In this document: positions 1-64,000 of the stretch, piece by piece
Numbering within the stretch: position 1 is the stretch's first letter
Layout: the number at the start of each line of letters is the position of its first letter
Assembly (NCBI RefSeq): GCF_032883915.1
Contig: NZ_CP120717.1
Coordinates: 7,292,001-7,356,000 of the forward strand
Reading direction: 5' to 3'
Length of the DNA stretch: 64,000 bases
Origin: Endozoicomonas sp. 8E
GTDB lineage: Bacteria; Pseudomonadota; Gammaproteobacteria; Pseudomonadales; Endozoicomonadaceae
Translations under genes and position numbers: made by a program
The notes under the pieces: generated by a model
What the model was told of the DNA's origin: nothing
Seen by the model: the letters and a program-made list of their open reading frames with translations, nothing else
Databases searched by the model: none

Positions 1-72
1 TTGCTAATGTATCAATCTAAATCTGAATAAGTACTCAAAAAATATCTGTTCATTAATACAGAAGATGAAATT

Positions 73-624
73 ATGATCTCGAATAACAACATTCCGCAAA
101 CGACACAATCGTTAGACTATACACAGGATATAGAGAATGACTCTTCAGGAGCATCCGGCAGCTTTTCCGGTCGTTCTGTAACCCGGCAAGGAGTAAATTT
201 TTCCTATATCCCAAAGCAAAACGGCTCGTGCAACCTGGAATGCGTCAATATCACCAAATTTTCGGATAACAAAGCCGCAGTGACTTTTTATTTTGGCGTT
301 AAACCTTTGGGTGTCTGGTTTAAAGATTGGAGTAATATTACAGAGTCTTATGGGACCTCATATATTCAGTATCATGACGTTCATCACCATCCGTACATCC
401 ACAAAAAAGTGGATCCACTTGAAAGACACACTCACGTCCTTATTGAAAGCGATAAGCTCGAAAGCTACGTACAAGAAGTCTCTGAAAAAATAGGGCTCTC
501 TTCGGTCGATATAAAGCAGATTCAACATTCAACCCGATACTTTTGTGACAATCCCGGAGAATCAGGCATAGATTTTCAAGACGGCAGCTATGCAGAAAAT
601 GGTGGGGCCAGTGAATTATTGTAG
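73..624 (+). CDS. Hypothetical protein, orphan
   Basis: An open frame of 183 codons with no family I recognise. The N-terminal 40 residues are rich in Ser, Thr, Asn and Gln and look disordered. The middle has alternating hydrophobic and aromatic stretches (AAVTFYFGV, GVWFKDW) and a His-rich patch HDVHHHPYIH near residue 100, which could bind metal. There is no signal peptide and no membrane segment. The ribosome binding site before the ATG is weak. No coding neighbour lies upstream in the window, so context gives no clue. The composition would fit a lineage-specific or effector-like protein, but that is a guess. Confidence 0.5.
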   Translation: MISNNNIPQTTQSLDYTQDIENDSSGASGSFSGRSVTRQGVNFSYIPKQNGSCNLECVNITKFSDNKAAVTFYFGVKPLGVWFKDWSNITESYGTSYIQYHDVHHHPYIHKKVDPLERHTHVLIESDKLESYVQEVSEKIGLSSVDIKQIQHSTRYFCDNPGESGIDFQDGSYAENGGASELL

Positions 625-797
625 TCATGCACTCACACAATTTAGTACTGCATGCCTGATCAGACAAAACATAGCTGGTGATAGTAAACGACAGTAAAGC
701 ACCTAATTCAGTTAATTATTTATTGTTGTTCGTCATTATGACCTAATGTTGAAGGACAGGAGGAGTCGACTTCATTCGTAATGTTAAAGAAGGGCCT

Positions 798-1229
798 ATG
801 AACAGAATTTTAACCCTATTCATGCTGCTATTCACTCCAATAACCTATGCAGAATGGATAAAAGTAAACCCGGGCAAATACTCTGACTATTATCATATGC
901 AATATGAACTAAAGTCTGGCGAGTACAGGGTTAACGAGCACTATGGTTTTAACCAAGGTGGTCAATTTGAAGTATTAGTGCCCAAAAAATACTTTCCTAT
1001 ACCTGCACCAAACTGCAAAAAAAATATCATTATACGAATGCCAGCCTCAGAAAATGAAGGGCGAAAACGAGCACTGTATGAAAAGCTACAGTCTGGAAAG
1101 TCGGTATTAGTCACACTGGAGCTCAACCCCTATATCAATATCATCAAGGAATCGCCATTAGAATTAGAGTTACAGTACTGTAACGTGTTTTTCAGACAAA
1201 AACGGGGTGATTACTACGACGCATTGTGA
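798..1229 (+). CDS. Small secreted hypothetical protein
   Basis: Encodes 143 residues starting with a clear Sec signal peptide (MNRILTLFMLLFTPITYAEW, probable cut after TYA). The mature part is about 125 residues, basic and aromatic, with two cysteines (PAPNCKK and LQYCNVF) placed so that they could form one disulfide. A good AAGAAGGG ribosome binding site lies just before the ATG. I do not recognise the family. It is monocistronic: a 170-base gap separates it from the gene before, and the next gene is convergent. Periplasmic or extracellular location is inferred from the signal peptide. Confidence 0.6.
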   Translation: MNRILTLFMLLFTPITYAEWIKVNPGKYSDYYHMQYELKSGEYRVNEHYGFNQGGQFEVLVPKKYFPIPAPNCKKNIIIRMPASENEGRKRALYEKLQSGKSVLVTLELNPYINIIKESPLELELQYCNVFFRQKRGDYYDAL

Positions 1230-1267
1230 ATCACACTACAAAATCAATTGCGGCACTCCTCGCCTGT

Positions 1268-1352
1268 GTTGAGACTGTCACAAAGCTCTCGTTTCCACGC
1301 TGGAACCCAAAGAGGCTGAAAGCGCGTGAACCAGGGTTTTGCGACACCCTCT
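1268..1352. repeat. Dispersed palindromic repeat, TGTCGCAAAA family
   Basis: Two imperfect inverted arms (AGACTGTCACAAAGCTC near 1269 and GGGTTTTGCGACACCCT at 1334-1350) enclose a CGTTTCCACGCTGGAA core. The same arm occurs near 46290 and twice near 58.5-58.7 kb, so this is a small interspersed element. It lies in the gap between two convergent genes. A 62-codon frame running through it is not a gene. Confidence 0.5.
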
Positions 1353-1394
1353 TTAGACGGGGGAAGATCTTGGTAGCTGACCAGATGCCTATAC

Positions 1395-3548
1395 CTACAA
1401 CGGACTCAGGTTAGCGTAAGCCATCATCAACCATTTTGAGCCTTCCGAATCAAAGTTGACCTGAACCCGGGCTTGGCCGCCTTCACCCTCATAATTCAGG
1501 ACCACTCCTTCACCAAAGACATCGTGATGAACACGCTGGCCTAAAGCCAATTCATGGTCAGATGTTTGAACAGAAACCGGACGCGTGATTGATCCACCCA
1601 GACGCACTTCCTGCAGCAGCTCGCCGGGAATTTCCCGAATAAAACGGGAAGGGCGATTCATGGTGTCATTCCCATAGAGTCTGCGATTCTCTGCATAGGT
1701 AAGATAGAGCTTTTCCATAGCCCGGGTAATACCGACATAACAGAGTCGTCTTTCTTCTTCCAGATTGCCTTCTTCCAGAGACATCTTATGAGGGAACAGA
1801 CCTTCTTCCAGACCGGCAAGAAAAACCAGCGGAAACTCCAGACCCTTAGCTGAATGAAGGGTCATCATCTGAACGCTGTCTGTAAACGGGTCAGCCTGAT
1901 TTTCCCCGGCTTCCAGAGCCGCATGAGCCAGAAATGCAGCCAGTGGAGACATGGGCTCTGTCTCTTCATCCTGATCGAAGTCTTCAATATCAAACTCGCT
2001 ACAAGCGGTGACCAGTTCCTCGAGGTTTTCTACCCTGGCACGACCTTTTTCCCCTTTCTCTTTCTGATGATGATCGATCAGACCAGAGACGGATATTACA
2101 TGGTCGGCCAACTCCCCCAGATTCAGCTCATCACCTGAAGCACTGAGGCTTTCTATCAAATCAACAAATTCACCCAGAGAACGACCGGCTTTGCCACCAA
2201 TGGCGCTGCTGGCAACAACACTCTTGACAGCACCCCATAAACTCAAGCCTTGTGAACGGGCTGTTTCACGGAGCTTTTCAACGGTTTTTTCACCGATGCC
2301 ACGAGTAGGGATATTGACGACCCTCTCCAGGGAGGTGTCGTCATCAGGGGAGCTGACCAGTCTCAGATAGGCCAGAGCATTCTTGATTTCCGCCCGTTCA
2401 AAGAACCGCTGACCACCATAAATTCGATAGGGAATAGAAGCCCTGAGCATGGCTTCTTCGAGAATGCGGGACTGGGCATTGGAACGATAAAGTATCGCTA
2501 TACCACTGCGAGCCATACCCTGTTCAGACGCCTCACGAATGCGATCGGTGATAAATCGGGCTTCATCCATTTCGTTAAAACCGGCATAAAGCTGGATGGG
2601 CTCTCCCTCATTACCGCTGGTCCAGAGCTCTTTACCCAGCCTGTCCGGGTTATTGGCAATCACTGCATTGGCTGCGCGCAGGATGTTACTGGTAGAGCGG
2701 TAATTTTGCTCAAGACGAATAGTTTCGGCTTTCGGAAAGTCTTTTGAGAATTGTCGTATGTTTTCAATACGGGCACCACGCCAGCCATAGATCGACTGAT
2801 CGTCATCACCGACGATCATCATTTTATCCTGCTCACCGGTCAAGATCCTTAACCAGGCATACTGAATGGCATTAGTATCCTGAAATTCATCCACCAGCAG
2901 GTAACGAAATCGCTCTTGATAGTGCTGAAGAATATCCGGTCTTTTCAGCCAGAGTTCATGTGAACGAAGCAGCAGCTCACCAAAATCAACAACACCTGTC
3001 TGGTGACAATAGTCATGGTAAGCCCGGTAAACATCCAGCATGGTTCTTTCAAAAGGATCATAGCCCGGATCGATATAGTCAGGTCTGAGCCCTTCATCTT
3101 TCTTGCTGTTGATGTACCACTGGGCCTGCCGGGGAGGCCACTTCTGTTCATCCAGATTCATGGCCTTCATTAGCCGTTTTATCACCCTGAGCTGATCATC
3201 GCTGTCGAGAATCTGAAAGTTCTCAGGCAAGCCTGCATCCTTAAAGTGAGTCCTCAACAACCGGTGAGCCAGCCCATGGAAAGTTCCAACCCACATGCCA
3301 CGGGGTGGAATCCCGAGCAGTTCTTCGATACGGCTTCGCATCTCTGCCGCTGCCTTGTTGGTAAAGGTCACTGCCATAATGGAGTAGGGCGACATGCCTT
3401 CAGCCTGAATCAGCCAGGCAATACGATGCACCAGTACCCGGGTTTTACCACTGCCAGCACCTGCCAGAACCAGCAGTGAACCCGGAGGGCTTGTGACCGC
3501 CTGTCGCTGGGCATCGTTCAGGGAGTCAATGATAGGGGTTACGTCCAT
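1395..3548 (-). CDS. uvrD: DNA helicase II UvrD
   Basis: Superfamily 1A 3'-5' helicase of nucleotide excision and mismatch repair, about 717 residues, close to the E. coli length. Motifs in order: Walker A AGAGSGKT near residue 32, motif Ia TFTNKAAAEM, Walker B LLVDEFQDTN, motif III GDDDQSIYGWRGA, motif IV EQNYRST, motif V MTLHSAKGLEFPLVF and motif VI YVGITRAMEKLYL. The N-terminus MDVTPIIDSLNDAQRQAV and a C-terminal VHHDVFGEGVV segment (the Tudor-like UvrB/RNA polymerase contact) mark it as UvrD rather than Rep. The ATG at 3548 matches the family start; another ATG three codons upstream sits nearer to a GGAAAG. It stands alone, convergent with the gene before it. Confidence 0.97.
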   Translation of the reverse strand: MDVTPIIDSLNDAQRQAVTSPPGSLLVLAGAGSGKTRVLVHRIAWLIQAEGMSPYSIMAVTFTNKAAAEMRSRIEELLGIPPRGMWVGTFHGLAHRLLRTHFKDAGLPENFQILDSDDQLRVIKRLMKAMNLDEQKWPPRQAQWYINSKKDEGLRPDYIDPGYDPFERTMLDVYRAYHDYCHQTGVVDFGELLLRSHELWLKRPDILQHYQERFRYLLVDEFQDTNAIQYAWLRILTGEQDKMMIVGDDDQSIYGWRGARIENIRQFSKDFPKAETIRLEQNYRSTSNILRAANAVIANNPDRLGKELWTSGNEGEPIQLYAGFNEMDEARFITDRIREASEQGMARSGIAILYRSNAQSRILEEAMLRASIPYRIYGGQRFFERAEIKNALAYLRLVSSPDDDTSLERVVNIPTRGIGEKTVEKLRETARSQGLSLWGAVKSVVASSAIGGKAGRSLGEFVDLIESLSASGDELNLGELADHVISVSGLIDHHQKEKGEKGRARVENLEELVTACSEFDIEDFDQDEETEPMSPLAAFLAHAALEAGENQADPFTDSVQMMTLHSAKGLEFPLVFLAGLEEGLFPHKMSLEEGNLEEERRLCYVGITRAMEKLYLTYAENRRLYGNDTMNRPSRFIREIPGELLQEVRLGGSITRPVSVQTSDHELALGQRVHHDVFGEGVVLNYEGEGGQARVQVNFDSEGSKWLMMAYANLSPL

Positions 3549-3829
3549 AGACAGCATTCTTTCCAGCTAGATAAAAACCATGCAGTCCGGCTGCTCAATC
3601 CGCAACCAGAGCCGTTAAGGAATTGTACAAGGTTTTAGCAACATCGTCGTAAACTCTCGTTTGCACGAAGTTTTAAGACAATTCTGCTAAAAATCACTGC
3701 CGTGAGACATATCTCACACACTTTGTCGTATTTTTCTCTTGTTCTTCTCAAACATTTTTCATAATTTCGTAACTGTCAGAAAGCATCATAAAAACAATAA
3801 AAAAACAAAAAAAACAAAGAGGTGCCGTC

Positions 3830-4009
3830 ATGGCTAACAAAGATATACAGCTTAAGAAAGATTATCTTCAGGAAGAAGAAATTGTTCGAGACGATTTACC
3901 TAATAAAGGTTCAAAGCGCGCACTGCAGATTCGAAGAGCTCTGGAAGACAGAAAAGAAACCAAAAAACTCAGCTCGTTCTTCGGCGACAGCTACTGGGGT
4001 GATGTTTGA
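3830..4009 (+). CDS. Small conserved-looking charged protein, 59 aa
   Basis: A 59-codon frame starting MANKDIQLKKDYLQEEE and ending SSFFGDSYWGDV. It has an AGAGGTG ribosome binding site seven bases before the ATG and a hairpin terminator 13 bases after the stop. The protein is highly charged, probably helical, with a basic RRALEDRKETKK segment and an aromatic C-terminal tail, similar in style to short PA3496-like proteins of Pseudomonas, though I cannot confirm the family. A longer frame starting at 3822 is the shadow. The upstream 270 bases are AT-rich and probably hold its promoter. Confidence 0.7.
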   Translation: MANKDIQLKKDYLQEEEIVRDDLPNKGSKRALQIRRALEDRKETKKLSSFFGDSYWGDV

Positions 4010-4021
4010 CCATCCATTTTT

Positions 4022-4048
4022 CAGCCCCTTTTTCAGGGGCTGAGATTT
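4022..4048 (+). terminator. Intrinsic terminator of the 59-aa gene
   Basis: Stem CAGCCCC / GGGGCTG around a seven-base loop TTTTTCA, followed by AGATTTTCC. It starts 13 bases after the stop codon at 4009. The T-tract is short, so efficiency may be modest. Confidence 0.6.
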
Positions 4049-4218
4049 TCCTGGCCATTGTAGAGTTCACTTTCCCACCGCTTTCCCTCATACAATCCTG
4101 ATATCATCCGACTCCCTAACCGCCGTGTATTCAGCAGCTGTTAGCAATCCTATTGCGGGCGACAAGTCAGACAACAAACCAATTTGTTACAAAAATACGG
4201 GCATTCACTCTCAGAATC

Positions 4219-4231
4219 GTTATAATATAAC
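4219..4231. promoter_or_regulatory. Zur box of znuA
   Basis: The near-palindrome GTTATAATATAAC, extendable to 4215-4235, matches the known gammaproteobacterial Zur operator. It overlaps a TATAAT -10 hexamer (4221-4226) and ends 33 bases before the znuA ATG. The same core, with one base changed, lies before zur at 18483-18495. Zinc-loaded Zur would block transcription here. Confidence 0.82.
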
Positions 4232-4264
4232 GTTTATTTTTGATACCGATACAGTTGTCTTCCT

Positions 4265-5293
4265 ATGATTTTCTCAAGAAAACCAAAGATAATGTTCTGG
4301 CTGGCAGGCCTTTTACTCCCTCTGACCTTGTCGGCCTGGGGCAAAGAACCCCCCAAAGTACTGACTTCTATTAAGCCTTTACAGCTGATTGCTGCTTCCA
4401 TCACCGAAGGTGTTACTTCTGCTGACGTGCTGCTACCTGCTGGTGCTTCTCCCCACAGTTACAGCCTGAAGCCTTCAGACGCCAGAAAGCTTTATGAAGC
4501 CGATTTTGTTTTCTGGGTCGGACCCGATATGGAAGTCTTCCTGGATAAAACCCTGTCAGGTTCAATAAAAGCGACCTCCGTGCCTTTAATGCAGGAAAGT
4601 GAGTTAAAGCTTCTGAAAATTAATGAAGGCGAAGAAGCAGTCCATGATAATCATGCTGAAGAAAACCATGATGATCATGACGGAGAAAACCACGATGATC
4701 ATGACGGAGAAAGCCACGATGATCATGACGGAGAAGATCATGATGATCATGCCGGAGAAAGCCATCATCATCATGGCGAGTACGACGTTCACATCTGGCT
4801 AAGCCCGGATAACGCCATAGCGATAGCCAAAACCCTGTCAGAGAAGCTGAGCGATCTGGACCCTGCGCATAAAAAGCAATACACAGATAATTACAACGCA
4901 TTCAAAAAAGCGGTACAGGCAGCAGACAAGCGCAACATCAGCAAACTGACTGACTACCATAATCAGCCCATGTTCGTTTTTCATGATGCTTATGGTTACC
5001 TGGAGAAGCATTACGAGCTGAATATTGTCGATCATTTCACTGCTAACCCAGAACAGCAACCGGGTGCGAAACATCTGACTCAACTGCAAGAGAAGCTTAA
5101 AAAAGCCGGTAATAGCTGCGTTTTCCGTGAACCACAGTTCCAGCCTGCTTATATTGACAGGATCATTGAAGGCACCAACGCCAATGTTGCTGTGCTCGAT
5201 CCTCTGGCCACAGATGTCGCTGTCGGCCCTGAGGGTTATATTGAGTTCATGGACAGTTTGACCAATAACATCATCAGCTGCCTGAAGCGTTAA
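4265..5293 (+). CDS. znuA: Zinc ABC transporter, periplasmic zinc-binding protein ZnuA
   Basis: Captures Zn2+ in the periplasm and hands it to ZnuB/ZnuC, which are encoded at 19-20.6 kb. Length 342. A signal peptide with hydrophobic core FWLAGLLLPLTLSAWG comes first, then the cluster A-I fold with conserved metal ligands in GASPHSYSLKPSD, DVHIWLSP and FHDAYGY. Between residues about 122 and 175 lies a His/Asp-rich loop with four tandem HDDHDGE-like units encoded by a roughly 24-base DNA repeat (4660-4770). This loop is typical of ZnuA but here it is strongly repetitive and could vary in copy number. The gene is monocistronic, with a Zur box just upstream. Confidence 0.96.
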   Translation: MIFSRKPKIMFWLAGLLLPLTLSAWGKEPPKVLTSIKPLQLIAASITEGVTSADVLLPAGASPHSYSLKPSDARKLYEADFVFWVGPDMEVFLDKTLSGSIKATSVPLMQESELKLLKINEGEEAVHDNHAEENHDDHDGENHDDHDGESHDDHDGEDHDDHAGESHHHHGEYDVHIWLSPDNAIAIAKTLSEKLSDLDPAHKKQYTDNYNAFKKAVQAADKRNISKLTDYHNQPMFVFHDAYGYLEKHYELNIVDHFTANPEQQPGAKHLTQLQEKLKKAGNSCVFREPQFQPAYIDRIIEGTNANVAVLDPLATDVAVGPEGYIEFMDSLTNNIISCLKR

Positions 5294-5312
5294 TCATGAG
5301 TTAAGAGCGAAG

Positions 5313-5345
5313 CCCCGCGAGCCTGAAAATAGCAGGTGACCGGGG
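5313..5345. terminator. Hairpin between convergent znuA and the Lar-like gene
   Basis: A two-part stem: CCCCG pairs with CGGGG at the outside and CCTG with CAGG inside, around AAAATAG. It lies 20 bases after the znuA stop and just after the end of the convergent gene. A T-rich tail is poor on both strands, so this is a tentative call. Confidence 0.4.
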
Positions 5346-5348
5346 TAT

Positions 5349-5618
5349 TTACTGAATCCTGAGCCCCATAAAACTGCCACCAAGAAATGCGGCTACTGCC
5401 AGAAAAGGCAGAAGGGAAGCCAGCAGGGTTACCCACATTTTCAGCTTTGAGCGTTCCAAACGCAGATTCCATCGTTCTTCCGAAAAGGCCTGGTCATCAT
5501 CCAGCTCTGTGGATAACCCGCAGCTTGAACAGGTCACCTGCCACATTTCAGTGTCCCCAACCATCATGCTTGCCAACTCTGCTTCACCCAGACAACAGGG
5601 ACACTTGTCCAGTTTCAT
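5349..5618 (-). CDS. Lar-like zinc-ribbon membrane protein
   Basis: About 89 residues. The N-terminal half carries four cysteines as CPCC and CSSC about 24 residues apart, then a WNLR motif, the pattern of the Lar (restriction alleviation) zinc ribbon. The C-terminal half has one transmembrane helix (MWVTLLASLLPFLAVAAFLGG). I chose the second ATG at 5618 because a strong AAGGAGG sits five bases before it; the upstream ATG would overlap that site. The membrane anchor is unlike cytosolic Lar proteins, so function is open. A DnaA-box sequence (5508-5516) falls inside the frame. Confidence 0.7.
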   Translation of the reverse strand: MKLDKCPCCLGEAELASMMVGDTEMWQVTCSSCGLSTELDDDQAFSEERWNLRLERSKLKMWVTLLASLLPFLAVAAFLGGSFMGLRIQ

Positions 5619-5686
5619 AACGCCTCCTTGCATTTATACACACACCAATGACAGCTTTTTCCACATCTTTTAACAGGTTATCCACA
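5508..5686. promoter_or_regulatory. Cluster of three DnaA-box-like sites
   Basis: A perfect TTATCCACA lies at 5678-5686 (+) and another on the minus strand at 5508-5516. A TTTTCCACA, which fits the relaxed TTWTNCACA consensus, lies at 5656-5664 (+). The two plus-strand sites are 13 bases apart and sit in the promoter region of the Lar-like gene. Three sites in 180 bases is more than expected by chance, but no AT-rich unwinding region or dnaA gene is here. Confidence 0.4.
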
Positions 5687-5754
5687 GATAGAACGTTTAT
5701 TCAAGGATTATCTTATTCTGTGGCTGGCCCTACTTTCACATCTCTGCCAGGGTT

Positions 5755-6110
5755 TCAAATAGCAATATCGCCAGCTAAATGAACACGCATGTTTTGAGTC
5801 AGGGCTTGTGCGGCAAATGCCAGAACCACGTCTTTCAGATTTTCTTGCGGCACCTAGCAGCCTGTCGGACTTAAGTCTGCCCTACTGCGGTTGCGATAAA
5901 TTGGTCTAAAAATTCCTGCCTCTTCGTCAAATAGCCCCGCTATTCTCCTCAGAAGCAGAAATTTTTATCCTCAATTTCTCGCAATCCTCGCTACGGGCGC
6001 TTAAGTCCGACAGGCTGCTAGGCAATAGAGATGTGGTTGCTCTGAATACGCCGTTCATCATGCCCATGCAGAAGATGTCGTAAAGCCCCATAAGTTCCTG
6101 TCACAGATAC
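5755..6110 (-). pseudogene. Decayed gene fragment interrupted by a MITE
   Basis: On the minus strand, 6110-6023 reads as TYGALRHLLHGHDERRIQSN followed by HISIA, and after the MITE the frame resumes as VPQENLKDVVLAFAAQALTQ and ends NMRVHLAGDIAI at a stop at 5755. Both pieces look like real protein and join in a sensible order once the MITE is removed, but no start is visible. I do not recognise the family. This call rests on composition only. Confidence 0.3.
5853..6022. mobile_element. MITE-like element, 23-bp perfect terminal inverted repeats
   Basis: A 170-base non-coding unit bounded by perfect 23-base inverted repeats at 5853-5875 and 6000-6022 (outer end CCTAGCAGCCTGTCGGACTT). The similarity continues imperfectly inwards through TTGCGATAAATT / TTGCGAGAAATT, so the whole unit could fold into a long hairpin. 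There is no open frame. The shape is that of a miniature element mobilised by a transposase encoded elsewhere. A CTAG core lies at both tips, so any short target duplication is hidden in the palindrome. Confidence 0.75.
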
Positions 6111-6189
6111 ACAGCTCCTCGGTCTATTCTGCTGCAACAAAATTAGGCTATAAAGCAGAGAGCGTTTTTTTATTCCGGAAACTATTGTG

Positions 6190-6798
6190 ATGAGACTGAA
6201 TCAAGATCCAGATGTATTACTTATGGGCCACCCTCTGCTGTTTCAGGAACAGCCCCAGGTCGCCGTCGGAGAAATGTCCTCAGATGACTTTCAGCACAAC
6301 CTTGAGATTCTCAAGCAAAAGCAATTAAGTACCCTTGGAGTGGGTCTTGCCGCTCCCCAGATAGGTTGGCCCGCCCGTGTTCTCAGTGTTGGTATTTCAG
6401 AACTCAACCGGTTCAGATATCCACAGGCACCGGACATCCCTTTTGCATTCTGGATCAATCCGCAAATCACCGATTTCAGTGAAAATACCTGCTGGACTTG
6501 GGAAGGCTGCCTTTCAGTTCCGGGCATGAGAGCATGGATTGAGCGTCCTGAAAGCATCACAGTGGTTGGATATAACGAACGGGGAGAGCGGCAGGAAAGA
6601 AACCTGTCAGGCTTTACCGCCCGGATAATGCAACATGAACTGGATCACCTTAACGGGAAGCTTTTCCCTACGAGAGTGGAAGATAAAAGTCTGATAATTC
6701 CCAATCAGTCAATTGAGCATCAGGAAGAATGGGCAGAAGGCTGGCCAACAGAGAATGCTCACAAGACAACCCGCGGCCAGATTTCTAATGAGCGCTAA
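6190..6798 (+). CDS. def: Peptide deformylase
   Basis: Removes the formyl group from the N-terminal methionine of nascent proteins. All three family motifs are present: GVGLAAPQIG, EGCLSVPG (Cys metal ligand) and QHELDHLNG (two His ligands and the catalytic Glu). About 202 residues, longer than the classic 168-residue form because of a C-terminal tail rich in Glu and Trp. It lies away from fmt, rsmB and dprA, so it is likely a second, stand-alone deformylase. ATG at 6190 is chosen; a GTG lies one codon upstream, and GGAA at 6177-6180 serves either. The next gene is convergent, five bases away. Confidence 0.94.
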   Translation: MRLNQDPDVLLMGHPLLFQEQPQVAVGEMSSDDFQHNLEILKQKQLSTLGVGLAAPQIGWPARVLSVGISELNRFRYPQAPDIPFAFWINPQITDFSENTCWTWEGCLSVPGMRAWIERPESITVVGYNERGERQERNLSGFTARIMQHELDHLNGKLFPTRVEDKSLIIPNQSIEHQEEWAEGWPTENAHKTTRGQISNER

Positions 6799-6803
6799 TG
6801 AAG

Positions 6804-7145
6804 CTAGAAAATCTCATCGCCTCCATCAATCAGATGGGTCGTATCATCCTGATCACGTAACTCTTCACGATACCGGCGACGGTTCAATAACTTCTTCTGA
6901 ACCGGATTTGGCAGCTCGGTAAACTGAATGATCTGCTTATCAATGAGCAGGTCGATCAAATCTTCAAGTACCCTGATAAAGTCGGCATCCGCCGCCTGCA
7001 TGACCTTGCTACCGATGGTCGGGTTTCGTTGCAGGAAGGTATGGACGGCTTCATCTTCCAGATTAACGACTTCCCAGTCGTCAGTCAGCTGCCGGTCAGC
7101 AACCGCCTGAATTTCACCTTTCTCATCTTTGAGTGCGTATAGCAT
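6804..7145 (-). CDS. Conserved hypothetical protein of the Pseudomonas type
   Basis: Encodes 113 residues. The pattern MLYALKDEKGEIQAV at the start, a central DFIRVLEDLIDLLIDKQII and FTELPNPVQKKLLNR matches a small conserved gammaproteobacterial family, sometimes misnamed tryptophan synthase beta-like in Pseudomonas annotations. There is no evidence of such enzyme activity: the protein is far too short. It is acidic, helical and cytosolic, with no signal or membrane segment. It follows the lipoprotein gene by ten bases and probably shares its transcript. Function unknown. Confidence 0.8.
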   Translation of the reverse strand: MLYALKDEKGEIQAVADRQLTDDWEVVNLEDEAVHTFLQRNPTIGSKVMQAADADFIRVLEDLIDLLIDKQIIQFTELPNPVQKKLLNRRRYREELRDQDDTTHLIDGGDEIF

Positions 7146-7155
7146 CCTGCTGCCT

Positions 7156-7737
7156 CTAAATACGCCGGTTGATAGGTAAAGACTGTAGCAAATCGGATAT
7201 CAGACCCCGGCTGATATCAAACAGATCGTCACCCTCCAGGCCTTCACTGGCACCGTTTATATCCCAGATCACCTCACCACTGCGGATATCAATAACCGTC
7301 AGTCCCATAGAAACATTCGGCCTGCCACTGTCATCGTAGTACCACTCGAAAATCTCACCGGCAATTGCAAAGCTGATATCATTTTGCATAGCCCACTGCT
7401 TGCCATTCTGATAGCGATGAGCCGCTTCCAGCGATTTTGAGGCGGTCGTCACTTCTGACTCAGGATACAAGCGAGCCTCTTCAATACCCCGTGAAGGCAA
7501 ATTAACCATCAGTATTCTTTCTACCTGAGTGGTGATACTGGTCGCTTCACTGTGATTGATAAAAGGCAGGACAGCCCAGTTAGCGGTACCCGGCAGACCT
7601 TCACGATACAGACCTGAAGAAGCGGCCGTACCACCCAGGCCACCCGAGTCATTAAAACCTGTGTACTGACATCCTGTCAGAGCCAGCACCGCCGTTAGAA
7701 TCAGTATTAAAAATCCGGACCTGGCTTCATTGAACAT
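7156..7737 (-). CDS. Outer-membrane lipoprotein, PelC/LpoB-like fold
   Basis: Begins with a type II signal peptide ending in the lipobox LTGC, so the mature protein is a lipoprotein. The body resembles curli/PelC/LpoB-type periplasmic domains: NWAVLPFINHSE, then AIAGEIFEWYYDD and GLTVIDIRSGEVIWDINGAS. In this group such proteins act as assembly factors or synthase activators; a specific partner cannot be told here. I took the ATG at 7737, giving a 22-residue signal peptide; an ATG six codons upstream is also possible. The start overlaps the end of nudF, so the two are likely translationally coupled. Confidence 0.75.
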   Translation of the reverse strand: MFNEARSGFLILILTAVLALTGCQYTGFNDSGGLGGTAASSGLYREGLPGTANWAVLPFINHSEATSITTQVERILMVNLPSRGIEEARLYPESEVTTASKSLEAAHRYQNGKQWAMQNDISFAIAGEIFEWYYDDSGRPNVSMGLTVIDIRSGEVIWDINGASEGLEGDDLFDISRGLISDLLQSLPINRRI

Positions 7738-8341
7738 AATCTTTAAGTTCTCCATGGTTCAACCTTAACCATTGCAGGGCAACGATAGCCGGAGCGTTGG
7801 AAATACGACCATCTTCAACCATCTGCCAGGCTTCTTCTACTGCCAACACATGCACTCTGATATCTTCACCTTCTTCTGCCAGCCCGTAAACCCCACCTGC
7901 CGATGAGGCATCAACAATGCCACAATAGAGCATGAAACGTTCATTGGTTGCGCCGGGGCTGACGTAAAAATTGGATACCGGCAAAAGATGCTTCACTTCA
8001 CAATCGGCTTCTTCTTTCACTTCACGAATGGCAACCGATTCCAGAGATTCACCCGGCTCGGATATACCCGCAACAATTTCCAGCAACCAGGGGTCATCAT
8101 CGCTCATCAGAGGGCCTATGCGAAACTGTTCGACCAGTACGACTTTTTCCAGAACAGGGTCATAGAGAAGTACACCCACAGAAGGTACTCGCAAAACCGC
8201 TTCCCGAACCAGAGTCTTACTCCACCCCCCCTGAAAAAGGGCATGCCTGACTTTATATCGGCATAGCTTCAGAAATCCAGACCAGACTCGCTCTTCACTT
8301 TCAACATGAGCGTCTTCGACTCCCAGACCAGATAATTTCAT
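7727..8341 (-). CDS. nudF: ADP-ribose pyrophosphatase, Nudix hydrolase
   Basis: Hydrolyses ADP-ribose to AMP and ribose-5-phosphate. The Nudix box is complete: GISEPGESLESVAIREVKEE fits GX5EX7REUXEEXGU. A long N-terminal beta region (RVWSGFLKLCRYKVRH) and SNFYVSPGATNER downstream are typical of NudF/TrgB dimers. Length 204, in the family range. The neighbouring NadD-like gene, nine bases upstream, makes NAD-linked nucleotide salvage a sensible shared theme. The 3' end overlaps the lipoprotein gene by 11 bases. Start ATG at 8341 agrees with the family N-terminus. Confidence 0.93.
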   Translation of the reverse strand: MKLSGLGVEDAHVESEERVWSGFLKLCRYKVRHALFQGGWSKTLVREAVLRVPSVGVLLYDPVLEKVVLVEQFRIGPLMSDDDPWLLEIVAGISEPGESLESVAIREVKEEADCEVKHLLPVSNFYVSPGATNERFMLYCGIVDASSAGGVYGLAEEGEDIRVHVLAVEEAWQMVEDGRISNAPAIVALQWLRLNHGELKDYVQ

Positions 8342-8349
8342 GGCACACC

Positions 8350-8913
8350 TTATTGATATAAATGATGCTGAAGAATGTAATCATGAACCGAAGGCAACAG
8401 CAAAGCAGCCACGGCTTCCTTGTTGTTATCGTCAGAACTCCCTGAAACTAACAGCTCTCTTACCTGAGTGCTCCGAATATTCTGACGTTCCCGGGCAGTA
8501 AAGACCTGCCAGCGTTGTTCAATGTCTTCAGACCGATAGAAGCGTTTCCAGATCCGGGGGTCGGCATTATCGGGCCCTCTGATAAAACCCAGCTGGTCCC
8601 CGGGGTATTTCTGCTCCAGGAGTTCCAGCAAATCAAAGGTATACACCGGCTTTTCGGGATTATCTGCCAGCATTTTCAGCTCAATGTCTGAGACTTCTAT
8701 CTGGCATTGAGGCAGTTGTACCGAGTTCACCAGTTGCTGGCACATGGCCACCCGATGATGAAACGGTAACATCGACTTGGAAAAAGCGTGGGCAGCATTG
8801 GGCACCAGCAATATCAGGTCAAATGCTTGTCGGGCCTGTTCCAATACATCCAGATGCCCCAATGTTGGCGGGTTAAAAGCAGAACCCAAAATTCCTATTT
8901 TTCTGGCGGTCAT
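8350..8913 (-). CDS. Nicotinate/nicotinamide mononucleotide adenylyltransferase-like protein
   Basis: A nucleotidyltransferase of the NadD type: GSAFNPPTLGHLDVL holds the HIGH-like motif (TLGH), and IRSTQVRELL near the end is the (I)SSTxxR motif. It should adenylate NaMN or NMN to form NaAD or NAD. It is short, 187 residues, and lacks the usual gene context of housekeeping nadD (proA, holA), so it may be a paralogue with a narrower role in NAD salvage beside nudF. Its start overlaps the end of the upstream EEP-family gene by four bases (ATGA), which implies coupled translation. Confidence 0.84.
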   Translation of the reverse strand: MTARKIGILGSAFNPPTLGHLDVLEQARQAFDLILLVPNAAHAFSKSMLPFHHRVAMCQQLVNSVQLPQCQIEVSDIELKMLADNPEKPVYTFDLLELLEQKYPGDQLGFIRGPDNADPRIWKRFYRSEDIEQRWQVFTARERQNIRSTQVRELLVSGSSDDNNKEAVAALLLPSVHDYILQHHLYQ

Positions 8914-9782
8914 AATGTTGTTTCCAAAATGACACTCTTTGGCACTTCCACTTCTACTGCGATGGGCAGATGATCTGAAATGGGCAGATTCAGTACACCG
9001 ACCTGATGCACTATCAAGGAGGGACTGACCAGAATATGATCCAGTGAACGACTGGGACGCCAGCTGGGAAAAGTGTTCAGCTCAGAGTGAACAGCCTGCA
9101 AGTCAGTATCTTTCAGGGGTGAGTTGTTTAGCAGTTGTTCAGCGTGGGTATTCATATCGCCCATCAGGATCACATGATTGTAAGTTCTGACCAGATCCCT
9201 GATATAGGAAAGCTGAGTATTTCTGGCCCTCTGGCTGAGAGCCAGATGCATCATCGCCACAACTAAAGGATCCCCGGGGTCACCAAACTGGGCAACGATA
9301 GCTCCCCGTCCGGGGATCAATCCGGGCAGTTTATGATCCTCAAGAATGGTGGGCTTGAATCGGCTCAGCAGTCCGTTACTGTGCTGTGCCAGTTTTCCGA
9401 GATTCCGATTCAACTGGTGATACCAATAGGGAAACTGACATTTCAGGGCGAGGTATTCGGTTTGATTGATAAAGCCACTTCTGAGGCTGCCACCATCGGC
9501 TTCCTGAAGAGCTACCAGATCAAAATCAGGGAGGGCGGCAGCAATCTGATCCAGTGTTCTTGCGCGTCTTGAATGAGGCAACAGATGTTGCCAGCTGCGA
9601 GTCAGATAGTGACGATATTGCTGGGTGTTGATGCCTACCTGGATATTAAAACTCAGTAGACGAATGTGTCCGGGCTTTTGTGATCGGGGGTTATAGACCA
9701 GCTCACTGCAGTGAACGGATCCCGGAGCTCTGTCCCTCTTCAAGCGAGAAGACAAGGCCCCCTTCAAAGCTCTAATCGGCAT
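8910..9782 (-). CDS. Endonuclease/exonuclease/phosphatase-family protein
   Basis: A Mg-dependent hydrolase fold of about 290 residues. Conserved elements: LLSFNIQVG (metal site), LQEADGG, MGDMNTH, RSLDHILV and ISDHLPI (catalytic His). This set fits the EEP superfamily, which covers DNases, sphingomyelinases and phosphodiesterases; the substrate cannot be assigned. A homologue commonly sits beside dsbA and cytochrome c4 in pseudomonads, and that order is kept. No signal peptide is visible; the first 35 residues are basic. Confidence 0.88.
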   Translation of the reverse strand: MPIRALKGALSSRLKRDRAPGSVHCSELVYNPRSQKPGHIRLLSFNIQVGINTQQYRHYLTRSWQHLLPHSRRARTLDQIAAALPDFDLVALQEADGGSLRSGFINQTEYLALKCQFPYWYHQLNRNLGKLAQHSNGLLSRFKPTILEDHKLPGLIPGRGAIVAQFGDPGDPLVVAMMHLALSQRARNTQLSYIRDLVRTYNHVILMGDMNTHAEQLLNNSPLKDTDLQAVHSELNTFPSWRPSRSLDHILVSPSLIVHQVGVLNLPISDHLPIAVEVEVPKSVILETTL

Positions 9783-9847
9783 CAGTTAAACCTGAATTCT
9801 GGATGCTGGTCAGCCCGGCATCCATTTTGTCGAAGGGGTCAAAATGT

Positions 9848-10543
9848 TCAGCTTTTTGCCTTTGACTCTTCCTTAACCTTAGGCTTTACTTGGGCTGCAC
9901 GCTCATCACGCACTTTCTTGATCAGGAAGTCAGCAATAACTGGCATGTTTTCCAACCCAACTCTGGGCTCAATAACATATCGGCCATCGACTACCAAAGC
10001 TGGAACACCGTTCAGTTGATAACCTTTGATTTTTGACCCACCCTGATTCATCAGGTTCAGAACTCCGAAGGAATTATAGAAGCTGGCAAACTGCTTGGAA
10101 TCAATGCCGTAGCGCTCCTGAAGAAAATCACCCATAGTTTTTACGTCGCCAAGACGGTTATTTCTATTCTGGATTTCAACAAAAATACTTTTGTGTATCT
10201 CGTTCAGTTTTTTCTCGTCCAGTATCATGGTTTCCAAGGTGTAGTAAAGCTGGGCGTGGCTTTTCCAGATGTTTGGACCAAAGAAACCAGGCGTACGAAG
10301 AACGCGGGTGTCTTTTTCCAGAGAAGGCTTCCAACGCTCAACCATGGGTTCCAGAGTGTAGCAGTGTGGGCAGCCATACCAGAAGACTTCAGCCACTTCG
10401 ATCTGGCCTTTCTTCACTGAAGTCTGAACCGGGTTAGGCAGCACCCGATAGTCCTGACCTTCCTTGTATTTATCCTGCACAGCAGCCTGCGCCATTAATG
10501 GCAAAACCAGAGCCAACCATAAAAATTTCAGTTGTTTCGGCAT
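9848..10543 (-). CDS. dsbA: Thiol:disulfide interchange protein DsbA
   Basis: Periplasmic oxidase that introduces disulfides into exported proteins. Signal peptide with core FLWLALVLPLMAQAA, then a thioredoxin fold with active site FWYGCPHCYTLEP near residue 57 (CPHC, the classical DsbA dipeptide). The cis-Pro loop is LNGVPALVVDGRY. Length 231, slightly long, with a charged C-terminal tail. It lies downstream of cytochrome c4 but behind a strong terminator (10774-10812), so it likely has its own promoter in 10544-10770. Confidence 0.95.
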   Translation of the reverse strand: MPKQLKFLWLALVLPLMAQAAVQDKYKEGQDYRVLPNPVQTSVKKGQIEVAEVFWYGCPHCYTLEPMVERWKPSLEKDTRVLRTPGFFGPNIWKSHAQLYYTLETMILDEKKLNEIHKSIFVEIQNRNNRLGDVKTMGDFLQERYGIDSKQFASFYNSFGVLNLMNQGGSKIKGYQLNGVPALVVDGRYVIEPRVGLENMPVIADFLIKKVRDERAAQVKPKVKEESKAKS

Positions 10544-10773
10544 CTAAAAACACTCCAAGGCTTTTATAATGATCTATCAGAATGACAAGTTAACAGAAGT
10601 CTGGGCAGTGAGTCCAAGCGGAGGTAATCCTCTCTGTTATCCTATCGTATCGATCAGGAAAGATAAGGTATTTTCAAGGCAAATTCCTGTTGAATGTCAG
10701 GCTCTTGATAAAAAACTTTTACGTTAAAAAAGCCCATACGAAGAAAAACTTTTCTACCTTTCTTTCAATCATA

Positions 10774-10812
10774 AAAAAACGGTTTGCAACTTATCATTGC
10801 AAACCGTTTTTT
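10774..10812 (-). terminator. Bidirectional intrinsic terminator after cytochrome c4
   Basis: A perfect 16-base stem AAAAAACGGTTTGCAA / TTGCAAACCGTTTTTT around a seven-base loop. A- and T-tracts on both sides make it work in either direction. It separates the cytochrome c4 gene from dsbA. The whole 10544-10858 gap holds this terminator and presumably the dsbA promoter; I see no gene there. Confidence 0.88.
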
Positions 10813-10858
10813 GTGCTTATGGCTGAATCGCCAGACATCATTTCTGCTCAACCAGCCG

Positions 10859-11470
10859 CTACTGTTGCCGCAGGCCACTGATGTAACTCGACAGAGCGTC
10901 TACTTCTTTGTTACTCAGTTTTTCAGCGATGCTTCTCATCACTTTGGTATCGCCATCATTGACACGATCACCTTCTCGGAAATCACGCAACTGCTTGGCT
11001 GTGTACTGAGCGTGCTGACCACTGATTTTCGGGAAGCCAGCCAGGGGATTACCCTGACCAGTCGGAGAATGACAGGCTGCGCAAGCAGGAATGCCTTTCT
11101 TCTGATCACCAAAGCGATAGAGCTGTTCACCCAGCTCCACCCGTTCAGGATCGGCCATCCCCTGTGGCGCAGGCTGGCTCGCATAGAAAGCAGCAATATC
11201 TTCGATATCCTGTTCTGTAAGCTGCCCTACAAAAGGCGCCATTTCCGGAACATTGCGGTTACCGGCTTTAATGTCTGAAATCTGTTTAACCAGATAGCGT
11301 TCGCCCTGTCCTGCCAGATTTGGGAAATTGGGCGCCAGGCTTACACCTGTTGCTCCATGGCAGGCGGTACAGGTTGCCACTTTGGCTTTTCCAGCATTTG
11401 CATCCCCCTTCGCAAATGCCACACCTGATACCCCCAAGGACACTACCAGACCGAAAATAACTTTTTTCAT
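10859..11470 (-). CDS. Cytochrome c4, diheme
   Basis: A periplasmic diheme electron carrier, 203 residues. Signal peptide MKKVIFGLVVSLGVSGVAFA, then two similar class I cytochrome c domains. Heme motifs are CTACH (near residue 34) and CAACH (near 131), with axial Met candidates in VPEMAPFV and TKVMRSIA. It carries electrons toward terminal oxidases such as the caa3-type enzyme encoded at 27.9-32.3 kb. Gene order beside engB and polA matches Pseudomonas. The stop is followed by a strong terminator. Confidence 0.95.
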   Translation of the reverse strand: MKKVIFGLVVSLGVSGVAFAKGDANAGKAKVATCTACHGATGVSLAPNFPNLAGQGERYLVKQISDIKAGNRNVPEMAPFVGQLTEQDIEDIAAFYASQPAPQGMADPERVELGEQLYRFGDQKKGIPACAACHSPTGQGNPLAGFPKISGQHAQYTAKQLRDFREGDRVNDGDTKVMRSIAEKLSNKEVDALSSYISGLRQQ

Positions 11471-11906
11471 TAACCTGACCCAGCTACGGCACTTGCCATG
11501 AGTGACTGTTATTATCCCAACCCTTCCAGTCAGCTGTTCAGCGTCTGATTGTAAAGGCGGAGACCCCTCTGTCTTTACAAACGTCCTCTTTATTCAGCTG
11601 CTTTTTCGACCTGTGCTCGGCCTTTTTTCTGAAAAAGGTGGATTAAAATGGCTGCATATGCCTCAAAACGACGGCCATTATATACCTTAATGCTATTTTC
11701 CGATAGGTCGTTGAGCCCAGTAAATTCGCCAGTGTTCAGAGAAACTGTTTTTTTCTCGGGCATTTGGCCTGCGACCAGCGGTTGCCAATTGTCGGCAAAT
11801 AGTTCGCAGCTATTCCATTTGCCCTGCAAGTCAAGCAAAATTGCGCCCACTTTTCATTTCTATAGCGAAACTCCCTGACCAGGGAGCTTCCTGACAGGTC
11901 TGACAC
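11471..11906. other. Divergent promoter region, cytochrome c4 / engB
   Basis: 436 bases between divergent genes. It contains a small hairpin (CCTTTTT / AAAAAGG, 11621-11638) and an AT-rich stretch CCATTATATACCTTAATG around 11675 that could hold a -10. Overlapping frames of 76 and 86 codons on opposite strands lack ribosome binding sites and protein-like composition, so I take this as regulatory sequence. Confidence 0.4.
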
Positions 11907-12530
11907 ATGAGTGAAACCAGAACCGGTTTAAATTATCGCAAGGCCAAATTTCTGACCAGCGCCCCCAAGCTGAAACTGTGCCCGCCCGATAATGGCAGGG
12001 AAGTTGCCTTTGCGGGTCGCTCCAATGCAGGTAAGTCCAGTGCGCTGAATACCCTGACAGGCTCAAAAATTGCCCGTACCAGTAAAACTCCCGGACGCAC
12101 CCAACTGATCAACTACTTCAATATTGAAGAGAGCATCCATCTGGTTGACCTTCCCGGTTATGGCTATGCCAAAGTACCGGAAGCTATGAAAATCGAATGG
12201 CAAAAACATCTTGATGATTATTTAACCAACCGGAAATCTCTGGTGGGTCTCGTTCTGCTGGTTGATATCCGCCACCCTCTGAAGGAATTTGACCGAATGA
12301 TGGTCCAGTGGAGCATTGAGTCCAAAATGCCACTGCACATTCTTTTAACCAAGAGTGACAAATTTAAGTCCGGTGTCGCAAAACAGTCCCTGAACAACCT
12401 GAAAAGAGAACTCTCGGAATATCCGCAAATTTCGATACAACTTTTTTCTGCCCTGAAGAAAACCGGTGTTGATCAACTGGCACAGCGTCTGGATACCTGG
12501 TTGCTGTCAGATGAAGAAGAATTGGAATAA
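11907..12530 (+). CDS. engB: Ribosome biogenesis GTPase EngB/YihA
   Basis: Essential GTPase for 50S subunit assembly. G1 [10 protein letters not shown]2 region [10 protein letters not shown]3 [10 protein letters not shown]4 TKSDK and G5 FSALKKTG are all present. Length 207, typical. Start ATG at 11907 follows GACAGG. The gene is convergent with the small RNA array and polA; its last codons overlap the 3' end of the distal predicted small RNA on the other strand. Confidence 0.97.
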
Positions 12531-12642
12531 AAAAAAGCTCCAGCCAACGGGGGAAGATGGCTGAAGCGCTAAGCTCCTTGACAAGGAGAAATTAAATACA
12601 CACAGATTGCAGTGAGAGAAAAGGGAGAGGAATTTCTCTCAC
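12529..12642 (-). ncRNA. Predicted envelope-stress small RNA C (distal unit of array)
   Basis: About 114 nt from a predicted start near 12642 to a T-run at 12536-12529. The 3' end is an intrinsic terminator: stem GCTTCAGCCA / TGGCTGGAGC with loop TCTTCCCCCGT, then eight T. Before it lies a small hairpin CTCCTTG / CAAGGAG. The promoter is a perfect sigma-E consensus. It differs in sequence from units A and B but has the same promoter, C-rich terminator loop and orientation. No open frame with a ribosome binding site is present. The tail overlaps the engB stop codon on the opposite strand. Confidence 0.65.
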
Positions 12643-12648
12643 ATAACT

Positions 12649-12675
12649 TCAGACTGTCAATGCTCCGGTAAGTTC
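12649..12675 (-). promoter_or_regulatory. Sigma-E/AlgU-type promoter of small RNA C
   Basis: Minus strand: GAACTT (12675-12670), 16-base spacer, TCTGA (12653-12649). This equals the RpoE/AlgU consensus. The start is expected about seven bases on, near 12642. Confidence 0.75.
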
Positions 12676-12812
12676 CATCACATCCACAATAACCTGACCA
12701 GATACCTGAAAACAGTTCGCTCACATCGGACTATCGACCCGAACAGAAAAACTCACAGGACAGACTCCAGCTTCCATAAGACACTCGTCCAATGGCTGAC
12801 GCTCTTCGTGGC

Positions 12813-12944
12813 AAAAAAAAACCAGTTACCAAAGGGGGGGGTGGTAACTGGTTTATTGCAGGCTTCGTCGGGGAACACAGCACTGCTTTTATTGCCAACA
12901 CTAAACACACAAGGAGTTTGCAGAAAGGCTTTTCACCTCACTAC
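12813..12944 (-). ncRNA. Predicted envelope-stress small RNA A, ErsA-like position
   Basis: About 132 nt. It shares with unit B a 38-base block starting CTTTCTGCAAACTCCTTGTG and a later GCTGTGTTCCCCGAC segment. It ends in a terminator with an 11-base perfect stem AACCAGTTACC / GGTAACTGGTT, a loop holding eight C, and a nine-base T-run. The interval between engB and polA is where enterobacteria carry Spot 42 (spf) and Pseudomonas carries the AlgU-dependent ErsA, so position, size and promoter class all agree. No protein is encoded. Confidence 0.75.
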
Positions 12945-12950
12945 ACAACA

Positions 12951-12977
12951 TTAGACAACTGAATCTTTAGAAAGTTC
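12951..12977 (-). promoter_or_regulatory. Sigma-E/AlgU-type promoter of small RNA A
   Basis: Minus strand: GGGAACTT with GAACTT at 12977-12972, a 16-base spacer and TCTAA at 12955-12951. One base differs from the consensus -10. The flanking GGG is shared with unit B. Confidence 0.72.
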
Positions 12978-13025
12978 CCGATAGATGAAAATATTTTTGA
13001 TTTTTTTTCTGGCAGATCTTCAGGC

Positions 13026-13153
13026 AAAAAAAACCGGCTACCAAGGGGGGAGGTAACCGGTTCCTCGCAGACTGTGTCGGGGAACACAGCGTTGCTCATA
13101 TTGCCAACACTAAACACACAAGGAGTTTGCAGAAAGACTTTTCGCCTCCCTAC
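13026..13153 (-). ncRNA. Predicted envelope-stress small RNA B (polA-proximal unit)
   Basis: About 128 nt, a tandem paralogue of unit A in the same orientation. A short hairpin CTGTGT / ACACAG exposes TCCCCG in its loop, and the terminator stem (AACCGGTTACC paired with GGTAGCCGGTT) has a loop TCCCCCCTT followed by eight T. Its stem has changed relative to unit A while pairing is kept, which points to selection on structure. No open frame with a ribosome binding site exists. Confidence 0.75.
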
Positions 13154-13159
13154 ATATAC

Positions 13160-13186
13160 TGAGACAATCAAAATTGAAAAAAGTTC
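13160..13186 (-). promoter_or_regulatory. Sigma-E/AlgU-type promoter of small RNA B
   Basis: Minus strand: GAACTT at 13186-13181, a 16-base spacer, TCTCA at 13164-13160. Identical spacing to the other two units. A long palindrome adjoins it upstream. Confidence 0.72.
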
Positions 13187-13189
13187 CCG

Positions 13190-13224
13190 AAGATGTGAAA
13201 AAAATAATATTTTTTTCACATCTT
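13190..13224 (-). terminator. 35-base AT-rich palindrome after polA
   Basis: Two perfect 17-base arms (AAGATGTGAAAAAAATA and its complement) around one base. It lies 36 bases past the polA stop and three bases before the -35 of small RNA B. It may end polA transcription, or act as a binding site upstream of the stress promoter. Confidence 0.5.
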
Positions 13225-13260
13225 CAAATTTTTCAGGGAAACACTACCCTCATTGATGCA

Positions 13261-15999
13261 TCAATGAGCTTCATCCCAGTTGTATCCTGAACCCGCTTCT
13301 ACCAGCAGGGGGACCTTCAGGTCTGCAGCCTGGGACATTTTTTCCACAACACCGGCTTTTACGATCTCCAGCTGATCCTCTGCTACTTCCAGCACCAGCT
13401 CATCGTGGACTTGCATAATCATTCTGGCATCCAGTTCGCTCTCTGAAAGCCACTGATCCACATGAGCCATCGCTCTTTTTATGATATCTGCCGCCGTTCC
13501 CTGCATGGGGGCGTTGATCGCAGTTCGCTCCGCTGCCTGACGACGCATACCATTGCGAGCATTGATTTCGGGAAGGTAGAGCCTGCGTCCAAACAAGGTC
13601 TCAACATACCCTTTTTCTTTGGCAGACTCTCTGGTTCCGTCCATGTAATGAAGCACACCGGGGTAACGATCGAAATAAAGGTTGATGTACTCTTGTGCTG
13701 ACTTTCTGGAAATACCCAACTGTTTAGCCAGTCCGAAAGAAGACATCCCGTAAATTAGACCAAAATTAATCGCCTTGGCACTTCTGCGCTGTTCAGAAGT
13801 GACCCCTGCCAATTCAACACCGAAGACTTCCGCAGCCGTGGCTTTGTGAATATCCAGACCCTGCGCAAAGGCTTCCAACAAACCGGCGTCATCAGAAAGA
13901 TGAGCCATGATTCTCAGCTCTATCTGTGAGTAGTCAGCGGCAATCAATTGATACCCTTCAGGGGCAACAAAGGCCTGGCGAACCTTGCGTCCTTCCTCCG
14001 TTCGAATAGGAATGTTCTGAAGGTTAGGATCAGAGGAGGATAAACGACCCGTTGCTGTCACCGCCTGATGGTAAGACGTGTGAATGCGCCCAGTGGCCGG
14101 ATTGATCATCTGGGGCAGCTTATCGGTGTAAGTCGACTTCAACTTGCTAAGGCCACGATGTTCAATCAGAAGTTTTGGCAGGGGATAATCCAGTGCCAGC
14201 TCCTGAAGCACTTCTTCAGCGGTGGAAGCTTGCCCCTTCGGTGTTTTCTTGATGACCGGCAGACCCAGCTTCTCAAACAGAATCGCCTGCAATTGTTTGG
14301 GAGACGCCAGGTTGAAAGGCTCTCCCGCTTCATCATGAGCCTGCTTTTCAAGCTCATGGAGACGCTTGCCAATCTCCATACTCTGCTGCGCCAGCAGGTG
14401 GCCATTAACTCGGGCTCCCTGCCTTTCCATCCGCGACATAACAGCTACCAGGGGCATTTCTATATCACGAAATACAGAGTACAGAGATGGCTCATGCTCC
14501 AGTTGGGGGGCAATCGTTTCATGCAGTCTCAGGGTAATATCGGCATCTTCAGCCGCGTAGGGCGCCGCTGTTTCAAGATCAATCTGGTTGAAAGTGAGCT
14601 GCTTTTTACCCTTGCCTGCAATCTCTTCAAAAGAGATGCATTGATGGTCGAGGTACTTCTGAGCCAGGCTATCCATATCATGGCGGGTAGCGGTCGAGTT
14701 CAGCACATAGGACTCAAGCATGGTATCCCAATGGATACCTTCCAGACTGATATCATAGTTAGCCAGCACACTTTTATCGTATTTCAGGTTCTGGCCTACT
14801 TTTTTCTTTTCAGGATTCTCCAGTAGCGGTTTCATCTGCTCCAGCACCCAGTTTCTATCCAGCTGAGCGGGTGCGCCAACATAGTCATGTGCTACCGGAA
14901 CGTAGGCGGCCTTACCCGCTTCTACAGCAAAGGAGAGTCCAACCAGTTCCGCTTCCATATAATCCAGACTGGTGGTTTCGGTATCAAAAGAAAACAGTTC
15001 CGAGTCATTCAATATTTTCTGCCAGCGGCCAAAAGTCTCTTTATCGAGAACCGTCTCATATTCAGCGTGTATAGCTGGCTTGGCCGACTCAGTTTCTGTG
15101 CCCCCGTCCATGCCTTTTTCCAGTTCAGCGATCATGGAACGGAATTCATACTCTTTATAAAGAGTCAGCAAAGCATCTTTATCTGCCGGTTCCGCTTTCA
15201 GATCCTCAATCGCAACAGGCAGCTGGACATCGGTTTTGATAGTGGCCAGATCCCGGGAAAGCCGCACAATATCCTTGTGCTCTTCAAACTTGGCAGCGAA
15301 ATTCTTGCTGCCCCTGAAGCCCAGGGCAGGGACTTCATCCAGACGTTTGGCAATCTCGTCAATACTGCCAATCCCCTGTAACAGAGCCAGAGCGGTTTTC
15401 TGCCCAACCCCAGGCATGCCCGGAATATTGTCACTGGAGTCACCCATCAGGGCGAGATAATCAATAATCAGGTGCGCAGGAATACCAAACTTGTCCACAA
15501 CGCCATCCAGATCAGTATGGGTATTGTTCATGGTGTCGATCAAAGTGACATGCTCAGAAACCAATTGGGCGATGTCCTTGTCACCGGTTGAGATGACGGT
15601 AGCAATTTTTTTCTCAGTGGCTTCTCTTGCCAGAGTGCCAATGACATCGTCTGCTTCCACACCCTCAATCATCAACAACGGCATACCCAGGGCTCGAACC
15701 GTTTCGTGAATCGGTTGGACCTGTGAGCGCAGATCGTCCGGCATAGGCTTGCGGGTTGCCTTGTAGTCTTCGTACAGATCATGCCGGAAGTTTTTCCCCT
15801 TGGCATCAAAGACAACCGCTACAGGACTGCCCGGATATTCCTTAAGCAGACTCTTCAGCATGTTCGTCATCACACGGATAGCGCCTGTTGGACGACCGTC
15901 TGATGTTCTCAGGTTCGCTCGTTCTGAAGCATGAAAAGCCCGATAGAGGTAAGAAGACCCATCTACGAGCACAAGGGGCGGATTGGCTTGGTCTGACAT
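13261..15999 (-). CDS. polA: DNA polymerase I
   Basis: Repair and Okazaki-fragment processing polymerase, 912 residues against 928 in E. coli. Three domains: 5' nuclease (residues about 1-300: LVLVDGSSYLYRAFHA, GVEADDVIGTLA, GDSSDNIPGMPGVGQKTA); 3'-5' exonuclease (about 330-520: FSFDTETTSLD with the catalytic Asp/Glu, GQNLKYD, AAEDADITLRL), which looks active; and polymerase (about 530-912: DYSQIELRIMAHLS motif A, RRSAKAINFGLIYG motif B, QVHDELVLE motif C). The ATG at 15999 gives the usual N-terminus. The three small RNA units follow it on the same strand. Confidence 0.98.
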   Translation of the reverse strand: MSDQANPPLVLVDGSSYLYRAFHASERANLRTSDGRPTGAIRVMTNMLKSLLKEYPGSPVAVVFDAKGKNFRHDLYEDYKATRKPMPDDLRSQVQPIHETVRALGMPLLMIEGVEADDVIGTLAREATEKKIATVISTGDKDIAQLVSEHVTLIDTMNNTHTDLDGVVDKFGIPAHLIIDYLALMGDSSDNIPGMPGVGQKTALALLQGIGSIDEIAKRLDEVPALGFRGSKNFAAKFEEHKDIVRLSRDLATIKTDVQLPVAIEDLKAEPADKDALLTLYKEYEFRSMIAELEKGMDGGTETESAKPAIHAEYETVLDKETFGRWQKILNDSELFSFDTETTSLDYMEAELVGLSFAVEAGKAAYVPVAHDYVGAPAQLDRNWVLEQMKPLLENPEKKKVGQNLKYDKSVLANYDISLEGIHWDTMLESYVLNSTATRHDMDSLAQKYLDHQCISFEEIAGKGKKQLTFNQIDLETAAPYAAEDADITLRLHETIAPQLEHEPSLYSVFRDIEMPLVAVMSRMERQGARVNGHLLAQQSMEIGKRLHELEKQAHDEAGEPFNLASPKQLQAILFEKLGLPVIKKTPKGQASTAEEVLQELALDYPLPKLLIEHRGLSKLKSTYTDKLPQMINPATGRIHTSYHQAVTATGRLSSSDPNLQNIPIRTEEGRKVRQAFVAPEGYQLIAADYSQIELRIMAHLSDDAGLLEAFAQGLDIHKATAAEVFGVELAGVTSEQRRSAKAINFGLIYGMSSFGLAKQLGISRKSAQEYINLYFDRYPGVLHYMDGTRESAKEKGYVETLFGRRLYLPEINARNGMRRQAAERTAINAPMQGTAADIIKRAMAHVDQWLSESELDARMIMQVHDELVLEVAEDQLEIVKAGVVEKMSQAADLKVPLLVEAGSGYNWDEAH

Positions 16000-16157
16000 T
16001 GCTGAATTGATCTCTGGTTAAAGAGACTGTCGCAAAATGAGCATTCAGACATTTATATAACTGAACACTGGCGGCTACAGCCTCCCAAATATTGGAGTAG
16101 ACTGCTATTCTAATCTCTTTTTCCAACCGGACACATGGTTATTCCTTGGGGCACGCT

Positions 16158-16568
16158 ATGAAATCAGTAACAGGTTCAATGGCTTTTGCTGCAATCATGT
16201 CTTTATTTCTTGTCGGCTGTGCCAACTTTCCACCGTCATCCAACCCAACAGAAGCCGCTCTGGAAAAGCCTCCCAAAGTCATTCAACCTGAATCGACAAC
16301 GATCAGCAAAGAAGATTTTGAAAAAATCCCTAAAAACCTGCGTCCGGAAGATCTTGAGCAAAGGGATGACACTACCGTAGTCATTCGTCCCGGCAGCCAG
16401 GGAATCATCAAGGAATACCGAATTAATGGCTTTCTTTACGGGATCCATGTCACCCCCGAGTTTGGCGAACCTTATTATCTGGTCGCAGCGGATCATATGG
16501 GTAACTTTGTAGATCCCACCAAACCCGAGATGCTGATTCCATCCTGGACTATTTTTCAATGGAAGTAG
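16158..16568 (+). CDS. DUF2782 family lipoprotein
   Basis: About 136 residues. A type II signal peptide ends at LVGC, so the protein is lipid-anchored. After a Pro-rich linker comes the compact DUF2782 domain: VVIRPGSQGIIKEYRINGF, then IHVTPEFGEPYYLV and a closing WTIFQWK. Genes of this family are found next to polA in pseudomonads, as here, divergently transcribed. Function unknown. The ATG at 16158 is used; an in-frame TTG four codons upstream lacks support. Confidence 0.85.
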   Translation: MKSVTGSMAFAAIMSLFLVGCANFPPSSNPTEAALEKPPKVIQPESTTISKEDFEKIPKNLRPEDLEQRDDTTVVIRPGSQGIIKEYRINGFLYGIHVTPEFGEPYYLVAADHMGNFVDPTKPEMLIPSWTIFQWK

Positions 16569-16719
16569 ATGGCTGAGCCTGTTCTCTCAATGGGTGCGGG
16601 ATTCTCGCCAAGCTCCTAACTGCTCACGATTTCGCAATGATTTCTGCTTAAAACTCCCCACTATCAGCAGCATTGTCTAACCTGAGTTTTCAACCTGCAT
16701 TCAAAGGAAAACTCGAACA

Positions 16720-18312
16720 TTGCAAGCTGTAAAAAAATTCTTGCTGATTTGGATCGCAACCTTCAGCAAATTCAGCTCAAATTGTTACAGCATGGACGAA
16801 TGTCTTGCTTTTTTTATGGCGCACGGCAAAACACTTATGACCACCCAACAACTTCCTGTTGAGGTCACATCCACACAGGCTATATACCTCACAGAAGGTC
16901 GTGCCCTACCATTCCCTGACACACAATGCATGTACACGGAAATCGAAGGGGAACAGGTCTGTTTCGGGAACAGGACTCCTGCCAGGGTCGGGCTCCAGCC
17001 CGGCAAAAACATGAAGCTCGGACTATCTCCCCAGAGTATTTCACAACTAAGATACAATGCATCACTCCCGCCGCAGACTCCTTTAACTCCAACCGGGCCG
17101 CCTCTACTCCCTGAGTTTGACTCGGGAAGTGGAGCTGTCGCCACAGAAATAAAGAAAGGTGTTAATCGACATGATGAAATCACCGAAGCCGCCAAACAGA
17201 GCAGTCAACTATGCTTATTTCGCTACCCGGGGGAAGATAAGGATGGATTGATAAGTGACGATAAACAGGAGGAGGATGAAGTCATCGAGTGGTATGTCTT
17301 AGAAGAAAACGAGAACGAACCTGATGACTCCAATGAAGCAAAAATTCAATATGAAGAGTCGCTCCACGAGGGGACTCCCTTAAAGCCTGATACCCGTTAC
17401 TGCATACTCCGTCACTTCCATAATGAAAGCCGAATAAGCAAAGCCTGCCCTGATGGAGAAGGAGCCACAGGCGGTGAAGGCCAGTCAACTACCGAAAATA
17501 CCAGAAATCAGGAAAATGGGAATGAAGACGCCAGCGAAGAGACATCAGAAAACATGGATGAAGAAAACCAGCATGAGACTATAGAGGCTTGCTCAACCTG
17601 TGGTGGATCGTTTTGTGAGCACGCCGAATTCTACTTTGATATCCCCATAAAAAAGGATGCCCCCAAAGCCGCCTCGAAAAAAGCAAAGCGCTATGCCTGC
17701 ACCGATCCAAAATGTAATCTCCGGTTCACTTCCACTTCCAACCGAAATATTCACGTTCGCAGGAAGCATACCAGGGAAAGGCCCTACGCCTGCACCGATT
17801 CAAAGTGCGATCGCCGGTTCGCCGCCAATTCCGACCGTGATGCCCACGTTAGCAGGAAGCATAATGGGGATAAGCCCCATGCCTGCAAAGCTCAGGACTG
17901 TATTCGCCGGTTCGCTACTACTTCTGACCGTGATAGCCACATTCGCAGAGAGCATACCGGGGAAAGGCCCTATGCCTGCACCGATCCGAAATGTGACCTC
18001 CGGTTTCCTTCCATTTCCAACCGTAATGTTCACGTTCGCAGGCATCATACCGGGGAAAAGCCTCATGCCTGCACCGATTCAGAGTGTGATCGCCGGTTCG
18101 CCGTCAGTTCCGATCGTGATACCCATGTTCGAAGGAAGCATGACGGGGAAAAAAACTATATCTGTGCCGATCCAAAGTGTAATCGCCGGTTCTTTTCCAA
18201 ATTCGAGCGTAACGGGCACTTTACCAGGATGCATAACAGCGAGCCAAAACCGAAACGCCAGAGAATTGAAGGTGAACTATTCGCCCCTGAAGGAGCCAAC
18301 TTAAAAGACTGA
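16720..18312 (+). CDS. Eukaryote-like six C2H2 zinc-finger protein, putatively exported
   Basis: 530 residues. The TTG start at 16720 follows AAAGGAAA and yields a signal-like hydrophobic N-terminus (VKKFLLIWIATFSKFSSN). Residues 30-320 are low in homology, acidic in the second half (TENTRNQENGNEDASEETSE), with a CSTCGGSFCEH motif near 290. Residues 325-510 are six tandem 31-residue C2H2 fingers of the form C-X4-C-X12-H-X4-H, joined by T(G/R)E(K/R)P linkers exactly like GLI/ZIC/TFIIIA fingers. Every finger keeps both Cys and both His. A basic PKPKRQRIE near the end resembles a nuclear localisation signal. Such arrays are rare in bacteria; a DNA-binding effector for a eukaryotic host is the natural inference, not shown. 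Confidence 0.85.
   Translation: MQAVKKFLLIWIATFSKFSSNCYSMDECLAFFMAHGKTLMTTQQLPVEVTSTQAIYLTEGRALPFPDTQCMYTEIEGEQVCFGNRTPARVGLQPGKNMKLGLSPQSISQLRYNASLPPQTPLTPTGPPLLPEFDSGSGAVATEIKKGVNRHDEITEAAKQSSQLCLFRYPGEDKDGLISDDKQEEDEVIEWYVLEENENEPDDSNEAKIQYEESLHEGTPLKPDTRYCILRHFHNESRISKACPDGEGATGGEGQSTTENTRNQENGNEDASEETSENMDEENQHETIEACSTCGGSFCEHAEFYFDIPIKKDAPKAASKKAKRYACTDPKCNLRFTSTSNRNIHVRRKHTRERPYACTDSKCDRRFAANSDRDAHVSRKHNGDKPHACKAQDCIRRFATTSDRDSHIRREHTGERPYACTDPKCDLRFPSISNRNVHVRRHHTGEKPHACTDSECDRRFAVSSDRDTHVRRKHDGEKNYICADPKCNRRFFSKFERNGHFTRMHNSEPKPKRQRIEGELFAPEGANLKD
17692..18249 (+). repeat. Six 93-bp tandem repeats encoding C2H2 fingers
   Basis: Six in-register 93-base units, each one finger plus linker. 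Units 2, 3 and 5 share the GATCGCCGGTTCGCC-like phrase, while units 1 and 4 share CTCCGGTTT/CTCCGGTTC, so the array looks grown by duplication of a pair. Residues in the DNA-reading helix (for example TSTSNRNIH, AANSDRDAH, ATTSDRDSH) alternate between an SNRN and an SDRD type. Confidence 0.85.
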
Positions 18313-18482
18313 GCATCTACCAGAGCCGTTGTGGTTCCTTTCTTAACAGACCCGCCCCTGAAGAAGCGGAATTGCGCCAGTATTTCGATCAAGGAATATA
18401 AATCCCCCCGGCGGACTGACGAAAGAAATAGACTCCTGCCCGGTTTGACGTGAGTTCTTTTTCGATTACAGGCAGAATTTCG

Positions 18483-18495
18483 GTTATAATGTAAC
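18483..18495. promoter_or_regulatory. Zur box of the zur-znuC-znuB operon
   Basis: GTTATAATGTAAC, the same core as the znuA operator with one A-to-G change. It contains TATAAT (18485-18490) as a likely -10 and ends 28 bases before the zur ATG, so zur would be autoregulated. Confidence 0.8.
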
Positions 18496-18523
18496 ATCGT
18501 TCACTTGCTACCATTTTCTTGTC

Positions 18524-19009
18524 ATGACCAGTGTCCACCAGCATCACGACCATCATGTGTGTATATCAGAAGCCTTGCAGGAGGCTCGTATACTCTGTCA
18601 ACAGAGGGGAGTCAGGCTGACCCGTCTCCGTGAGAAGGTACTGGAACTGGTCTGGCAGAGTCATCAGCCCGTTGGAGCCTATGACATTCTTGCTCAACTG
18701 GCGAAGCAGGAAGAGCGGGCAGCTCAACCTCCCACCGTTTATCGCGCCCTGGACTTCTTGTTGGAGCAGGGCCTGGTTCACCGTCTTTCCTCTCTTAACG
18801 CTTTCATTGGATGCCCGCATCCCGGCATAAAACATAACAGCTGTTTTCTTATCTGCGAGAACTGCCGCGTGACACAGGAAATCGATCATCAGGCCATTAA
18901 CCAGTCGATTACCTCCTGTGCCTCTGATCAGGGATTCAAGATCGTTGACACTGCGATTGAACTCACCGGTTTGTGCTCAAACTGCCAGGGATTCCAAGAG
19001 TCATTATGA
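18524..19009 (+). CDS. zur: Zinc uptake regulator Zur (Fur family)
   Basis: 161 residues. N-terminal His-rich HQHHDHHVC, winged helix with [15 protein letters not shown] and [20 protein letters not shown] (recognition helix), then a dimerisation domain with CENC and CSNC pairs that form the structural Cys4 zinc site. Sensor residues [11 protein letters not shown] and the following acidic segment fit Zur better than Fur. It heads the znuCB operon, the usual place for zur in pseudomonads, and overlaps znuC by four bases (ATGA). Controlled by the Zur box 28 bases upstream. Confidence 0.94.
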
Positions 19010-19863
19010 GCTCAGACCAAGCCTCTGCCTGTAAAAAAACTTCTGGCCATAAAACAGTAACCACAAGGGATCTGAATACACCTATGTCTGAAGAGACGTT
19101 AATCAGATTGAACAACATCCATGTTGCGTTTCGCGAACGAGAAGTCGTTTCCGATATTTCATTGGACGTAAAAGCGGGTGAAATCGTGACCCTGATAGGG
19201 CCGAACGGAGCCGGTAAAACGACACTGGTCAGAGTAGTTCTGGGCCTGCAGACGCCTGATTCCGGTGGCCGGACTATAAAAGAAGGCCTGCGTATCGGCT
19301 ATATGCCACAAAAATTGCATGTTGACGAAAGCATGCCCCTGAGCGTTAAACGCTTTCTTTCTCTGACCGGACAGTCAGGAAAACAGATTCGCTCGGCACT
19401 GGCAAGAACCGGAGTAGCCCACGTCATCAGCTCACCGGTTCATTCGCTTTCAGGTGGAGAGCTTCAGAGAACATTGTTAGCCAGGGCGCTGCTCAACAAG
19501 CCTCATCTTCTGGTGCTCGATGAGCCGGTTCAGGGAGTAGACGTCAATGGTCAGAAAGAGCTTTATCACCTGATTACCGAACTCAGAAATGGCAACAACC
19601 CTGAGCTGAAAGACGGCTGCTCTGTTTTAATGGTCTCCCATGACCTTCATCTTGTGATGGCTTCAACAGATCGGGTCATTTGCCTGAACCAGCACCTCTG
19701 TTGCTCTGGCCACCCTCATCAGGTTCGTCAACACCCTGCCTATCTGAAACTTTTTGGTGGCGAGTCCGAAGAACTGGCTGTTTACGCACACCACCATGAC
19801 CATGAACATACTGTTGATGGTCAAATCATCCACAAGAAAAACACTGGGAGCACTCATGCCTGA
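19006..19863 (+). CDS. znuC: Zinc ABC transporter ATPase ZnuC
   Basis: ATP-hydrolysing subunit of ZnuABC. Walker [11 protein letters not shown]-loop MPQKLHV, signature LSGGELQR, Walker [13 protein letters not shown] and H-loop SHDLH are present. The C-terminus has a His-rich tail HHHDHEH, common in ZnuC. The start at 19006 overlaps the zur stop (ATGA) and suggests coupling. A second ATG at 19084 ([11 protein letters not shown]) matches the typical family start, so the first 26 residues may not be translated. Confidence 0.93.
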
Positions 19864-20638
19864 ACTGCTCCTTACTGCACTGCTCGCAGGATCAGGGGTT
19901 GCCATAGTGGCAGGACCTCTGGGTTGTTTTGTCGTCTGGAGAAAGATGGCCTACTTTGGCGATACCCTCTCTCATTCGGCACTGCTGGGCGTAGCCCTGG
20001 GGCTGCTGCTCGATATTGATCTTAATCTGGCCATTATAGTGTGCTCGCTGTTTCTTGCGGTTCTCCTGGTCTCGCTGCAGGAACAACAAAAAATGGCGTC
20101 CGACACACTCCTGGGGATTCTTGCCCATAGCAGCCTTTCTCTGGGCCTTGTTGCGATCAGTTTTTCCGAGAACGTCCGGATCGACATGATGTCCTACCTG
20201 TTTGGAGACATTCTGGCAACCTCACCCACAGACCTGTTCTGGATATACGGCGGCGGCGCACTGGTTCTCATCACTCTGGCCTTGCTGTGGCGACCTCTTC
20301 TGGCCATGACCATTCATGCAGAGCTGGCACAGGTTGAAGGTTTTCCGGTTCGCAGAACCAAACTGATTCTGACCTTACTGATGGCCCTTGTGATTGCTGT
20401 GGCCATGAAAATTGTTGGTGTGCTTTTGATCACTTCACTGATGATTATCCCGGCCGCAACAGCCCAGAGGTTTTCCCGAACACCAGAACAGATGGCTATC
20501 ATCGCTGGCATCATAGGCTTGCTGAGTGTGGCAGGAGGATTGACCGCATCCTGGCAACTGGATACACCGTCAGGACCTTCGGTTGTCGTCTGTAGCTTCC
20601 TGATTTTTGTTTTGGGTCTGAGCTTCAAACGCAGCTGA
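19856..20638 (+). CDS. znuB: Zinc ABC transporter permease ZnuB
   Basis: Inner-membrane channel subunit, 260 residues with seven to eight predicted helices. Family landmarks: [20 protein letters not shown] near the start, [10 protein letters not shown] and [15 protein letters not shown]. The ATG at 19856 overlaps znuC by eight bases; longer frames upstream only read through znuC. Completes the zur-znuC-znuB operon. Confidence 0.94.
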
Positions 20639-20642
20639 TCGA

Positions 20643-20663
20643 CGGGCCAGTCTTTCTGGCCCG
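20643..20663. terminator. Hairpin between convergent znuB and sco
   Basis: Perfect eight-base stem CGGGCCAG / CTGGCCCG with loop TCTTT, starting four bases after the znuB stop. There is no clear T-run on either strand, so it may stabilise ends rather than terminate alone. Confidence 0.5.
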
Positions 20664-20686
20664 GAGCCTGAGAACCGATAACAGAG

Positions 20687-21349
20687 TTATTCCTGATACA
20701 ACTCATCAACACCCACCATCACCCGTGCCAGTTTTTCTGAATCCAGAGGCGGGCGGATAAAACCGTGATAGTCCCCCTTTGGATTGATGATGACCAGGTT
20801 GGCGCCATGATCCACCAGATAGTATTCATCTTCCGGATCGATGACCGGTGTGTAGGGGATGTTCATTTGCACGGCCAGGTTATGGATAGCTTTCTGGGAG
20901 CCCGTCACACCCACAAAATCAGGGTTAAAGTGAGGGACATAGCCATTAAGCTTCTCTACTGTGTCACGGCGTGGATCTACCGTCACCATGAAATAGTGCA
21001 TTTTCTTTGCCATTTCAGGGTTATCGTTCTTCAACAGCTTATCCATCTGGTTCAACTGACCCAGCGTAGTAGGGCAGATGTCCGGACAGAAGGTGTAGCC
21101 AAAGTACACCAGGGACCATTTGCCTTCGAGATTAGTCTGGTTAAAAGGTTGCCCCTTGTTATCCACCATTCCCTTCATGTCAAAGGTCCGTGGCTTGTCG
21201 AAAACCACTGTCCCCATTCGCTGTAACTCTTCCAGTGTCAACGATGGCTTATTCGTATACTTGTAGAACGTCAGACCCATAATGACCGCAACAATGGCCA
21301 CCAGAATCAATACTGTTTTATTCACGTTGTTTCTGATCCCAGATTCCAT
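20687..21349 (-). CDS. SCO1/SenC copper chaperone for cytochrome oxidase
   Basis: Membrane-anchored, thioredoxin-fold protein that loads the CuA site of subunit II. One N-terminal helix (TVLILVAIVAVIMGLTFY), then the copper motif YTFCPDICPTT and the distal His in YLVDHGANLV. Length 220. It is the last gene of the oxidase assembly block, downstream of ctaB, as in Pseudomonas. Confidence 0.93.
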   Translation of the reverse strand: MESGIRNNVNKTVLILVAIVAVIMGLTFYKYTNKPSLTLEELQRMGTVVFDKPRTFDMKGMVDNKGQPFNQTNLEGKWSLVYFGYTFCPDICPTTLGQLNQMDKLLKNDNPEMAKKMHYFMVTVDPRRDTVEKLNGYVPHFNPDFVGVTGSQKAIHNLAVQMNIPYTPVIDPEDEYYLVDHGANLVIINPKGDYHGFIRPPLDSEKLARVMVGVDELYQE

Positions 21350-21407
21350 GGAAAATCCTCTGGAGCCCTCAGCTAAAAAGCTGCGGCTCCGTTCGAGCCT
21401 ATGCCTG

Positions 21408-22325
21408 TTAAAGCCACAAATAAAATGCGTAATGATCCACCAGCAGTACCACGAAGAGCAACATCAAATAGGTAATGGAATACTTGAACGTCTTGATGGC
21501 GGCATGGGGCCTGCTTTCCCGCAACAGAGCAATAGCCCAGTAAAGAAACCGCCCCCCTAGAATTAATGCACCCGCCAGATAAATGGCACCACTCATGCCG
21601 GTCAGGAAAGGCAAAACACTGACCAGAATCATGATCATTGTATATAGCAAAATATGCAGTTTGGTGTATGCCTCTCCATGAGTCACCGGCAACATGGGAA
21701 TGTCCGCCTTGGCATATTCTGCTTTGCGATGAATGGCCAAGGCCCAGAAGTGAGGTGGCGTCCAGGCAAAAATGATCAAGACCAGCAGCAAGGCGTGTCC
21801 TTCAAAGTGTCCGGTCACTGCCGTCCATCCCAGCAGAGGAGGGGAGGCACCGGCAATCCCGCCAATGACAATATTCTGTGGGGTAGCACGCTTTAAAATC
21901 AGAGTGTAAATCACGGCATAACCCATCAGTGAGGCCAGCGTCAGCCAGGCGGTCAAAGGATTGACCAGAAACACCAGAATCCCTATGCCCAGCACACCCA
22001 GGGTAAAAGCAAACAACAAGGCCTGAATGGGCTCAACACGCCCTGTGGCTACCGGTCTCTTGTGGGTTCTGGCCATAACCGCATCAATCTGTCGATCGAC
22101 CACATGATTGATCACTGCAGCGGAAGCGGCCGAGAGAGCAATGCCCAGATTACCAAACAGCAGAACATCCAGAGGCACCATGCCCGGCGTTGCCAGGCAC
22201 ATACCAATCACCACCGTCAGAACCATCAGGGCGACCACCTTGGGTTTGGTCAGCTCAAGATAATCACGCCAGTGAACGGATTCCTGCAGAGATGCGCTAC
22301 CGTTCTTTTCAATGACCTTACTCAT
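21408..22325 (-). CDS. ctaB: Heme O synthase (protoheme IX farnesyltransferase)
   Basis: UbiA-family membrane prenyltransferase that converts heme B to heme O. The Asp-rich motif [19 protein letters not shown] near residue 70 and [10 protein letters not shown] in the second loop are both intact. About 305 residues and eight to nine helices. The start overlaps the stop of ctaA by four bases, so heme O and heme A synthesis are coupled. Confidence 0.95.
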
Positions 22326-23407
22326 GATTGAACCTCACTGAATCCTTCAGATATGTTCATACGGAAGTTGAGAGCCACCAGTGTCAACAGCAAAACAGCA
22401 CCTCCCAGATTATGGGCCACCGCCACTGAAAGTGGCAGGCTGCCCAGGATGTTACTGATCCCCAAAATGACCTGCACCAGCAGAGCCAGCAGCATCAAAG
22501 AGGCCAGCACTCTCAGGCTGTTTCGGTTATTAGACAACTGTGTATTACTATATCGAAGTACCTGCACAAAAAGGAACAGCAGAAACACCGTAGTCACCAG
22601 TGCCCCTAATCGGTGTAAAAGATGTATAGCAGTCCGGGATTCAGAGTCCATTTTTCCACCCAGATAATTCGGACCAATAGACTGGCTGACATTCAAACCG
22701 TCGGCAAAATCAGCCTCAGGCAGCCATTGCCCCTGACACATGGGAAAATCTGGACAGGCCAGGGCAGCGTAGTTGGAGCTGGTCCAGCCTCCCAGTGTGA
22801 TCTGTAAAATCAACACCAATAGTCCGACAGCGGCTAGCCCTCGCAGCCGATCTCTTTGGTCAGAAGAGGGGAGTTTTGGCCAAACCAATCCGGATAAACG
22901 AAGGGTCAGTAAAAACAACAAACTGAAGGTAGCAAAGCCGCCCAGAAGATGAGCGGTCACCACCTGGGGCCAGAGCTTTAATGTCACAGTCCACATGCCA
23001 AAGGCCGCCTGCAGAATAATCAGCCCCAGAATAAATAAAGGCAGCTTCACTGGCTGTCCCGGCTCTTTCCGGTTCCGGACGGCCTGAATAGCGATCATTA
23101 GAACCAGCAGCAGTAGGGAGCCCGCGACATATCGATGCACCATTTCAGCCCAGCCTTTGTCGACCTCTACCGGGGCATGGGGAAAGAGTGTTTCCGCTAT
23201 GGCTATTTCCTGCGCTGTTTCAGGTACTGTCAGGAAGCCGTAGCAGCCTGGCCAGTCAGGACAACCCAGTCCTGCATGAACCAGTCGTGTATAAGCCCCT
23301 AACCCGACAACCACAGCGGCCAGCAAGGTTGCAAACAGGGAGAGATAAAAACCCGTTCTCTGTCGCTTTGTCTGGCTTCTTGTTTTTGTAATAGACGCTG
23401 TTGTCAT
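22322..23407 (-). CDS. ctaA: Heme A synthase
   Basis: Oxidises the C8 methyl of heme O to form heme A for the aa3/caa3 oxidase. Eight helices in a 4+4 arrangement. Conserved motifs: [19 protein letters not shown] in the first loop with the Cys pair, MVHRYVAG, a second Cys pair [18 protein letters not shown] and HNLGGA with heme-ligand His. Length 361. Lies 17 bases after the thioredoxin-like assembly gene and overlaps ctaB. Confidence 0.95.
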
Positions 23408-23424
23408 AGAACACCTTTTTAATA

Positions 23425-24030
23425 TCAGCCGATGTTTGATGCTTTAAGCAACTTCCTTAAGTCTTTTAATAAATCTCCACCGTACTGCCCCGGCTGATAC
23501 TTCATCATGATATTCCCCAGTGGGTCGACGATGTAAAAGCCATTGGTTGGCCATTCTCTTTTTTCACCCGGGTTTTTACCCAGAGCGTTCAACACCGATT
23601 CTTTACGACTGCCTAACCAGATCAGATCAGGGTGTTCGCTGAGTAAAGGCTTATTCAATTCAGGATTGGATGAGGAGGAAATAAAAAGCCGAACGACCCG
23701 GTCACTGTCTCTACCTAGCGCCAGATGCGCCTGACGGGTTTGATAGAGCGTCTCCTGACAAGCCTGATCGGAGCAGCTCTCGTCACCAAATACCAGAATC
23801 CCCCAGTGTCCCTCCAGCCCCTGCAGATCAAACATTTCGTTGTTTTTCTCAAGCATCATGCTCTGGAAGCTGGCAGGGGGCAACAACAGTTCACCTTTGT
23901 TCGTACGACCATCCGGCACAAACTGTGTTCCAAAGAAATAAAAGTACCAGGCCAAACCCATTGCCAGAGATGGCATGAGAATAACCAGAGCCAGTTGCCA
24001 GCGACTTTTTGCATTCTTTACTCTTTTCAT
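23425..24030 (-). CDS. Membrane-anchored thioredoxin-like protein of the oxidase cluster
   Basis: 201 residues: one N-terminal helix (LALVILMPSLAMGLAWYFYF) and a periplasmic domain with GHWGILVFGDESCSDQACQE, which resembles a degenerate Sco/peroxiredoxin fold where the CXXXC is stretched. A similar gene follows surf1 and precedes ctaA in pseudomonads (PA0112-like position). It probably helps oxidase assembly; direct evidence is lacking. The lipid-kinase duplication has been inserted between it and surf1. Confidence 0.75.
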   Translation of the reverse strand: MKRVKNAKSRWQLALVILMPSLAMGLAWYFYFFGTQFVPDGRTNKGELLLPPASFQSMMLEKNNEMFDLQGLEGHWGILVFGDESCSDQACQETLYQTRQAHLALGRDSDRVVRLFISSSSNPELNKPLLSEHPDLIWLGSRKESVLNALGKNPGEKREWPTNGFYIVDPLGNIMMKYQPGQYGGDLLKDLRKLLKASNIG

Positions 24031-24078
24031 TCTTATAATACCCGGTTGATTAGATAGTCACATATCCACACTCAAAAT

Positions 24079-25266
24079 TTAAAAGGAATCCGGATCATCC
24101 CTGGCTTCGTCAAGGTCCATAAGGGTATAACCGAGTTCTCCATATTCGGGAGGTCTCATAAACCGGAACGCTGACGACAACCAGGTTATTTGTGCCGGCG
24201 TTTGCAGTGCAATATCACCATCGACCTGAATAGACAGCGGTGTCTCATCCTGATGTTGAATGCCCAATTGAGTAAAAACAAGCTCCCGTTGACCTGACCA
24301 ATTGCGTAATTTCTGCATATTCGTCCGAGTCAGACCTGACCAATTGAGTAATCTCTCCATAGTCATCTGAATAAGTGTCCAAATGGGATGCGTCCTCTGA
24401 AGACTGTAGAGCAGCTTTCCCCGCGTACAGATCGGGAGCATATAATTAAAAAGGGCAATTCCTCCTCCGAACGTTGGCCCTGTACTTGCGGCCAGAAAAT
24501 TCAATGGAATATTGAACCTGCCATTATCAGTAGTGCACCTGACTATGGGTGTATTCCATCTCATAGCTGAACTCATGGCTAACATTGCAGAGGCCATACT
24601 TCTGGGTGAATATCTGAGCAGTCGGCTTGGTCGCTCACCACTGTCGTGATCGTTTTTCTTTTTTGTCATCTGAGTCGTCAAACCCAGGTCAAACTCGCTC
24701 ACTGCCAGAACCGTTTTCTTCTCGCAGCTACCTGTTTCACAACCTTCAATTTTGTAGGCACCAAAGGGCATAGAGGCGCCATAAACCAGAGTCCGAAGGG
24801 CATGCCTCGGGTTCCTCAATCTGAGTGTTCTTGCTATGTCGTTGCCCTTACCCGCCGGTATAACACCAATAACAACTTGTGGTTGACGTTCAAGACCCTG
24901 AACCACCTCATGGACAGTGCCATCGCCACCAACAGCAACAATCAATAACTGATCTTCCTGATCATGTTGCCCCTGCTGCCAGTCAAGATATGCCTCCATT
25001 GCCAGTTCCGTTGCATGACCCGCATGCTCTGTAAAAAAAACGTTATATGTCGCTTGTAGCGCAGCTGCAGCCTGGTCTTCTGAGCCAACTGCCGTGTAGT
25101 GCTGGCTGACCGCTTCTTCAATTCTGTCCCAGACCCTCCAACCTTTACCATTATTACTGGCAGGATTGACGATAAAGCAGGCGTGACGAATCGTTGCAAA
25201 TCCGTTTACAGGAATAAGAAACACAAAAAGCAGCAGGACATATAAATAAAAAACTCGACTATTCAC
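24079..25266 (-). CDS. Exported diacylglycerol-kinase-like lipid kinase, copy 1
   Basis: 395 residues starting at a GTG. A signal peptide (VFYLYVLLLFVFLIPVNGFA) precedes a DAGK catalytic domain: FIVNPASNNGKGWRVW, VAVGGDGTVHEVVQGL (glycine-rich nucleotide loop) and GVIPAGKGNDIARTL. The C-terminal beta domain ends with QVDGDIALQTPAQITWL, as in YegS/DagK. An exported kinase would meet no ATP in the periplasm, so delivery into a host cell or use of another donor is conceivable (inference). It is a tandem paralogue of the gene at 25432-26589 and breaks up the oxidase block. Confidence 0.85.
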   Translation of the reverse strand: MNSRVFYLYVLLLFVFLIPVNGFATIRHACFIVNPASNNGKGWRVWDRIEEAVSQHYTAVGSEDQAAAALQATYNVFFTEHAGHATELAMEAYLDWQQGQHDQEDQLLIVAVGGDGTVHEVVQGLERQPQVVIGVIPAGKGNDIARTLRLRNPRHALRTLVYGASMPFGAYKIEGCETGSCEKKTVLAVSEFDLGLTTQMTKKKNDHDSGERPSRLLRYSPRSMASAMLAMSSAMRWNTPIVRCTTDNGRFNIPLNFLAASTGPTFGGGIALFNYMLPICTRGKLLYSLQRTHPIWTLIQMTMERLLNWSGLTRTNMQKLRNWSGQRELVFTQLGIQHQDETPLSIQVDGDIALQTPAQITWLSSAFRFMRPPEYGELGYTLMDLDEARDDPDSF

Positions 25267-25267
25267 A

Positions 25268-25412
25268 GTAAACCATCCTCTTTTCTGTCAGTCACGGGTA
25301 ACTGTCTTTGCTGGCTTTGATCCGGGCCTGGCGGTGGCAATTGCCACAGATACAGACCCAGCCATTAAAAACCATTGGATAGCGTAGCTGAGGTTTTTCT
25401 GAGAAATAGTCT
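25268..25412 (-). repeat. Duplicated surf1 3' tail, copy between the lipid kinases
   Basis: Read on the minus strand, this matches the last ~50 codons of surf1 (for example TACGCTATCCAATGGTTTTT and GGATCAAAGCCAGCAAAGAC), now out of use. It leads straight into the GTG of the copy 1 kinase, in the same way the true surf1 end leads into a kinase remnant at 26787. It marks the junction of a tandem duplication. Confidence 0.78.
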
Positions 25413-25431
25413 TATAAGTACTTAGCCCTAT

Positions 25432-26589
25432 TTAACGTTTAAAAAATTCAAGAGAAATCAGCTCTTCTTCACGACGCATTGCTTCATAACCGAAATCGCC
25501 GGGTTCAGGGGGTCTCATAAACTGGAATACTTCTGGCATCCAGGTTACTTGTGCCGGGGTTTGCAGCAAAATATCACCGTCAACCTGAATATTCTGAGGT
25601 GCCTGACTGTGGTGCCCAATGTCCATTTGAGTAAACCGGGCCTGTTGCAGACCTGATCGATTGAATAATCTCTGCATGGTCATCTGAAAAAGTGTCGAAA
25701 TCGGGTGAGCCCTCCGCAGACTGTAGAGCAACTGTCCCTGATCACTGTTCGGACGCATACCATTAAAAAGTCTGACTCCACCTCCAATCGTTGGCCCTGT
25801 TCCCGCTGCCAGAAGATTCAGGGGGATATTGAAGCTGCTTCCGCGATCAATACTGCAGTTGACTGTGGGTGTACGCCAACTCATTGCTGAACTGAGGGCT
25901 GACATTGTATAGACCATTTTTCTGGGAGAGCATCTCAGCAGTCGGCTTGGTCGCTCGCCACTGTCGTGTTCGTTTTTCTTTTTTGTCGCCTGAGCCGTCA
26001 CACCCAGATCAAACTCGTCCACTGCCAAAACCGTTTTCTTCTCGCAAGTTCCTCTTTGACAACCTTCAATTTTGTAGGCACCAAAGGGGGTAGGTCTTCC
26101 ATAAACCAGACTCCGAAGAGCATGCATGGGATTACCCAAACGAAGTGTTCTTGCGATATCGTTCCCCGTACCCGCCGGTATAACCCCTATAACGACTTGC
26201 TGCTGATGATTTTCTAAACCTTGTACCACCTCATGGACAGTGCCATCTCCGCCAACGGCAACAATTAATAACTGATCTCCATGAGCGTGTTGCCCTTGCT
26301 GCCAGTTCTGGTATGCTCGATGTGCCAGTTCCGTTGCATGATCAGGATGCTCCGTCAAAAACACTTCATATGTCGGCCCTACCAGAGCAGCAGCCTGATC
26401 TACAGAGCCCCTTGCTACATAGTACTCGTCGAGGGCTCCCTCGATACTGTCCCAGACTCTTTCGCACTGGCCATTATTACTGGTGGGATTAACGATAAAA
26501 CAGACGTGGCGAATTACCGCAAATCCATTTTCCGGAATAAGAAATATAAAAAACAGCAGGCCGTATAAACAAAAAATTCTGCTAATCAC
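25432..26589 (-). CDS. Exported diacylglycerol-kinase-like lipid kinase, copy 2
   Basis: 385 residues, GTG start, about three-quarters identical by eye to copy 1 throughout. Signal peptide FCLYGLLFFIFLIPENGFA, then FIVNPTSNNGQ, VAVGGDGTVHEVVQGL, GVIPAGTGNDIARTLRLGN and a C-terminal VDGDILLQTPAQVTW. Copy 2 retains the canonical GTGND, where copy 1 has GKGND, so copy 2 may be the more active enzyme. Both keep an unusual internal insert with a Cys pair (EGCQRGTCEKKTV), which could form a disulfide and fits an exported protein. Tandem neighbour to copy 1. Confidence 0.85.
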   Translation of the reverse strand: MISRIFCLYGLLFFIFLIPENGFAVIRHVCFIVNPTSNNGQCERVWDSIEGALDEYYVARGSVDQAAALVGPTYEVFLTEHPDHATELAHRAYQNWQQGQHAHGDQLLIVAVGGDGTVHEVVQGLENHQQQVVIGVIPAGTGNDIARTLRLGNPMHALRSLVYGRPTPFGAYKIEGCQRGTCEKKTVLAVDEFDLGVTAQATKKKNEHDSGERPSRLLRCSPRKMVYTMSALSSAMSWRTPTVNCSIDRGSSFNIPLNLLAAGTGPTIGGGVRLFNGMRPNSDQGQLLYSLRRAHPISTLFQMTMQRLFNRSGLQQARFTQMDIGHHSQAPQNIQVDGDILLQTPAQVTWMPEVFQFMRPPEPGDFGYEAMRREEELISLEFFKR

Positions 26590-26597
26590 AGTAAATC

Positions 26598-26787
26598 ACC
26601 CCCTTATGCCTCAGCAGCGGATAACTGTTTTAGTTACTTTTATTGGCTTTGATCCAAGCTTGGCGATCGCAACTGCCAGAAGTAAAGACCCAGCATTAAA
26701 AACCAGTGAATAGCTTAGCCGATGTTTTTCCAGAGTAAGAAATATAAAAAACAGCAGGCCATATAAATAAAAAGTTCTGCTCATCAC
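26598..26787 (-). pseudogene. Kinase 5' remnant fused to a second surf1-tail copy
   Basis: From 26787 downward the minus strand opens like the kinases (start, then SRTFYLYGLLFFIFLT), but after about 17 codons it switches to a degraded copy of the surf1 3' end (26735-26598), then meets the GTG of kinase copy 2. The start overlaps the surf1 stop. So the ancestral order was surf1 followed directly by a kinase, and most of the first kinase copy has been lost. Confidence 0.72.
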
Positions 26788-27566
26788 ACTGAATCATCCT
26801 CTTTTGCCTCAGCCGCGGAGACCTCTTTATGGTGCTTTTGTTGGCTTTGACCCAAGCCTGAAGATAGCATCTGCCAGAGATAGAGACCGAGCAGGACCAG
26901 AGCCATCAGGAACCACTGAATAGCGTAGCCGAGATGTTTCTGAGAGGTGGTTTTCATTGTCAGGGGGCGTATCAGATAAGCGCCGGGCTGATTCTGTTCC
27001 AGCTTCAGAATATACAGAGGAAGCCTCTGCCCCAATGCTTCCCCCATTCGGTCAAAGTGGATGGCCTGAATCCGTTTGGGCCAGTCTTCATGCCAGATAT
27101 CTTCACCCAGCGTGAACGGATTCCCCAATAACCGATACAGTTTGCCCGTTAACTCAAGTTCTCCATGAGGAGTCTTGATTTCCGGCAAACTGTCTCTGGA
27201 TTGAGCAGGTATCCAGCCTCTGTTGACCAACAGATACTGACCGTCATTGGCCAGAAAAGGCATGATCAGGTCGTAACCGACTCGACCTTCGTGAATCTGG
27301 TTATCGAGAAAAAAAGCCCGATCGGAAAGAAAACGACCACGTACACTTATCGGCAGATACATGGCATCAGAGTAACGACTGATATCAGAGAGGCTGAGTG
27401 CTGGCATGCTCTGTCGTTCTGCCAGGGTCTGCTCAAGCTCAAGCTTCTCCTGGTATCGTGACATCTGCCAGAACCCCAGTTTTACTAGCAGGGGCAAAAG
27501 CAGCACTACTAAAAGCGACAACTTTACGCGATAGCTCTTGAGGGATCGATAGCTATACTTCAACAT
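26784..27566 (-). CDS. SURF1 family cytochrome oxidase assembly protein
   Basis: About 260 residues with the SURF1 layout: an N-terminal helix (VKLSLLVVLLLPLLVKLGFWQ), a periplasmic domain with RGRFLSDRAFFLDNQIHEGR, LLVNRGWIPA and a C-terminal helix IQWFLMALVLLGLYLWQ. It helps heme A insertion into subunit I. I use ATG 27566; an upstream in-frame TTG adds five residues. The last 30 codons are the source of two duplicated tails downstream. Confidence 0.92.
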   Translation of the reverse strand: MLKYSYRSLKSYRVKLSLLVVLLLPLLVKLGFWQMSRYQEKLELEQTLAERQSMPALSLSDISRYSDAMYLPISVRGRFLSDRAFFLDNQIHEGRVGYDLIMPFLANDGQYLLVNRGWIPAQSRDSLPEIKTPHGELELTGKLYRLLGNPFTLGEDIWHEDWPKRIQAIHFDRMGEALGQRLPLYILKLEQNQPGAYLIRPLTMKTTSQKHLGYAIQWFLMALVLLGLYLWQMLSSGLGQSQQKHHKEVSAAEAKEDDSV

Positions 27567-27705
27567 CGGGTGATCTACCAAACTCCGCTGTTATTCTGAC
27601 TTGGATACCTATAACGTAAGAAAAAACATGTACGACACAAATTGATTTAAAAATCTGTCAAGCAAACTGTTTTTCATCAACTCAGGCATCAGCAGGGAGT
27701 GTTAT

Positions 27706-27921
27706 ATGTGGTTAAAAATTATTATTGTTGTTCTTTTTCTTGCCGTAGTCTTCTGTCTGGGCAGAGGCATGTACTTTCTGCTTAAAGGTAATGGCGGTTC
27801 CGCCAAACTGCTGAATTCGCTCACCGCCCGGGTTGGCCTGACCGCCCTGATCATGTTGATCATTGTGGTGGCCTGGCTGTTTGGAGATGTTCACAGTAAC
27901 GCTCCCTGGCTGTACCGCTAA
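27706..27921 (+). CDS. DUF2909 twin-transmembrane protein
   Basis: 71 residues forming two helices (KIIIVVLFLAVVFCLGRGMYFLL and TALIMLIIVVAWLFG) linked by KGNGGSAKLLNSLTARVG. This small family occurs in cytochrome oxidase clusters between subunit III and surf1, exactly here, on the opposite strand to its neighbours. A role in oxidase assembly is likely but unproven. A GCAGGGAG ribosome binding site precedes the ATG. Confidence 0.85.
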   Translation: MWLKIIIVVLFLAVVFCLGRGMYFLLKGNGGSAKLLNSLTARVGLTALIMLIIVVAWLFGDVHSNAPWLYR

Positions 27922-27971
27922 ACGACCAAAATCGTTAACCTCCACCTCCTCCCGGAAATGTCGGGCTCTCC

Positions 27972-28868
27972 TCATATCAGATAGACAAAGATAAACAGAC
28001 CGAGCCAGACCACATCAACAAAGTGCCAATACCAGCTGGATGCCTCAAAAGCAAAATGGTTATCCGGCTCAAAATGCCCTTTATAGATACGAATCAGCAT
28101 GATCAGCAACATTATGGCACCCAGGGTGACATGTGCCCCGTGAAAACCCGTCAAAATAAAGAACGTTGAGCCATAGATACCCGCGCTCAGGGTTAACCCA
28201 AGCTCATTGTAGGCTTCAGCGTATTCTTCAGCCTGAAAGTAAAGGAAAGTAAAACCCAGAATCAGGGTGAGAATCATCCATACCTTCACCTTGGTTCTCT
28301 CCGCCTTTCTGAGGGCATGGTGTGCAATCGTCAGGGTAATACTGGAAGCGACCAGTAACAGGGTGTTCAGCAGAGGAAGATGGAATGGATCGATGACCCC
28401 ACGGGCTCCCGGGAATGTTTCATTATCCGGGTTGGTCATCAGCGGCCAGTCCGCCTCAAACTCTGGCCAGAGGTGTTCATGGGTGGAAGCACCGTCTCCC
28501 TCGCCGGCCAGCCAGGGAACGGCAAAGTAACGGATATAAAAGAGCGTTCCGAAGAAAGCCGCAAAGAACATGACTTCGGAGAAGATAAACCAGCCCATAC
28601 TCCAACGGAAGCTGCGGTCCATCTGGTCACTGTAAAGACCTTTGCGGGACTCTTCGATGACATTACTGAACCAGCCAAAGATCATGTAGGCCATGATCAG
28701 GGAGCCGCCGAAAAACACATAATGTGCAAACGAATCTTTTACCCCTGCAGACATGTCGTTCATCATCATGCCTGCACCCAACAGCATGGTAAAAAGACCT
28801 ATCGACGCAATGATTGGCCACTTGCTCTGGGCCGGAACATAATAGGTACCTTCACCTTCTTGAGCCAT
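27972..28868 (-). CDS. ctaE: Cytochrome c oxidase subunit III
   Basis: 298 residues, seven predicted helices: KWPIIASIGLFTMLLGAGMM, FSEVMFFAAFFGTLFYIRYF, LVASSITLTIAHHAL, and the C-terminal LTGFHGAHVTLGAIM and WYWHFVDVVWLGLFIFVYL. These match the conserved lipid-pocket and HFVDVVW motifs of subunit III. It follows ctaG by ten bases, so it belongs to the ctaC-ctaD-ctaG-ctaE operon. Confidence 0.96.
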   Translation of the reverse strand: MAQEGEGTYYVPAQSKWPIIASIGLFTMLLGAGMMMNDMSAGVKDSFAHYVFFGGSLIMAYMIFGWFSNVIEESRKGLYSDQMDRSFRWSMGWFIFSEVMFFAAFFGTLFYIRYFAVPWLAGEGDGASTHEHLWPEFEADWPLMTNPDNETFPGARGVIDPFHLPLLNTLLLVASSITLTIAHHALRKAERTKVKVWMILTLILGFTFLYFQAEEYAEAYNELGLTLSAGIYGSTFFILTGFHGAHVTLGAIMLLIMLIRIYKGHFEPDNHFAFEASSWYWHFVDVVWLGLFIFVYLI

Positions 28869-28878
28869 CAGAATCTCC

Positions 28879-29448
28879 TCAGGACGGCAGTGTCCTCTCT
28901 CCCATTGTCGTCACATCAAACAAGGTGTACGACAACGTTAGTTTGGTGATATGCCGGGGTAATGCCTGATCCACAATAATTCTAAGCGGCATGATTTTTT
29001 CTTCGCCTGCTTCCAAAGTCTGAGTGGTGAAGCAGAAACACTCTACCTTATGCAGATAGTTGGTAGCCTGAAACGGTGAAACACTGGGGATGGCCTGACC
29101 GATCATTCGTTCGCCGGTTGGGTTGCGGGCAAAAAACTCCAGCTCTCCCACCTGTCCGGGATGAACCACCACTTCTGTGACACTGGGCTTGAAGTCCCAG
29201 CTCATCTCAGCATTGTTGGTTGCCACAAACTGCACTTTCACCTTCCGGCTGGTATCCACCTTCGCCGTTTCGGCATTGTAGCGGTAGGGATTCGGATCGG
29301 TTTTACCGTTGAGTCCTGTTACCTTACAAAACACGTCGTATAAGGGAACCATGGCAAAGCCGAAACCAAACATACCACCAGCCATCAAGCCAGTTTTGAT
29401 GACAGTTCTCCGCGACAGGTCGGCCGGGGCATCATCCTTCTCACTCAT
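28879..29448 (-). CDS. ctaG: Cox11/CtaG copper chaperone for CuB
   Basis: 189 residues. One N-terminal helix (TGLMAGGMFGFGFAMVPLYDVFC with the conserved YDVFCKVTG) and an immunoglobulin-like periplasmic domain holding the copper motif VECFCFTTQTL. It delivers copper to the CuB site of subunit I. Its ATG overlaps the ctaD stop by one base (29448), so translation is coupled. Confidence 0.95.
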   Translation of the reverse strand: MSEKDDAPADLSRRTVIKTGLMAGGMFGFGFAMVPLYDVFCKVTGLNGKTDPNPYRYNAETAKVDTSRKVKVQFVATNNAEMSWDFKPSVTEVVVHPGQVGELEFFARNPTGERMIGQAIPSVSPFQATNYLHKVECFCFTTQTLEAGEEKIMPLRIIVDQALPRHITKLTLSYTLFDVTTMGERTLPS

Positions 29449-31049
29449 TACTTAACATCCGGTGGTGTGGTGAAGGTGTGGTAAGGTGCCGGTGAAGGCA
29501 GGCTCCACTCCAGACCTTCTGCACCTTCCCAGCTTTGAGCCTTGGCTTTCTCGCCCCCCCTGATGCATTTGATCACGATAAACAGGAACAGCAGCTGCGT
29601 GGTTCCAAACATAAAGCCACCGATACTGGCAATCATGTTGAAGTCGGCAAATTGCAGGGCATAATCGGGAATGCGGCGAGGCATACCCGCCAGCCCGATA
29701 AAGTGCATCGGGAAGAAGGTCAGGTTCATTCCGATAAAGGACAGCCAGAAATGCGTCTTGCCCAACGTCTCGTCATACATATGGCCTGTCCATTTGGGCA
29801 ACCAGTAATAGACTGCAGCAAAGATGGCAAAAATTGCGCCGGGTACCAGTACATAGTGGAAGTGAGCCACGACAAAATAGGTGTCATGATACTGGAAGTC
29901 AGCCGGAGCGATGGACAGCATCAGTCCAGAGAAACCACCAATGGTAAACAGCACCACAAAAGCAATACTGAAGAGCATGGGGGTTTCAAAGGTCATTGCC
30001 CCCCTGAACATGGTGGTAACCCAGTTAAAGACCTTCACACCGGTTGGCACAGCAATCAACATGGTGGCGTACATAAAGAACAGTTCTCCCACCAGCGGAA
30101 TGCCCACGGTGAACATATGGTGCGCCCAGACAATAAACGACAGAAAAGCAATACTTGCGGTGGCGTAGACCATTGAGGTGTAGCCAAACAGGGGTTTTCT
30201 GGCGAATGTTGGCAGAATGGCTGACACAATCCCGAAAGAAGGCAGGATCATAATGTACACTTCCGGATGCCCGAAAAACCAGAATATATGCTGGAACAAA
30301 ACAGGGTCACCACCACCGCCTGCATTAAAGAAACTGGTGCCAAAATGGATGTCCATCAACATCATGGTCACAGCACCGGCCAGAACCGGCATAACAGCAA
30401 TCAGCAGATACGCTGTAATCAGCCAGGTCCAGACAAACAAAGGCATCTTCATCATGGTCATGCCGGGTGCCCGCAGGTTCAGAATGGTGGCGATAATATT
30501 GATCGCCCCCATGATGGACGAGATACCCAGCATGTGGATGGCAAAGATAAAGAAGGTGGTTGACGGCGGCCCGTAGGTAGTTGACAGCGGTGCGTAGAAT
30601 GTCCACCCAAAGTTTGGACCCCCGCCTTCCATAAACAGTGTACTGATCAGCATCACGGCAGCAAAAGGCAGAATCCAGAAACTCCAGTTATTCATTCTTG
30701 GCAGCGCCATGTCTGGCGCACCAATCATCAATGGAATCATCCAGTTAGCCAGGCCGACAAAGGCAGGCATGACCGCACCGAATACCATAATGAGACCGTG
30801 CATGGTGGTCATCTGGTTAAAGAAGCCGGGATCAACGATCTGCATTCCCGGCTGGAACAGTTCTGCCCGGATAACCATCGCCATAGCACCACCGGTCAGG
30901 AACATAATAAAACTGAACCAGAGATACATAGTGCCAATATCTTTATGGTTCGTGGTCAGCACCCAGCGCATCAGCCCTCTGGCAGGACCGTGATGGTCAT
31001 GATGCTCGTTTGGTTTTTCATTTGAACATGTGTCTGTCACAGCAGTCAT
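29448..31049 (-). CDS. ctaD: Cytochrome c oxidase subunit I
   Basis: Catalytic subunit with heme a, heme a3 and CuB; about 533 residues, twelve helices. Hallmarks: TTNHKDIGTMY at the start, TMHGLIMVFGA (heme a His), FWFFGHPEVYIMILPSFG (CuB His with the His-Tyr crosslink), WAHHMFTVG (two CuB His), and VAHFHYVL (heme a3 and a His). The ATG at 31049 follows GTGAGGAATG; a frame start at 31064 would overlap ctaC. Runs into ctaG. Confidence 0.97.
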   Translation of the reverse strand: MTAVTDTCSNEKPNEHHDHHGPARGLMRWVLTTNHKDIGTMYLWFSFIMFLTGGAMAMVIRAELFQPGMQIVDPGFFNQMTTMHGLIMVFGAVMPAFVGLANWMIPLMIGAPDMALPRMNNWSFWILPFAAVMLISTLFMEGGGPNFGWTFYAPLSTTYGPPSTTFFIFAIHMLGISSIMGAINIIATILNLRAPGMTMMKMPLFVWTWLITAYLLIAVMPVLAGAVTMMLMDIHFGTSFFNAGGGGDPVLFQHIFWFFGHPEVYIMILPSFGIVSAILPTFARKPLFGYTSMVYATASIAFLSFIVWAHHMFTVGIPLVGELFFMYATMLIAVPTGVKVFNWVTTMFRGAMTFETPMLFSIAFVVLFTIGGFSGLMLSIAPADFQYHDTYFVVAHFHYVLVPGAIFAIFAAVYYWLPKWTGHMYDETLGKTHFWLSFIGMNLTFFPMHFIGLAGMPRRIPDYALQFADFNMIASIGGFMFGTTQLLFLFIVIKCIRGGEKAKAQSWEGAEGLEWSLPSPAPYHTFTTPPDVK

Positions 31050-31060
31050 GGTTGCATTCC

Positions 31061-32275
31061 TCACAGTCCAGCCTGATGTGTATTGGTATTCGGCTCATTA
31101 GCCGTTGGCTTATTGACGGCAGCGGACCCGCCTGAAGGTCCAGTACCTGCCGGTTTGTACTCCCCGGTATTCTTGTATTCCAGAACCTGTTTCGGCGTAA
31201 CCAGATCACCGGTATTATTGCCCCAGGCGTTTCTTTCGTAGGTAATGACTGCCGCCAGATCGACTTCACTCAACTGGGCAGCAAAGGCCTGCATGGCGGT
31301 ACCCTTCTTGCCATTCAGCACAATGTCGATATGCGCTTTGACCTGATCTTTCTCAACGGCCATTTTTGATCCCTTGAGGGCAGGAAACAGCGGCGGCATA
31401 CCCTCACCATTGACCTGGTGACAGGCCGCACAGACTCTTTCGTAAGTGTTTTTGCCGCGCTCCATCAGCTCAGCCATAGTCCAGTTTTTACTGGTTAACT
31501 CACGCTCTTTAGCAGCCAGTGTTTTCTTCTCCGACAACCAGTCTTCATAGTCTTCAGGTGACCTGACATCCACTACAATGGGCATAAAACCATGATCCTT
31601 CCCACACAGTTCTGCACATTGACCACGATAAATTCCGGGACGTTCGACGTTGGTCCAGGCTTCGTTAATAAAGCCGGGAATAGCATCCCGTTTAACGGCG
31701 AATGAAGGTACCCACCATGAATGAATAACATCCGCAGCAGTCACCAGGAAACGGATCTTTTTACCCGCAGGCAATACCAGTGGTTCGTCCACTTCCAGAA
31801 GATAGTTGGGGTCTTTGCTGCGAACGTTATAAATCTGTTCCGGTGTTGTTTTGAGATTACTGAAGAAGGACACTCCTTCTCCCAGATACTCGTACTGCCA
31901 CTTCCATTGATACCCGGTAATTTTGATATCAATTTCAGCTTCATCCGTATCGTAGATATCAATCAGTGTTTTTGTTGCCGGAATCGCCATAGCCACCAGA
32001 ATTAAGAGAGGAATGGTCGTCCACAGTATTTCAACAATCGTACTTTCATGGAAAGGATGGGGCTTGACGCCTCTTGATTTACGGTGCATGAAAATGGAGT
32101 AAAACATAACACCGAAGACCACAATGCCAATGACCACACAGATAATAAATATGGTCATATGCAAGTCGTAAACCGAACGACTGACTGCCGTAACCCCCTC
32201 AGTCATATTGACTTTCCAATCAGCCAACAGACGACCGGGAATCAAAAAACCTGATAGTGTGGTCAGAAAAACCAA
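31061..32275 (-). CDS. ctaC: Cytochrome c oxidase subunit II with fused cytochrome c domain (caa3 type)
   Basis: Mature protein: two helices (MTIFIICVVIGIVVFGVMFY and TIVEILWTTIPLLILVAMAI), the CuA cupredoxin domain with HSWWVPSF and CAELCGKDHGFM (all six CuA ligand positions), and then a class I cytochrome c domain with CAACH. That makes it a caa3-type subunit II. Start is uncertain: no ATG lies near the expected signal peptide. A TTG at 32275 gives VFLTTLSGFLIPGRLLADW, a good signal peptide, with GGGGGAG about 14 bases upstream. The frame stays open to 32554, but that extension is unlike the family. Confidence 0.93.
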   Translation of the reverse strand: MVFLTTLSGFLIPGRLLADWKVNMTEGVTAVSRSVYDLHMTIFIICVVIGIVVFGVMFYSIFMHRKSRGVKPHPFHESTIVEILWTTIPLLILVAMAIPATKTLIDIYDTDEAEIDIKITGYQWKWQYEYLGEGVSFFSNLKTTPEQIYNVRSKDPNYLLEVDEPLVLPAGKKIRFLVTAADVIHSWWVPSFAVKRDAIPGFINEAWTNVERPGIYRGQCAELCGKDHGFMPIVVDVRSPEDYEDWLSEKKTLAAKERELTSKNWTMAELMERGKNTYERVCAACHQVNGEGMPPLFPALKGSKMAVEKDQVKAHIDIVLNGKKGTAMQAFAAQLSEVDLAAVITYERNAWGNNTGDLVTPKQVLEYKNTGEYKPAGTGPSGGSAAVNKPTANEPNTNTHQAGL

Positions 32276-32579
32276 GAAGTATTGACCGGCTCCCCCGGAA
32301 TTGATGAAAGAGAATCGTACCCTGGAAGTTAAACAAGTGGAGGAAACCAAAACTTTTCTCGATCCGAGCGACAATAACGACCGGACTATTCGAAAAATGG
32401 CTCCATACCGGAACCCCGCCACTGGCAACATCCGGGATGGGCGATATTTACCGCTCATGCTTTTCGTCCCGCTCATGGCAGTTTTTATCAAAAGAAAGAG
32501 AGCTAGTGCGTGCTGCATCATTCCCTTACATCCCCTGACTGTCCGCCCAGACAAGGCGGTGACTTATTATTATTGTTGA

Positions 32580-33514
32580 GCAGACCCAAGTCTTGCTTTC
32601 AGAGGCGATGGGGCAGTGAGCACTGAGATCCGGACACCCCGGAGTAGTGCTTACTGACTTGACTAATTGTCGCTACCGGATAGGAGCCACACAGCATCTT
32701 GCCAGAAAAACTGCGATGCACTTTAACCATCAGAGCTAACTACCAGAGCTGCTGATTTACAGAGATTTCAGCCAACCGTCTACCTGTTATTTCTTTTTCG
32801 TCGTGGAGAAAAAAACAACCCGGCTGAGGCTATCTGCGGAAAGCCAAAGTGCCAATATTCAATCGCAAGAGAGCGCTAAGCAACCGACAACGTCATACTA
32901 CTTCGGACCCAGCCTGCAAAAACTACTGCACAGGAACACCCTGCAAATAACAATACCCGTGAGACGCATTGATTGATACATTCAGTCTGACAATGATCGC
33001 TCATCAAGTATAGTCCCAGAACCCCATTAAACAACATGATTGCACAAAATGAAAAGAGCCTTGTCAAAAAATATCTCTACTGAAAAATAGTCACTTGTCG
33101 TTTAAAATAAGGTAACGGAAATTTAATGGAAAGAATACTTGTTCAGACTTCTTTTCGATCACTCTTATTGAGCCTGCACAACTTTATGACGCCTATCATG
33201 GATACAAACATCCATTCAGCATCTTAACGATGTTTTTATTACACCTTGAAGTGGGCTCATCAGAACCAACTTTTAAAGCCTGTTTAAGCATATGTAGTGC
33301 GTCATTTTTTTGACTGCACAAGCACTTGCACTTTTTCATTTTTATCGTGATTTACAGTCTTTTTTAAATTCTAATTTAATGAATAAAAGATCTTCTTATT
33401 ATGAAAAAGAGGTATTTAAAAAAGCTTGAGTTCTTATTTGCACTATGGTCTTTTTAACACCTTCAAGGTGGCGTTGCAGTACCCAAATTAATAGCAACCG
33501 CAACGGAGACAATC
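32580..33514. other. Long intergenic region upstream of the oxidase operon
   Basis: About 930 bases, AT-rich from 33060 on. It must hold the ctaC promoter (minus) and that of the 33515 gene (plus). I see one strong hairpin (32614-32656). A 63-codon minus frame at 32876-33067 would encode a short hydrophobic protein (FSFCAIMLFNGVLGLYL) but starts at a TTG without a ribosome binding site, so I do not call it as a gene. Confidence 0.5.
32614..32656. repeat. Long two-part hairpin upstream of ctaC
   Basis: Outer arms CAGTGAGCACT / AGTGCTTACTG (10 of 11 pair) and inner arms TCCGG / CCGGA around ACACC. On the minus strand it would lie about 340 bases before the ctaC start, possibly in the 5' leader. 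No T-run follows, so it is not a standard terminator. Confidence 0.5.
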
Positions 33515-34165
33515 ATGGACGTAGAGGCAATTAATCATCTGATCGATTGTGCCCGAAAGCACGAAGAGGGCTCAAGCCACCTTCAGTCGCTTGTCTGTCA
33601 ACAGGTGGAGCAGTTGCACCACACAATCGAACTTCCCGACGACATGGCCAGTGAGACACTGCTGAAGTTTGCAGTTGAATACATTGATCATGTACCTGAC
33701 TTTCTTGAAGCGCTGGATCAGGCTTCAAAGGAACTGGACATTGAGGCTTTCATTTCCCCTTTTCTAAGCATTGCCGAAGAGAACTTTCTGGCACCGGTTC
33801 TGCAATCCCAGAATAATGTGGGACTGTTTGATCTGCTGGATAAAGCCTACTTTACTCATCGACTGATTGAGGAAGTAAACGACAGTTACCTATCTCGAAT
33901 CGGCTCTCCCCTGATCCCGATGAACATGACCTGGGCCAACCTGATCATTCATGCCATTCTGGGTGAAGAGTTTGGCAATGAGCTGGACAAAATCGTTGAG
34001 CAGACGGTCAGGCACATGATTCGTTCGCAGGAGCTCTATAACGATCGCATGTTCAAGGATTTCGTCAACAACCGCAATCCGGAGCAGTGGGTAACGACCT
34101 GGTCAAAATGGAATTGCCTGTCCAGCCGTATGGGTATTGAACTGAAGTTTACGTCAGCAGCCTGA
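33515..34165 (+). CDS. Conserved-looking hypothetical protein, helical
   Basis: 216 residues, mostly alpha-helical and acidic, with no Cys cluster, signal or membrane helix. Phrases such as MASETLLKFAVEYIDHVPDFL and SPLIPMNMTWANLIIHAILGEEFG give it the look of a real conserved cytosolic protein, but I cannot name the family. AACGGAGAC precedes the ATG. It is monocistronic; the nearby IS607-type element inserted 40 bases past its stop. Confidence 0.65.
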   Translation: MDVEAINHLIDCARKHEEGSSHLQSLVCQQVEQLHHTIELPDDMASETLLKFAVEYIDHVPDFLEALDQASKELDIEAFISPFLSIAEENFLAPVLQSQNNVGLFDLLDKAYFTHRLIEEVNDSYLSRIGSPLIPMNMTWANLIIHAILGEEFGNELDKIVEQTVRHMIRSQELYNDRMFKDFVNNRNPEQWVTTWSKWNCLSSRMGIELKFTSAA

Positions 34166-34205
34166 TCCGGGACACTGACGATGAAGTAGACGTTAATGCG
34201 GAGGA

Positions 34206-36033
34206 CTCTTGATTAAAACCGCAACGAGCGCAACGCTCGCTGTTATGGCTAAGGTTCAAGCTACCTTGTCAAACACTTAAGAAAGACATTTCTGGCACCG
34301 TTGATATCACGATCAACGGTGAAGCCCTCACCCTTAATAACCTTGGAAGAACCTAATTTTTCGTCAATGGTCCCGCTCCATGATCGAGTCTTGGATGTAT
34401 AGGCTTCGTTGCAATCAACTACATGCTTTCCATACTTTTTTGCGTACCACTTAAGCCGCTTTTTGAATTGGTAGTGATTGAGGTCAAGCATCTGGCGGCA
34501 GGTGTTACGGCGAATGGTGCGAACCTTCTTATCTTTGCGTGTGACCATACCTCTTGTCTCAAAGGTTGGCAAAAATACAACGTCGTAGTTCGACACCAGC
34601 TCGAACGCCAGCCGGTTATGCAGATCAAGAACAATGTCATCCTTTTTGCATTTCAGCCGGTCAATTTCCCTGTTGAAATGAATAATCCGATCTCTTGTCC
34701 ACTGGGGCATGTCGGGGAACTTAACGCCCTTCTGCGTGTTCAGGATTTTTTGCTTTTGACTGATCAAGCTGTCCACTTGTTTCATCAGTGGGAACAGCTT
34801 TGTTTTTGCAACGTTATCACCCGCTATCAATGCCTCTTTTTCGCTGTAGCACGTGGCAAAGGTGCGAACTCCGGGGTCAACTCCAACGCATCTAACCTTC
34901 CCTTGGATTTCGGGATTTAGCTCAATATGTTGTTGAACCTGAATGAACCAGCGACCTTTGTCATAGGTTATGACACAAGACTTGCCAATCGCTTCTGCTG
35001 GCACATCTTCTGTCAGGTGAATCTTGCCAAGAGCCTGTACGCAGGGATTTAATCCCTTTGGCAAACGGTCAATAGAGAATGAGTGCCTGCTACCTTTGCG
35101 GCTTTTGAAACTGATTTCTGCAAAGCCCTCTTTAGCTCCCTTGAGCTTCTTGTTGTGCTCGCAGACCGCTTTGAATGTGGTCGCTGCCGCCAGTGTTCCA
35201 TTATCAGAAACAAGCGAGTTATAAGCCCTGCCACTTTCTTTTTGCTCTTGCTTCACTTGAGCTTTAATGGCAGGTCGCATGTTGATGAATTTTCCGCTGG
35301 CATCTTTATAGTCATCGTTGCGGAAACGCTCAACAGCAAGGTTGTACGACCTGCGATAGAGTATCAGGGCATCGTGATAGGCTTGCTTATTCTCTGGGTA
35401 AAACCTGATCTTTTTTGACGCTACTATCTTTGCGTCTTTTAGCAGATCGCTTCCCGTAGTGGCTATTGCAGAATGAGGTAATGAAACCGATAAGCTCTTG
35501 GGTGTCAAATGACTCACTGGCGTTATCCGGGTCATCCAAAACCTCGATGTGTCCTCCCGATAATTCAACAAGCCATTTGATGAGTCCAAACCCTGATCGG
35601 GCAAGTCGATCTTTTGTGGCAACCACAATATGGGTTGGATTTCCGCACACCGCTGATTCCAGAATGGTTTGCAGTCCTTTTCGCTTAAAGTTGAAAGCAC
35701 TGGCAATGTCGCTGATAAATTCTGCGTCAGGATGTTTTTGGAGTAAGATATGCTTTCGCGTGTCGATGCTGGATTTTTGCTTTCCAGAACTGACTCTTGC
35801 ATAGCATATCTTCCTTTACTGGCTAATGAATATGCGGAAGTGACCACCACTGGTTTGCTTCACTTTTTCGTAGTGACCGCTTTCGATCTTGCGCCTCATA
35901 GTTTGGCTGGTTACGCCTTCAATCTTGGCTAGCTTTGTAGTTGAACCCCACAAGATAAATTCACCTTTTGACGATTTATCTTGTGTCTGGCGTAATTGAT
36001 TTTGCGATTGTTGCAATTTTATTTGACTGTATT
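34206..36033 (-). mobile_element. IS607-type element, copy 1 (uninterrupted)
   Basis: Boundaries come from comparison with copy 2: the sequences agree from 34206 (CTCTTGATT) to 36033 (GTATT) and differ outside. Length 1828. It carries a tnpA-like serine recombinase and tnpB, both on the minus strand. The 3' end holds the hairpin CGAGCG / CGCTCG (34234-34248), placed where TnpB-guiding omega RNAs end. No terminal inverted repeats or target duplication are seen, as expected for IS607. Copies are about 98-99 percent identical by eye. Confidence 0.85.
34261..35535 (-). CDS. tnpB: TnpB RNA-guided nuclease, IS607 element copy 1
   Basis: About 424 residues. Helical N-terminal region (KKIRFYPENKQAYHDALILY) and RuvC-like nuclease with catalytic Asp in GVDPGVRTFATCY, Glu in LPTFETRGM and Asp in TVDRDINGARN. 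The zinc-ribbon cysteines usual between the last two (CSxCG ... CxxCG) are replaced: TSKTRSWSG and IKGEGF. The start at 35535 has GAGG six bases before it; the frame is open to 35850 but there it only shadows tnpA. It overlaps tnpA by 149 bases. TnpB proteins are omega-RNA-guided endonucleases that help element persistence. Confidence 0.88.
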   Translation of the reverse strand: MTRITPVSHLTPKSLSVSLPHSAIATTGSDLLKDAKIVASKKIRFYPENKQAYHDALILYRRSYNLAVERFRNDDYKDASGKFINMRPAIKAQVKQEQKESGRAYNSLVSDNGTLAAATTFKAVCEHNKKLKGAKEGFAEISFKSRKGSRHSFSIDRLPKGLNPCVQALGKIHLTEDVPAEAIGKSCVITYDKGRWFIQVQQHIELNPEIQGKVRCVGVDPGVRTFATCYSEKEALIAGDNVAKTKLFPLMKQVDSLISQKQKILNTQKGVKFPDMPQWTRDRIIHFNREIDRLKCKKDDIVLDLHNRLAFELVSNYDVVFLPTFETRGMVTRKDKKVRTIRRNTCRQMLDLNHYQFKKRLKWYAKKYGKHVVDCNEAYTSKTRSWSGTIDEKLGSSKVIKGEGFTVDRDINGARNVFLKCLTR

Positions 36034-36040
36034 TGAACAT
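35387..36040 (-). pseudogene. tnpA: IS607 TnpA serine recombinase split by an in-frame stop, copy 1
   Basis: One continuous frame except for a TAA at 35816-35818. Upstream part (74 codons): a MerR-like helix-turn-helix, KLAKIEGVTSQTMRRKIESG, ending GGHFRIFISQ. Downstream part (143 codons): the resolvase domain with KICYARVSSGKQKSSIDTRK (nucleophile Ser) and VVATKDRLARSGFGLI. Both element copies have the same stop, so it is either an ancestral lesion that still moves or two separate polypeptides. The first ATG (36040) lies in flanking DNA, outside the element. Confidence 0.78.
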
Positions 36041-36127
36041 CGCTTGTTAAACTCCAATAGCCATGGCGCATTTGCAAAGCAGCACAGCTGGGAAGGTTTA
36101 TCATAACATCTGATTTCGAACTCAGGG

Positions 36128-36379
36128 TTATTGATCCAGTATTCTTACGATCTGAACAGCGCTGTCCTTTTTAGCATCATCATCCGACTTCCTGTCTTCT
36201 GGGGAGACCCTCGTCACTGGTGGTTTCCCCGCAAGAGAAGGGTCTTTTTCCATCACATCCGAATAATGGCATTCCACGCACTCGCGATAGTTTTCACCGT
36301 TCTCGGTGTACATCCTCACCGAATCCTGCTGACCACAGGATGGGCAGACGGCTCCGGCAATAAATCTTTTCGTAGTCAT
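36128..36379 (-). CDS. yheV: YheV family zinc-ribbon protein
   Basis: About 83 residues. MTTKRFIAGAVCPSCGQQDS followed 20 residues later by CVECHYSD gives the CXXC-CXXC zinc ribbon of the YheV/DUF2387 family. The rest is a charged flexible tail. I use the ATG at 36379, where the family begins; the frame extends 34 codons upstream with no conserved content. It lies after prlC on the same strand, an arrangement also seen in Pseudomonas. Function unknown. Confidence 0.83.
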   Translation of the reverse strand: MTTKRFIAGAVCPSCGQQDSVRMYTENGENYRECVECHYSDVMEKDPSLAGKPPVTRVSPEDRKSDDDAKKDSAVQIVRILDQ

Positions 36380-36495
36380 AGCTCTGAGGCCTACAGGGCA
36401 CAGGTGCCGTAGGGCATAGATACCCACAGCACATAAAGAAATACCAGGACCCCGAGATCCCATGATCTCAGAGCCTTTCACTCAAAGTTCTCTTT

Positions 36496-38544
36496 TCAGG
36501 CAGAGATACCCGAATGGCGCAACAGAGCATCCACTTCTGGCTCTCGGCCACGGAAATTTACAAACAGCTCCATGGGCTCAGCGGAACCGCCTTTTTCCAG
36601 AATTTCATGCAGGAAAGACTCACCGGTCTGGCGGTTGAATATACCCTCTTCTTCAAATCGGGAGAAGGCATCCGCTGACAACACCTCAGCCCATTTGTAG
36701 CTGTAGTAGCCCGCCGCATACCCCCCCGCAAAGATATGACTGAAGCCATGCTGGAAACGATTGAAGGCCGGAGGAATAACTACAGAGACCTGGCTGCGAA
36801 CTTCATCCAATACCGCCTGAACCGTTTTCCCTTCACTCTCGCTGTTTGAGAAGTCTTTATGCAGTTTGAAATCAAACAGTGAAAACTCCAGCTGACGCAC
36901 CATCATCATGGCGGACTGGAAGTTTTTAGCGGCCAGTAATTTATCCAGTTTATCTTTAGGCAGAGGCTCGCCTGTTTCAAAATGGCCGGAGATCAACGCC
37001 AGACCTTCTTCTTCCCAGCACCAATTCTCAAGAAACTGGCTGGGCAGCTCGACTGCATCCCAGGCTACGCCATTGATTCCGGATACGGCAGAGTAATCGA
37101 CCCGGGTCAGCACATGATGCAGACCGTGACCAAACTCATGGAACAGGGTCACAACTTCGTCATGGGTCAGCAGGGCAGGCTGGTTACCAACGGGTGGTGT
37201 GAAGTTGCAAGTGAGGTAGGCCACTGGTAGCTGAACTTTGTCGCCAATCCTGCGACGCACCCGGCACTCACCCATCCAGGCACCGCCCCGCTTGTGTTCA
37301 CGGGCATAAAGATCGAGGTAGAAACGACCAATCACTTCGCCATCGCGAATAACATTGAAGAAGCCAACATCTTTGTGCCAGGTTTCAACGTCGGTGACCT
37401 TGTCAAAGGTAATTCCGAATAGGCGTTGCACGACAGAGAACATGCCATTCACTACTTTTTCTGACGGAAACCAGGGACGCAACTCTTCCTGAGAAATAGC
37501 GTAGCGCTGCTGCCTGAGCTTCTCGCCGTAGTAGCCAATGTCCCAGGCCTGCAAATCTTCAGCACCGTGTTCTGCTTTGGCAAAGGCTTTCAGTTCATTC
37601 AGTTCTTTTTCTGCCTGAGGCTTGCTCTTACTGGCCAGATCTTCCAGAAACGCAACGACCTTGTCAGTGGAGTCAGCCATTTTGGTCGCCAATGAGTATT
37701 CTGCATAGTTGTTGAAACCCAGCAGTTCGGCCAGCTCCTGACGCAGCTTGAGGATTTCATTAATGTTGTCTGAATTATCAAATTCACCCGCATTCGGACC
37801 CTGGTCTGATGCACGGGTACTGAATGCCGTATAAACCTCTTCCCGTAATTCACGATTGTCTGCATAGGTGATCACCGGGAAATAGCTCGGAAAATCCAGA
37901 TTCAGCATCCAGCCTTCGCTGTGACCTTTGGACTCTGCCAGCTGTCTGGCGCCTGCCAATGCGGATTCAGGCAGGCCGACGAGCTCTGATTCATCGGTAA
38001 TCAGTTTGGACCAGGCCATGGTGGCATCCAGAACATTGTCAGAAAACTTACTGGTCAGTTCAGAAAGGCGTTTCTGAATGTCGCCGTAGCGGGCTTTTTC
38101 CTCCTGGGGCAGGGCAACACCTGCCAGTTTGAAATCCCGCAGATTATCGGTAATGACTTTTTTCTGAGCCTTATCCAGATTTTCGAACCCGGCTGACTCG
38201 GACAGCTTCAGATAGGCCTGATAGAGATCCTGATTCTGACCCAGCCGTGTTGAATATTCGGAAAGCAGGGGAAGACAGGCATTGTAAGCATCTCTTAATT
38301 CATCGGTATTCACAACAGCATTCATATGACCCACCGGAGACCAGGCCTGATTAAGCCTGTCTCCCAGACTGTCCATGGGTTCCTGAAGCGTCTTCCAGCT
38401 GAACGTTAGATTTTTATCTGCCAGAAGTGCGTCTACCGCTTGCTCACTTTCGGCAATAATGGTCTCTACAGCCGGTTTTATATGCTCTGGTTTAATCTTG
38501 GCAAAAGGAGGCAGTTCGCAGGTTTCCAGCAGTGGGTTGCTCAT
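36496..38544 (-). CDS. prlC: Oligopeptidase A
   Basis: Cytosolic M3-family zinc metallopeptidase that degrades signal peptides and short peptides. Catalytic motif LFHEFGHGLHHVL (HEXXH) near residue 470, with the third ligand Glu downstream in LPSQFLENWCWEEEGL. Length 682, against 680 in E. coli. N-terminus MSNPLLETCELPPFAKI is typical. Followed by yheV. IS607 copy 2 is inserted 100 bases upstream, between it and yrdA, and may have altered its promoter. Confidence 0.97.
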   Translation of the reverse strand: MSNPLLETCELPPFAKIKPEHIKPAVETIIAESEQAVDALLADKNLTFSWKTLQEPMDSLGDRLNQAWSPVGHMNAVVNTDELRDAYNACLPLLSEYSTRLGQNQDLYQAYLKLSESAGFENLDKAQKKVITDNLRDFKLAGVALPQEEKARYGDIQKRLSELTSKFSDNVLDATMAWSKLITDESELVGLPESALAGARQLAESKGHSEGWMLNLDFPSYFPVITYADNRELREEVYTAFSTRASDQGPNAGEFDNSDNINEILKLRQELAELLGFNNYAEYSLATKMADSTDKVVAFLEDLASKSKPQAEKELNELKAFAKAEHGAEDLQAWDIGYYGEKLRQQRYAISQEELRPWFPSEKVVNGMFSVVQRLFGITFDKVTDVETWHKDVGFFNVIRDGEVIGRFYLDLYAREHKRGGAWMGECRVRRRIGDKVQLPVAYLTCNFTPPVGNQPALLTHDEVVTLFHEFGHGLHHVLTRVDYSAVSGINGVAWDAVELPSQFLENWCWEEEGLALISGHFETGEPLPKDKLDKLLAAKNFQSAMMMVRQLEFSLFDFKLHKDFSNSESEGKTVQAVLDEVRSQVSVVIPPAFNRFQHGFSHIFAGGYAAGYYSYKWAEVLSADAFSRFEEEGIFNRQTGESFLHEILEKGGSAEPMELFVNFRGREPEVDALLRHSGISA

Positions 38545-38701
38545 AATTCAGATGCTCGCTGTTTATTGTCCAAACTGATCGTTCTTGTTATGTCTATGGG
38601 TGCAGGATTATCGGTTTTCAAGGACAATGCAATACTTGAAAGCGTTCTCTTGATTAAAACCGCAACGAGCGCAACACTCGCTGTAATGGCCAAGGTTCAA
38701 G

Positions 38702-39985
38702 CTACCTTGTCAAACACTTAAGAAAGACATTTCTGGCACCGTTGATATCACGATCAACGGTGAAGCCCTCACCCTTAATAACCTTGGAAGAACCTAATTT
38801 TTCGTCAATGGTCCCGCTCCATGATTGAGTCTTGGATGTATAGGCTTCGTTGCAATCAACTACATGCTTTCCATACTTTTTTGCGTACCACTTAAGCCGC
38901 TTTTTGAATTGGTAGTGATTGAGGTCAAGCATCTGGCGGCAGGTGTTACGGCGAATGGTGCGAACCTTCTTATCTTTGCGTGTGACCATACCTCTTGTCT
39001 CAAAGGTTGGCAAAAATACAACGTCATAGTTCGACACCAGCTCGAACGCCAGCCGGTTATGCAGATCAAGAACAATGTCATCCTTTTTGCATTTCAGCCG
39101 GTCAATTTCCCTGTTGAAATGAATAATCCGATCTCTTGCCCACTGGGGCATGTCGGGGAACTTAACGCCCTTCTGCGTGTTCAGGATTTTTTGCTTTTGA
39201 CTGATCAAGCTGTCCACTTGCTTCATCAGTGGGAACAGCTTTGTTTTTGCAACGTTATTACCCGCTATCAACGCCTCCTTTTCGCTGTAGCAAGTGGCAA
39301 AGGTGCGAACTCCGGGGTCAACTCCAACGCATCTAACCTTCCCTTGGATTTCGGGATTTAGCTCAATATGTTGTTGAACCTGAATGAACCAGCGACCTTT
39401 GTCGTAGGTTATGACACAAGACTTGCCAATCGCTTCTGCTGGCACATCTTCTGTCAGGTGAATCTTGCCAAGAGCCTGTACGCAGGGATTTAATCCCTTT
39501 GGCAAACGGTCAATAGAGAATGAGTGCCTGCTACCTTTGCGGCTTTTGAAACTGATTTCTGCAAAGCCCTCTTTAGCTCCCTTGAGCTTCTTGTTGTGCT
39601 CGCAGACCGCTTTGAATGTGGTCGCTGCCGCCAGTGTTCCATTATCAGAAACAATCGAGTTATAAGCCCTGCCACTTTCTTTTTGCTCCTGCTCCACTTG
39701 AGCTTTAATGGCGGGTCGCATGTTGATGAATTTTCCGCTGGCATCTTTATAGTCATCGTTGCGGAAACGCTCAACAGCAAGGTTGTACGACCTCCGATAG
39801 AGCATCAGGGCATCGTGATAGGCTTGCTTATTCTCTGGGTAAAACCTGATCTTTTTTGACGCTACTATCTTTGCGTCCTTTGCGTCTTTTAGCAGATCGC
39901 TTCCCGTAGTGGCTATTGCAGAATGAGGTAATGAAACCGATAAGCTCTTGGGTGTCGAATGACTCACTGGCGTTATCCGGGTCAT
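38702..39985 (-). CDS. tnpB: TnpB RNA-guided nuclease, IS607 element copy 2
   Basis: About 427 residues, nearly identical to copy 1. Differences include three extra residues from a nine-base duplication (KDAKDAKIVAS against KDAKIVAS) and a CAA codon for CGA in TSKTQSWSG. RuvC residues in GVDPGVRTFATCY, LPTFETRGM and DRDINGARN are kept, so the nuclease could still be made even though tnpA here is destroyed. The start at 39985 matches copy 1, preceded by GAGG. Confidence 0.87.
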   Translation of the reverse strand: MTRITPVSHSTPKSLSVSLPHSAIATTGSDLLKDAKDAKIVASKKIRFYPENKQAYHDALMLYRRSYNLAVERFRNDDYKDASGKFINMRPAIKAQVEQEQKESGRAYNSIVSDNGTLAAATTFKAVCEHNKKLKGAKEGFAEISFKSRKGSRHSFSIDRLPKGLNPCVQALGKIHLTEDVPAEAIGKSCVITYDKGRWFIQVQQHIELNPEIQGKVRCVGVDPGVRTFATCYSEKEALIAGNNVAKTKLFPLMKQVDSLISQKQKILNTQKGVKFPDMPQWARDRIIHFNREIDRLKCKKDDIVLDLHNRLAFELVSNYDVVFLPTFETRGMVTRKDKKVRTIRRNTCRQMLDLNHYQFKKRLKWYAKKYGKHVVDCNEAYTSKTQSWSGTIDEKLGSSKVIKGEGFTVDRDINGARNVFLKCLTR

Positions 39986-40389
39986 CCAAAACCTCGATGT
40001 GTCCTCCCGATAATTCAACAAGCCATTTGATAAGTTCAAATCCTGATCGGGCAAGTCGATCTTTTGTGGCAACCACAATATGGGTTGGATTTCCGCACAC
40101 CGCTGATTCCAGAATGGTTTGCAGCCCTTTTCGCTTAAAGTTGAAAGCACTGGCAATGTCGCTGATAAATTCTGCGTCAGGATGTTTTTGGAGTAAGATA
40201 TGCTTTCACGTGTCGATGCTGGATTTTTGCTTTCCAGAACTGACTCTTGCATAGCATATCTTCCTTTACTGGCTAATGAATATGCGGAAGTGACCACCAC
40301 TGGTTTGCTTCACTTTTTCGTAGTGACCGCTTTCGATCTTGCGCCTCATAGTTTGGCTGGTTACGCCTTCAATCTTGGCTAGCTTTGTA

Positions 40390-41280
40390 GGGAGCGTTCT
40401 TATCTAACCAGACGATCAATTTACTGACGTTGTCATGCTAACCAGATCATGATGGCTGCTATCTGAAGCATTCCCATATAATTGCGTGCCAAGCGTTCAT
40501 AGCGAGTTGCAACTCGCCGAAAGTTCTTGAGCTTTTGGAATAGTCGCTCAATTAGATTTCGCTCCTTGTAGATTTCTTTGTCATATTTTCGCTGATCTAT
40601 CCTATTTCGCTTTGGAGGAATCACTGCTTCAGCACCTGACTTCTTGACCTCGAGGAGGAATGCATTTGAGTCATATCCCTTGTCAGCAAGAACGAAGTCC
40701 GCTGAAAACCCCTCTATCAAGGCATTTGCCTGTCCGTACTCTGATGCTTGTCCAGCTGTGAGAATGAAGCGAACAGGATTACCAAGTGCATCCGTCGCAG
40801 CGTGGATCTTGGTTGTTAAACCTCCCCTTGATTTTCCAACTGCTTCGGCACTGTTATCCGTTTTTTTGGAGCACCGTGTTGATGAACACGGGTGATTGAT
40901 CCGTCAACCATGAGGTATTCCATATCACAATCCTGACTCAGTTCTTCAAAGACTTGATTCCATATTCCTTTCAAGCTCCAGCGACTGAATCGGTTGTATA
41001 TATTGTGCCAATCACCGAACTCTTCAGGCATGTCTCTCCAAGGTGCTCCGGTACGAGCAAGCCAGAGAATCGACTCAATGAATAACCTGTTGTCAGCTGT
41101 TGGTCCGGGGTCAGAGACTTTACCGGGAAGCATGTCTTTGATCCGATCCCATTGTTCATCTTTGAGTACTGTGCGAGTCATAGCAAACCTAAATGCCATA
41201 CTCTAGATCACTTTTAGGTGTCTTTCCGGTCAGGTTACTGATGTTTTTATCTGTTCGGTCGGTTGGATAAGAACGCCCCC
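40390..41280 (-). mobile_element. IS5-family (IS427-like) insertion sequence, 891 bp
   Basis: Bounded by 15-base inverted repeats, GGGAGCGTTCTTATC at 40390-40404 and its complement with one mismatch at 41266-41280. A TA target duplication flanks it (40388-40389 and 41281-41282), shown by the uninterrupted copy 1. One transposase in two frames lies inside. The GGG ends, TA target and frameshifted transposase match the IS427 subgroup of IS5. Confidence 0.9.
40433..41181 (-). CDS. IS5-family transposase made by -1 frameshift
   Basis: First frame (from ATG 41181): the DUF4096 helix-turn-helix, DEQWDRIKDMLPGKVSDPGP, then the first catalytic Asp in YLMVDGSITRVHQHGA. A run of seven A (minus strand, 40867-40861) follows, and a -1 shift there enters the second frame: GGLTTKIHAATDALGNPV, VLADKGYDSN (second Asp) and ERNLIERLFQKLKNFRRVA (catalytic Glu). 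The total corrects to 249 residues, typical. Slippage at A-runs is the known mode in this subgroup, so the gene is likely functional. Confidence 0.87.
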
Positions 41281-41376
41281 TAGTTGAACCCCACAAGATA
41301 AATTCACCTTTTGACGATTTATCTTGTGTCTGGCGTAATTGATTTTGCGATTGTTGCAATTTTATTTGACTGTATT

Positions 41377-41599
41377 CAAGAAGAATGGGTATCGTTTTTT
41401 CTTCTTCTCCAGGGAAGAGGAAAGACCTCATGTTCATGTTGTATCTGCAGACGGTGAGTCCAAATCCTGGTTGGAACCCGAGATAGAAATTGCAAAAAAC
41501 TATTATCATTCATCCAAACAAATTCGAGAGATTGAGAAACTGATCAAGGAGAAGCACTATGCCATCATCAACGCATGGAATATGCACTTCCGGAACTGA
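41377..41599 (+). pseudogene. DUF4160 protein, 5' end removed by IS607 insertion
   Basis: The frame from KKNGYRFFFFSREEERPHVH to IINAWNMHF covers almost all of a DUF4160 domain (about 75 residues). The first few residues are missing because the IS607 element joins at 41376; the present frame continues into the element to a TTG at 41339. It overlaps the DUF2442 gene, its common partner. The pair resembles a toxin-antitoxin arrangement, though activity is unproven. A fusion product starting inside the IS is possible. Confidence 0.7.
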
Positions 41600-41849
41600 A
41601 GTGACAAATATCTCATCTCATGGCATCTGGCTATTGACCAGTGGCAAAGAGCTGTTCATGTCTTACGAAGATTTTCCATGGTTTAAGGACCAGCCAGTAA
41701 GTGCAATCATCAACGTTGAAGAACTCAGAAAAGGTCACTTCTATTGGCCAGATATTGATGTTGATCTTACTGAAGCAATGATTGAATCTCCTGACCGTTT
41801 TCCTCTTAAAGCCCAGACAAAGAGCAAGCAAAGAAGCCAAACACCATGA
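41559..41849 (+). CDS. DUF2442 domain protein
   Basis: 96 residues. The core TNISSHGIWLLTSGKELFMS, then YEDFPWFKDQPVSAI, VEELRKGHFYWPDIDVDLT is the DUF2442 fold. This family nearly always follows a DUF4160 gene, and here the two overlap by 41 bases. It may be the antitoxin-like partner. Its stop overlaps the yrdA start, so it may be read through with it. Confidence 0.8.
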   Translation: MPSSTHGICTSGTEVTNISSHGIWLLTSGKELFMSYEDFPWFKDQPVSAIINVEELRKGHFYWPDIDVDLTEAMIESPDRFPLKAQTKSKQRSQTP

Positions 41850-42385
41850 CAAGCCAATCCATCAGAACCTTCAGAGGTCATACTCCAACACTGGGTGACC
41901 GGGTATTTATTGACGAAACCGCTCTGGTCCTGGGCGACGTAGAAATTGGTGAAGACAGCTCCGTCTGGCCCATGGCGGTGATACGCGGAGATATGCATCG
42001 CATCCGCATAGGCTCAAGAACCAGTATTCAGGACGGTTCGGTGTTGCATATCACCCATGCCAGCGCGTTTAACCCTGATGGTTATCCGTTGATTATTGGT
42101 GATGAAGTGACGGTCGGTCACAAGGTCACCCTGCATGGCTGTAAGATCCACAATCGTTGCCTGATTGGCATTGGAGCCGTGGTGATGGATGGCGTAGTGG
42201 TCGAAGAGGAAGTGATTGTCGCAGCGGGCAGCCTGGTGCCACCGGGAAAGCGACTGGAAAGCGGGTTTGTTTACAAAGGCAATCCAGCCCAGAAGGCTCG
42301 CCCAATCAGTGAAAAAGAGAAGGCCCTCTTCTCTTACGGTGCTGACAACTATGTGAAGTTGAAAAACGAATACTTAGGCCTTTGA
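41846..42385 (+). CDS. yrdA: Gamma-class carbonic anhydrase-like protein YrdA
   Basis: 179 residues folding as a left-handed beta-helix: repeated hexapeptides from LVLGDVEIGEDSSVWPMAVI to VVEEEVIVAAGSLVPPGK. Metal ligands are His in LHITHAS, VTVGHKVTLHGC. It is close in length to E. coli YrdA and Pseudomonas PA0066. In Pseudomonas the order yrdA-prlC-yheV is contiguous; here the IS607/IS5 complex separates yrdA from prlC. The ATG overlaps the DUF2442 stop. Confidence 0.93.
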   Translation: MTSQSIRTFRGHTPTLGDRVFIDETALVLGDVEIGEDSSVWPMAVIRGDMHRIRIGSRTSIQDGSVLHITHASAFNPDGYPLIIGDEVTVGHKVTLHGCKIHNRCLIGIGAVVMDGVVVEEEVIVAAGSLVPPGKRLESGFVYKGNPAQKARPISEKEKALFSYGADNYVKLKNEYLGL

Positions 42386-42504
42386 AAGGTTATTAAAAAT
42401 AAATTTAATATAATTAAAATTCACTTTCGCCCAAAGTATTACAGACGCTTGAACTATCCAGACCTAATCTTCCCATATCAGCAAATGATTTGGGGAGATT
42501 CACT

Positions 42505-42726
42505 ATGAACGAAGCCATTAAACCCATCAACACAGCGGCCACTCAACAGTCCCACTGGATCGCCGACAGCCAACTGGATAAGCAGGAAATCTACAACGCT
42601 GAGAAGCAGGCTGAGAAATTCCATGAAAACCTCAGTGCCCAAACCGCTGAACAGCATTCTGGATATACGAAAGATAAACAATCCAGGCTGGCATTGTTGC
42701 TGAGCCAAAAGAATTTTGTTATCTAA
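42505..42726 (+). CDS. Small hypothetical protein
   Basis: 73 residues: MNEAIKPINTAATQQSHW, then a helical charged segment (DKQEIYNAEKQAEKFHENL). A strong GGGGAG ribosome binding site eight bases before the ATG at 42505 supports translation. No recognised domain, signal or membrane helix. Function unknown. Confidence 0.55.
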   Translation: MNEAIKPINTAATQQSHWIADSQLDKQEIYNAEKQAEKFHENLSAQTAEQHSGYTKDKQSRLALLLSQKNFVI

Positions 42727-42791
42727 GCCTATGCAAGTTAAAAGGTCTGCTAAGCTGACGACTCAATTCACCTAAACAGGCTCCATGATTT

Positions 42792-43202
42792 ATGTCCTTA
42801 GAAGTAAGACTCGAAAAGCTTGAAGCCCAGCATAAAAATCTTGACGCAGATATGCACAGTCTGGCCAGGGTGTGTGCAGACATAAAAAACATTGCGCTCA
42901 CTAATCAGCATGATATTACCGGATTAAAGTTAGATGTCTCAGGGGTGAAGACGGATCTTGCTGCCGTGAAGGCATGCATAGCCGCTCTGACAGAAGCGAC
43001 CCACGTAGGGTTCAAGAGGGCGGATGAACAACACAACACGTTCGTCAAGGAAACCCGGCAACGCTTTGATGAACATGATAAACGCTTTGACCAAGTCGAT
43101 CAGCGCTTTGACAAAGTCGATGAGCGCTTTGACAAGGTCGACGAGCGTTTTGATCGGCTCGAGTTACTCATTCGTCAGAGAATTCCCAATACGCAAAACT
43201 AA
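42792..43202 (+). CDS. Coiled-coil protein with RFDxVDxRFD repeats
   Basis: 136 residues, entirely helical. N-terminal heptads (SLEVRLEKLEAQHKNLDADM), a middle with VSGVKTDLAAVKACIAALTE, and a C-terminal run of seven-residue repeats: RFDEHDK, RFDQVDQ, RFDKVDE, RFDKVDE, RFDRLEL. The DNA of these repeats (43066-43166) is a 21-base tandem array that can change copy number. Such repeats occur in bacterial coiled-coil proteins of unknown role. A terminator follows the stop by about 27 bases. Confidence 0.7.
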   Translation: MSLEVRLEKLEAQHKNLDADMHSLARVCADIKNIALTNQHDITGLKLDVSGVKTDLAAVKACIAALTEATHVGFKRADEQHNTFVKETRQRFDEHDKRFDQVDQRFDKVDERFDKVDERFDRLELLIRQRIPNTQN

Positions 43203-43228
43203 TCACTTTCGAAAACTCACCCTCCACA

Positions 43229-43262
43229 AAAAGCCCGCCAGATTTTAATGGCCGGGCTTTGT
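43229..43262 (+). terminator. Intrinsic terminator after the coiled-coil gene
   Basis: Stem AAAGCCCG-CCA / TGG-CCGGGCTTT with a one-base bulge, loop GATTTTAA. It lies 27 bases past the stop. The T-run is within the stem (CTTTG). Confidence 0.7.
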
Positions 43263-43359
43263 CGTGTAAAATCGACAAATCAGGATTGGTTTTTTTAAAG
43301 GCCAGATGTTATAAGCCCGCTCAATTTTTTTATTCTAATTCTGAGTTTAAGCTAAACCG

Positions 43360-43950
43360 ATGGAAATCTACTCCACAGCCATATTGCTGTTCCTGATTAT
43401 GGATCCGCTCGGCAATATGCCAATCTTTATCTCTGTTCTAAAAGCTGTGCCCCCCAGGCGTCGGGTCAAAATTCTGATGCGGGAAATGCTGATCGCCCTG
43501 TTGATTCTGGTGATTTTCCTGTTTGTCGGTGATGCCATGCTGCAGGTACTGCACCTCAGGCAGGAAGCGGTCAGTATTGCAGGGGCGATTATCCTCTTTA
43601 TTATCGCCATCAAGATGATTTTCCCTCCCAGCCGAGGTGGTGGCATCATGGGTGACACCCCCGATGGCGAGCCTTTCATCGTACCTCTGGCCATCCCTTT
43701 GATTGCCGGTCCTTCCATACTGGCCACCCTGATTCTGCTGGGTAATCAGCACCCGGGAGAACAGGCCAAACTGGTGACGGCACTACTGATCGCCTGGGCT
43801 GCATCCGCAGCCATCCTGATGTGCTCTAATCAATTTATGAGAGTCCTGGGCAACCGAGGTGTATTCGCTATTGAGCGATTGATGGGGATGATTCTGGTGA
43901 TGCTTTCTGTGCAAATGTTTATGGATGGTATTGCCAAATATCTGGGATGA
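43360..43950 (+). CDS. MarC family integral membrane protein
   Basis: 196 residues, six helices, the full MarC/YhgN family layout: LFLIMDPLGNMPIFISVL, VSIAGAIILFIIAIKMIF and the re-entrant VPLAIPLIAGPSILATLILL. It resembles YhgN more than MarC. Despite the historic name, a role in antibiotic resistance is not supported; transport function is unknown. A hairpin follows the stop. Confidence 0.9.
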   Translation: MEIYSTAILLFLIMDPLGNMPIFISVLKAVPPRRRVKILMREMLIALLILVIFLFVGDAMLQVLHLRQEAVSIAGAIILFIIAIKMIFPPSRGGGIMGDTPDGEPFIVPLAIPLIAGPSILATLILLGNQHPGEQAKLVTALLIAWAASAAILMCSNQFMRVLGNRGVFAIERLMGMILVMLSVQMFMDGIAKYLG

Positions 43951-43961
43951 TTCTCAACCGC

Positions 43962-43989
43962 TTGGAGGCTGTCACATGTCAGCCTCCAA
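43962..43989 (+). terminator. Hairpin after marC-like gene
   Basis: Perfect ten-base stem TTGGAGGCTG / CAGCCTCCAA with loop TCACATGT, 11 bases past the stop. No T-run follows, so termination strength is unclear. Confidence 0.55.
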
Positions 43990-44612
43990 CGTCAGAACTC
44001 GTGAAATTATTCTTAATTTATATCTTCCATACAAAATACTTATCGCCTGCTGCGCTGTAAAAAAAGTGTAACTTCACCAGCATAAAAAAACTTCATTACC
44101 CTTATGAAAAAAACTTATAACCATAGATCAAAGAAAAGTAAGTTTATTCATCTGTATTTTTGTAAATTTCAACAAGTCTAACTTTTTTGAACGATTCAAT
44201 TTTTACGCACTTACGTTCAAAAACCTTCTTGATCCTTTTTACAACTTTTAGTTATATTCGGTTACCCGACCACTGTGATTCGGTTTTTCTGTATTAAAAA
44301 CACATAATCCGAAGAGACGATGACCAGGGTTGGGGAAGATTTCCGTGATCTGTTTTTCGGGATCAATGCTACACCCGGCGGAATTGACGACAGTAGTCCA
44401 TCAAATAAAAACAACCACCAGTAGATGACTCTTTACTCAGGTTGAGAACATTGAACAAGGTGTTATAAAACGGCAATACACAGGATCGTGTGTTACTCGT
44501 CTTGCTCTGACACATCCGTCAGCAGCAACAGCACCCGCCCATTACCATAACTCCAATCAGAATTATGCGTTGACCGTTATCAAACCGGTCATCGAATGAA
44601 GGGGATAACAAT
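43990..44612. promoter_or_regulatory. Upstream region of oppA
   Basis: About 620 bases without a gene, strongly AT-rich to 44260. It contains an inverted repeat TTTTTGAACG / CGTTCAAAAA (44184-44193, 44214-44223) that could bind a regulator. The rest presumably forms the promoter and 5' leader of oppABCDF. A GGGGAT before the ATG at 44613 serves as the ribosome binding site. Confidence 0.4.
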
Positions 44613-46250
44613 ATGAAGAAGCCACTCAAGGCTCTGACACTTGCCGGTATTCCGGCTTTGACTCTGACCGCCAGCCTCATGGCCGTCACCAGCGCCAACG
44701 CCGCTGTCGTTCCAGCAGGCACACAGTTGGCACAGGCCCAGGAACTGGTCCGCGGTAACGGCTCAGAACCTGCTTCTATCGATCCTCAGAAAGTAGAAGG
44801 TGTTCCAGGCTCTAACATCACCAAAGATCTGTTTGAAGGTCTGGTAACTCAGGATGCTGAAGGCAACACTATCCCGGGACAGGCTGAAAGCTGGACTGTT
44901 TCCAAAGACAATAAAGTATTTACATTTAAAATTCGTGACAACGCTAAATGGTCCAATGGTGACCCGGTAACAGCGGGCGATTTTGTCTTTGCTTTCCAGC
45001 GCGCGGTTGATCCTGAAACAGCCTCCCGTTATGCCTGGTTCATGGAAATCCCAACCATCGTTAACGCTTCTGCTATTGTCAAAGGCGAGAAGCCAGCAGA
45101 CAGTCTGGGCGTTAAAGCTATTGACGACAAAACCTTTCAGGTCACTCTGGAACAGCCTGTTCCTTACTTCATCAAAATGTTGGCTCACCAGACCACTTTC
45201 CCTGTTCCCCAGAAAGTTGTTGAAAAGCTGGGAGACAGCTGGACCCGCCCGGGCAACATGGTATCCAACGGTGCATACAAACTGGCTGACTGGCGTGTAA
45301 ACGAAAAAATCGTTCTGGAGCGTAACAATAACTACTGGAACAATAATGAAACCGTTATCAACAAGGTGACATACCTGCCTCTCCAGAACACTCCAGAGCT
45401 GAACCGCTACAAGGCCGGCGAAATGGACATGACTTACGTGATTCCTATTGAACACTTCAAGTCCCTGAAAAAGCAGGCACCCAGTGAAGTGAAGGTAACT
45501 CCATACCTGGGTACCTACTACTACAGCTTTAACACGGAACGTAAGCCTTTTGACGATGCCCGTGTTCGTAAGGCTCTGTCCTACGCCATCGATCGTGATG
45601 CGATCACCCAATACGTGAAAGGTCAGGGTGAGAAGTCTGCTTACACCTTCACCCCTGATACCATCAGCGGCTTTGTACCACCAACCACTGAATACAGCAA
45701 AATGGCCCAGGCAGAGCGTAATGCAGAAGCCAAACGCCTGATGACTGAAGCTGGATACGGTCCAAACAAGCCGCTGGAACTGGAAATCCTGTACAACACT
45801 GACGAAGCTCACAAAAAAATCGCTATCGCCATTTCTCAGATGTGGAAGCCACTGGGTGTGAAAACAACATTGGTTAATCAGGAGTGGAAAACATTCCTCG
45901 ACTCCCGAAACGACGGCAAGTTCGAAGTAGCCCGTGGCGGCTGGATCGGCGACTACAATGAAGCCTCTACCATGCTGGATCTGAATACCTCCACCCACGG
46001 TCAGAATGACTCCAGGTTTGTTAACGAGATGTATGACAAGCTGATGGCGGAATCCAGAGTTGTGACCAGCGACGAAGAGCGCTCCCATCTCTACACTGAA
46101 GCCGAGAAAGTTCTGGCTGATGAGATGCCTGTCGCTCCTATCTACCAATACGTAACCAGCCGACTGGTTAAGCCATACGTCGGTGGTTACCCAATGAGCA
46201 ATGTTGAGGACAACGTTTACACCAGAGATTTGTATATCAAGAAGCATTAA
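44613..46250 (+). CDS. oppA: Oligopeptide ABC transporter, periplasmic binding protein OppA
   Basis: 545 residues. Signal peptide (KPLKALTLAGIPALTLTASL ending near ANAA), then the SBP_bac_5 fold: RGNGSEPASIDPQKVEGVPG, KWSNGDPVTAGDFVFAFQRA, GAYKLADW and AYTFTPDTISGF match E. coli OppA. It binds peptides of two to five residues. First gene of oppABCDF. The 176-base gap before oppB contains a strong hairpin, which would favour higher levels of this subunit. A 550-codon frame on the other strand is only a shadow. Confidence 0.96.
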   Translation: MKKPLKALTLAGIPALTLTASLMAVTSANAAVVPAGTQLAQAQELVRGNGSEPASIDPQKVEGVPGSNITKDLFEGLVTQDAEGNTIPGQAESWTVSKDNKVFTFKIRDNAKWSNGDPVTAGDFVFAFQRAVDPETASRYAWFMEIPTIVNASAIVKGEKPADSLGVKAIDDKTFQVTLEQPVPYFIKMLAHQTTFPVPQKVVEKLGDSWTRPGNMVSNGAYKLADWRVNEKIVLERNNNYWNNNETVINKVTYLPLQNTPELNRYKAGEMDMTYVIPIEHFKSLKKQAPSEVKVTPYLGTYYYSFNTERKPFDDARVRKALSYAIDRDAITQYVKGQGEKSAYTFTPDTISGFVPPTTEYSKMAQAERNAEAKRLMTEAGYGPNKPLELEILYNTDEAHKKIAIAISQMWKPLGVKTTLVNQEWKTFLDSRNDGKFEVARGGWIGDYNEASTMLDLNTSTHGQNDSRFVNEMYDKLMAESRVVTSDEERSHLYTEAEKVLADEMPVAPIYQYVTSRLVKPYVGGYPMSNVEDNVYTRDLYIKKH

Positions 46251-46274
46251 TCTCTCTGGCGTGGAAAACCCTTG

Positions 46275-46340
46275 GTTCCCACGCTCTTGAGGGATGTCGC
46301 AAAACCTCCGGTTGCCGGACTGAAGCCGGTCAACCGGAGG
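46275..46340 (+). repeat. Repeat arm plus stable hairpin between oppA and oppB
   Basis: The GTTCCCACGCTC and GGGATGTCGCAAAACCTC pieces (46275-46308) belong to the dispersed family also at 1.3 and 58.5 kb. The hairpin CCTCCGGTTGCCGG / CCGGTCAACCGGAGG (46305-46340) has 14 paired bases with one bulge and overlaps the repeat end. No T-run follows. As in other opp and mal operons it may protect oppA mRNA and reduce read-through. Confidence 0.7.
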
Positions 46341-46426
46341 CTTGGCAACAGCCTCTCCTGCATGGAAACAAGTTTTACATACAGTCAGGGACACATAGTC
46401 GTCTAAGACTAACAAAGAGTGTACCT

Positions 46427-47353
46427 ATGTTTATATTTATTCTGAAACGCATCGGCGTTGCGATTCCGACACTGTTCATTCTCGTTCTTTTGTCGTTCCT
46501 TCTGATGCAGATGGCTCCGGGCAGCCCTTTCACGGGCGATTTCAATATGCCACCGGAGATCCTGGCCAACCTTGAAGCCAAGTACCACCTCGACAAGCCG
46601 CTCTGGCAACAATTTGCCTATTACCTGAAAGACCTTCTGCAGGGCGACCTGGGACCGTCTTTCAAGTACAAGGATTACACTGTTAACGAACTGGTGGCCC
46701 AGAGCTTTCCGGTTTCCCTGACCATTGGCTCACTGGCGTTTTTATTCACCGTTATTGTGGGGGTTGGACTGGGAACTCTGGCAGCCCTGAAGCAAAATTC
46801 CTGGATCGACTACACCATTATGACGTTCTCCATGGTGGGCGTCGTACTTCCTTCTTTTGTGATTGCGCCACTGATGGTACTGATCTTCTCCATCAGCCTG
46901 AAGTGGTTGCCTGCGGGTGGCTGGAACGATGGTAGCTGGCAGAACATGATTCTTCCTGTCGCCGCCATGGGTATTCTTTATGTAGCGGCAATAGCCCGAA
47001 TCATGCGTTCCAGCATGATTGAAACCCTGAACAGCAACTTTATTCGTACTGCCAGGGCCAAGGGTTTGCCAAAGCATCACATTATTCTCAAACATGCCCT
47101 GAAACCCTCATTGCTGCCTGTTGTTTCTTATCTGGGTCCGGCTTTCGTCGGCATTATCACTGGCTCAGTGGTGATTGAAACCGTGTTTGGCCTGCCGGGC
47201 ATGGGCCAGCACTTTGTCAACGGAGCACTGAATCGGGATTACTCGCTGGTATTGGGACTGACGATCATCATTGGTTCACTGACCATCCTGTTCACCGCTA
47301 TCGTCGATATTCTCTATGGGCTGATCGATCCAAAAATCAGGGTGGGGGGTTAA
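46427..47353 (+). CDS. oppB: Oligopeptide ABC transporter permease OppB
   Basis: 308 residues, six helices. N-terminal MFIFILKRIGVAIPTLFILV, the DPP_OPP permease signature around RTARAKGLPKHHIILKHALK (EAA loop) and GSVVIETVFGLPGMG. Forms the channel with OppC. Three bases separate its stop from the oppC start. Confidence 0.96.
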   Translation: MFIFILKRIGVAIPTLFILVLLSFLLMQMAPGSPFTGDFNMPPEILANLEAKYHLDKPLWQQFAYYLKDLLQGDLGPSFKYKDYTVNELVAQSFPVSLTIGSLAFLFTVIVGVGLGTLAALKQNSWIDYTIMTFSMVGVVLPSFVIAPLMVLIFSISLKWLPAGGWNDGSWQNMILPVAAMGILYVAAIARIMRSSMIETLNSNFIRTARAKGLPKHHIILKHALKPSLLPVVSYLGPAFVGIITGSVVIETVFGLPGMGQHFVNGALNRDYSLVLGLTIIIGSLTILFTAIVDILYGLIDPKIRVGG

Positions 47354-47356
47354 ACC

Positions 47357-48316
47357 ATGGCGTCTATTTCCATGAAAACCGGCACTGTGAATAACATGGT
47401 GAAAAAAGAGAGCCACAAGGCTGTGGAAAACTTCTCCGAACAGCTTGCCAACGAGCGGTTGGAGATTGAAGGGCGCAGCCTCTGGGCCGATGCCCGCCGA
47501 CGCTTTCTGAGTAACAAAGCCGCGGTCGCCAGTATGATTGTTCTGGCAGCCGTCACTTTGCTCATTATCTTTGGCCCTGCGGCCAGTCAGTTCACTTATG
47601 AAGAAATTGACTGGGCCAATATGGCTGCACCACCCTCTATGGAAACCGGTCATTTCTTTGGTACCGACCACCTCGGTCGGGACCTTTTCGTACGGACCCT
47701 TGAAGGCGGACGAATCTCTTTCATGGTGGGTGCACTGGGGGCTCTGGTGGCCGTTATTATCGGAACCATTTATGGTGCCATGGCGGGCTTCCTGGGTGGC
47801 CGTGTTGATAACCTGATGATGCGGGCCCTGGAAATTCTTCAGTCTTTCCCGTTTATGTTCCTGGTTATCCTGATGATCACCTTCTTTGGACGCTCCATAC
47901 TGCTCATCTTTATTGCCATAGGGGCCGTCTCCTGGCTGGATATGGCGCGTATCGTCAGGGGTCAGACCCTGAGCTTGAAGAGCAAGGAGTTTGTCGAAGC
48001 AGCCATCATCAGTGGCGCCAATTCCAGCCAGATTATTTTCCGTCACCTAATTCCTAACCTGCTCGGTATTGTGGTGGTTTACGCCTCCCTGCTGGTGCCC
48101 GGAATGATCCTGTTTGAATCCTTCCTGAGCTTCCTGGGACTGGGTGTTCAGGAGCCCATGACCAGCTGGGGCGCACTGGTCAACGAGGGCGCCATCTCTA
48201 TGGAAGTGGCAATCTGGCAACTGGCCTTCCCGACTGCTTTTCTGGTGATTACCCTGTTCTGTTTCAACTTTATTGGCGACGGGCTCCGTGATGCCCTGGA
48301 CCCGAAGGATCGTTGA
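47357..48316 (+). CDS. oppC: Oligopeptide ABC transporter permease OppC
   Basis: 319 residues. Cytosolic N-terminal part, SLWADARRRFLSNKAAVASM, then six helices with HFFGTDHLGRDLFVRTLEGG, the EAA loop VEAAIISGANSSQIIFRHLI and ESFLSFLGLGVQEPMTSWG. These are the standard OppC/DppC motifs. It ends one base before the oppD start. Confidence 0.96.
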   Translation: MASISMKTGTVNNMVKKESHKAVENFSEQLANERLEIEGRSLWADARRRFLSNKAAVASMIVLAAVTLLIIFGPAASQFTYEEIDWANMAAPPSMETGHFFGTDHLGRDLFVRTLEGGRISFMVGALGALVAVIIGTIYGAMAGFLGGRVDNLMMRALEILQSFPFMFLVILMITFFGRSILLIFIAIGAVSWLDMARIVRGQTLSLKSKEFVEAAIISGANSSQIIFRHLIPNLLGIVVVYASLLVPGMILFESFLSFLGLGVQEPMTSWGALVNEGAISMEVAIWQLAFPTAFLVITLFCFNFIGDGLRDALDPKDR

Positions 48317-48317
48317 T

Positions 48318-49313
48318 ATGCAACTATTAGATGTCGATAACCTGCGGGTTCGATTTACGACACCCGACGGGGATGTCACAGCCGTAAACAATATGACCTT
48401 TTCTCTGAACGCTGGCGAAACACTGGGTCTGGTAGGAGAGTCCGGGTCAGGTAAAAGTCAGACCGCTTTTGCCCTCATGGGACTGCTGGCCAAAAACGGC
48501 ATTATTGAGGGTTCTGCCAAATTTGAGGGCCAGAACATTCTCGGTCTGAGTGAAACAGAGCTGAACCGTATTCGTGCCCAAAAGATCTCCATGATCTTCC
48601 AGGACCCCATGACCTCACTGAATCCCTACATGAAAGTAGGGCCTCAATTAATGGAAGTTTTACAACTTCACGAAGGCATAAGCAAAAAAGAAGCCTTTGA
48701 AGAATCCGTAAAGATGCTGGATGCGGTAAAAATTCCTGAGGCTCGCAAGCGAATGAATATGTATCCCCATGAATTTTCAGGCGGCATGCGTCAGCGGGTT
48801 ATGATTGCCATGGCGTTGCTGTGTCGTCCCAAACTGTTGATTGCTGACGAACCGACCACCGCACTGGACGTCACCGTTCAGGCCCAGATCATGGAGCTGT
48901 TGAATGAGCTGAAGACCGAGTTTAACACCGCCATCATTATGATCACTCACGACCTGGGGGTTGTGGCCGGCATCTGTGACAAGGTACTGGTGATGTACGC
49001 CGGTCGTACCATGGAATATGGCACCACCAACGAGGTCTTCTATGATCCTCGTCATCCTTACTCCCGAGGCCTGCTGGGTGCGATTCCACGACTGGATACA
49101 GAGGGTGAAACTCTGCCCACTATTCCGGGCAATCCTCCGAACCTGTTGAGCCTTCCACAGGGCTGTCCTTTCCAGGAGCGTTGCCCCCACGTCATACCAC
49201 GTTGCCAGCAGGAAGCGCCGCCACTGGAGAGCTTTGGCGAAGGTCGTCAAAAAGCCTGTTTCTGGACACCCGACAACCCCGTAAATACTTCCGGCAGGGG
49301 GGTGGCAGCATGA
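48318..49313 (+). CDS. oppD: Oligopeptide ABC transporter ATPase OppD
   Basis: 331 residues. Walker A GESGSGKSQ, Q-loop MIFQDPMTSLNPYM, signature FSGGMRQR, Walker B LLIADEPTTALD, H-loop ITHDLG. The C-terminal oligopeptide-transporter extension has four Cys (CPFQERCPHVIPRC and CFW), the [4Fe-4S]-like cluster motif seen in this family. ATG 48318 chosen because the frame upstream overlaps oppC. Overlaps oppF by four bases. Confidence 0.96.
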   Translation: MQLLDVDNLRVRFTTPDGDVTAVNNMTFSLNAGETLGLVGESGSGKSQTAFALMGLLAKNGIIEGSAKFEGQNILGLSETELNRIRAQKISMIFQDPMTSLNPYMKVGPQLMEVLQLHEGISKKEAFEESVKMLDAVKIPEARKRMNMYPHEFSGGMRQRVMIAMALLCRPKLLIADEPTTALDVTVQAQIMELLNELKTEFNTAIIMITHDLGVVAGICDKVLVMYAGRTMEYGTTNEVFYDPRHPYSRGLLGAIPRLDTEGETLPTIPGNPPNLLSLPQGCPFQERCPHVIPRCQQEAPPLESFGEGRQKACFWTPDNPVNTSGRGVAA

Positions 49314-50335
49314 GCCTTCAGCCAGCTATAAAAAGCCCTCAGCAAGCTATAGAGAGCCCTCAGCCTATTTTGAAAGTGCGGGATGTTAAGGTTCATTTCC
49401 CGATTCATAAAGCCAAAAACTGGCCCTGGGAGAAATCCCCGGTCCTCAAAGCCGTTGATGGTGTCAGTTTTGATCTCTTCGAAGGAGAAACCCTGGGCGT
49501 CGTAGGTGAGTCCGGTTGCGGCAAATCAACACTGGCTCGCTCGATCATTGGTCTGGTGAAGGCTACGGAGGGTGAAATTCTCTGGCAGGACGGCAATATT
49601 GCCGGGCTACCGGAAAAAGCCATGAAAAATATCCGTAAGGATATCCAGATGATTTTTCAGGACCCTCTGGCATCACTGAACCCGAGAATGACCGTAGGCG
49701 ATATCATTGCCGAGCCTCTTCGAAACTATTATCCGGATCTCTCGAAAGATGAGATTCTTTCCCGGGTTCGTGAAATGATGGCCAGGGTGGGCCTGCTGCC
49801 CAATGTTATTAACCGCTATCCCCATGAGTTCTCTGGTGGTCAGTGTCAGCGTATTGGTATTGCCCGGGCACTGATTCTCAAGCCGAAACTGGTGATCTGT
49901 GATGAGCCGGTGAGTGCTTTGGACGTGTCCATCCAGGCTCAGGTGGTTAACCTGCTGAAAGAGCTTCAGCAACAGATGGGGCTGTCACTGATCTTTATTG
50001 CCCACGACCTGAGCGTAGTCAAGCACATCAGTGACCGCGTACTGGTGATGTACCTGGGTAATGAGGTAGAGACCGCCAAGGCCGAGCCGATGTACGATGC
50101 CCCCCGTCATCCTTACACCAAAGCGTTGTTATCGGCGGTGCCTATCCCTGATCCGAAAATGGAAAAAGAGAAGGAGATTGAACTGCTGGAAGGCGACCTG
50201 CCATCACCTATCAACCCACCCAGCGGCTGTGTCTTCAGAACCCGCTGCCCGATAGCAGAAGCCAGCTGCGCCGAGCATCGTCCAAGATTGATGGATGTAG
50301 GCAACCAGCATTTTGCGGCCTGTCCCAAGGCCTGA
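49310..50335 (+). CDS. oppF: Oligopeptide ABC transporter ATPase OppF
   Basis: 341 residues. Starts within the oppD stop (ATGA). The first 18 residues contain two near-identical SPQ(Q/P)AI(E/K) phrases encoded by a short DNA duplication (49330-49365). Then PILKVRDVKVHFPI, Walker A GESGCGKST, MIFQDPLASLNPRM, FSGGQCQRIGIARAL, VICDEPVSALD and IAHDLSVV. C-terminal Cys motif CVFRTRCPIAEASC. Last gene of the operon, followed by a hairpin. Confidence 0.96.
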   Translation: MSLQPAIKSPQQAIESPQPILKVRDVKVHFPIHKAKNWPWEKSPVLKAVDGVSFDLFEGETLGVVGESGCGKSTLARSIIGLVKATEGEILWQDGNIAGLPEKAMKNIRKDIQMIFQDPLASLNPRMTVGDIIAEPLRNYYPDLSKDEILSRVREMMARVGLLPNVINRYPHEFSGGQCQRIGIARALILKPKLVICDEPVSALDVSIQAQVVNLLKELQQQMGLSLIFIAHDLSVVKHISDRVLVMYLGNEVETAKAEPMYDAPRHPYTKALLSAVPIPDPKMEKEKEIELLEGDLPSPINPPSGCVFRTRCPIAEASCAEHRPRLMDVGNQHFAACPKA

Positions 50336-50348
50336 ACCTGTACTTCTT

Positions 50349-50374
50349 GCCATATCTGCTGACGTGGATATGGC
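50349..50374 (+). terminator. Terminator-like hairpin after oppF
   Basis: Stem GCCATATC / GATATGGC around ten bases, followed by TCCCTTTCTC. It begins 13 bases after the oppF stop and lies just before the end of the convergent ATPase pseudogene. Confidence 0.6.
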
Positions 50375-50382
50375 TCCCTTTC

Positions 50383-51391
50383 TCATAAACCTGCAGAGCA
50401 AAACAGACAACTGACCGGCAAAGCCATTAGCTGATCCGAGAAGGACAGTACCCTGTCTCCGTAATAGACAATAACACCCCGTTGAATACATCCTGTTTTT
50501 ATCAGCATTTCCTGAGCCGCAAACATTTCCTTCTTGATCGTTAAGCCTGCTTTCACTTCAATACCTGTCGCTCGTCCGTTATGTCCGGACAAAATAAAAT
50601 CCAACTCTCGTTTGTTTTTGTCACGGTAATGAAACAGTTGACAGTCCTCATCACTGACAGCGATGGCTTTCAGCAATTCTGAGCAAACCCAGGTTTCCAT
50701 CATTGGGTCCATCAGATTTTTATCAGCCTGAAGCAAATCTTCACTGATACCTCTTAGGGCACAAAGCAGTCCAGTGTCCACAAAATGGATTTTGGCCTGC
50801 TTGACACTTCGTTTCAGCTCATTACGATGCCAGCCGGGAACTCGCTTCACCAGATAAAGATTTTCCAATGCCGAAACGTACTTCTGTACCGATTTAATAT
50901 CCATCTGCAAAGCCTTTCCAAGACTGGCATAGTTCAGAGCATCTGATGAAATACAAGCTAACAGCTTCAGTAGTTGGACCATTTCATCCGAACTCAACTC
51001 GCCCAGCCAGAGAATCTGCCAGTGTGGGCAGCGTCATAAGATCAACAGAACCAGTCAGAATAAAAGAACCAGGCCGACGATCTTCATCCACTAACAATTT
51101 GATAGTACGAATCAGTTCAGGGGCCCTCTGAAACTCATCAATAATGACCGGGCGTGATTGTTGACGCAGCAAGCCAATAGGATCATCACGGGCAATGGAG
51201 AGAATATTTTCATCATCCAAAGTTAGATAACTACCCTTTTCCTTTAACTCGCACATTTCCAGAAGATGCTTGCTCAGAGTAGTCTTTCCAGACTGCCTTG
51301 GACCGGTTATCACCACTACGGGTGTATCAGTCAGGCATTCCTGAAGATGACGTTCAACAGCTCTGGTGATATAGGACATATTTTCGACCAA
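50383..51391 (-). pseudogene. AAA+ ATPase with DUF4143 domain, internal deletion
   Basis: Two overlapping frames make the two ends of one protein. The first (50984-51391) has Walker A TGPRQSGKTTL, Walker B PVIIDEFQRAPEL and the sensor FILTGSVDLMTLP. The second (50383-50997) is the DUF4143 nuclease-like C-terminus with HFVDTGLLCALRGI and ELDFILSGHNGRATGIEVKA. The segment expected between LAGR and DUF4143 (about 80 residues) is missing and the frame shifts at the joint. Intact members are about 380-420 residues and of unclear role, often in variable regions. Confidence 0.8.
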
Positions 51392-51800
51392 AATGGATTT
51401 TAAAACCGACTATTATGGATTTTTATTGAGACTAAAATGGATTTCCAATAGAAATATAATGAATTTAAATACTCAGTCATATTCCCTGTCAGCTGGTTTG
51501 CGGCGAAACCCATGTCTCCGCAAGCCACTCAGACTCAACAGCTGAAAGCTCGACATCTCCCCTGAAGGAAGCTGATTAATTATGCTTCGGGGGTTGTCAT
51601 CTGGGCATTTCAAGGGTTTAATTCGCGCATTCTAAACAGCCCTGAGCTTGATCAAGGATCGAGCCTTCCGACAGAGTGAAACGCTTAATAAGTGGTTCCC
51701 ATTCACTGTTGGTTCTTAATTTCCAGTTTCTCTATCCCTGTCCTGACTGGCTGGTTGGACCTTCCCGTTATTGAAGGTCGGTTTTAAAAGGAAAGGCATC
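51392..51800. other. Upstream region of the spe operon
   Basis: About 400 bases with no gene. A hairpin CCCCTGAAG / CTTCGGGGG (51559-51593) sits 210 bases before speE and may be in its leader. The promoter is presumably in the AT-rich part near 51400-51470 or after the hairpin. I see no known polyamine-responsive element. Confidence 0.35.
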
Positions 51801-52679
51801 ATGCTAAAAGACAATACATACCTCGAAACCCTCTATGATGGCTACGGCCAGAGCTTTTCCGTCGATGAGATGTTGTTCGAACAAAAAACCGAACACCAGC
51901 ATCTGGTCATATTCAACAATAAGATGTTTGGTCGCATGATGGCACTGGACGGTGTTATCCAGACCACAGAAAAAGATGAGTTTATCTATCACGAAATGAT
52001 GACTCATGTACCGATCCTGACTCATGGTAGCGCCCGACGTGTTCTGATCATTGGTGGTGGTGACGGTGGTATCCTGCGTGAAGTGCTGAAGCACAAAAGC
52101 ATTGAACACGTCACTATGGTTGAGATTGATGGCGCAGTGGTCGATATGTGTAAAAAATGGCTGCCTGATCACTCCGCTGGCGCTTACGAAGATCCACGGG
52201 CCCACCTGGTGATTGACGACGGCATCAACTTTGTCAGTGACTGTGAAAAAACACCTGACGGCAGCTTTGACGTCATCATTTCTGACTGTACAGACCCCAT
52301 CGGTCCCGGTGAAGTGCTGTTCTCTTCAGAGTTTTATGCTGGCTGCAAACGTCTGCTAAAAGAAGGTGGCATCTTTGTCGCTCAGAACGGCGTCTGCTTT
52401 ATGCAACTGGATGAAGTAGAGACTACCAGCCGTCGTCTGGGTCATTATATGGAAGACTGCTACTTCTACAGTGCTGCTGTACCCACTTATGTAGGTGGTA
52501 CCATGACCTTTGCCTGGGGCTCCGACAATCCCGAAGCCCGTCACGTTTCTCTGGCAACGGTGACTGAACGTTTTGAAGCCTGCGGTGTCGAAACACGTTA
52601 TTACACTCCCGCTATCCACAAGGCAGCTTTTGCTCTGCCCGGATACGTAGAAAAGGCGATACAGAAGGTCAATGACTAA
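51801..52679 (+). CDS. speE: Spermidine synthase
   Basis: 292 residues. Transfers the aminopropyl group from decarboxylated AdoMet to putrescine. Motifs: [40 protein letters not shown] (substrate gate), [17 protein letters not shown] (nucleotide loop), [17 protein letters not shown] (catalytic Asp). The ATG at 51801 has AAGGAAAGG before it. First gene of speE-speA-speD-speB; its stop overlaps the speA start by eight bases. Confidence 0.96.
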
Positions 52680-54654
52680 CCCAGTGATGCCCGGCTTTCC
52701 AGAAGGCCCGATTAACAACCTTGACACGGTGAACAGAGAAAGAGGATGGAGCGTGGAAGCCTCACGCTCCACCTACAATGCCCGCTATTGGAGCCAGGGA
52801 TACTTCGATATTAACGATGATGGCGAAGTCGTCTATCTGCCCAGGGGCAGACCGGCAGTCAGTCTCAATAATATTGCCGCGCAACTGGTACGCAAAGGTG
52901 CATCATTGCCCATCCTGGTACGTTTCCCGGAGATTCTCCACGATCGGGTTAACACACTGTGTGATGCCTTTAACCAGGCCATTGGGGAATATGGCTATCG
53001 CAATGATTACCTTGCGGTTTACCCCATCAAGGTGAATCAGCAGCGAGCCGTGGTTGAAGAGATTCTGGAAAGTCAGGCCGCCAGACAGGATCGCCAACTG
53101 GGTCTTGAGTCTGGCAGTAAACCTGAGTTGCTGGCGGTACTGGCCATGGCCAAGCGTGCCAGCTCTGTCATTGTCTGCAATGGCTACAAAGACAGAGAAT
53201 ACATTCGTCTGGCACTGATTGGTGAAAAACTGGGGCATCAGGTCTATATCGTTCTGGAAAAAATCACCGAACTGGAAATGGTTCTTAAAGAGGCCAATGA
53301 ACTGGGTGTCACCCCAAGGCTGGGGCTTCGTGTTCGCCTTGCTTCCCAAGGCAAGGGAAAATGGCAGGCCAGTGGTGGCGAGAAATCCAAGTTTGGTCTG
53401 TCTGCCAGCCAGGTACTGAATGTCATCAAGCGGCTAAAAGACAGTGGCAACATGGACTCTTTGCAGCTATTGCATTTCCATCTGGGCTCCCAGATGTCAA
53501 ATATTCGTGATATCCGCAAGGGCATCAGCGAATGCGCGAGAGTTTATGCAGAACTTTATCGCTTGGGTGCACCGATCCATTGCCTGGACGTGGGCGGCGG
53601 TCTGGCTGTGGACTACGAAGGTACCCGAAGCCAGAGTACCTGCTCCATGAATTACAGCCTCCAGGAATATGCGAACAATATCGTTTATACCCTGGGGGAT
53701 CTTTGCGCCGAACAGGCCATTCCTGTTCCCAGGATTATATCCGAGTCGGGTAGGAACCTGACGGCCCATCATGCCGTTCTGATCACCGACGTTGTGGGTG
53801 TTGAAAGCTACGAGCCGGAAGAACCTGATGCACCGGGCAAAGAGGCTCCACAACTTCTCCATAACATGTGGCGCTCCTGGCAAGATCTGGTGAAAGGTGT
53901 TGAGCAACGGGCACTGGTTGAGCTGTTCCACGACACCCAGAGTGACCTTTCAGAGGTTCATACCCAGTTCGGAATCGGTCTGCTGGATCTTGAGCAAAGA
54001 GCTTGGGCAGAAAGTATTAATTTGAGAATCTGTTATGAGCTGTCCAGACGACTGTCTCATAAAAACCGCTCTCACAGACCTCTGATTGATGAGCTGAGTG
54101 AAAAACTGGCTGACAAATTCTATGTCAACTTTTCACTGTTTCAATCTCTACCCGATGCCTGGGGGATTGATCAGGTTTTCCCGGTGCTGCCACTTTCCGG
54201 CCTGAACCGTCCACCGGAAAAGCGGGCCGTTATGCTGGATATTACCTGTGACTCCGATGGCACCATTGACCAGTACGTTGATGGTCAAGGTATTGAAACC
54301 ACTCTGCCGGTACCTGAGTGGCACCCGGACAAGCCTTATATGATTGGTATTTTCCTGATCGGAGCCTATCAGGAAATTCTGGGTGATATGCACAACTTAT
54401 TTGGCGACACCGACACGGTATCTGTTCGTGTCACGGATCTGGGATTAATTGAGATGTTTGATTTCCAGACCGGAGACACAGTAGAAGACGTTCTCAAGTA
54501 CGTCAATCTGAAGCCGGAAAGCTTCCTGCATACCTATAAGAAACTGGTGGAAGAGTATCTGCCAGAATCCAGTCGTGCCTCTGTGCTGGCAGAGCTGGAA
54601 GCAGGCCTGAAGGGCTACACCTACCTTGAACACTTGGGAGGAATTGAGCTGTGA
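52672..54654 (+). CDS. speA: Biosynthetic arginine decarboxylase
   Basis: 660 residues, PLP-dependent group IV decarboxylase making agmatine. PLP Lys in [41 protein letters not shown] and the C-terminal active-site Cys region [13 protein letters not shown] are all as in E. coli SpeA (658 residues). Start overlaps speE; the stop overlaps the speD start (ATGA type), so all four genes are likely coupled. Confidence 0.97.
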
Positions 54655-55583
54655 TGTTCTTCGAAGGCTCCGAAAAAAAAGTAGAAGTCATTACAGCGGC
54701 TGAAGCCGGTTCGCTGCGTGGACTGGGCAAAAACTTCTGGTCCGATATGGTAGCCAGGGCTCAGGCGGACATTCTGACGACCCTGAGCAATGACTACTGC
54801 GACGCTTACCTGCTGTCTGAATCCAGCCTCTTTGTCTGGGAAGATCGTTTCCTGATGCTGACCTGCGGAACCACAACTCTGGTCGATGCCTTCCTGTTTT
54901 TTCTGGAACATGTGGCTGACGAACACATTCTGTTTGCCAGCTTTCAGCGCAAAAATGAGTACCTTTCACATCTGCAGAAAACCTCTTTTGAGGAGGATAT
55001 TAACCGGATTCAGTCTGAGCTGGAGGGTAGCGCTTTCCGTATTGGTAGTCTGGACAGTCACCACAACTATATCTTTCATCTGAATCGTCCCTATCAGCCT
55101 GAAGCCGATGACCAGACCAGTGAATTACTGATGTATCACATCAAAGGTGGGAGCGCTCGATATCTGCGCAGTGAAGGGCAAACGATTGAAGGTATCCGAA
55201 AACTACTCAGACTGGATGAAATATTGCCCGGTTTTGATCTGAGTGACTGGCTGTTTGAGCCTTTTGGATACTCTCTCAACGCCATCAGAGGTGATCGTTA
55301 CGCCACTTTTCATATCACACCTCAGGAGGACAGCTCCTATGTCAGCTTTGAGACCAACCTGAATATGGAAGACGCTGCTATTCTGGAAAGTCTTCTGGAA
55401 GCCCTGCGCCCGGGCAGCTGGGATCTGATTGGCTTTAATGCACCGGCTCCCCTGCGGGAAAATGGTGAGTTCAGCTGTCTGACAGAGTGCCTTCTGCCTT
55501 TGGCCTGTGGTTATGATATGAGTTTTAATCATTACCAGCATACAGAGCAGCGCTCACTAAAGGCCGTGGAACTGACGGGATAA
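54651..55583 (+). CDS. speD: S-adenosylmethionine decarboxylase, eukaryotic type
   Basis: 310 residues. Makes the aminopropyl donor. The self-cleavage site [20 protein letters not shown] lines up with the plant/animal enzyme (E-S cleavage giving the pyruvoyl group, LTCGTT with catalytic Cys), and [20 protein letters not shown] and FSYVSFET-like YVSFETN are also eukaryote-type. Bacterial enzymes are usually the short SpeH/class 1 type. It lies between speA and speB and overlaps speA by four bases, so it is integrated in the pathway rather than a stray acquisition. Confidence 0.93.
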
Positions 55584-55587
55584 GACC

Positions 55588-56514
55588 ATGACTACGCTGA
55601 AAAGAAAGGAAGACCACTCCCTTTACGCTAATGCCTTTGGCTTTCTGCGGCTGTCGCTGGATTTCAATCCTGTTCAGTCTGGTGCTGACCTGATCATTAC
55701 CGGCATTCCGTTTGATCTGGCGACTACAGGCCGCAGCGGTGCTCGCTTTGGTCCTGAGGCTATTCGCAAGGCTTCAGTCAACCTGACCTGGGAAGGCAAG
55801 CGCTGGCCCTGGTTCTTCAACCTGAAAGACCATCTGTCTTTGGCTGACTGCGGTGATCTGGTCTTTGAATGCGGTAACGCTCAGGATATGAGCGATACCC
55901 TGTTCCAACATGCTGACCGGTTATTGTCTGTTGGCAAACGTATGCTGACGTTTGGCGGCGATCACTTTATTACCCTGCCTTTGCTCAGAGCCCACGCCAA
56001 ACATTATGGCCCTCTGGCACTGATTCATTTTGATGCTCATACCGATGACTATGACCAAGGTGGTAAATTTGACCACGGAACCATGTTTTATCATGCCCAG
56101 GTTGAAGGGTTGATTGATACCTCGGCTTCGACCCAGGTTGGTATTCGAACCAATTACGATCACAAGAACACCCCCTTCAACGTTCTGGATGCCAGTTACG
56201 TTAACAGTGCCCCAGTGGCAGAGATAGTTGACAATATACGTAAAAAAACAGGTAATCGTCGTGTTTACCTGACCTTTGATATCGACTGTCTGGACCCGGC
56301 TTATGCTCCGGGAACCGGAACCCCGGTTTGTGGCGGCCTGACCTCTGACCGGGCTTTACAGCTGCTCAGAGGTCTTGAAGGTCTGGATATTGTGGGCATG
56401 GATGTGGTTGAAGTCGCGCCAGCTTACGATCACGCCGATATTACCGCTCTGGCAGGTGCTACGATAGCTCTTGAGATGCTTTATCTTCAGGCAGCCCAAT
56501 CAAGAGCCACCTGA
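55588..56514 (+). CDS. speB: Agmatinase
   Basis: 308 residues, ureohydrolase splitting agmatine into putrescine and urea. Binuclear Mn site motifs: [20 protein letters not shown] and [18 protein letters not shown]-terminal [20 protein letters not shown] is typical of SpeB. Last gene of the operon, four bases after speD. Together with SpeA and SpeE it closes an arginine-agmatine-putrescine-spermidine route. Confidence 0.96.
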
Positions 56515-56526
56515 CAAATATCCGGC

Positions 56527-57192
56527 TCAGGCAAGCTGCCCGTTGATGCTTTGCCTGGCAGGGAGTTGTCCGACCACTCTGACCACTTCAAGCTTATCGG
56601 AACATGAGAGCAGGGCAGGGTGTGAACCCGGCTCTCCTTCCGGTATCGGCTGTCCCATCTTCTTATAAAAGTCTATCCAGTAAGGAAATAGTTCTCCGGT
56701 TTCCAGATCACGGAACCCCATGGGGGTTTCCGGAAATACCGACTCTCCCTTGTTGGCAGACCTGAACGCTTCCAAAATAAGAGCACTACAGTACCAAGCT
56801 CGGTCACTGATATCGGATCGAGCATGACCCTCCGGAGAGAAGTTTCTGTTGTAGGGCGAGTGCAATTGCTCATCAGCAAAGGCCAACGCTTTATCAACTA
56901 AAGCAAGCCATGGAGACTTGAGACGAGCCAACAGAATGCAAGGCCGCCCCAGTCCATCACACACGGATTTGTCGATAAACTGATTCAGGCTTATTGTCTG
57001 AACCTTTGGCATGACCGCTTCAACCAGCTCCCCGTCTTCCCTAGCAATGGCGACATGATTCAGAGCCATACCGTTGTAACCGGCAAACAGTCTGCTGATA
57101 ACCCACTCCAGCTCTCCTCCCTTGCGCAGTTGAAACAGAAGGTCGCCTTTTTGCAGTTCTGGAATGGAAATTGCCTTTGGCTGCTCAGTCAT
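56527..57192 (-). CDS. YiiX/YebB-like NlpC/P60 cysteine hydrolase
   Basis: 221 residues. Permuted NlpC/P60 (DUF830) signature: QKGDLLFQLRK, LNHVAIAREDGELVEAVMP with the catalytic His, and AWYCSALILEAF with the Cys. No signal peptide, so it is presumably cytosolic. Members cleave peptides or lipids; the substrate here is not known. It is convergent with speB. Confidence 0.84.
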   Translation of the reverse strand: MTEQPKAISIPELQKGDLLFQLRKGGELEWVISRLFAGYNGMALNHVAIAREDGELVEAVMPKVQTISLNQFIDKSVCDGLGRPCILLARLKSPWLALVDKALAFADEQLHSPYNRNFSPEGHARSDISDRAWYCSALILEAFRSANKGESVFPETPMGFRDLETGELFPYWIDFYKKMGQPIPEGEPGSHPALLSCSDKLEVVRVVGQLPARQSINGQLA

Positions 57193-57330
57193 TTATCAAA
57201 ATCCTCATAAAATCTGATGAGAGATTTCTGGAAATATTCAGGTTTTCTGCAGCCTCAGCCGCCGAAAGATTCATAGGCTCAAGAATATCGGGCCTTAGAA
57301 TTTCCCCGGATGCCCCGTCCTCTATTTCTG
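57185..57330 (-). pseudogene. HigA-type antitoxin fragment
   Basis: The end of this minus frame, ASGEILRPDILEPMNLSAAE then AAENLNISRNLSSDF, matches the first third of HigA/XRE antitoxins (xPGEILRxxFLEPxxLS). It stops after about 45 residues without the rest of the helix-turn-helix, and no partner toxin HigB is present. It lies directly after mazF, partly overlapping it in another frame. Confidence 0.55.
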
Positions 57331-57350
57331 ATTCATTCAGCCACAGGACG

Positions 57351-57710
57351 CTATTCAATAACAGTTTGAAGCTTTGCCAGGACTTCATTAACCAGTACTT
57401 CAGGGGCACTCTCAACCTTCCTTGATGGCCTTGCCCTAAGATCAATCATCCTCACACCATTAAGGAGCACCACTCCCTGAGTCTCTGTTCCCGTTCCCGT
57501 TCCCGTTCCCGTTCCCATCAATGGAACAGTAAAACCCTGCACACGGGAATAATTACCTCCCTGGGTAATTGGGGCAACCAGCACAGAGCCCAAGCGATTA
57601 AATGCTTTTACGGAAAGTACAAGACAAGGTCGGCTCTCTCCCTGCACTTCAGATCCTGACACTGGGCTTAGATTCACTCGGATAATATCGCCACGGTCGT
57701 AAAGGCTCAA
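57351..57710 (-). CDS. MazF/PemK-family toxin with repeat-expanded loop
   Basis: 119 residues. The PemK fold motifs RGDIIRVNLSPVSGSEVQGE, RPCLVLSVKAFNRLG and PITQGG fit ChpB/MazF mRNA interferases. In the loop before GVVLLNGVRMIDLRAR there is a GTGTGTGTET stretch coded by about five GTTCCC hexamers (minus-strand GGGAAC; 57487-57516). The usual loop is shorter. The hexamer keeps the frame, so loop length could drift. Starts within the mazE stop (four-base overlap). Confidence 0.88.
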   Translation of the reverse strand: MSLYDRGDIIRVNLSPVSGSEVQGESRPCLVLSVKAFNRLGSVLVAPITQGGNYSRVQGFTVPLMGTGTGTGTGTETQGVVLLNGVRMIDLRARPSRKVESAPEVLVNEVLAKLQTVIE

Positions 57711-57964
57711 AGTGCTTCATCCCCAACAGGCGGGATTGAATCCCATTCGGTTAACTCTTCCGGCATGGCGGCTGACAGATCGCACTGGGCCAGCAATTCA
57801 TCCAGTGAATAGCGTGGCCGCTTGGTGGCCTTGGTAATCACCAGACTGTTTTTCACTTCCTCAATAACGATACTGTCACCATCCTTCAAATTCAGCCTGC
57901 GCAGTAGTTCTGACGGTATGATGGTTCCTGATGAATTGCCTATTTTTCTGATGACTGTATTCAT
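57707..57964 (-). CDS. MazE/PemI-type antitoxin
   Basis: 85 residues from the ATG at 57964, which has AAGGA about eight bases upstream. N-terminal AbrB fold: VIRKIGNSSGTIIPSELLRR, LKDGDSIVIEEVKN. The C-terminal DELLAQCDLSAAMPEELTEW binds the toxin in related ChpS/MazE proteins. First gene of the module; a palindromic operator lies upstream. Confidence 0.88.
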   Translation of the reverse strand: MNTVIRKIGNSSGTIIPSELLRRLNLKDGDSIVIEEVKNSLVITKATKRPRYSLDELLAQCDLSAAMPEELTEWDSIPPVGDEAL

Positions 57965-57984
57965 TCTGAGCTTCCTTATGCTTA

Positions 57985-58008
57985 ACATGTTATAACTTAT
58001 TATAACAT
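57985..58008. promoter_or_regulatory. Operator of the mazE-mazF module
   Basis: Perfect ten-base inverted repeat CATGTTATAA / TTATAACATG with spacer CTTA, 20 bases before the mazE ATG. It includes TATAAT-like sequence, so it probably covers the promoter. AbrB-fold antitoxins bind such palindromes to autoregulate. Confidence 0.75.
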
Positions 58009-58484
58009 GCTATCAGAATGCTAAAATGCTCATTGTTTTTTAGCCAGCTGACTGATTGCTTTCATTTGGGAGCACTACCGGCGCTGACTTTGCAGCTCTT
58101 CTCCAAGCCTGCTCAGCTGCAAGTATTTTCCTGCTGATTCGCTATAAGCTCCCCGGGTACTTCCTCTTGGGGGCCGACCTGAAAAATTGCAATGCTTTGC
58201 AGGTTCTTTGTAATCAGGCACTACGAATGTTCATCTCTGGCTTTATGGCGATGGCAGGGTATTTTTTTAGCAGCTTTTTATCATAGATTTGTTTTTATCA
58301 TCAGGGACGTCCTTCGTTTCGCCACCCGTTCGTTTCTTCGTGATGAGTTTTTGGTAACTGGCTCCAGCGGTTTCTGATGCGTTCAAGGGTATCCAGCTTT
58401 TTCGGGTAATGGGTTTCCAGTAGTTCCCTTACTTCTTGCTCCATAGAACGGTTAGCAAAATCGTCGTAAACCCTCGCCCAATCG
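58009..58484. other. Decayed intergenic region
   Basis: No intact gene. Part of a minus frame (58301-58484) reads as protein-like DWARVYDDFANRSMEQEVRE and KKLDTLERIRNRWSQLPK, probably a remnant truncated by the repeat that starts at 58485. I do not recognise it. The rest gives only short frames. Confidence 0.4.
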
Positions 58485-58730
58485 AGGGTGTCGCAAAACT
58501 CTCTCCAGCGTTGGAACGAGTTGACTCCCGTCATTCCCGACTTCATTCTCGTCATTCCCGCGAAGGCGGGAATCCACACTGACTCTCCACCAAAACCATA
58601 CTGCCCGATGCCCCCCTGGCCTTGTCATCCCCGAGAAGGCAGAGATCCACCATTGGCGCTGGATTCCCGCCTTCGCGGGAATGACGACCTCAGAGCATGG
58701 GAACGAGCTGTTGGAGTTTTGCGACACCCT
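58485..58730. repeat. Composite inverted-repeat element with nested REP-like palindromes
   Basis: Outer perfect 17-base arms AGGGTGTCGCAAAACTC (58485-58501) and its complement (58714-58730). Inside, a palindromic unit GTCATTCCCGCGAAGGCGGG (58551 on) and its inverted copy (ending 58685) face each other, with a diverged third unit at 58624-58649. So one interspersed repeat appears to have been invaded by another. No coding frame. Confidence 0.78.
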
Positions 58731-58926
58731 CCGAAGGGTTAGGAGTTTTACACCGACCGCCTAGGCAAACTCTTCCTGGGTCATATCGAGCTGCTGGCGA
58801 ATGCCTTTGATGTCCAGGGGGGGTCATCTCATGGACGATTGCCCCTGTATTTTCACCTTTTGTGTAGGCCACGGCCTCTTCAAGGCCCTGGATGATGCTG
58901 TTCGCTGCGCTTTTCATTTTTTCCAT
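58731..58926 (-). pseudogene. NadS/HigA-like antitoxin, frameshifted and truncated
   Basis: Reads MEKMKSAANSIIQGLEEAVA then YTKGENTGAIVHEMTP, matching the family start. A run of seven C (minus; plus 58817-58823) shifts the frame; in the next frame it continues DIKGIRQQLDMTQEEFA, then a TAG, then AVGVKLLTL where the repeat at 58730 cuts in. So it has at least three lesions. No toxin partner remains. Confidence 0.65.
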
Positions 58927-58998
58927 CTTCTTTCGAGCTTACGGATCGCCTGTACCCTTCATGATCTCGCCAGCCTCGGAGTTTGGCTGCTCAGTCGT

Positions 58999-59835
58999 TT
59001 AACCCCCAGAGAGCTCATTTCTGAGCATTTCCAGAATTGGAATGGTCTCCGGACGGATACCTCTCCAGATAGCAAACTGCTCTGCGGCCTGTTCTACCAA
59101 CATACCCAGACCATCAATCACGGTTCCCGCCCCCTGATCCAATGCCCAGCGGTTGAATACTGTATAAGAAGCTGAATACATCATGTCATAACAACAGGTC
59201 GAAGCAGCAATGACTGTTGGTGGAACAGGAGGCAGATCACCATGCAAACTGGCAGAGGTTCCATTGATGATAATATCAAAATGACCTTCCAGTTCTGTAA
59301 AGCCGGAAGCTTTTACGGGTTGCTCCGGAAACAGGTCAGCCAAGGTCTCGGCCTTACTGAAAGTGCGGTTGGCAATCACCAGTTCGGTCGGCTTCTGTGC
59401 AAGGATCGGCTCAAGGATACCTCTTACCGCACCACCAGCCCCAAGAACCAGCACCCGCGCTCCTTTGATTGAAACACCGTTGTTGACCGTCAGGTCCTGA
59501 ACCAGACCGAGTCCATCGGTATTGTCTCCGTTGAGAGCACCTTGTTCATCCAGCCAGAGGGTATTAACTGCCCCGGCTTTCTCAGCCCTTGGCGTTCGCA
59601 CAGTTGATAGCTGCCAGGCCTGCTCCTTGAAAGGAACCGTTACACTCAGACCCAGATAACCACCATTGTCAAAAAAGCGTTTAACGGCCTCTTCAAAGTC
59701 ATCAACCGGAACCAGTTGGGCGTTGTAACTCAGCCTGTGCCCCAGGGACTCGGCAAACATGGCATGAATTCTGGGCGACTTGCTGTGCTCAATGGGGTTT
59801 CCCATCACAGCGTAATGATCAACAGGTATGGCCAT
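58999..59835 (-). CDS. aroE: Shikimate dehydrogenase
   Basis: 278 residues. NADPH-dependent reduction of 3-dehydroshikimate. Substrate motif VMGNPIEHSKSPRIHAMF near the start, catalytic Lys in VTVPFKEQA, NADP loop VLGAGGAVRGI with ANRTFSKAE. Length and motifs match E. coli AroE. It is 31 bases after hemF, giving the familiar hemF-aroE order. Confidence 0.96.
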   Translation of the reverse strand: MAIPVDHYAVMGNPIEHSKSPRIHAMFAESLGHRLSYNAQLVPVDDFEEAVKRFFDNGGYLGLSVTVPFKEQAWQLSTVRTPRAEKAGAVNTLWLDEQGALNGDNTDGLGLVQDLTVNNGVSIKGARVLVLGAGGAVRGILEPILAQKPTELVIANRTFSKAETLADLFPEQPVKASGFTELEGHFDIIINGTSASLHGDLPPVPPTVIAASTCCYDMMYSASYTVFNRWALDQGAGTVIDGLGMLVEQAAEQFAIWRGIRPETIPILEMLRNELSGG

Positions 59836-59866
59836 TGTTTTTTCTCGGGGAGTGTCACTTTAAATA

Positions 59867-60874
<1,008 letters not shown>

Positions 60875-60889
60875 TTAACAGAGCCGGAA

Positions 60890-61435
60890 TCAACCGGCCC
60901 GAATCAGTCGTCCTGTCTGAAGATCACGAATTTCAGAGGGTTCGGTCTGTGGGCCCGTTCCACCGGAGACAATCAGAGATACCTGATTCCCCATCTGTTC
61001 CTGAACCTGCTGCTCAGTCGTTAGAGGAGATTCTCCTGCCCGGTTGGCAGAGGTGGATACCAGTGGCTGGCCGGCCTGTTCACAGAGCTTCTTAACCACT
61101 GGGTGAGCACTGACCCTGACAGCGACCGTATCGAACTTGCCACGTACCCAGTCCGGTGTCCATTGCTCAGTATCAGGCAGCAGCCAGGTATAAGGCCCCG
61201 GCCAACTGGCTGATAAGGTTTCAAGCTGTGCTTCGGTCAGGTTGGAAAGCAGGGGCGCAATCTGTTGTTGAGATGAGGCAATCAGTATCAGCCCTTTTTC
61301 AACAGGGCGATGCTTGATAGCCAGCACTTTGTAAACAGCTTCCCGATTCCAGGGGTCACATCCGAGCCCCCAGACCGCTTCCGTAGGGTAGGCTATGACC
61401 CCCCCCTGTTCGATAACAGCCTGAACTTTAGACAT
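60890..61435 (-). CDS. tsaC: Threonylcarbamoyl-AMP synthase TsaC
   Basis: 181 residues, YrdC fold. Makes threonylcarbamoyl-AMP for the tRNA t6A modification. GGVIAYPTEAVWGLGCDP, AIKHRPVEKGLILIAS (KxR), SWPGPYTWLLP and STSANRAGESP (SxSAN) are all present. Short TsaC type without the Sua5 domain. Located upstream of hemF and aroE, the usual order. Confidence 0.95.
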   Translation of the reverse strand: MSKVQAVIEQGGVIAYPTEAVWGLGCDPWNREAVYKVLAIKHRPVEKGLILIASSQQQIAPLLSNLTEAQLETLSASWPGPYTWLLPDTEQWTPDWVRGKFDTVAVRVSAHPVVKKLCEQAGQPLVSTSANRAGESPLTTEQQVQEQMGNQVSLIVSGGTGPQTEPSEIRDLQTGRLIRAG

Positions 61436-61501
61436 AGTGTTTCATCAACTTGATCAGCGAGTAGCGGAGTTTAACAAGGCTGCAAAAGCGCCGCCAGCTG
61501 A

Positions 61502-62653
61502 TCAGGATTGACTCAGGCTCCTGTTGATGACTTCCCGACACATTTCGTGCAGGGCAGGGTAGGCTGTCTGATCGAGCCACTCTGTCAGCTTACAGAGCTT
61601 GTTTTGCACACTAACTGTACTGCCACCACACACATTGATGTGGCCCATTTTGCGACCAGGTCGTTTTCCTTTGCCGTACCAGTGAATATGAGCCCCCTCC
61701 ATGGCTATCACAGCTTCGGGAAGCGTGTCTTCACCCAAAATGTTGATCATAGTGGTTTCACGGATAAGACGGGTACTGCCCAGGGGCATTGCACAGATAG
61801 CGCGCAGATGATTTTCAAACTGACAGGTTTCAGCTCCCTGCTGAGTCCAGTGCCCGGAGTTGTGGACCCTTGGCGCTATTTCATTGACCAGCAGGGAGCC
61901 ATTGACATCAAAGAACTCCAAAGCCAGCACTCCGACGTAGTCCAGACTCTCGGCTACCGCAATGAACATCTGCTTTGCCTGTCCCTGCAAAGCCTGATCA
62001 GTGATCGCAGTAGAAAGACTCAACACCCCGTTAGTATGTACATTCTCGGCCAGAGGGTAGACCGCAACCGTTCCATCTGCGCTTCGGGCACCGACCATTG
62101 AGACTTCACGATCAAAAGGGACAAACTCTTCGGCAACAATAGCCTGATGGTCGGTGGCTGCAATGCATTCAGCCATTTCTGTCCAGATGGCATCAGCCTG
62201 ATCAGCCTCTTTTAACCGCCACTGTCCCTTACCGTCATAGCCGCCCAGAGCAGTCTTGAGCACCATGGGCAGACCCACATGCTCAATGGCTTCCACGTAG
62301 TCTTCGTATGAGTGAATGACAAAGTATCGGGCATTTTGAACGCCTGCATCGTCCAGCCGTTTTTTCTCGATTCGGCGATCGCCACCGGCCTCAATAGCTT
62401 TTGTAGATGGCAGGAATTTACCGCTTTTCTCACAGATAGCCAGAATATCGAGGGGAATGTGCTCAAATTCTGCAGTAACGACATCAGCCTGCCTGATTGC
62501 CGATTCCAGGTCATCACCGGTGGTCATTTGAGTCAGTGGGTGAATCACTGTTTTGCTGCTTACATCATAAGCACTGATTTGAATGTTCAGCGGTGCGCCA
62601 GCCAATGACATCATTCGTGCCAACTGACCGGCCCCCAGCACTAAAACCTGCAT
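61502..62653 (-). CDS. purK: N5-carboxyaminoimidazole ribonucleotide synthase PurK
   Basis: 383 residues, ATP-grasp enzyme of purine synthesis (AIR to N5-CAIR). [15 protein letters not shown] at the start, [32 protein letters not shown] and [19 protein letters not shown] are the family hallmarks. Four bases after purE, so the two form purEK. Confidence 0.97.
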
Positions 62654-62657
62654 CAGA

Positions 62658-63143
62658 TTAATCCTCGGCCGGATTGGGATTAGCCAGAACCGTGTCCGTT
62701 TGTTCTTTGCGGAAAGCTTCTACTTTAGCCATGACCGCTTCGTTGTGGGTACCAATGATTTGAGCGGCCAGAATACCGGCATTGGCTGCACCTGCCTCGC
62801 CAATGGCCAGAGTTCCTACGGCAATCCCTTTGGGCATCTGGGCGATGGACAGTAATGAGTCCATACCTTTCAGTGCTTTGGACTGAACAGGCACACCCAG
62901 AACAGGCAGGCTGGTGAAAGCTGCTGCCATACCGGGCAGGTGAGCCGCACCACCCGCACCTGCGATGATGACTTTGAGGCCCCGTTCTTTTGCGCCTGTG
63001 GCGTAGTCAGCCAACAGCTGGGGAGTCCTGTGTGCTGAAACCACTCTGGTTTCATAGCGGACTCCAAACCGATCCAGCATTTCTGCTGCCAGTTTCATCG
63101 TTGGCCAGTCTGACCTGGACCCCATGATAATGCCGACTTCCAT
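62658..63143 (-). CDS. purE: N5-carboxyaminoimidazole ribonucleotide mutase PurE
   Basis: 161 residues. Converts N5-CAIR to [38 protein letters not shown] (catalytic His) and [19 protein letters not shown] are complete. First gene of purEK; the 150-base gap before it presumably holds its promoter on the minus strand. Confidence 0.97.
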
Positions 63144-63292
63144 CTCAAACTCCTGTAAGCCGTGTAATGGTCGGTGGATGATTCGGGGTAGATTATAAGA
63201 AGACTTGTACGTTTGAGCGAATAAGCATTAGAAAATCTTGCAATAAAATCTCAATGGTCGGGAAAATGATTGTTTTTTGTTCAGATTGAGAA

Positions 63293-64000
63293 CTACCCCG
63301 TCCGGATATAACCACCAGGCACCGACTCAATAAAACCTTCCAGCTCCATTTCAGTCAGAATGACAGAGACTTCGTCAAACGAGAGCCCTGATATCTGGCA
63401 GATCAGATCCACACTGACGGCTTCACCGTTCATGCTTTCCAGAATGACTCTTTGTACCCCTGACAAATCAGAGCGAGCCGGTTCAGGTTTAAGAGTGGGT
63501 TCAACGAAAGCCCGGAGATAGCTCTGCAACTCAATCAGGATATCCTCAGCCGATTCAACCAGAACAGCACCTTCCTTTATGAGCTTATGACAGCCACGGC
63601 TGAGAGGATTTAACACAGAACCCGGTACAGCAAAGACTTCGCGCCCCTGCTCGGCAGCCAGTCTGGCAGAAATCAGGGATCCGCTGTTCAGTGCTGCCTC
63701 AACCACCAGTACACCCGATGACAAGCCACTGATGATGCGGTTTCTTCTTGGAAAATGCCCGGGGTTAGGTGTCGTTCCCAGGGGAAATTCGCTCACGAGA
63801 GCACCCTGCATTGCTATAGCCTGATAAAGGTCGCCATGGCTTCTTGGATAAACCACATCCACCCCGGTTCCCAGAACCGCTACGGTACTGCCATAACTGC
63901 CCAGCACTCCCTGGTGAGCAGCTGCATCTATCCCCAATGCCATACCACTGGTAATGACCAGTCCTTTTCGAGACAGATCCTTAGCCAGTTCCTGAGCGAA
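63293..64000 (-). CDS. dprA: DNA processing protein DprA (partial, 5' end outside window)
   Basis: The visible 235 residues run from the edge to the stop. Rossmann-like DprA core: GLVITSGMALGIDAAAHQGV, VLGTGVDVVYPRSH, SEFPLGTTPNPGHFPRRNRI and AALNSGSLISARLAAEQGRE. A C-terminal winged-helix domain follows (SDLSGVQRVILESMNGEAV). DprA loads RecA on incoming single-stranded DNA during transformation. The upstream part lies beyond 64000. Confidence 0.95.
   Translation of the reverse strand, partial: FAQELAKDLSRKGLVITSGMALGIDAAAHQGVLGSYGSTVAVLGTGVDVVYPRSHGDLYQAIAMQGALVSEFPLGTTPNPGHFPRRNRIISGLSSGVLVVEAALNSGSLISARLAAEQGREVFAVPGSVLNPLSRGCHKLIKEGAVLVESAEDILIELQSYLRAFVEPTLKPEPARSDLSGVQRVILESMNGEAVSVDLICQISGLSFDEVSVILTEMELEGFIESVPGGYIRTG

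What the first reader, a model, noticed from the sequence alone, without database searches (positions are those of the whole stretch)
12529..13186. Array of three small RNA units, each with a sigma-E/AlgU promoter, between engB and polA
Three minus-strand units share the same design. The promoter is GAACTT, exactly 16 bases, then TCTGA, TCTAA or TCTCA. The body is 114-132 nt without an open frame, and the end is an intrinsic terminator with five to eight C in its loop. Units A and B are paralogues with a 38-base identical block; their terminator stems have changed while still pairing. This interval holds Spot 42 in enterobacteria and the AlgU-dependent ErsA in Pseudomonas, where one RNA is described as far as I know. 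A triple array suggests a stress-regulated small RNA family with related but separate targets. C-rich loops could pair with G-rich ribosome binding sites.
Basis: partly seen in the sequence, partly recalled or inferred. Interest (0 to 1): 0.88.

Follow-up and report, generated by a model that had tools for sequence, protein, structure and literature searches.

The report
Tandem ErsA-type envelope-stress RNA genes
Downstream of polA, this marine bacterium appears to carry a row of three related small-RNA genes with envelope-stress promoters, two of them good relatives of the Pseudomonas RNA ErsA; in related bacteria the matching RNAs look able to pair with the start of the mRNA of an outer-membrane porin.

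Summary
Three minus-strand units lie between polA and engB, each with GGAACTT-N16-TCTNA (the only exact matches in 64 kb; 0.05 expected) and a terminator hairpin with a C-rich loop. The genome encodes an RpoE/AlgU-type sigma beside an RseA_N protein; that sigma gene's own promoter has the same -35 and spacing. Units A and B are homologues of Pseudomonas ErsA (RF01719, E 6e-5 and 3e-6, below Rfam's cut-off) with its layout. Units occur beside polA or engB in 31 of 37 family genomes, two or more in 19. The conserved 25-nt core, not the C-rich loops, is the likely seed. It pairs over the ribosome-binding site of a general porin: 23 of 25 leaders beat the 5th percentile of background, but the two that fail are the window genome's own. 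Transcription, AlgU and Hfq dependence, and regulation are untested.

The parts
13160..13187 (-). Unit A sigma-E/AlgU-type promoter GGAACTT-N16-TCTCA
   Evidence: same -35 and spacing upstream of the genome's own rpoE/algU gene
13026..13154 (-). Unit A small RNA (ErsA homologue), predicted start near 13154
   Evidence: RF01719 34.8 bits, E 6.1e-5; fold z -4.86
13128..13154 (-). Unit A 5' hairpin (SL1)
13102..13126 (-). Unit A conserved core ACTCCTTGTGTGTTTAGTGTTGGCA (domain II, predicted seed)
   Evidence: nearly invariant in the 26-unit alignment
13067..13095 (-). Unit A central hairpin with UUCCCC loop (SL2)
13026..13060 (-). Unit A intrinsic terminator, C-rich loop (SL3)
12951..12978 (-). 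Unit B promoter GGAACTT-N16-TCTAA
12813..12945 (-). Unit B small RNA (ErsA homologue)
   Evidence: RF01719 40.1 bits, E 3.2e-6; fold z -5.46
12919..12945 (-). Unit B 5' hairpin (SL1)
12893..12917 (-). Unit B conserved core, identical to unit A
12858..12886 (-). Unit B central hairpin (SL2)
12813..12851 (-). Unit B terminator, C-rich loop
12649..12676 (-). Unit C promoter GGAACTT-N16-TCTGA
12530..12643 (-). Unit C small RNA, probable third ErsA paralogue with eroded core
   Evidence: R2 model built without the window 47.9 bits (best non-unit match 24.3 bits); R1 15 bits, E 8.6e-4; fold z -4.54
12612..12642 (-). Unit C 5' hairpin
12574..12588 (-). Unit C small CTCC...GGAG hairpin
12529..12567 (-). 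Unit C terminator (loop with CCCCC), overlapping the engB stop codon
13189..13225 (.). 17-pair AT-rich inverted repeat between the polA stop and promoter A; possible polA terminator and AT-rich upstream element
   Evidence: 30-nt tracts upstream of the -35 in 60 units average 76% AT against 51% for the window

Best explanation
The array is a tandem expansion of the ErsA family of envelope-stress small RNAs. Shown from sequence: three units with sigma-E/AlgU-type promoters; A and B homologous to ErsA; C most likely a third paralogue whose core has eroded; units beside polA or engB across the family. Inferred: when RpoE/AlgU is released from its RseA/MucA-type anti-sigma factor, A and B are transcribed from separate promoters to their own terminators. 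Their core then pairs with mRNAs over the ribosome-binding site, above all the mRNA of a general porin, and lowers its translation, so that fewer porins enter a stressed envelope. A and B share one core and so probably act as a double dose on the same targets. C keeps promoter and terminator but not the core, so it is decaying or has acquired other targets.
For: RF01719 hits to A and B at E 6e-5 and 3e-6, the two best of 31 listed matches over 4227 families; RF01719 over cut-off for C-position units of G004 and G009, and for G054; R2, built without the window, gives C 47.9 bits. Promoter triplet 0.05 expected; RpoE over the NCBIfam cut-off, the only one of four sigma matches to pass it, RseA_N neighbour, same -35 and spacing upstream of that sigma gene. 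In 60 collected units the spacer is 16 in 52 and 17 in 8 (a promoter match was required for collection). Covariation: 11 of 12 pairs with changes on both sides, 0 of 500 shuffles as high (structure predicted from the same alignment, related rows). Position: 31 of 37 family genomes. Core more unpaired than both flanks in 51 of 60 units. Porin leaders: native mean -25.1 kcal/mol against a background mean of -15.6; 23 of 25 under the 5th and 17 of 25 under the 1st percentile of 308. Native core best in 3 of 5 genome groups, most clearly G020/G026 (-25.6 against -19.9 to -22.5). ErsA layout, sigma-22 dependence and oprD repression: PMC8575079, PMC8395346, PMC7565897 (passages).
Against: No RNA data. 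A and B score below Rfam's cut-off (34.8 and 40.1 against 50) and C is not listed for that family. R2 gives E 5e-6 to a non-unit AT-rich hairpin, so its E-values overstate. The two porin leaders that fail the 5th percentile are both from the window's own genome: -21.4, rank 22 of 559 leaders, and -19.0, rank 63 of 559. Over those 559 leaders the core has 8 sites at -24 or better and the reversed core 6, so there is no general enrichment. A pattern requiring exact core complement at a Shine-Dalgarno site found 7 sites in 10 genomes against 4 for its control. Porin leaders are related, so the 25 are not independent; the background came from one genome and its two cores, while native values take the best of one to four cores. 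In groups g6 and g7 a foreign core pairs better than the native one, and in the six genus-g7 genomes with a first and a second unit the second unit's core is no better than shuffles (12 to 67 of 100 as good). The porin was found in 22 of 37 family genomes, not in G001, G008 and five of six of genus g5. Two found leaders (G023, no unit of its own; G057, start not located) paired no better than shuffles (70 and 90 of 100) and were left out of the 25. In unit A the core is only 0.37 unpaired, against 0.36 for its 3' part. hfq was not looked for.
Confidence: 0.72

Rival explanations
1. Sigma-E-driven ErsA paralogues whose main targets here are not porins, for example respiration, as reported for ErsA with Anr; the porin complementarity is incidental A/C-rich leader sequence.
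For: The strongest predicted site among 559 sampled leaders of the window genome is at ccoP (TIGR00782, 283 bits): -35.5 kcal/mol, z -5.9, 0 of 1000 shuffled cores as good. The window genome's porins rank only 22 and 63. ErsA acts on anr and anaerobic metabolism in P. aeruginosa (PMC8575079, passages).
Against: The ccoP site was seen in one genome only and could not be checked in relatives; the porin site lies within -39 to -4 in all 12 genus leaders although sequences differ.
Confidence: 0.3
2. Spot 42 (spf) relatives: same interval, carbon-metabolism RNA.
For: Same polA-engB interval; a review calls ErsA a functional orthologue of Spot 42 (PMC8395346, passage); RF00021 matches unit C weakly (18.6 bits).
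Against: 18.6 bits against a cut-off of 80, E 0.69; sigma-E-type promoters; RF01719 matches A and B far better.
Confidence: 0.03
3. A palindromic repeat element or terminator cluster without transcripts of its own.
For: Inverted repeats and T-runs; copy number varies between genomes.
Against: Nearly invariant core, conserved sigma-E-type promoters and position next to polA or engB.
Confidence: 0.04
4. Unit C is a dying pseudogene rather than a functional RNA.
For: Core eroded in the window; in G003 only the 3' part without the promoter remains, and G002 lacks the unit (read by eye).
Against: Window C keeps an exact promoter, a strong 5' hairpin and a terminator.
Confidence: 0.45

Closest known systems
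ErsA (Rfam RF01719 Pseudomon-1/ErsA), Pseudomonas
   Same: polA-engB position, sigma-E/AlgU-type promoter, similar length (Rfam model 116 positions), three stem-loops with an unstructured U-rich domain II, C-rich terminator loop, core stretch shared with the Rfam consensus (CUCCU, GUGUU, AGUGUUGGCA)
   Different: Two to four copies in 19 of 37 family genomes instead of one; one copy here with an eroded core; below Rfam's cut-off; predicted main target a general porin
Spot 42 (RF00021)
   Same: Genomic interval after polA
   Different: No significant sequence or structure match; different promoter type (recalled)
OmrA/OmrB and other sibling small RNAs (PMC4211561, passages)
   Same: Tandem near-duplicate small RNAs with shared stretches; OmrA/B act on outer-membrane protein mRNAs
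   Different: Controlled by EnvZ/OmpR, two copies, unrelated sequence (sequence relation not tested here)
MicA, RybB (sigma-E porin repressors of enterobacteria; recalled)
   Same: Sigma-E-driven small RNAs that repress porin translation
   Different: RybB model matches unit C only at chance level, 18.9 bits against 40; MicA not among the 31 listed matches

Membership tests
ErsA (RF01719) | Covariance-model score at or above Rfam gathering (50 bits) | tested here: not met
   A 34.8, B 40.1, C not listed; C-position units in G004 (52.9) and G009 (50.6) pass. So called a homologue / extended family, not a formal RF01719 member
ErsA (RF01719) | Gene in the polA-engB interval | tested here: met
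ErsA (RF01719) | Sigma-22 (AlgU) -35/-10 promoter | tested here: met
   Sequence only:
ErsA (RF01719) | Three stem-loops with unstructured U-rich domain II between SL1 and SL2 | tested here: met
   A and B: (core of A only 0.37 unpaired); unit C: core largely lost
ErsA (RF01719) | Expression dependent on AlgU; Hfq-assisted repression of targets | not testable with these tools
   Needs RNA and mutants; hfq gene not searched
ErsA (RF01719) | Known targets algC, amrZ, oprD, anr | tested here: inconclusive
   Leaders of a general porin (a functional counterpart of oprD, by inference) pair in relatives, weakly in the window genome; algC, amrZ and anr not examined
Spot 42 (RF00021) | Score above gathering (80 bits) | tested here: not met
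   18.6 bits, unit C only

The most novel reading that the evidence does not exclude
In this family ErsA became a multi-copy, dosage-type envelope-stress switch for a general porin, with core and porin leader changing together between genera, and the third copy in this genome has been recruited to new targets: its changed core pairs best with the initiation region of a paralogous family of secreted-looking proteins that seem to start at AUU codons (7 of the 8 best of 559 leaders, up to -26.7 kcal/mol, but these share one leader and the reversed core reaches -23.3).
Probability: 0.1. Interest if true: 0.65.

Novelty: new variant of a known kind. Interest (0 to 1): 0.5.

Why it matters
ErsA is studied as a regulator of Pseudomonas biofilm and envelope stress. 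Finding it as tandem arrays in Endozoicomonas and relatives, with copies gained and lost in a countable way and a predicted porin target in leaders of four genera, gives a natural series for asking why bacteria multiply small RNAs and how RNA and target change together. It also shows that Rfam's present ErsA cut-off misses most of these units: 3 of 57 genomes pass it, 26 match at E <= 1, and 33 match the model built here at E <= 0.1.

Tried and rejected
Shine-Dalgarno-anchored target pattern: 7 sites against 4 control sites in 10 genomes. Near-exact core complement with up to 3 mismatches: 30 sites, control 0; 24 lie in the arrays, the others are one porin leader (G003), four gene-cassette leaders of one type (G004, G007) and G001 contig C90, which looks like a core-bearing relative and was not pursued. 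Spot 42, RybB and the other Rfam matches beyond RF01719: E 0.098 or worse, taken as chance. Small protein: frame not conserved in the five relatives examined. C-rich loop as main seed: rejected because loop length and sequence vary while the core does not. Weak R1 hits away from polA/engB: of four inspected, one (G028) is an unrelated inverted repeat, one (G003) not a unit, and two (G025, G027) are core-bearing units with sigma-E-like promoters, not counted in the 60; the rest were not inspected. One search's search missed copies and one search's printed error counts are not minimal; only one search's unit list was used, and contig ends make it a lower bound. One search read minus-strand porin loci in the wrong orientation and is superseded. 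One search timed out with no output and was rerun with fewer shuffles. G023 and G057 leaders were dropped from the 25. Literature: the listings, and passages of PMC8085936, showed no report of multi-copy ErsA or of an Endozoicomonas small RNA; and one search list only 15 of 9,361 and 12 of 5,198 papers, and most subscription papers are not in that library.

Full report
1. What is there. Between polA (minus, 13261-15999) and engB (plus, 11907-12530), two convergent genes, three units lie head to tail on the minus strand. Each begins with GGAACTT-N16-TCTNA. These are the only exact matches in the window, with 0.05 expected from shuffles; with one mismatch and a shorter -35 the pattern is at chance. 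The units fold better than 200 of 200 shuffles. A 92-codon GTG frame crosses unit A, but the five relatives examined have stops in all three forward frames there.

2. The sigma factor. The genome (G000, one contig of 7.38 Mb) has one RpoE-type sigma over the NCBIfam cut-off (306 bits against 236; three weaker matches do not pass). It is followed by a protein with the RseA N-terminal domain. The promoter upstream of this sigma gene reads GGAACTT-N16-TCTAT: same -35 and spacing, slightly different -10. This is sequence evidence only. The genus is inferred to be Endozoicomonas: contigs of G003 and G008 equal in length records of Endozoicomonas sp. ISHI1 and OPT23 that hold the same engB (94% and 83% alike to the window's). 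The family name Endozoicomonadaceae is recalled.

3. Homology to ErsA. At Rfam's gathering thresholds nothing in the window matches. With E-values, the two best of 31 listed matches are RF01719 Pseudomon-1/ErsA on unit B (40.1 bits, E 3.2e-6) and unit A (34.8, 6.1e-5); cut-off 50. In 57 relatives 26 have a match at E <= 1 and three pass the cut-off: G054, and the C-position units of G004 and G009. Published ErsA has stem-loops SL1-SL3 with an unstructured U-rich domain II of 34 nt (PMC8575079, passages); A and B have that layout.

4. Unit C. With a model built from 26 units (A1/R1, window A and B included, C not), C scores 15 bits, E 8.6e-4, over 1801 bases. With a model built from six C-position units of other genomes (R2, window excluded), C scores 47.9 bits; A and B score 51.1 each, and the best non-unit match is the AT-rich hairpin at 24.3 bits. 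R2 gives that hairpin E 5e-6, so its E-values (6e-12 for C) overstate; the margin in bits is the better guide, and part of it is hairpin. Most of the core is missing in C's alignment. In G003 the C position lacks the promoter and 5' half and in G002 it is gone (by eye); in G001, G004, G006, G007, G008 and G009 the first half of the core is intact. C is thus most likely an ErsA paralogue in decline or in divergence.

5. Distribution. From polA and engB flanks I collected 60 units with promoter, core and T-run in 33 genomes: 31 of the 37 family genomes searched, 19 of them with two or more; six have none. Window unit C is not among the 60; contig ends make these lower bounds. In 292 genomes of the order, R1 finds 28 with E <= 0.001, nine in the family and 19 in three other families; the 19 each show a single match (strict filters, 11 candidates scored per genome, so extra copies may be missed). 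In genus g7, where both genes lie on one contig, polA and engB are 22 kb or more apart and the units are with polA; in G010 two units are with polA and the C-like unit is 118 kb away beside engB.

6. Conservation pattern. In the 26-unit alignment the core is nearly invariant. The central hairpin and terminator vary but pair: 11 of 12 pairs have changes on both sides, 40 such cells against 10.2 in shuffles, 0 of 500 as high; slid structures reach 16-41% of cells paired against 92%. The structure was predicted from the same alignment. The 3' part of unit B groups by position (window B 97% with G003 B, 90% with G002 B, 79% with window A); for unit A this is hardly visible (80-81% against 79%). 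The 5' hairpins of window A and B are 91% alike, more than to any copy in G003, G002 or G005 (79-88%), while their promoters are only 71% alike. This is a hint, no more, of partial gene conversion. Promoter spacers are 16 in 52 and 17 in 8 of 60; the 30 nt upstream of the -35 average 76% AT against 51% for the window. A promoter match was required for collection, so these counts describe, they do not test.

7. Probable target. A near-exact complement of the core was sought in 10 genus genomes: outside sRNA-like sequence it gave one porin leader (G003) and four leaders of one gene-cassette type. The porin (PF13609/PF00267) was found in 8 of 10 genus genomes and 22 of 37 family genomes. In all 12 genus leaders the best duplex lies within -39 to -4 of the start of the match, in most in two blocks, one on GGAGU and one on an ACACAAC-like stretch. 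Shuffled cores as good: 0 to 9 of 300 in ten leaders, 22 and 34 of 300 in G000b and G005b. With native cores, 25 porin leaders average -25.1 kcal/mol; 23 lie under the 5th percentile (-21.5) and 17 under the 1st of 308 background leaders. The two that fail are the window genome's own, which rank 22nd and 63rd of 559 sampled leaders. The native core is the best of five groups of cores for g1, g5 (one leader) and G020/G026, not for g6 and g7. In the six g7 genomes with two units the first unit's core pairs well (0-3 of 100 shuffles as good) and the second's does not (12-67 of 100), so copies there seem to have parted. G023 and G057 showed nothing; G001 and G008 have units but no such porin at the cut-off. 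Over 559 leaders the core has 8 sites at -24 or better, the reversed core 6. The best of the 559 is ccoP (TIGR00782), -35.5 kcal/mol, z -5.9, with 0 of 1000 shuffled cores as good, seen in one genome only.

8. Mechanism. Most likely: envelope stress frees RpoE; A and B are made; their core covers the ribosome-binding site of porin (and perhaps ccoP) mRNA. Shown: promoter motifs, homology, structure, complementarity. Inferred: transcription, sigma dependence, Hfq, repression. In P. aeruginosa ErsA represses oprD (a porin) and, with Hfq, algC (PMC8395346, passages), while its effect on amrZ is reported as Hfq-independent (PMC5819304, passages).

9. Novelty. ErsA and sibling small RNAs are known (PMC4211561, passages). 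The listings showed no report of ErsA arrays or of Endozoicomonas small RNAs. I rate it a new variant of a known kind.

Noticed in passing
L248, L249, L255, L268 (stretches of the window's own genome): Thirteen paralogous genes with signal-peptide-like starts (by eye) share the leader A(A/G)GGATAGAATT(A/G)TTAAACAC; in 11 of 13 no ATG/GTG/TTG lies between the upstream in-frame stop and the signal peptide (one shows a GTG, one was cut in the printout), so a whole gene family may start at AUU codons. One copy has weak C2H2 zinc-finger matches.
   Followed up: partly
window 16720-18312 (+): A 530-codon ORF with several C2H2 zinc-finger-like repeats, unusual for a bacterium (by eye; no family search).
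   Followed up: no
window 13189-13225: A 17-pair inverted repeat of almost only A and T between the polA stop and promoter A; possibly polA's terminator and an upstream promoter element.
   Followed up: partly
L062 1774-2898 (G003): A TnpB gene (NCBIfam guided_TnpB, 369.7 bits) sits between the unit C remnant and engB.
   Followed up: partly
L195-L198 (G004, G007): Gene cassettes with attC-like ends (by eye) share a leader complementary to the ErsA core upstream of the start codon.
   Followed up: no
L138 (G027), L139 (G025): Core-bearing units with sigma-E-like promoters away from polA and engB, so the family also spreads to other sites.
   Followed up: partly
L239 minus strand, leader of ccoP (8073-8990): The core pairs over about 23 nt just upstream of ccoP (cbb3 oxidase), the best of 559 sampled leaders.
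   Followed up: partly
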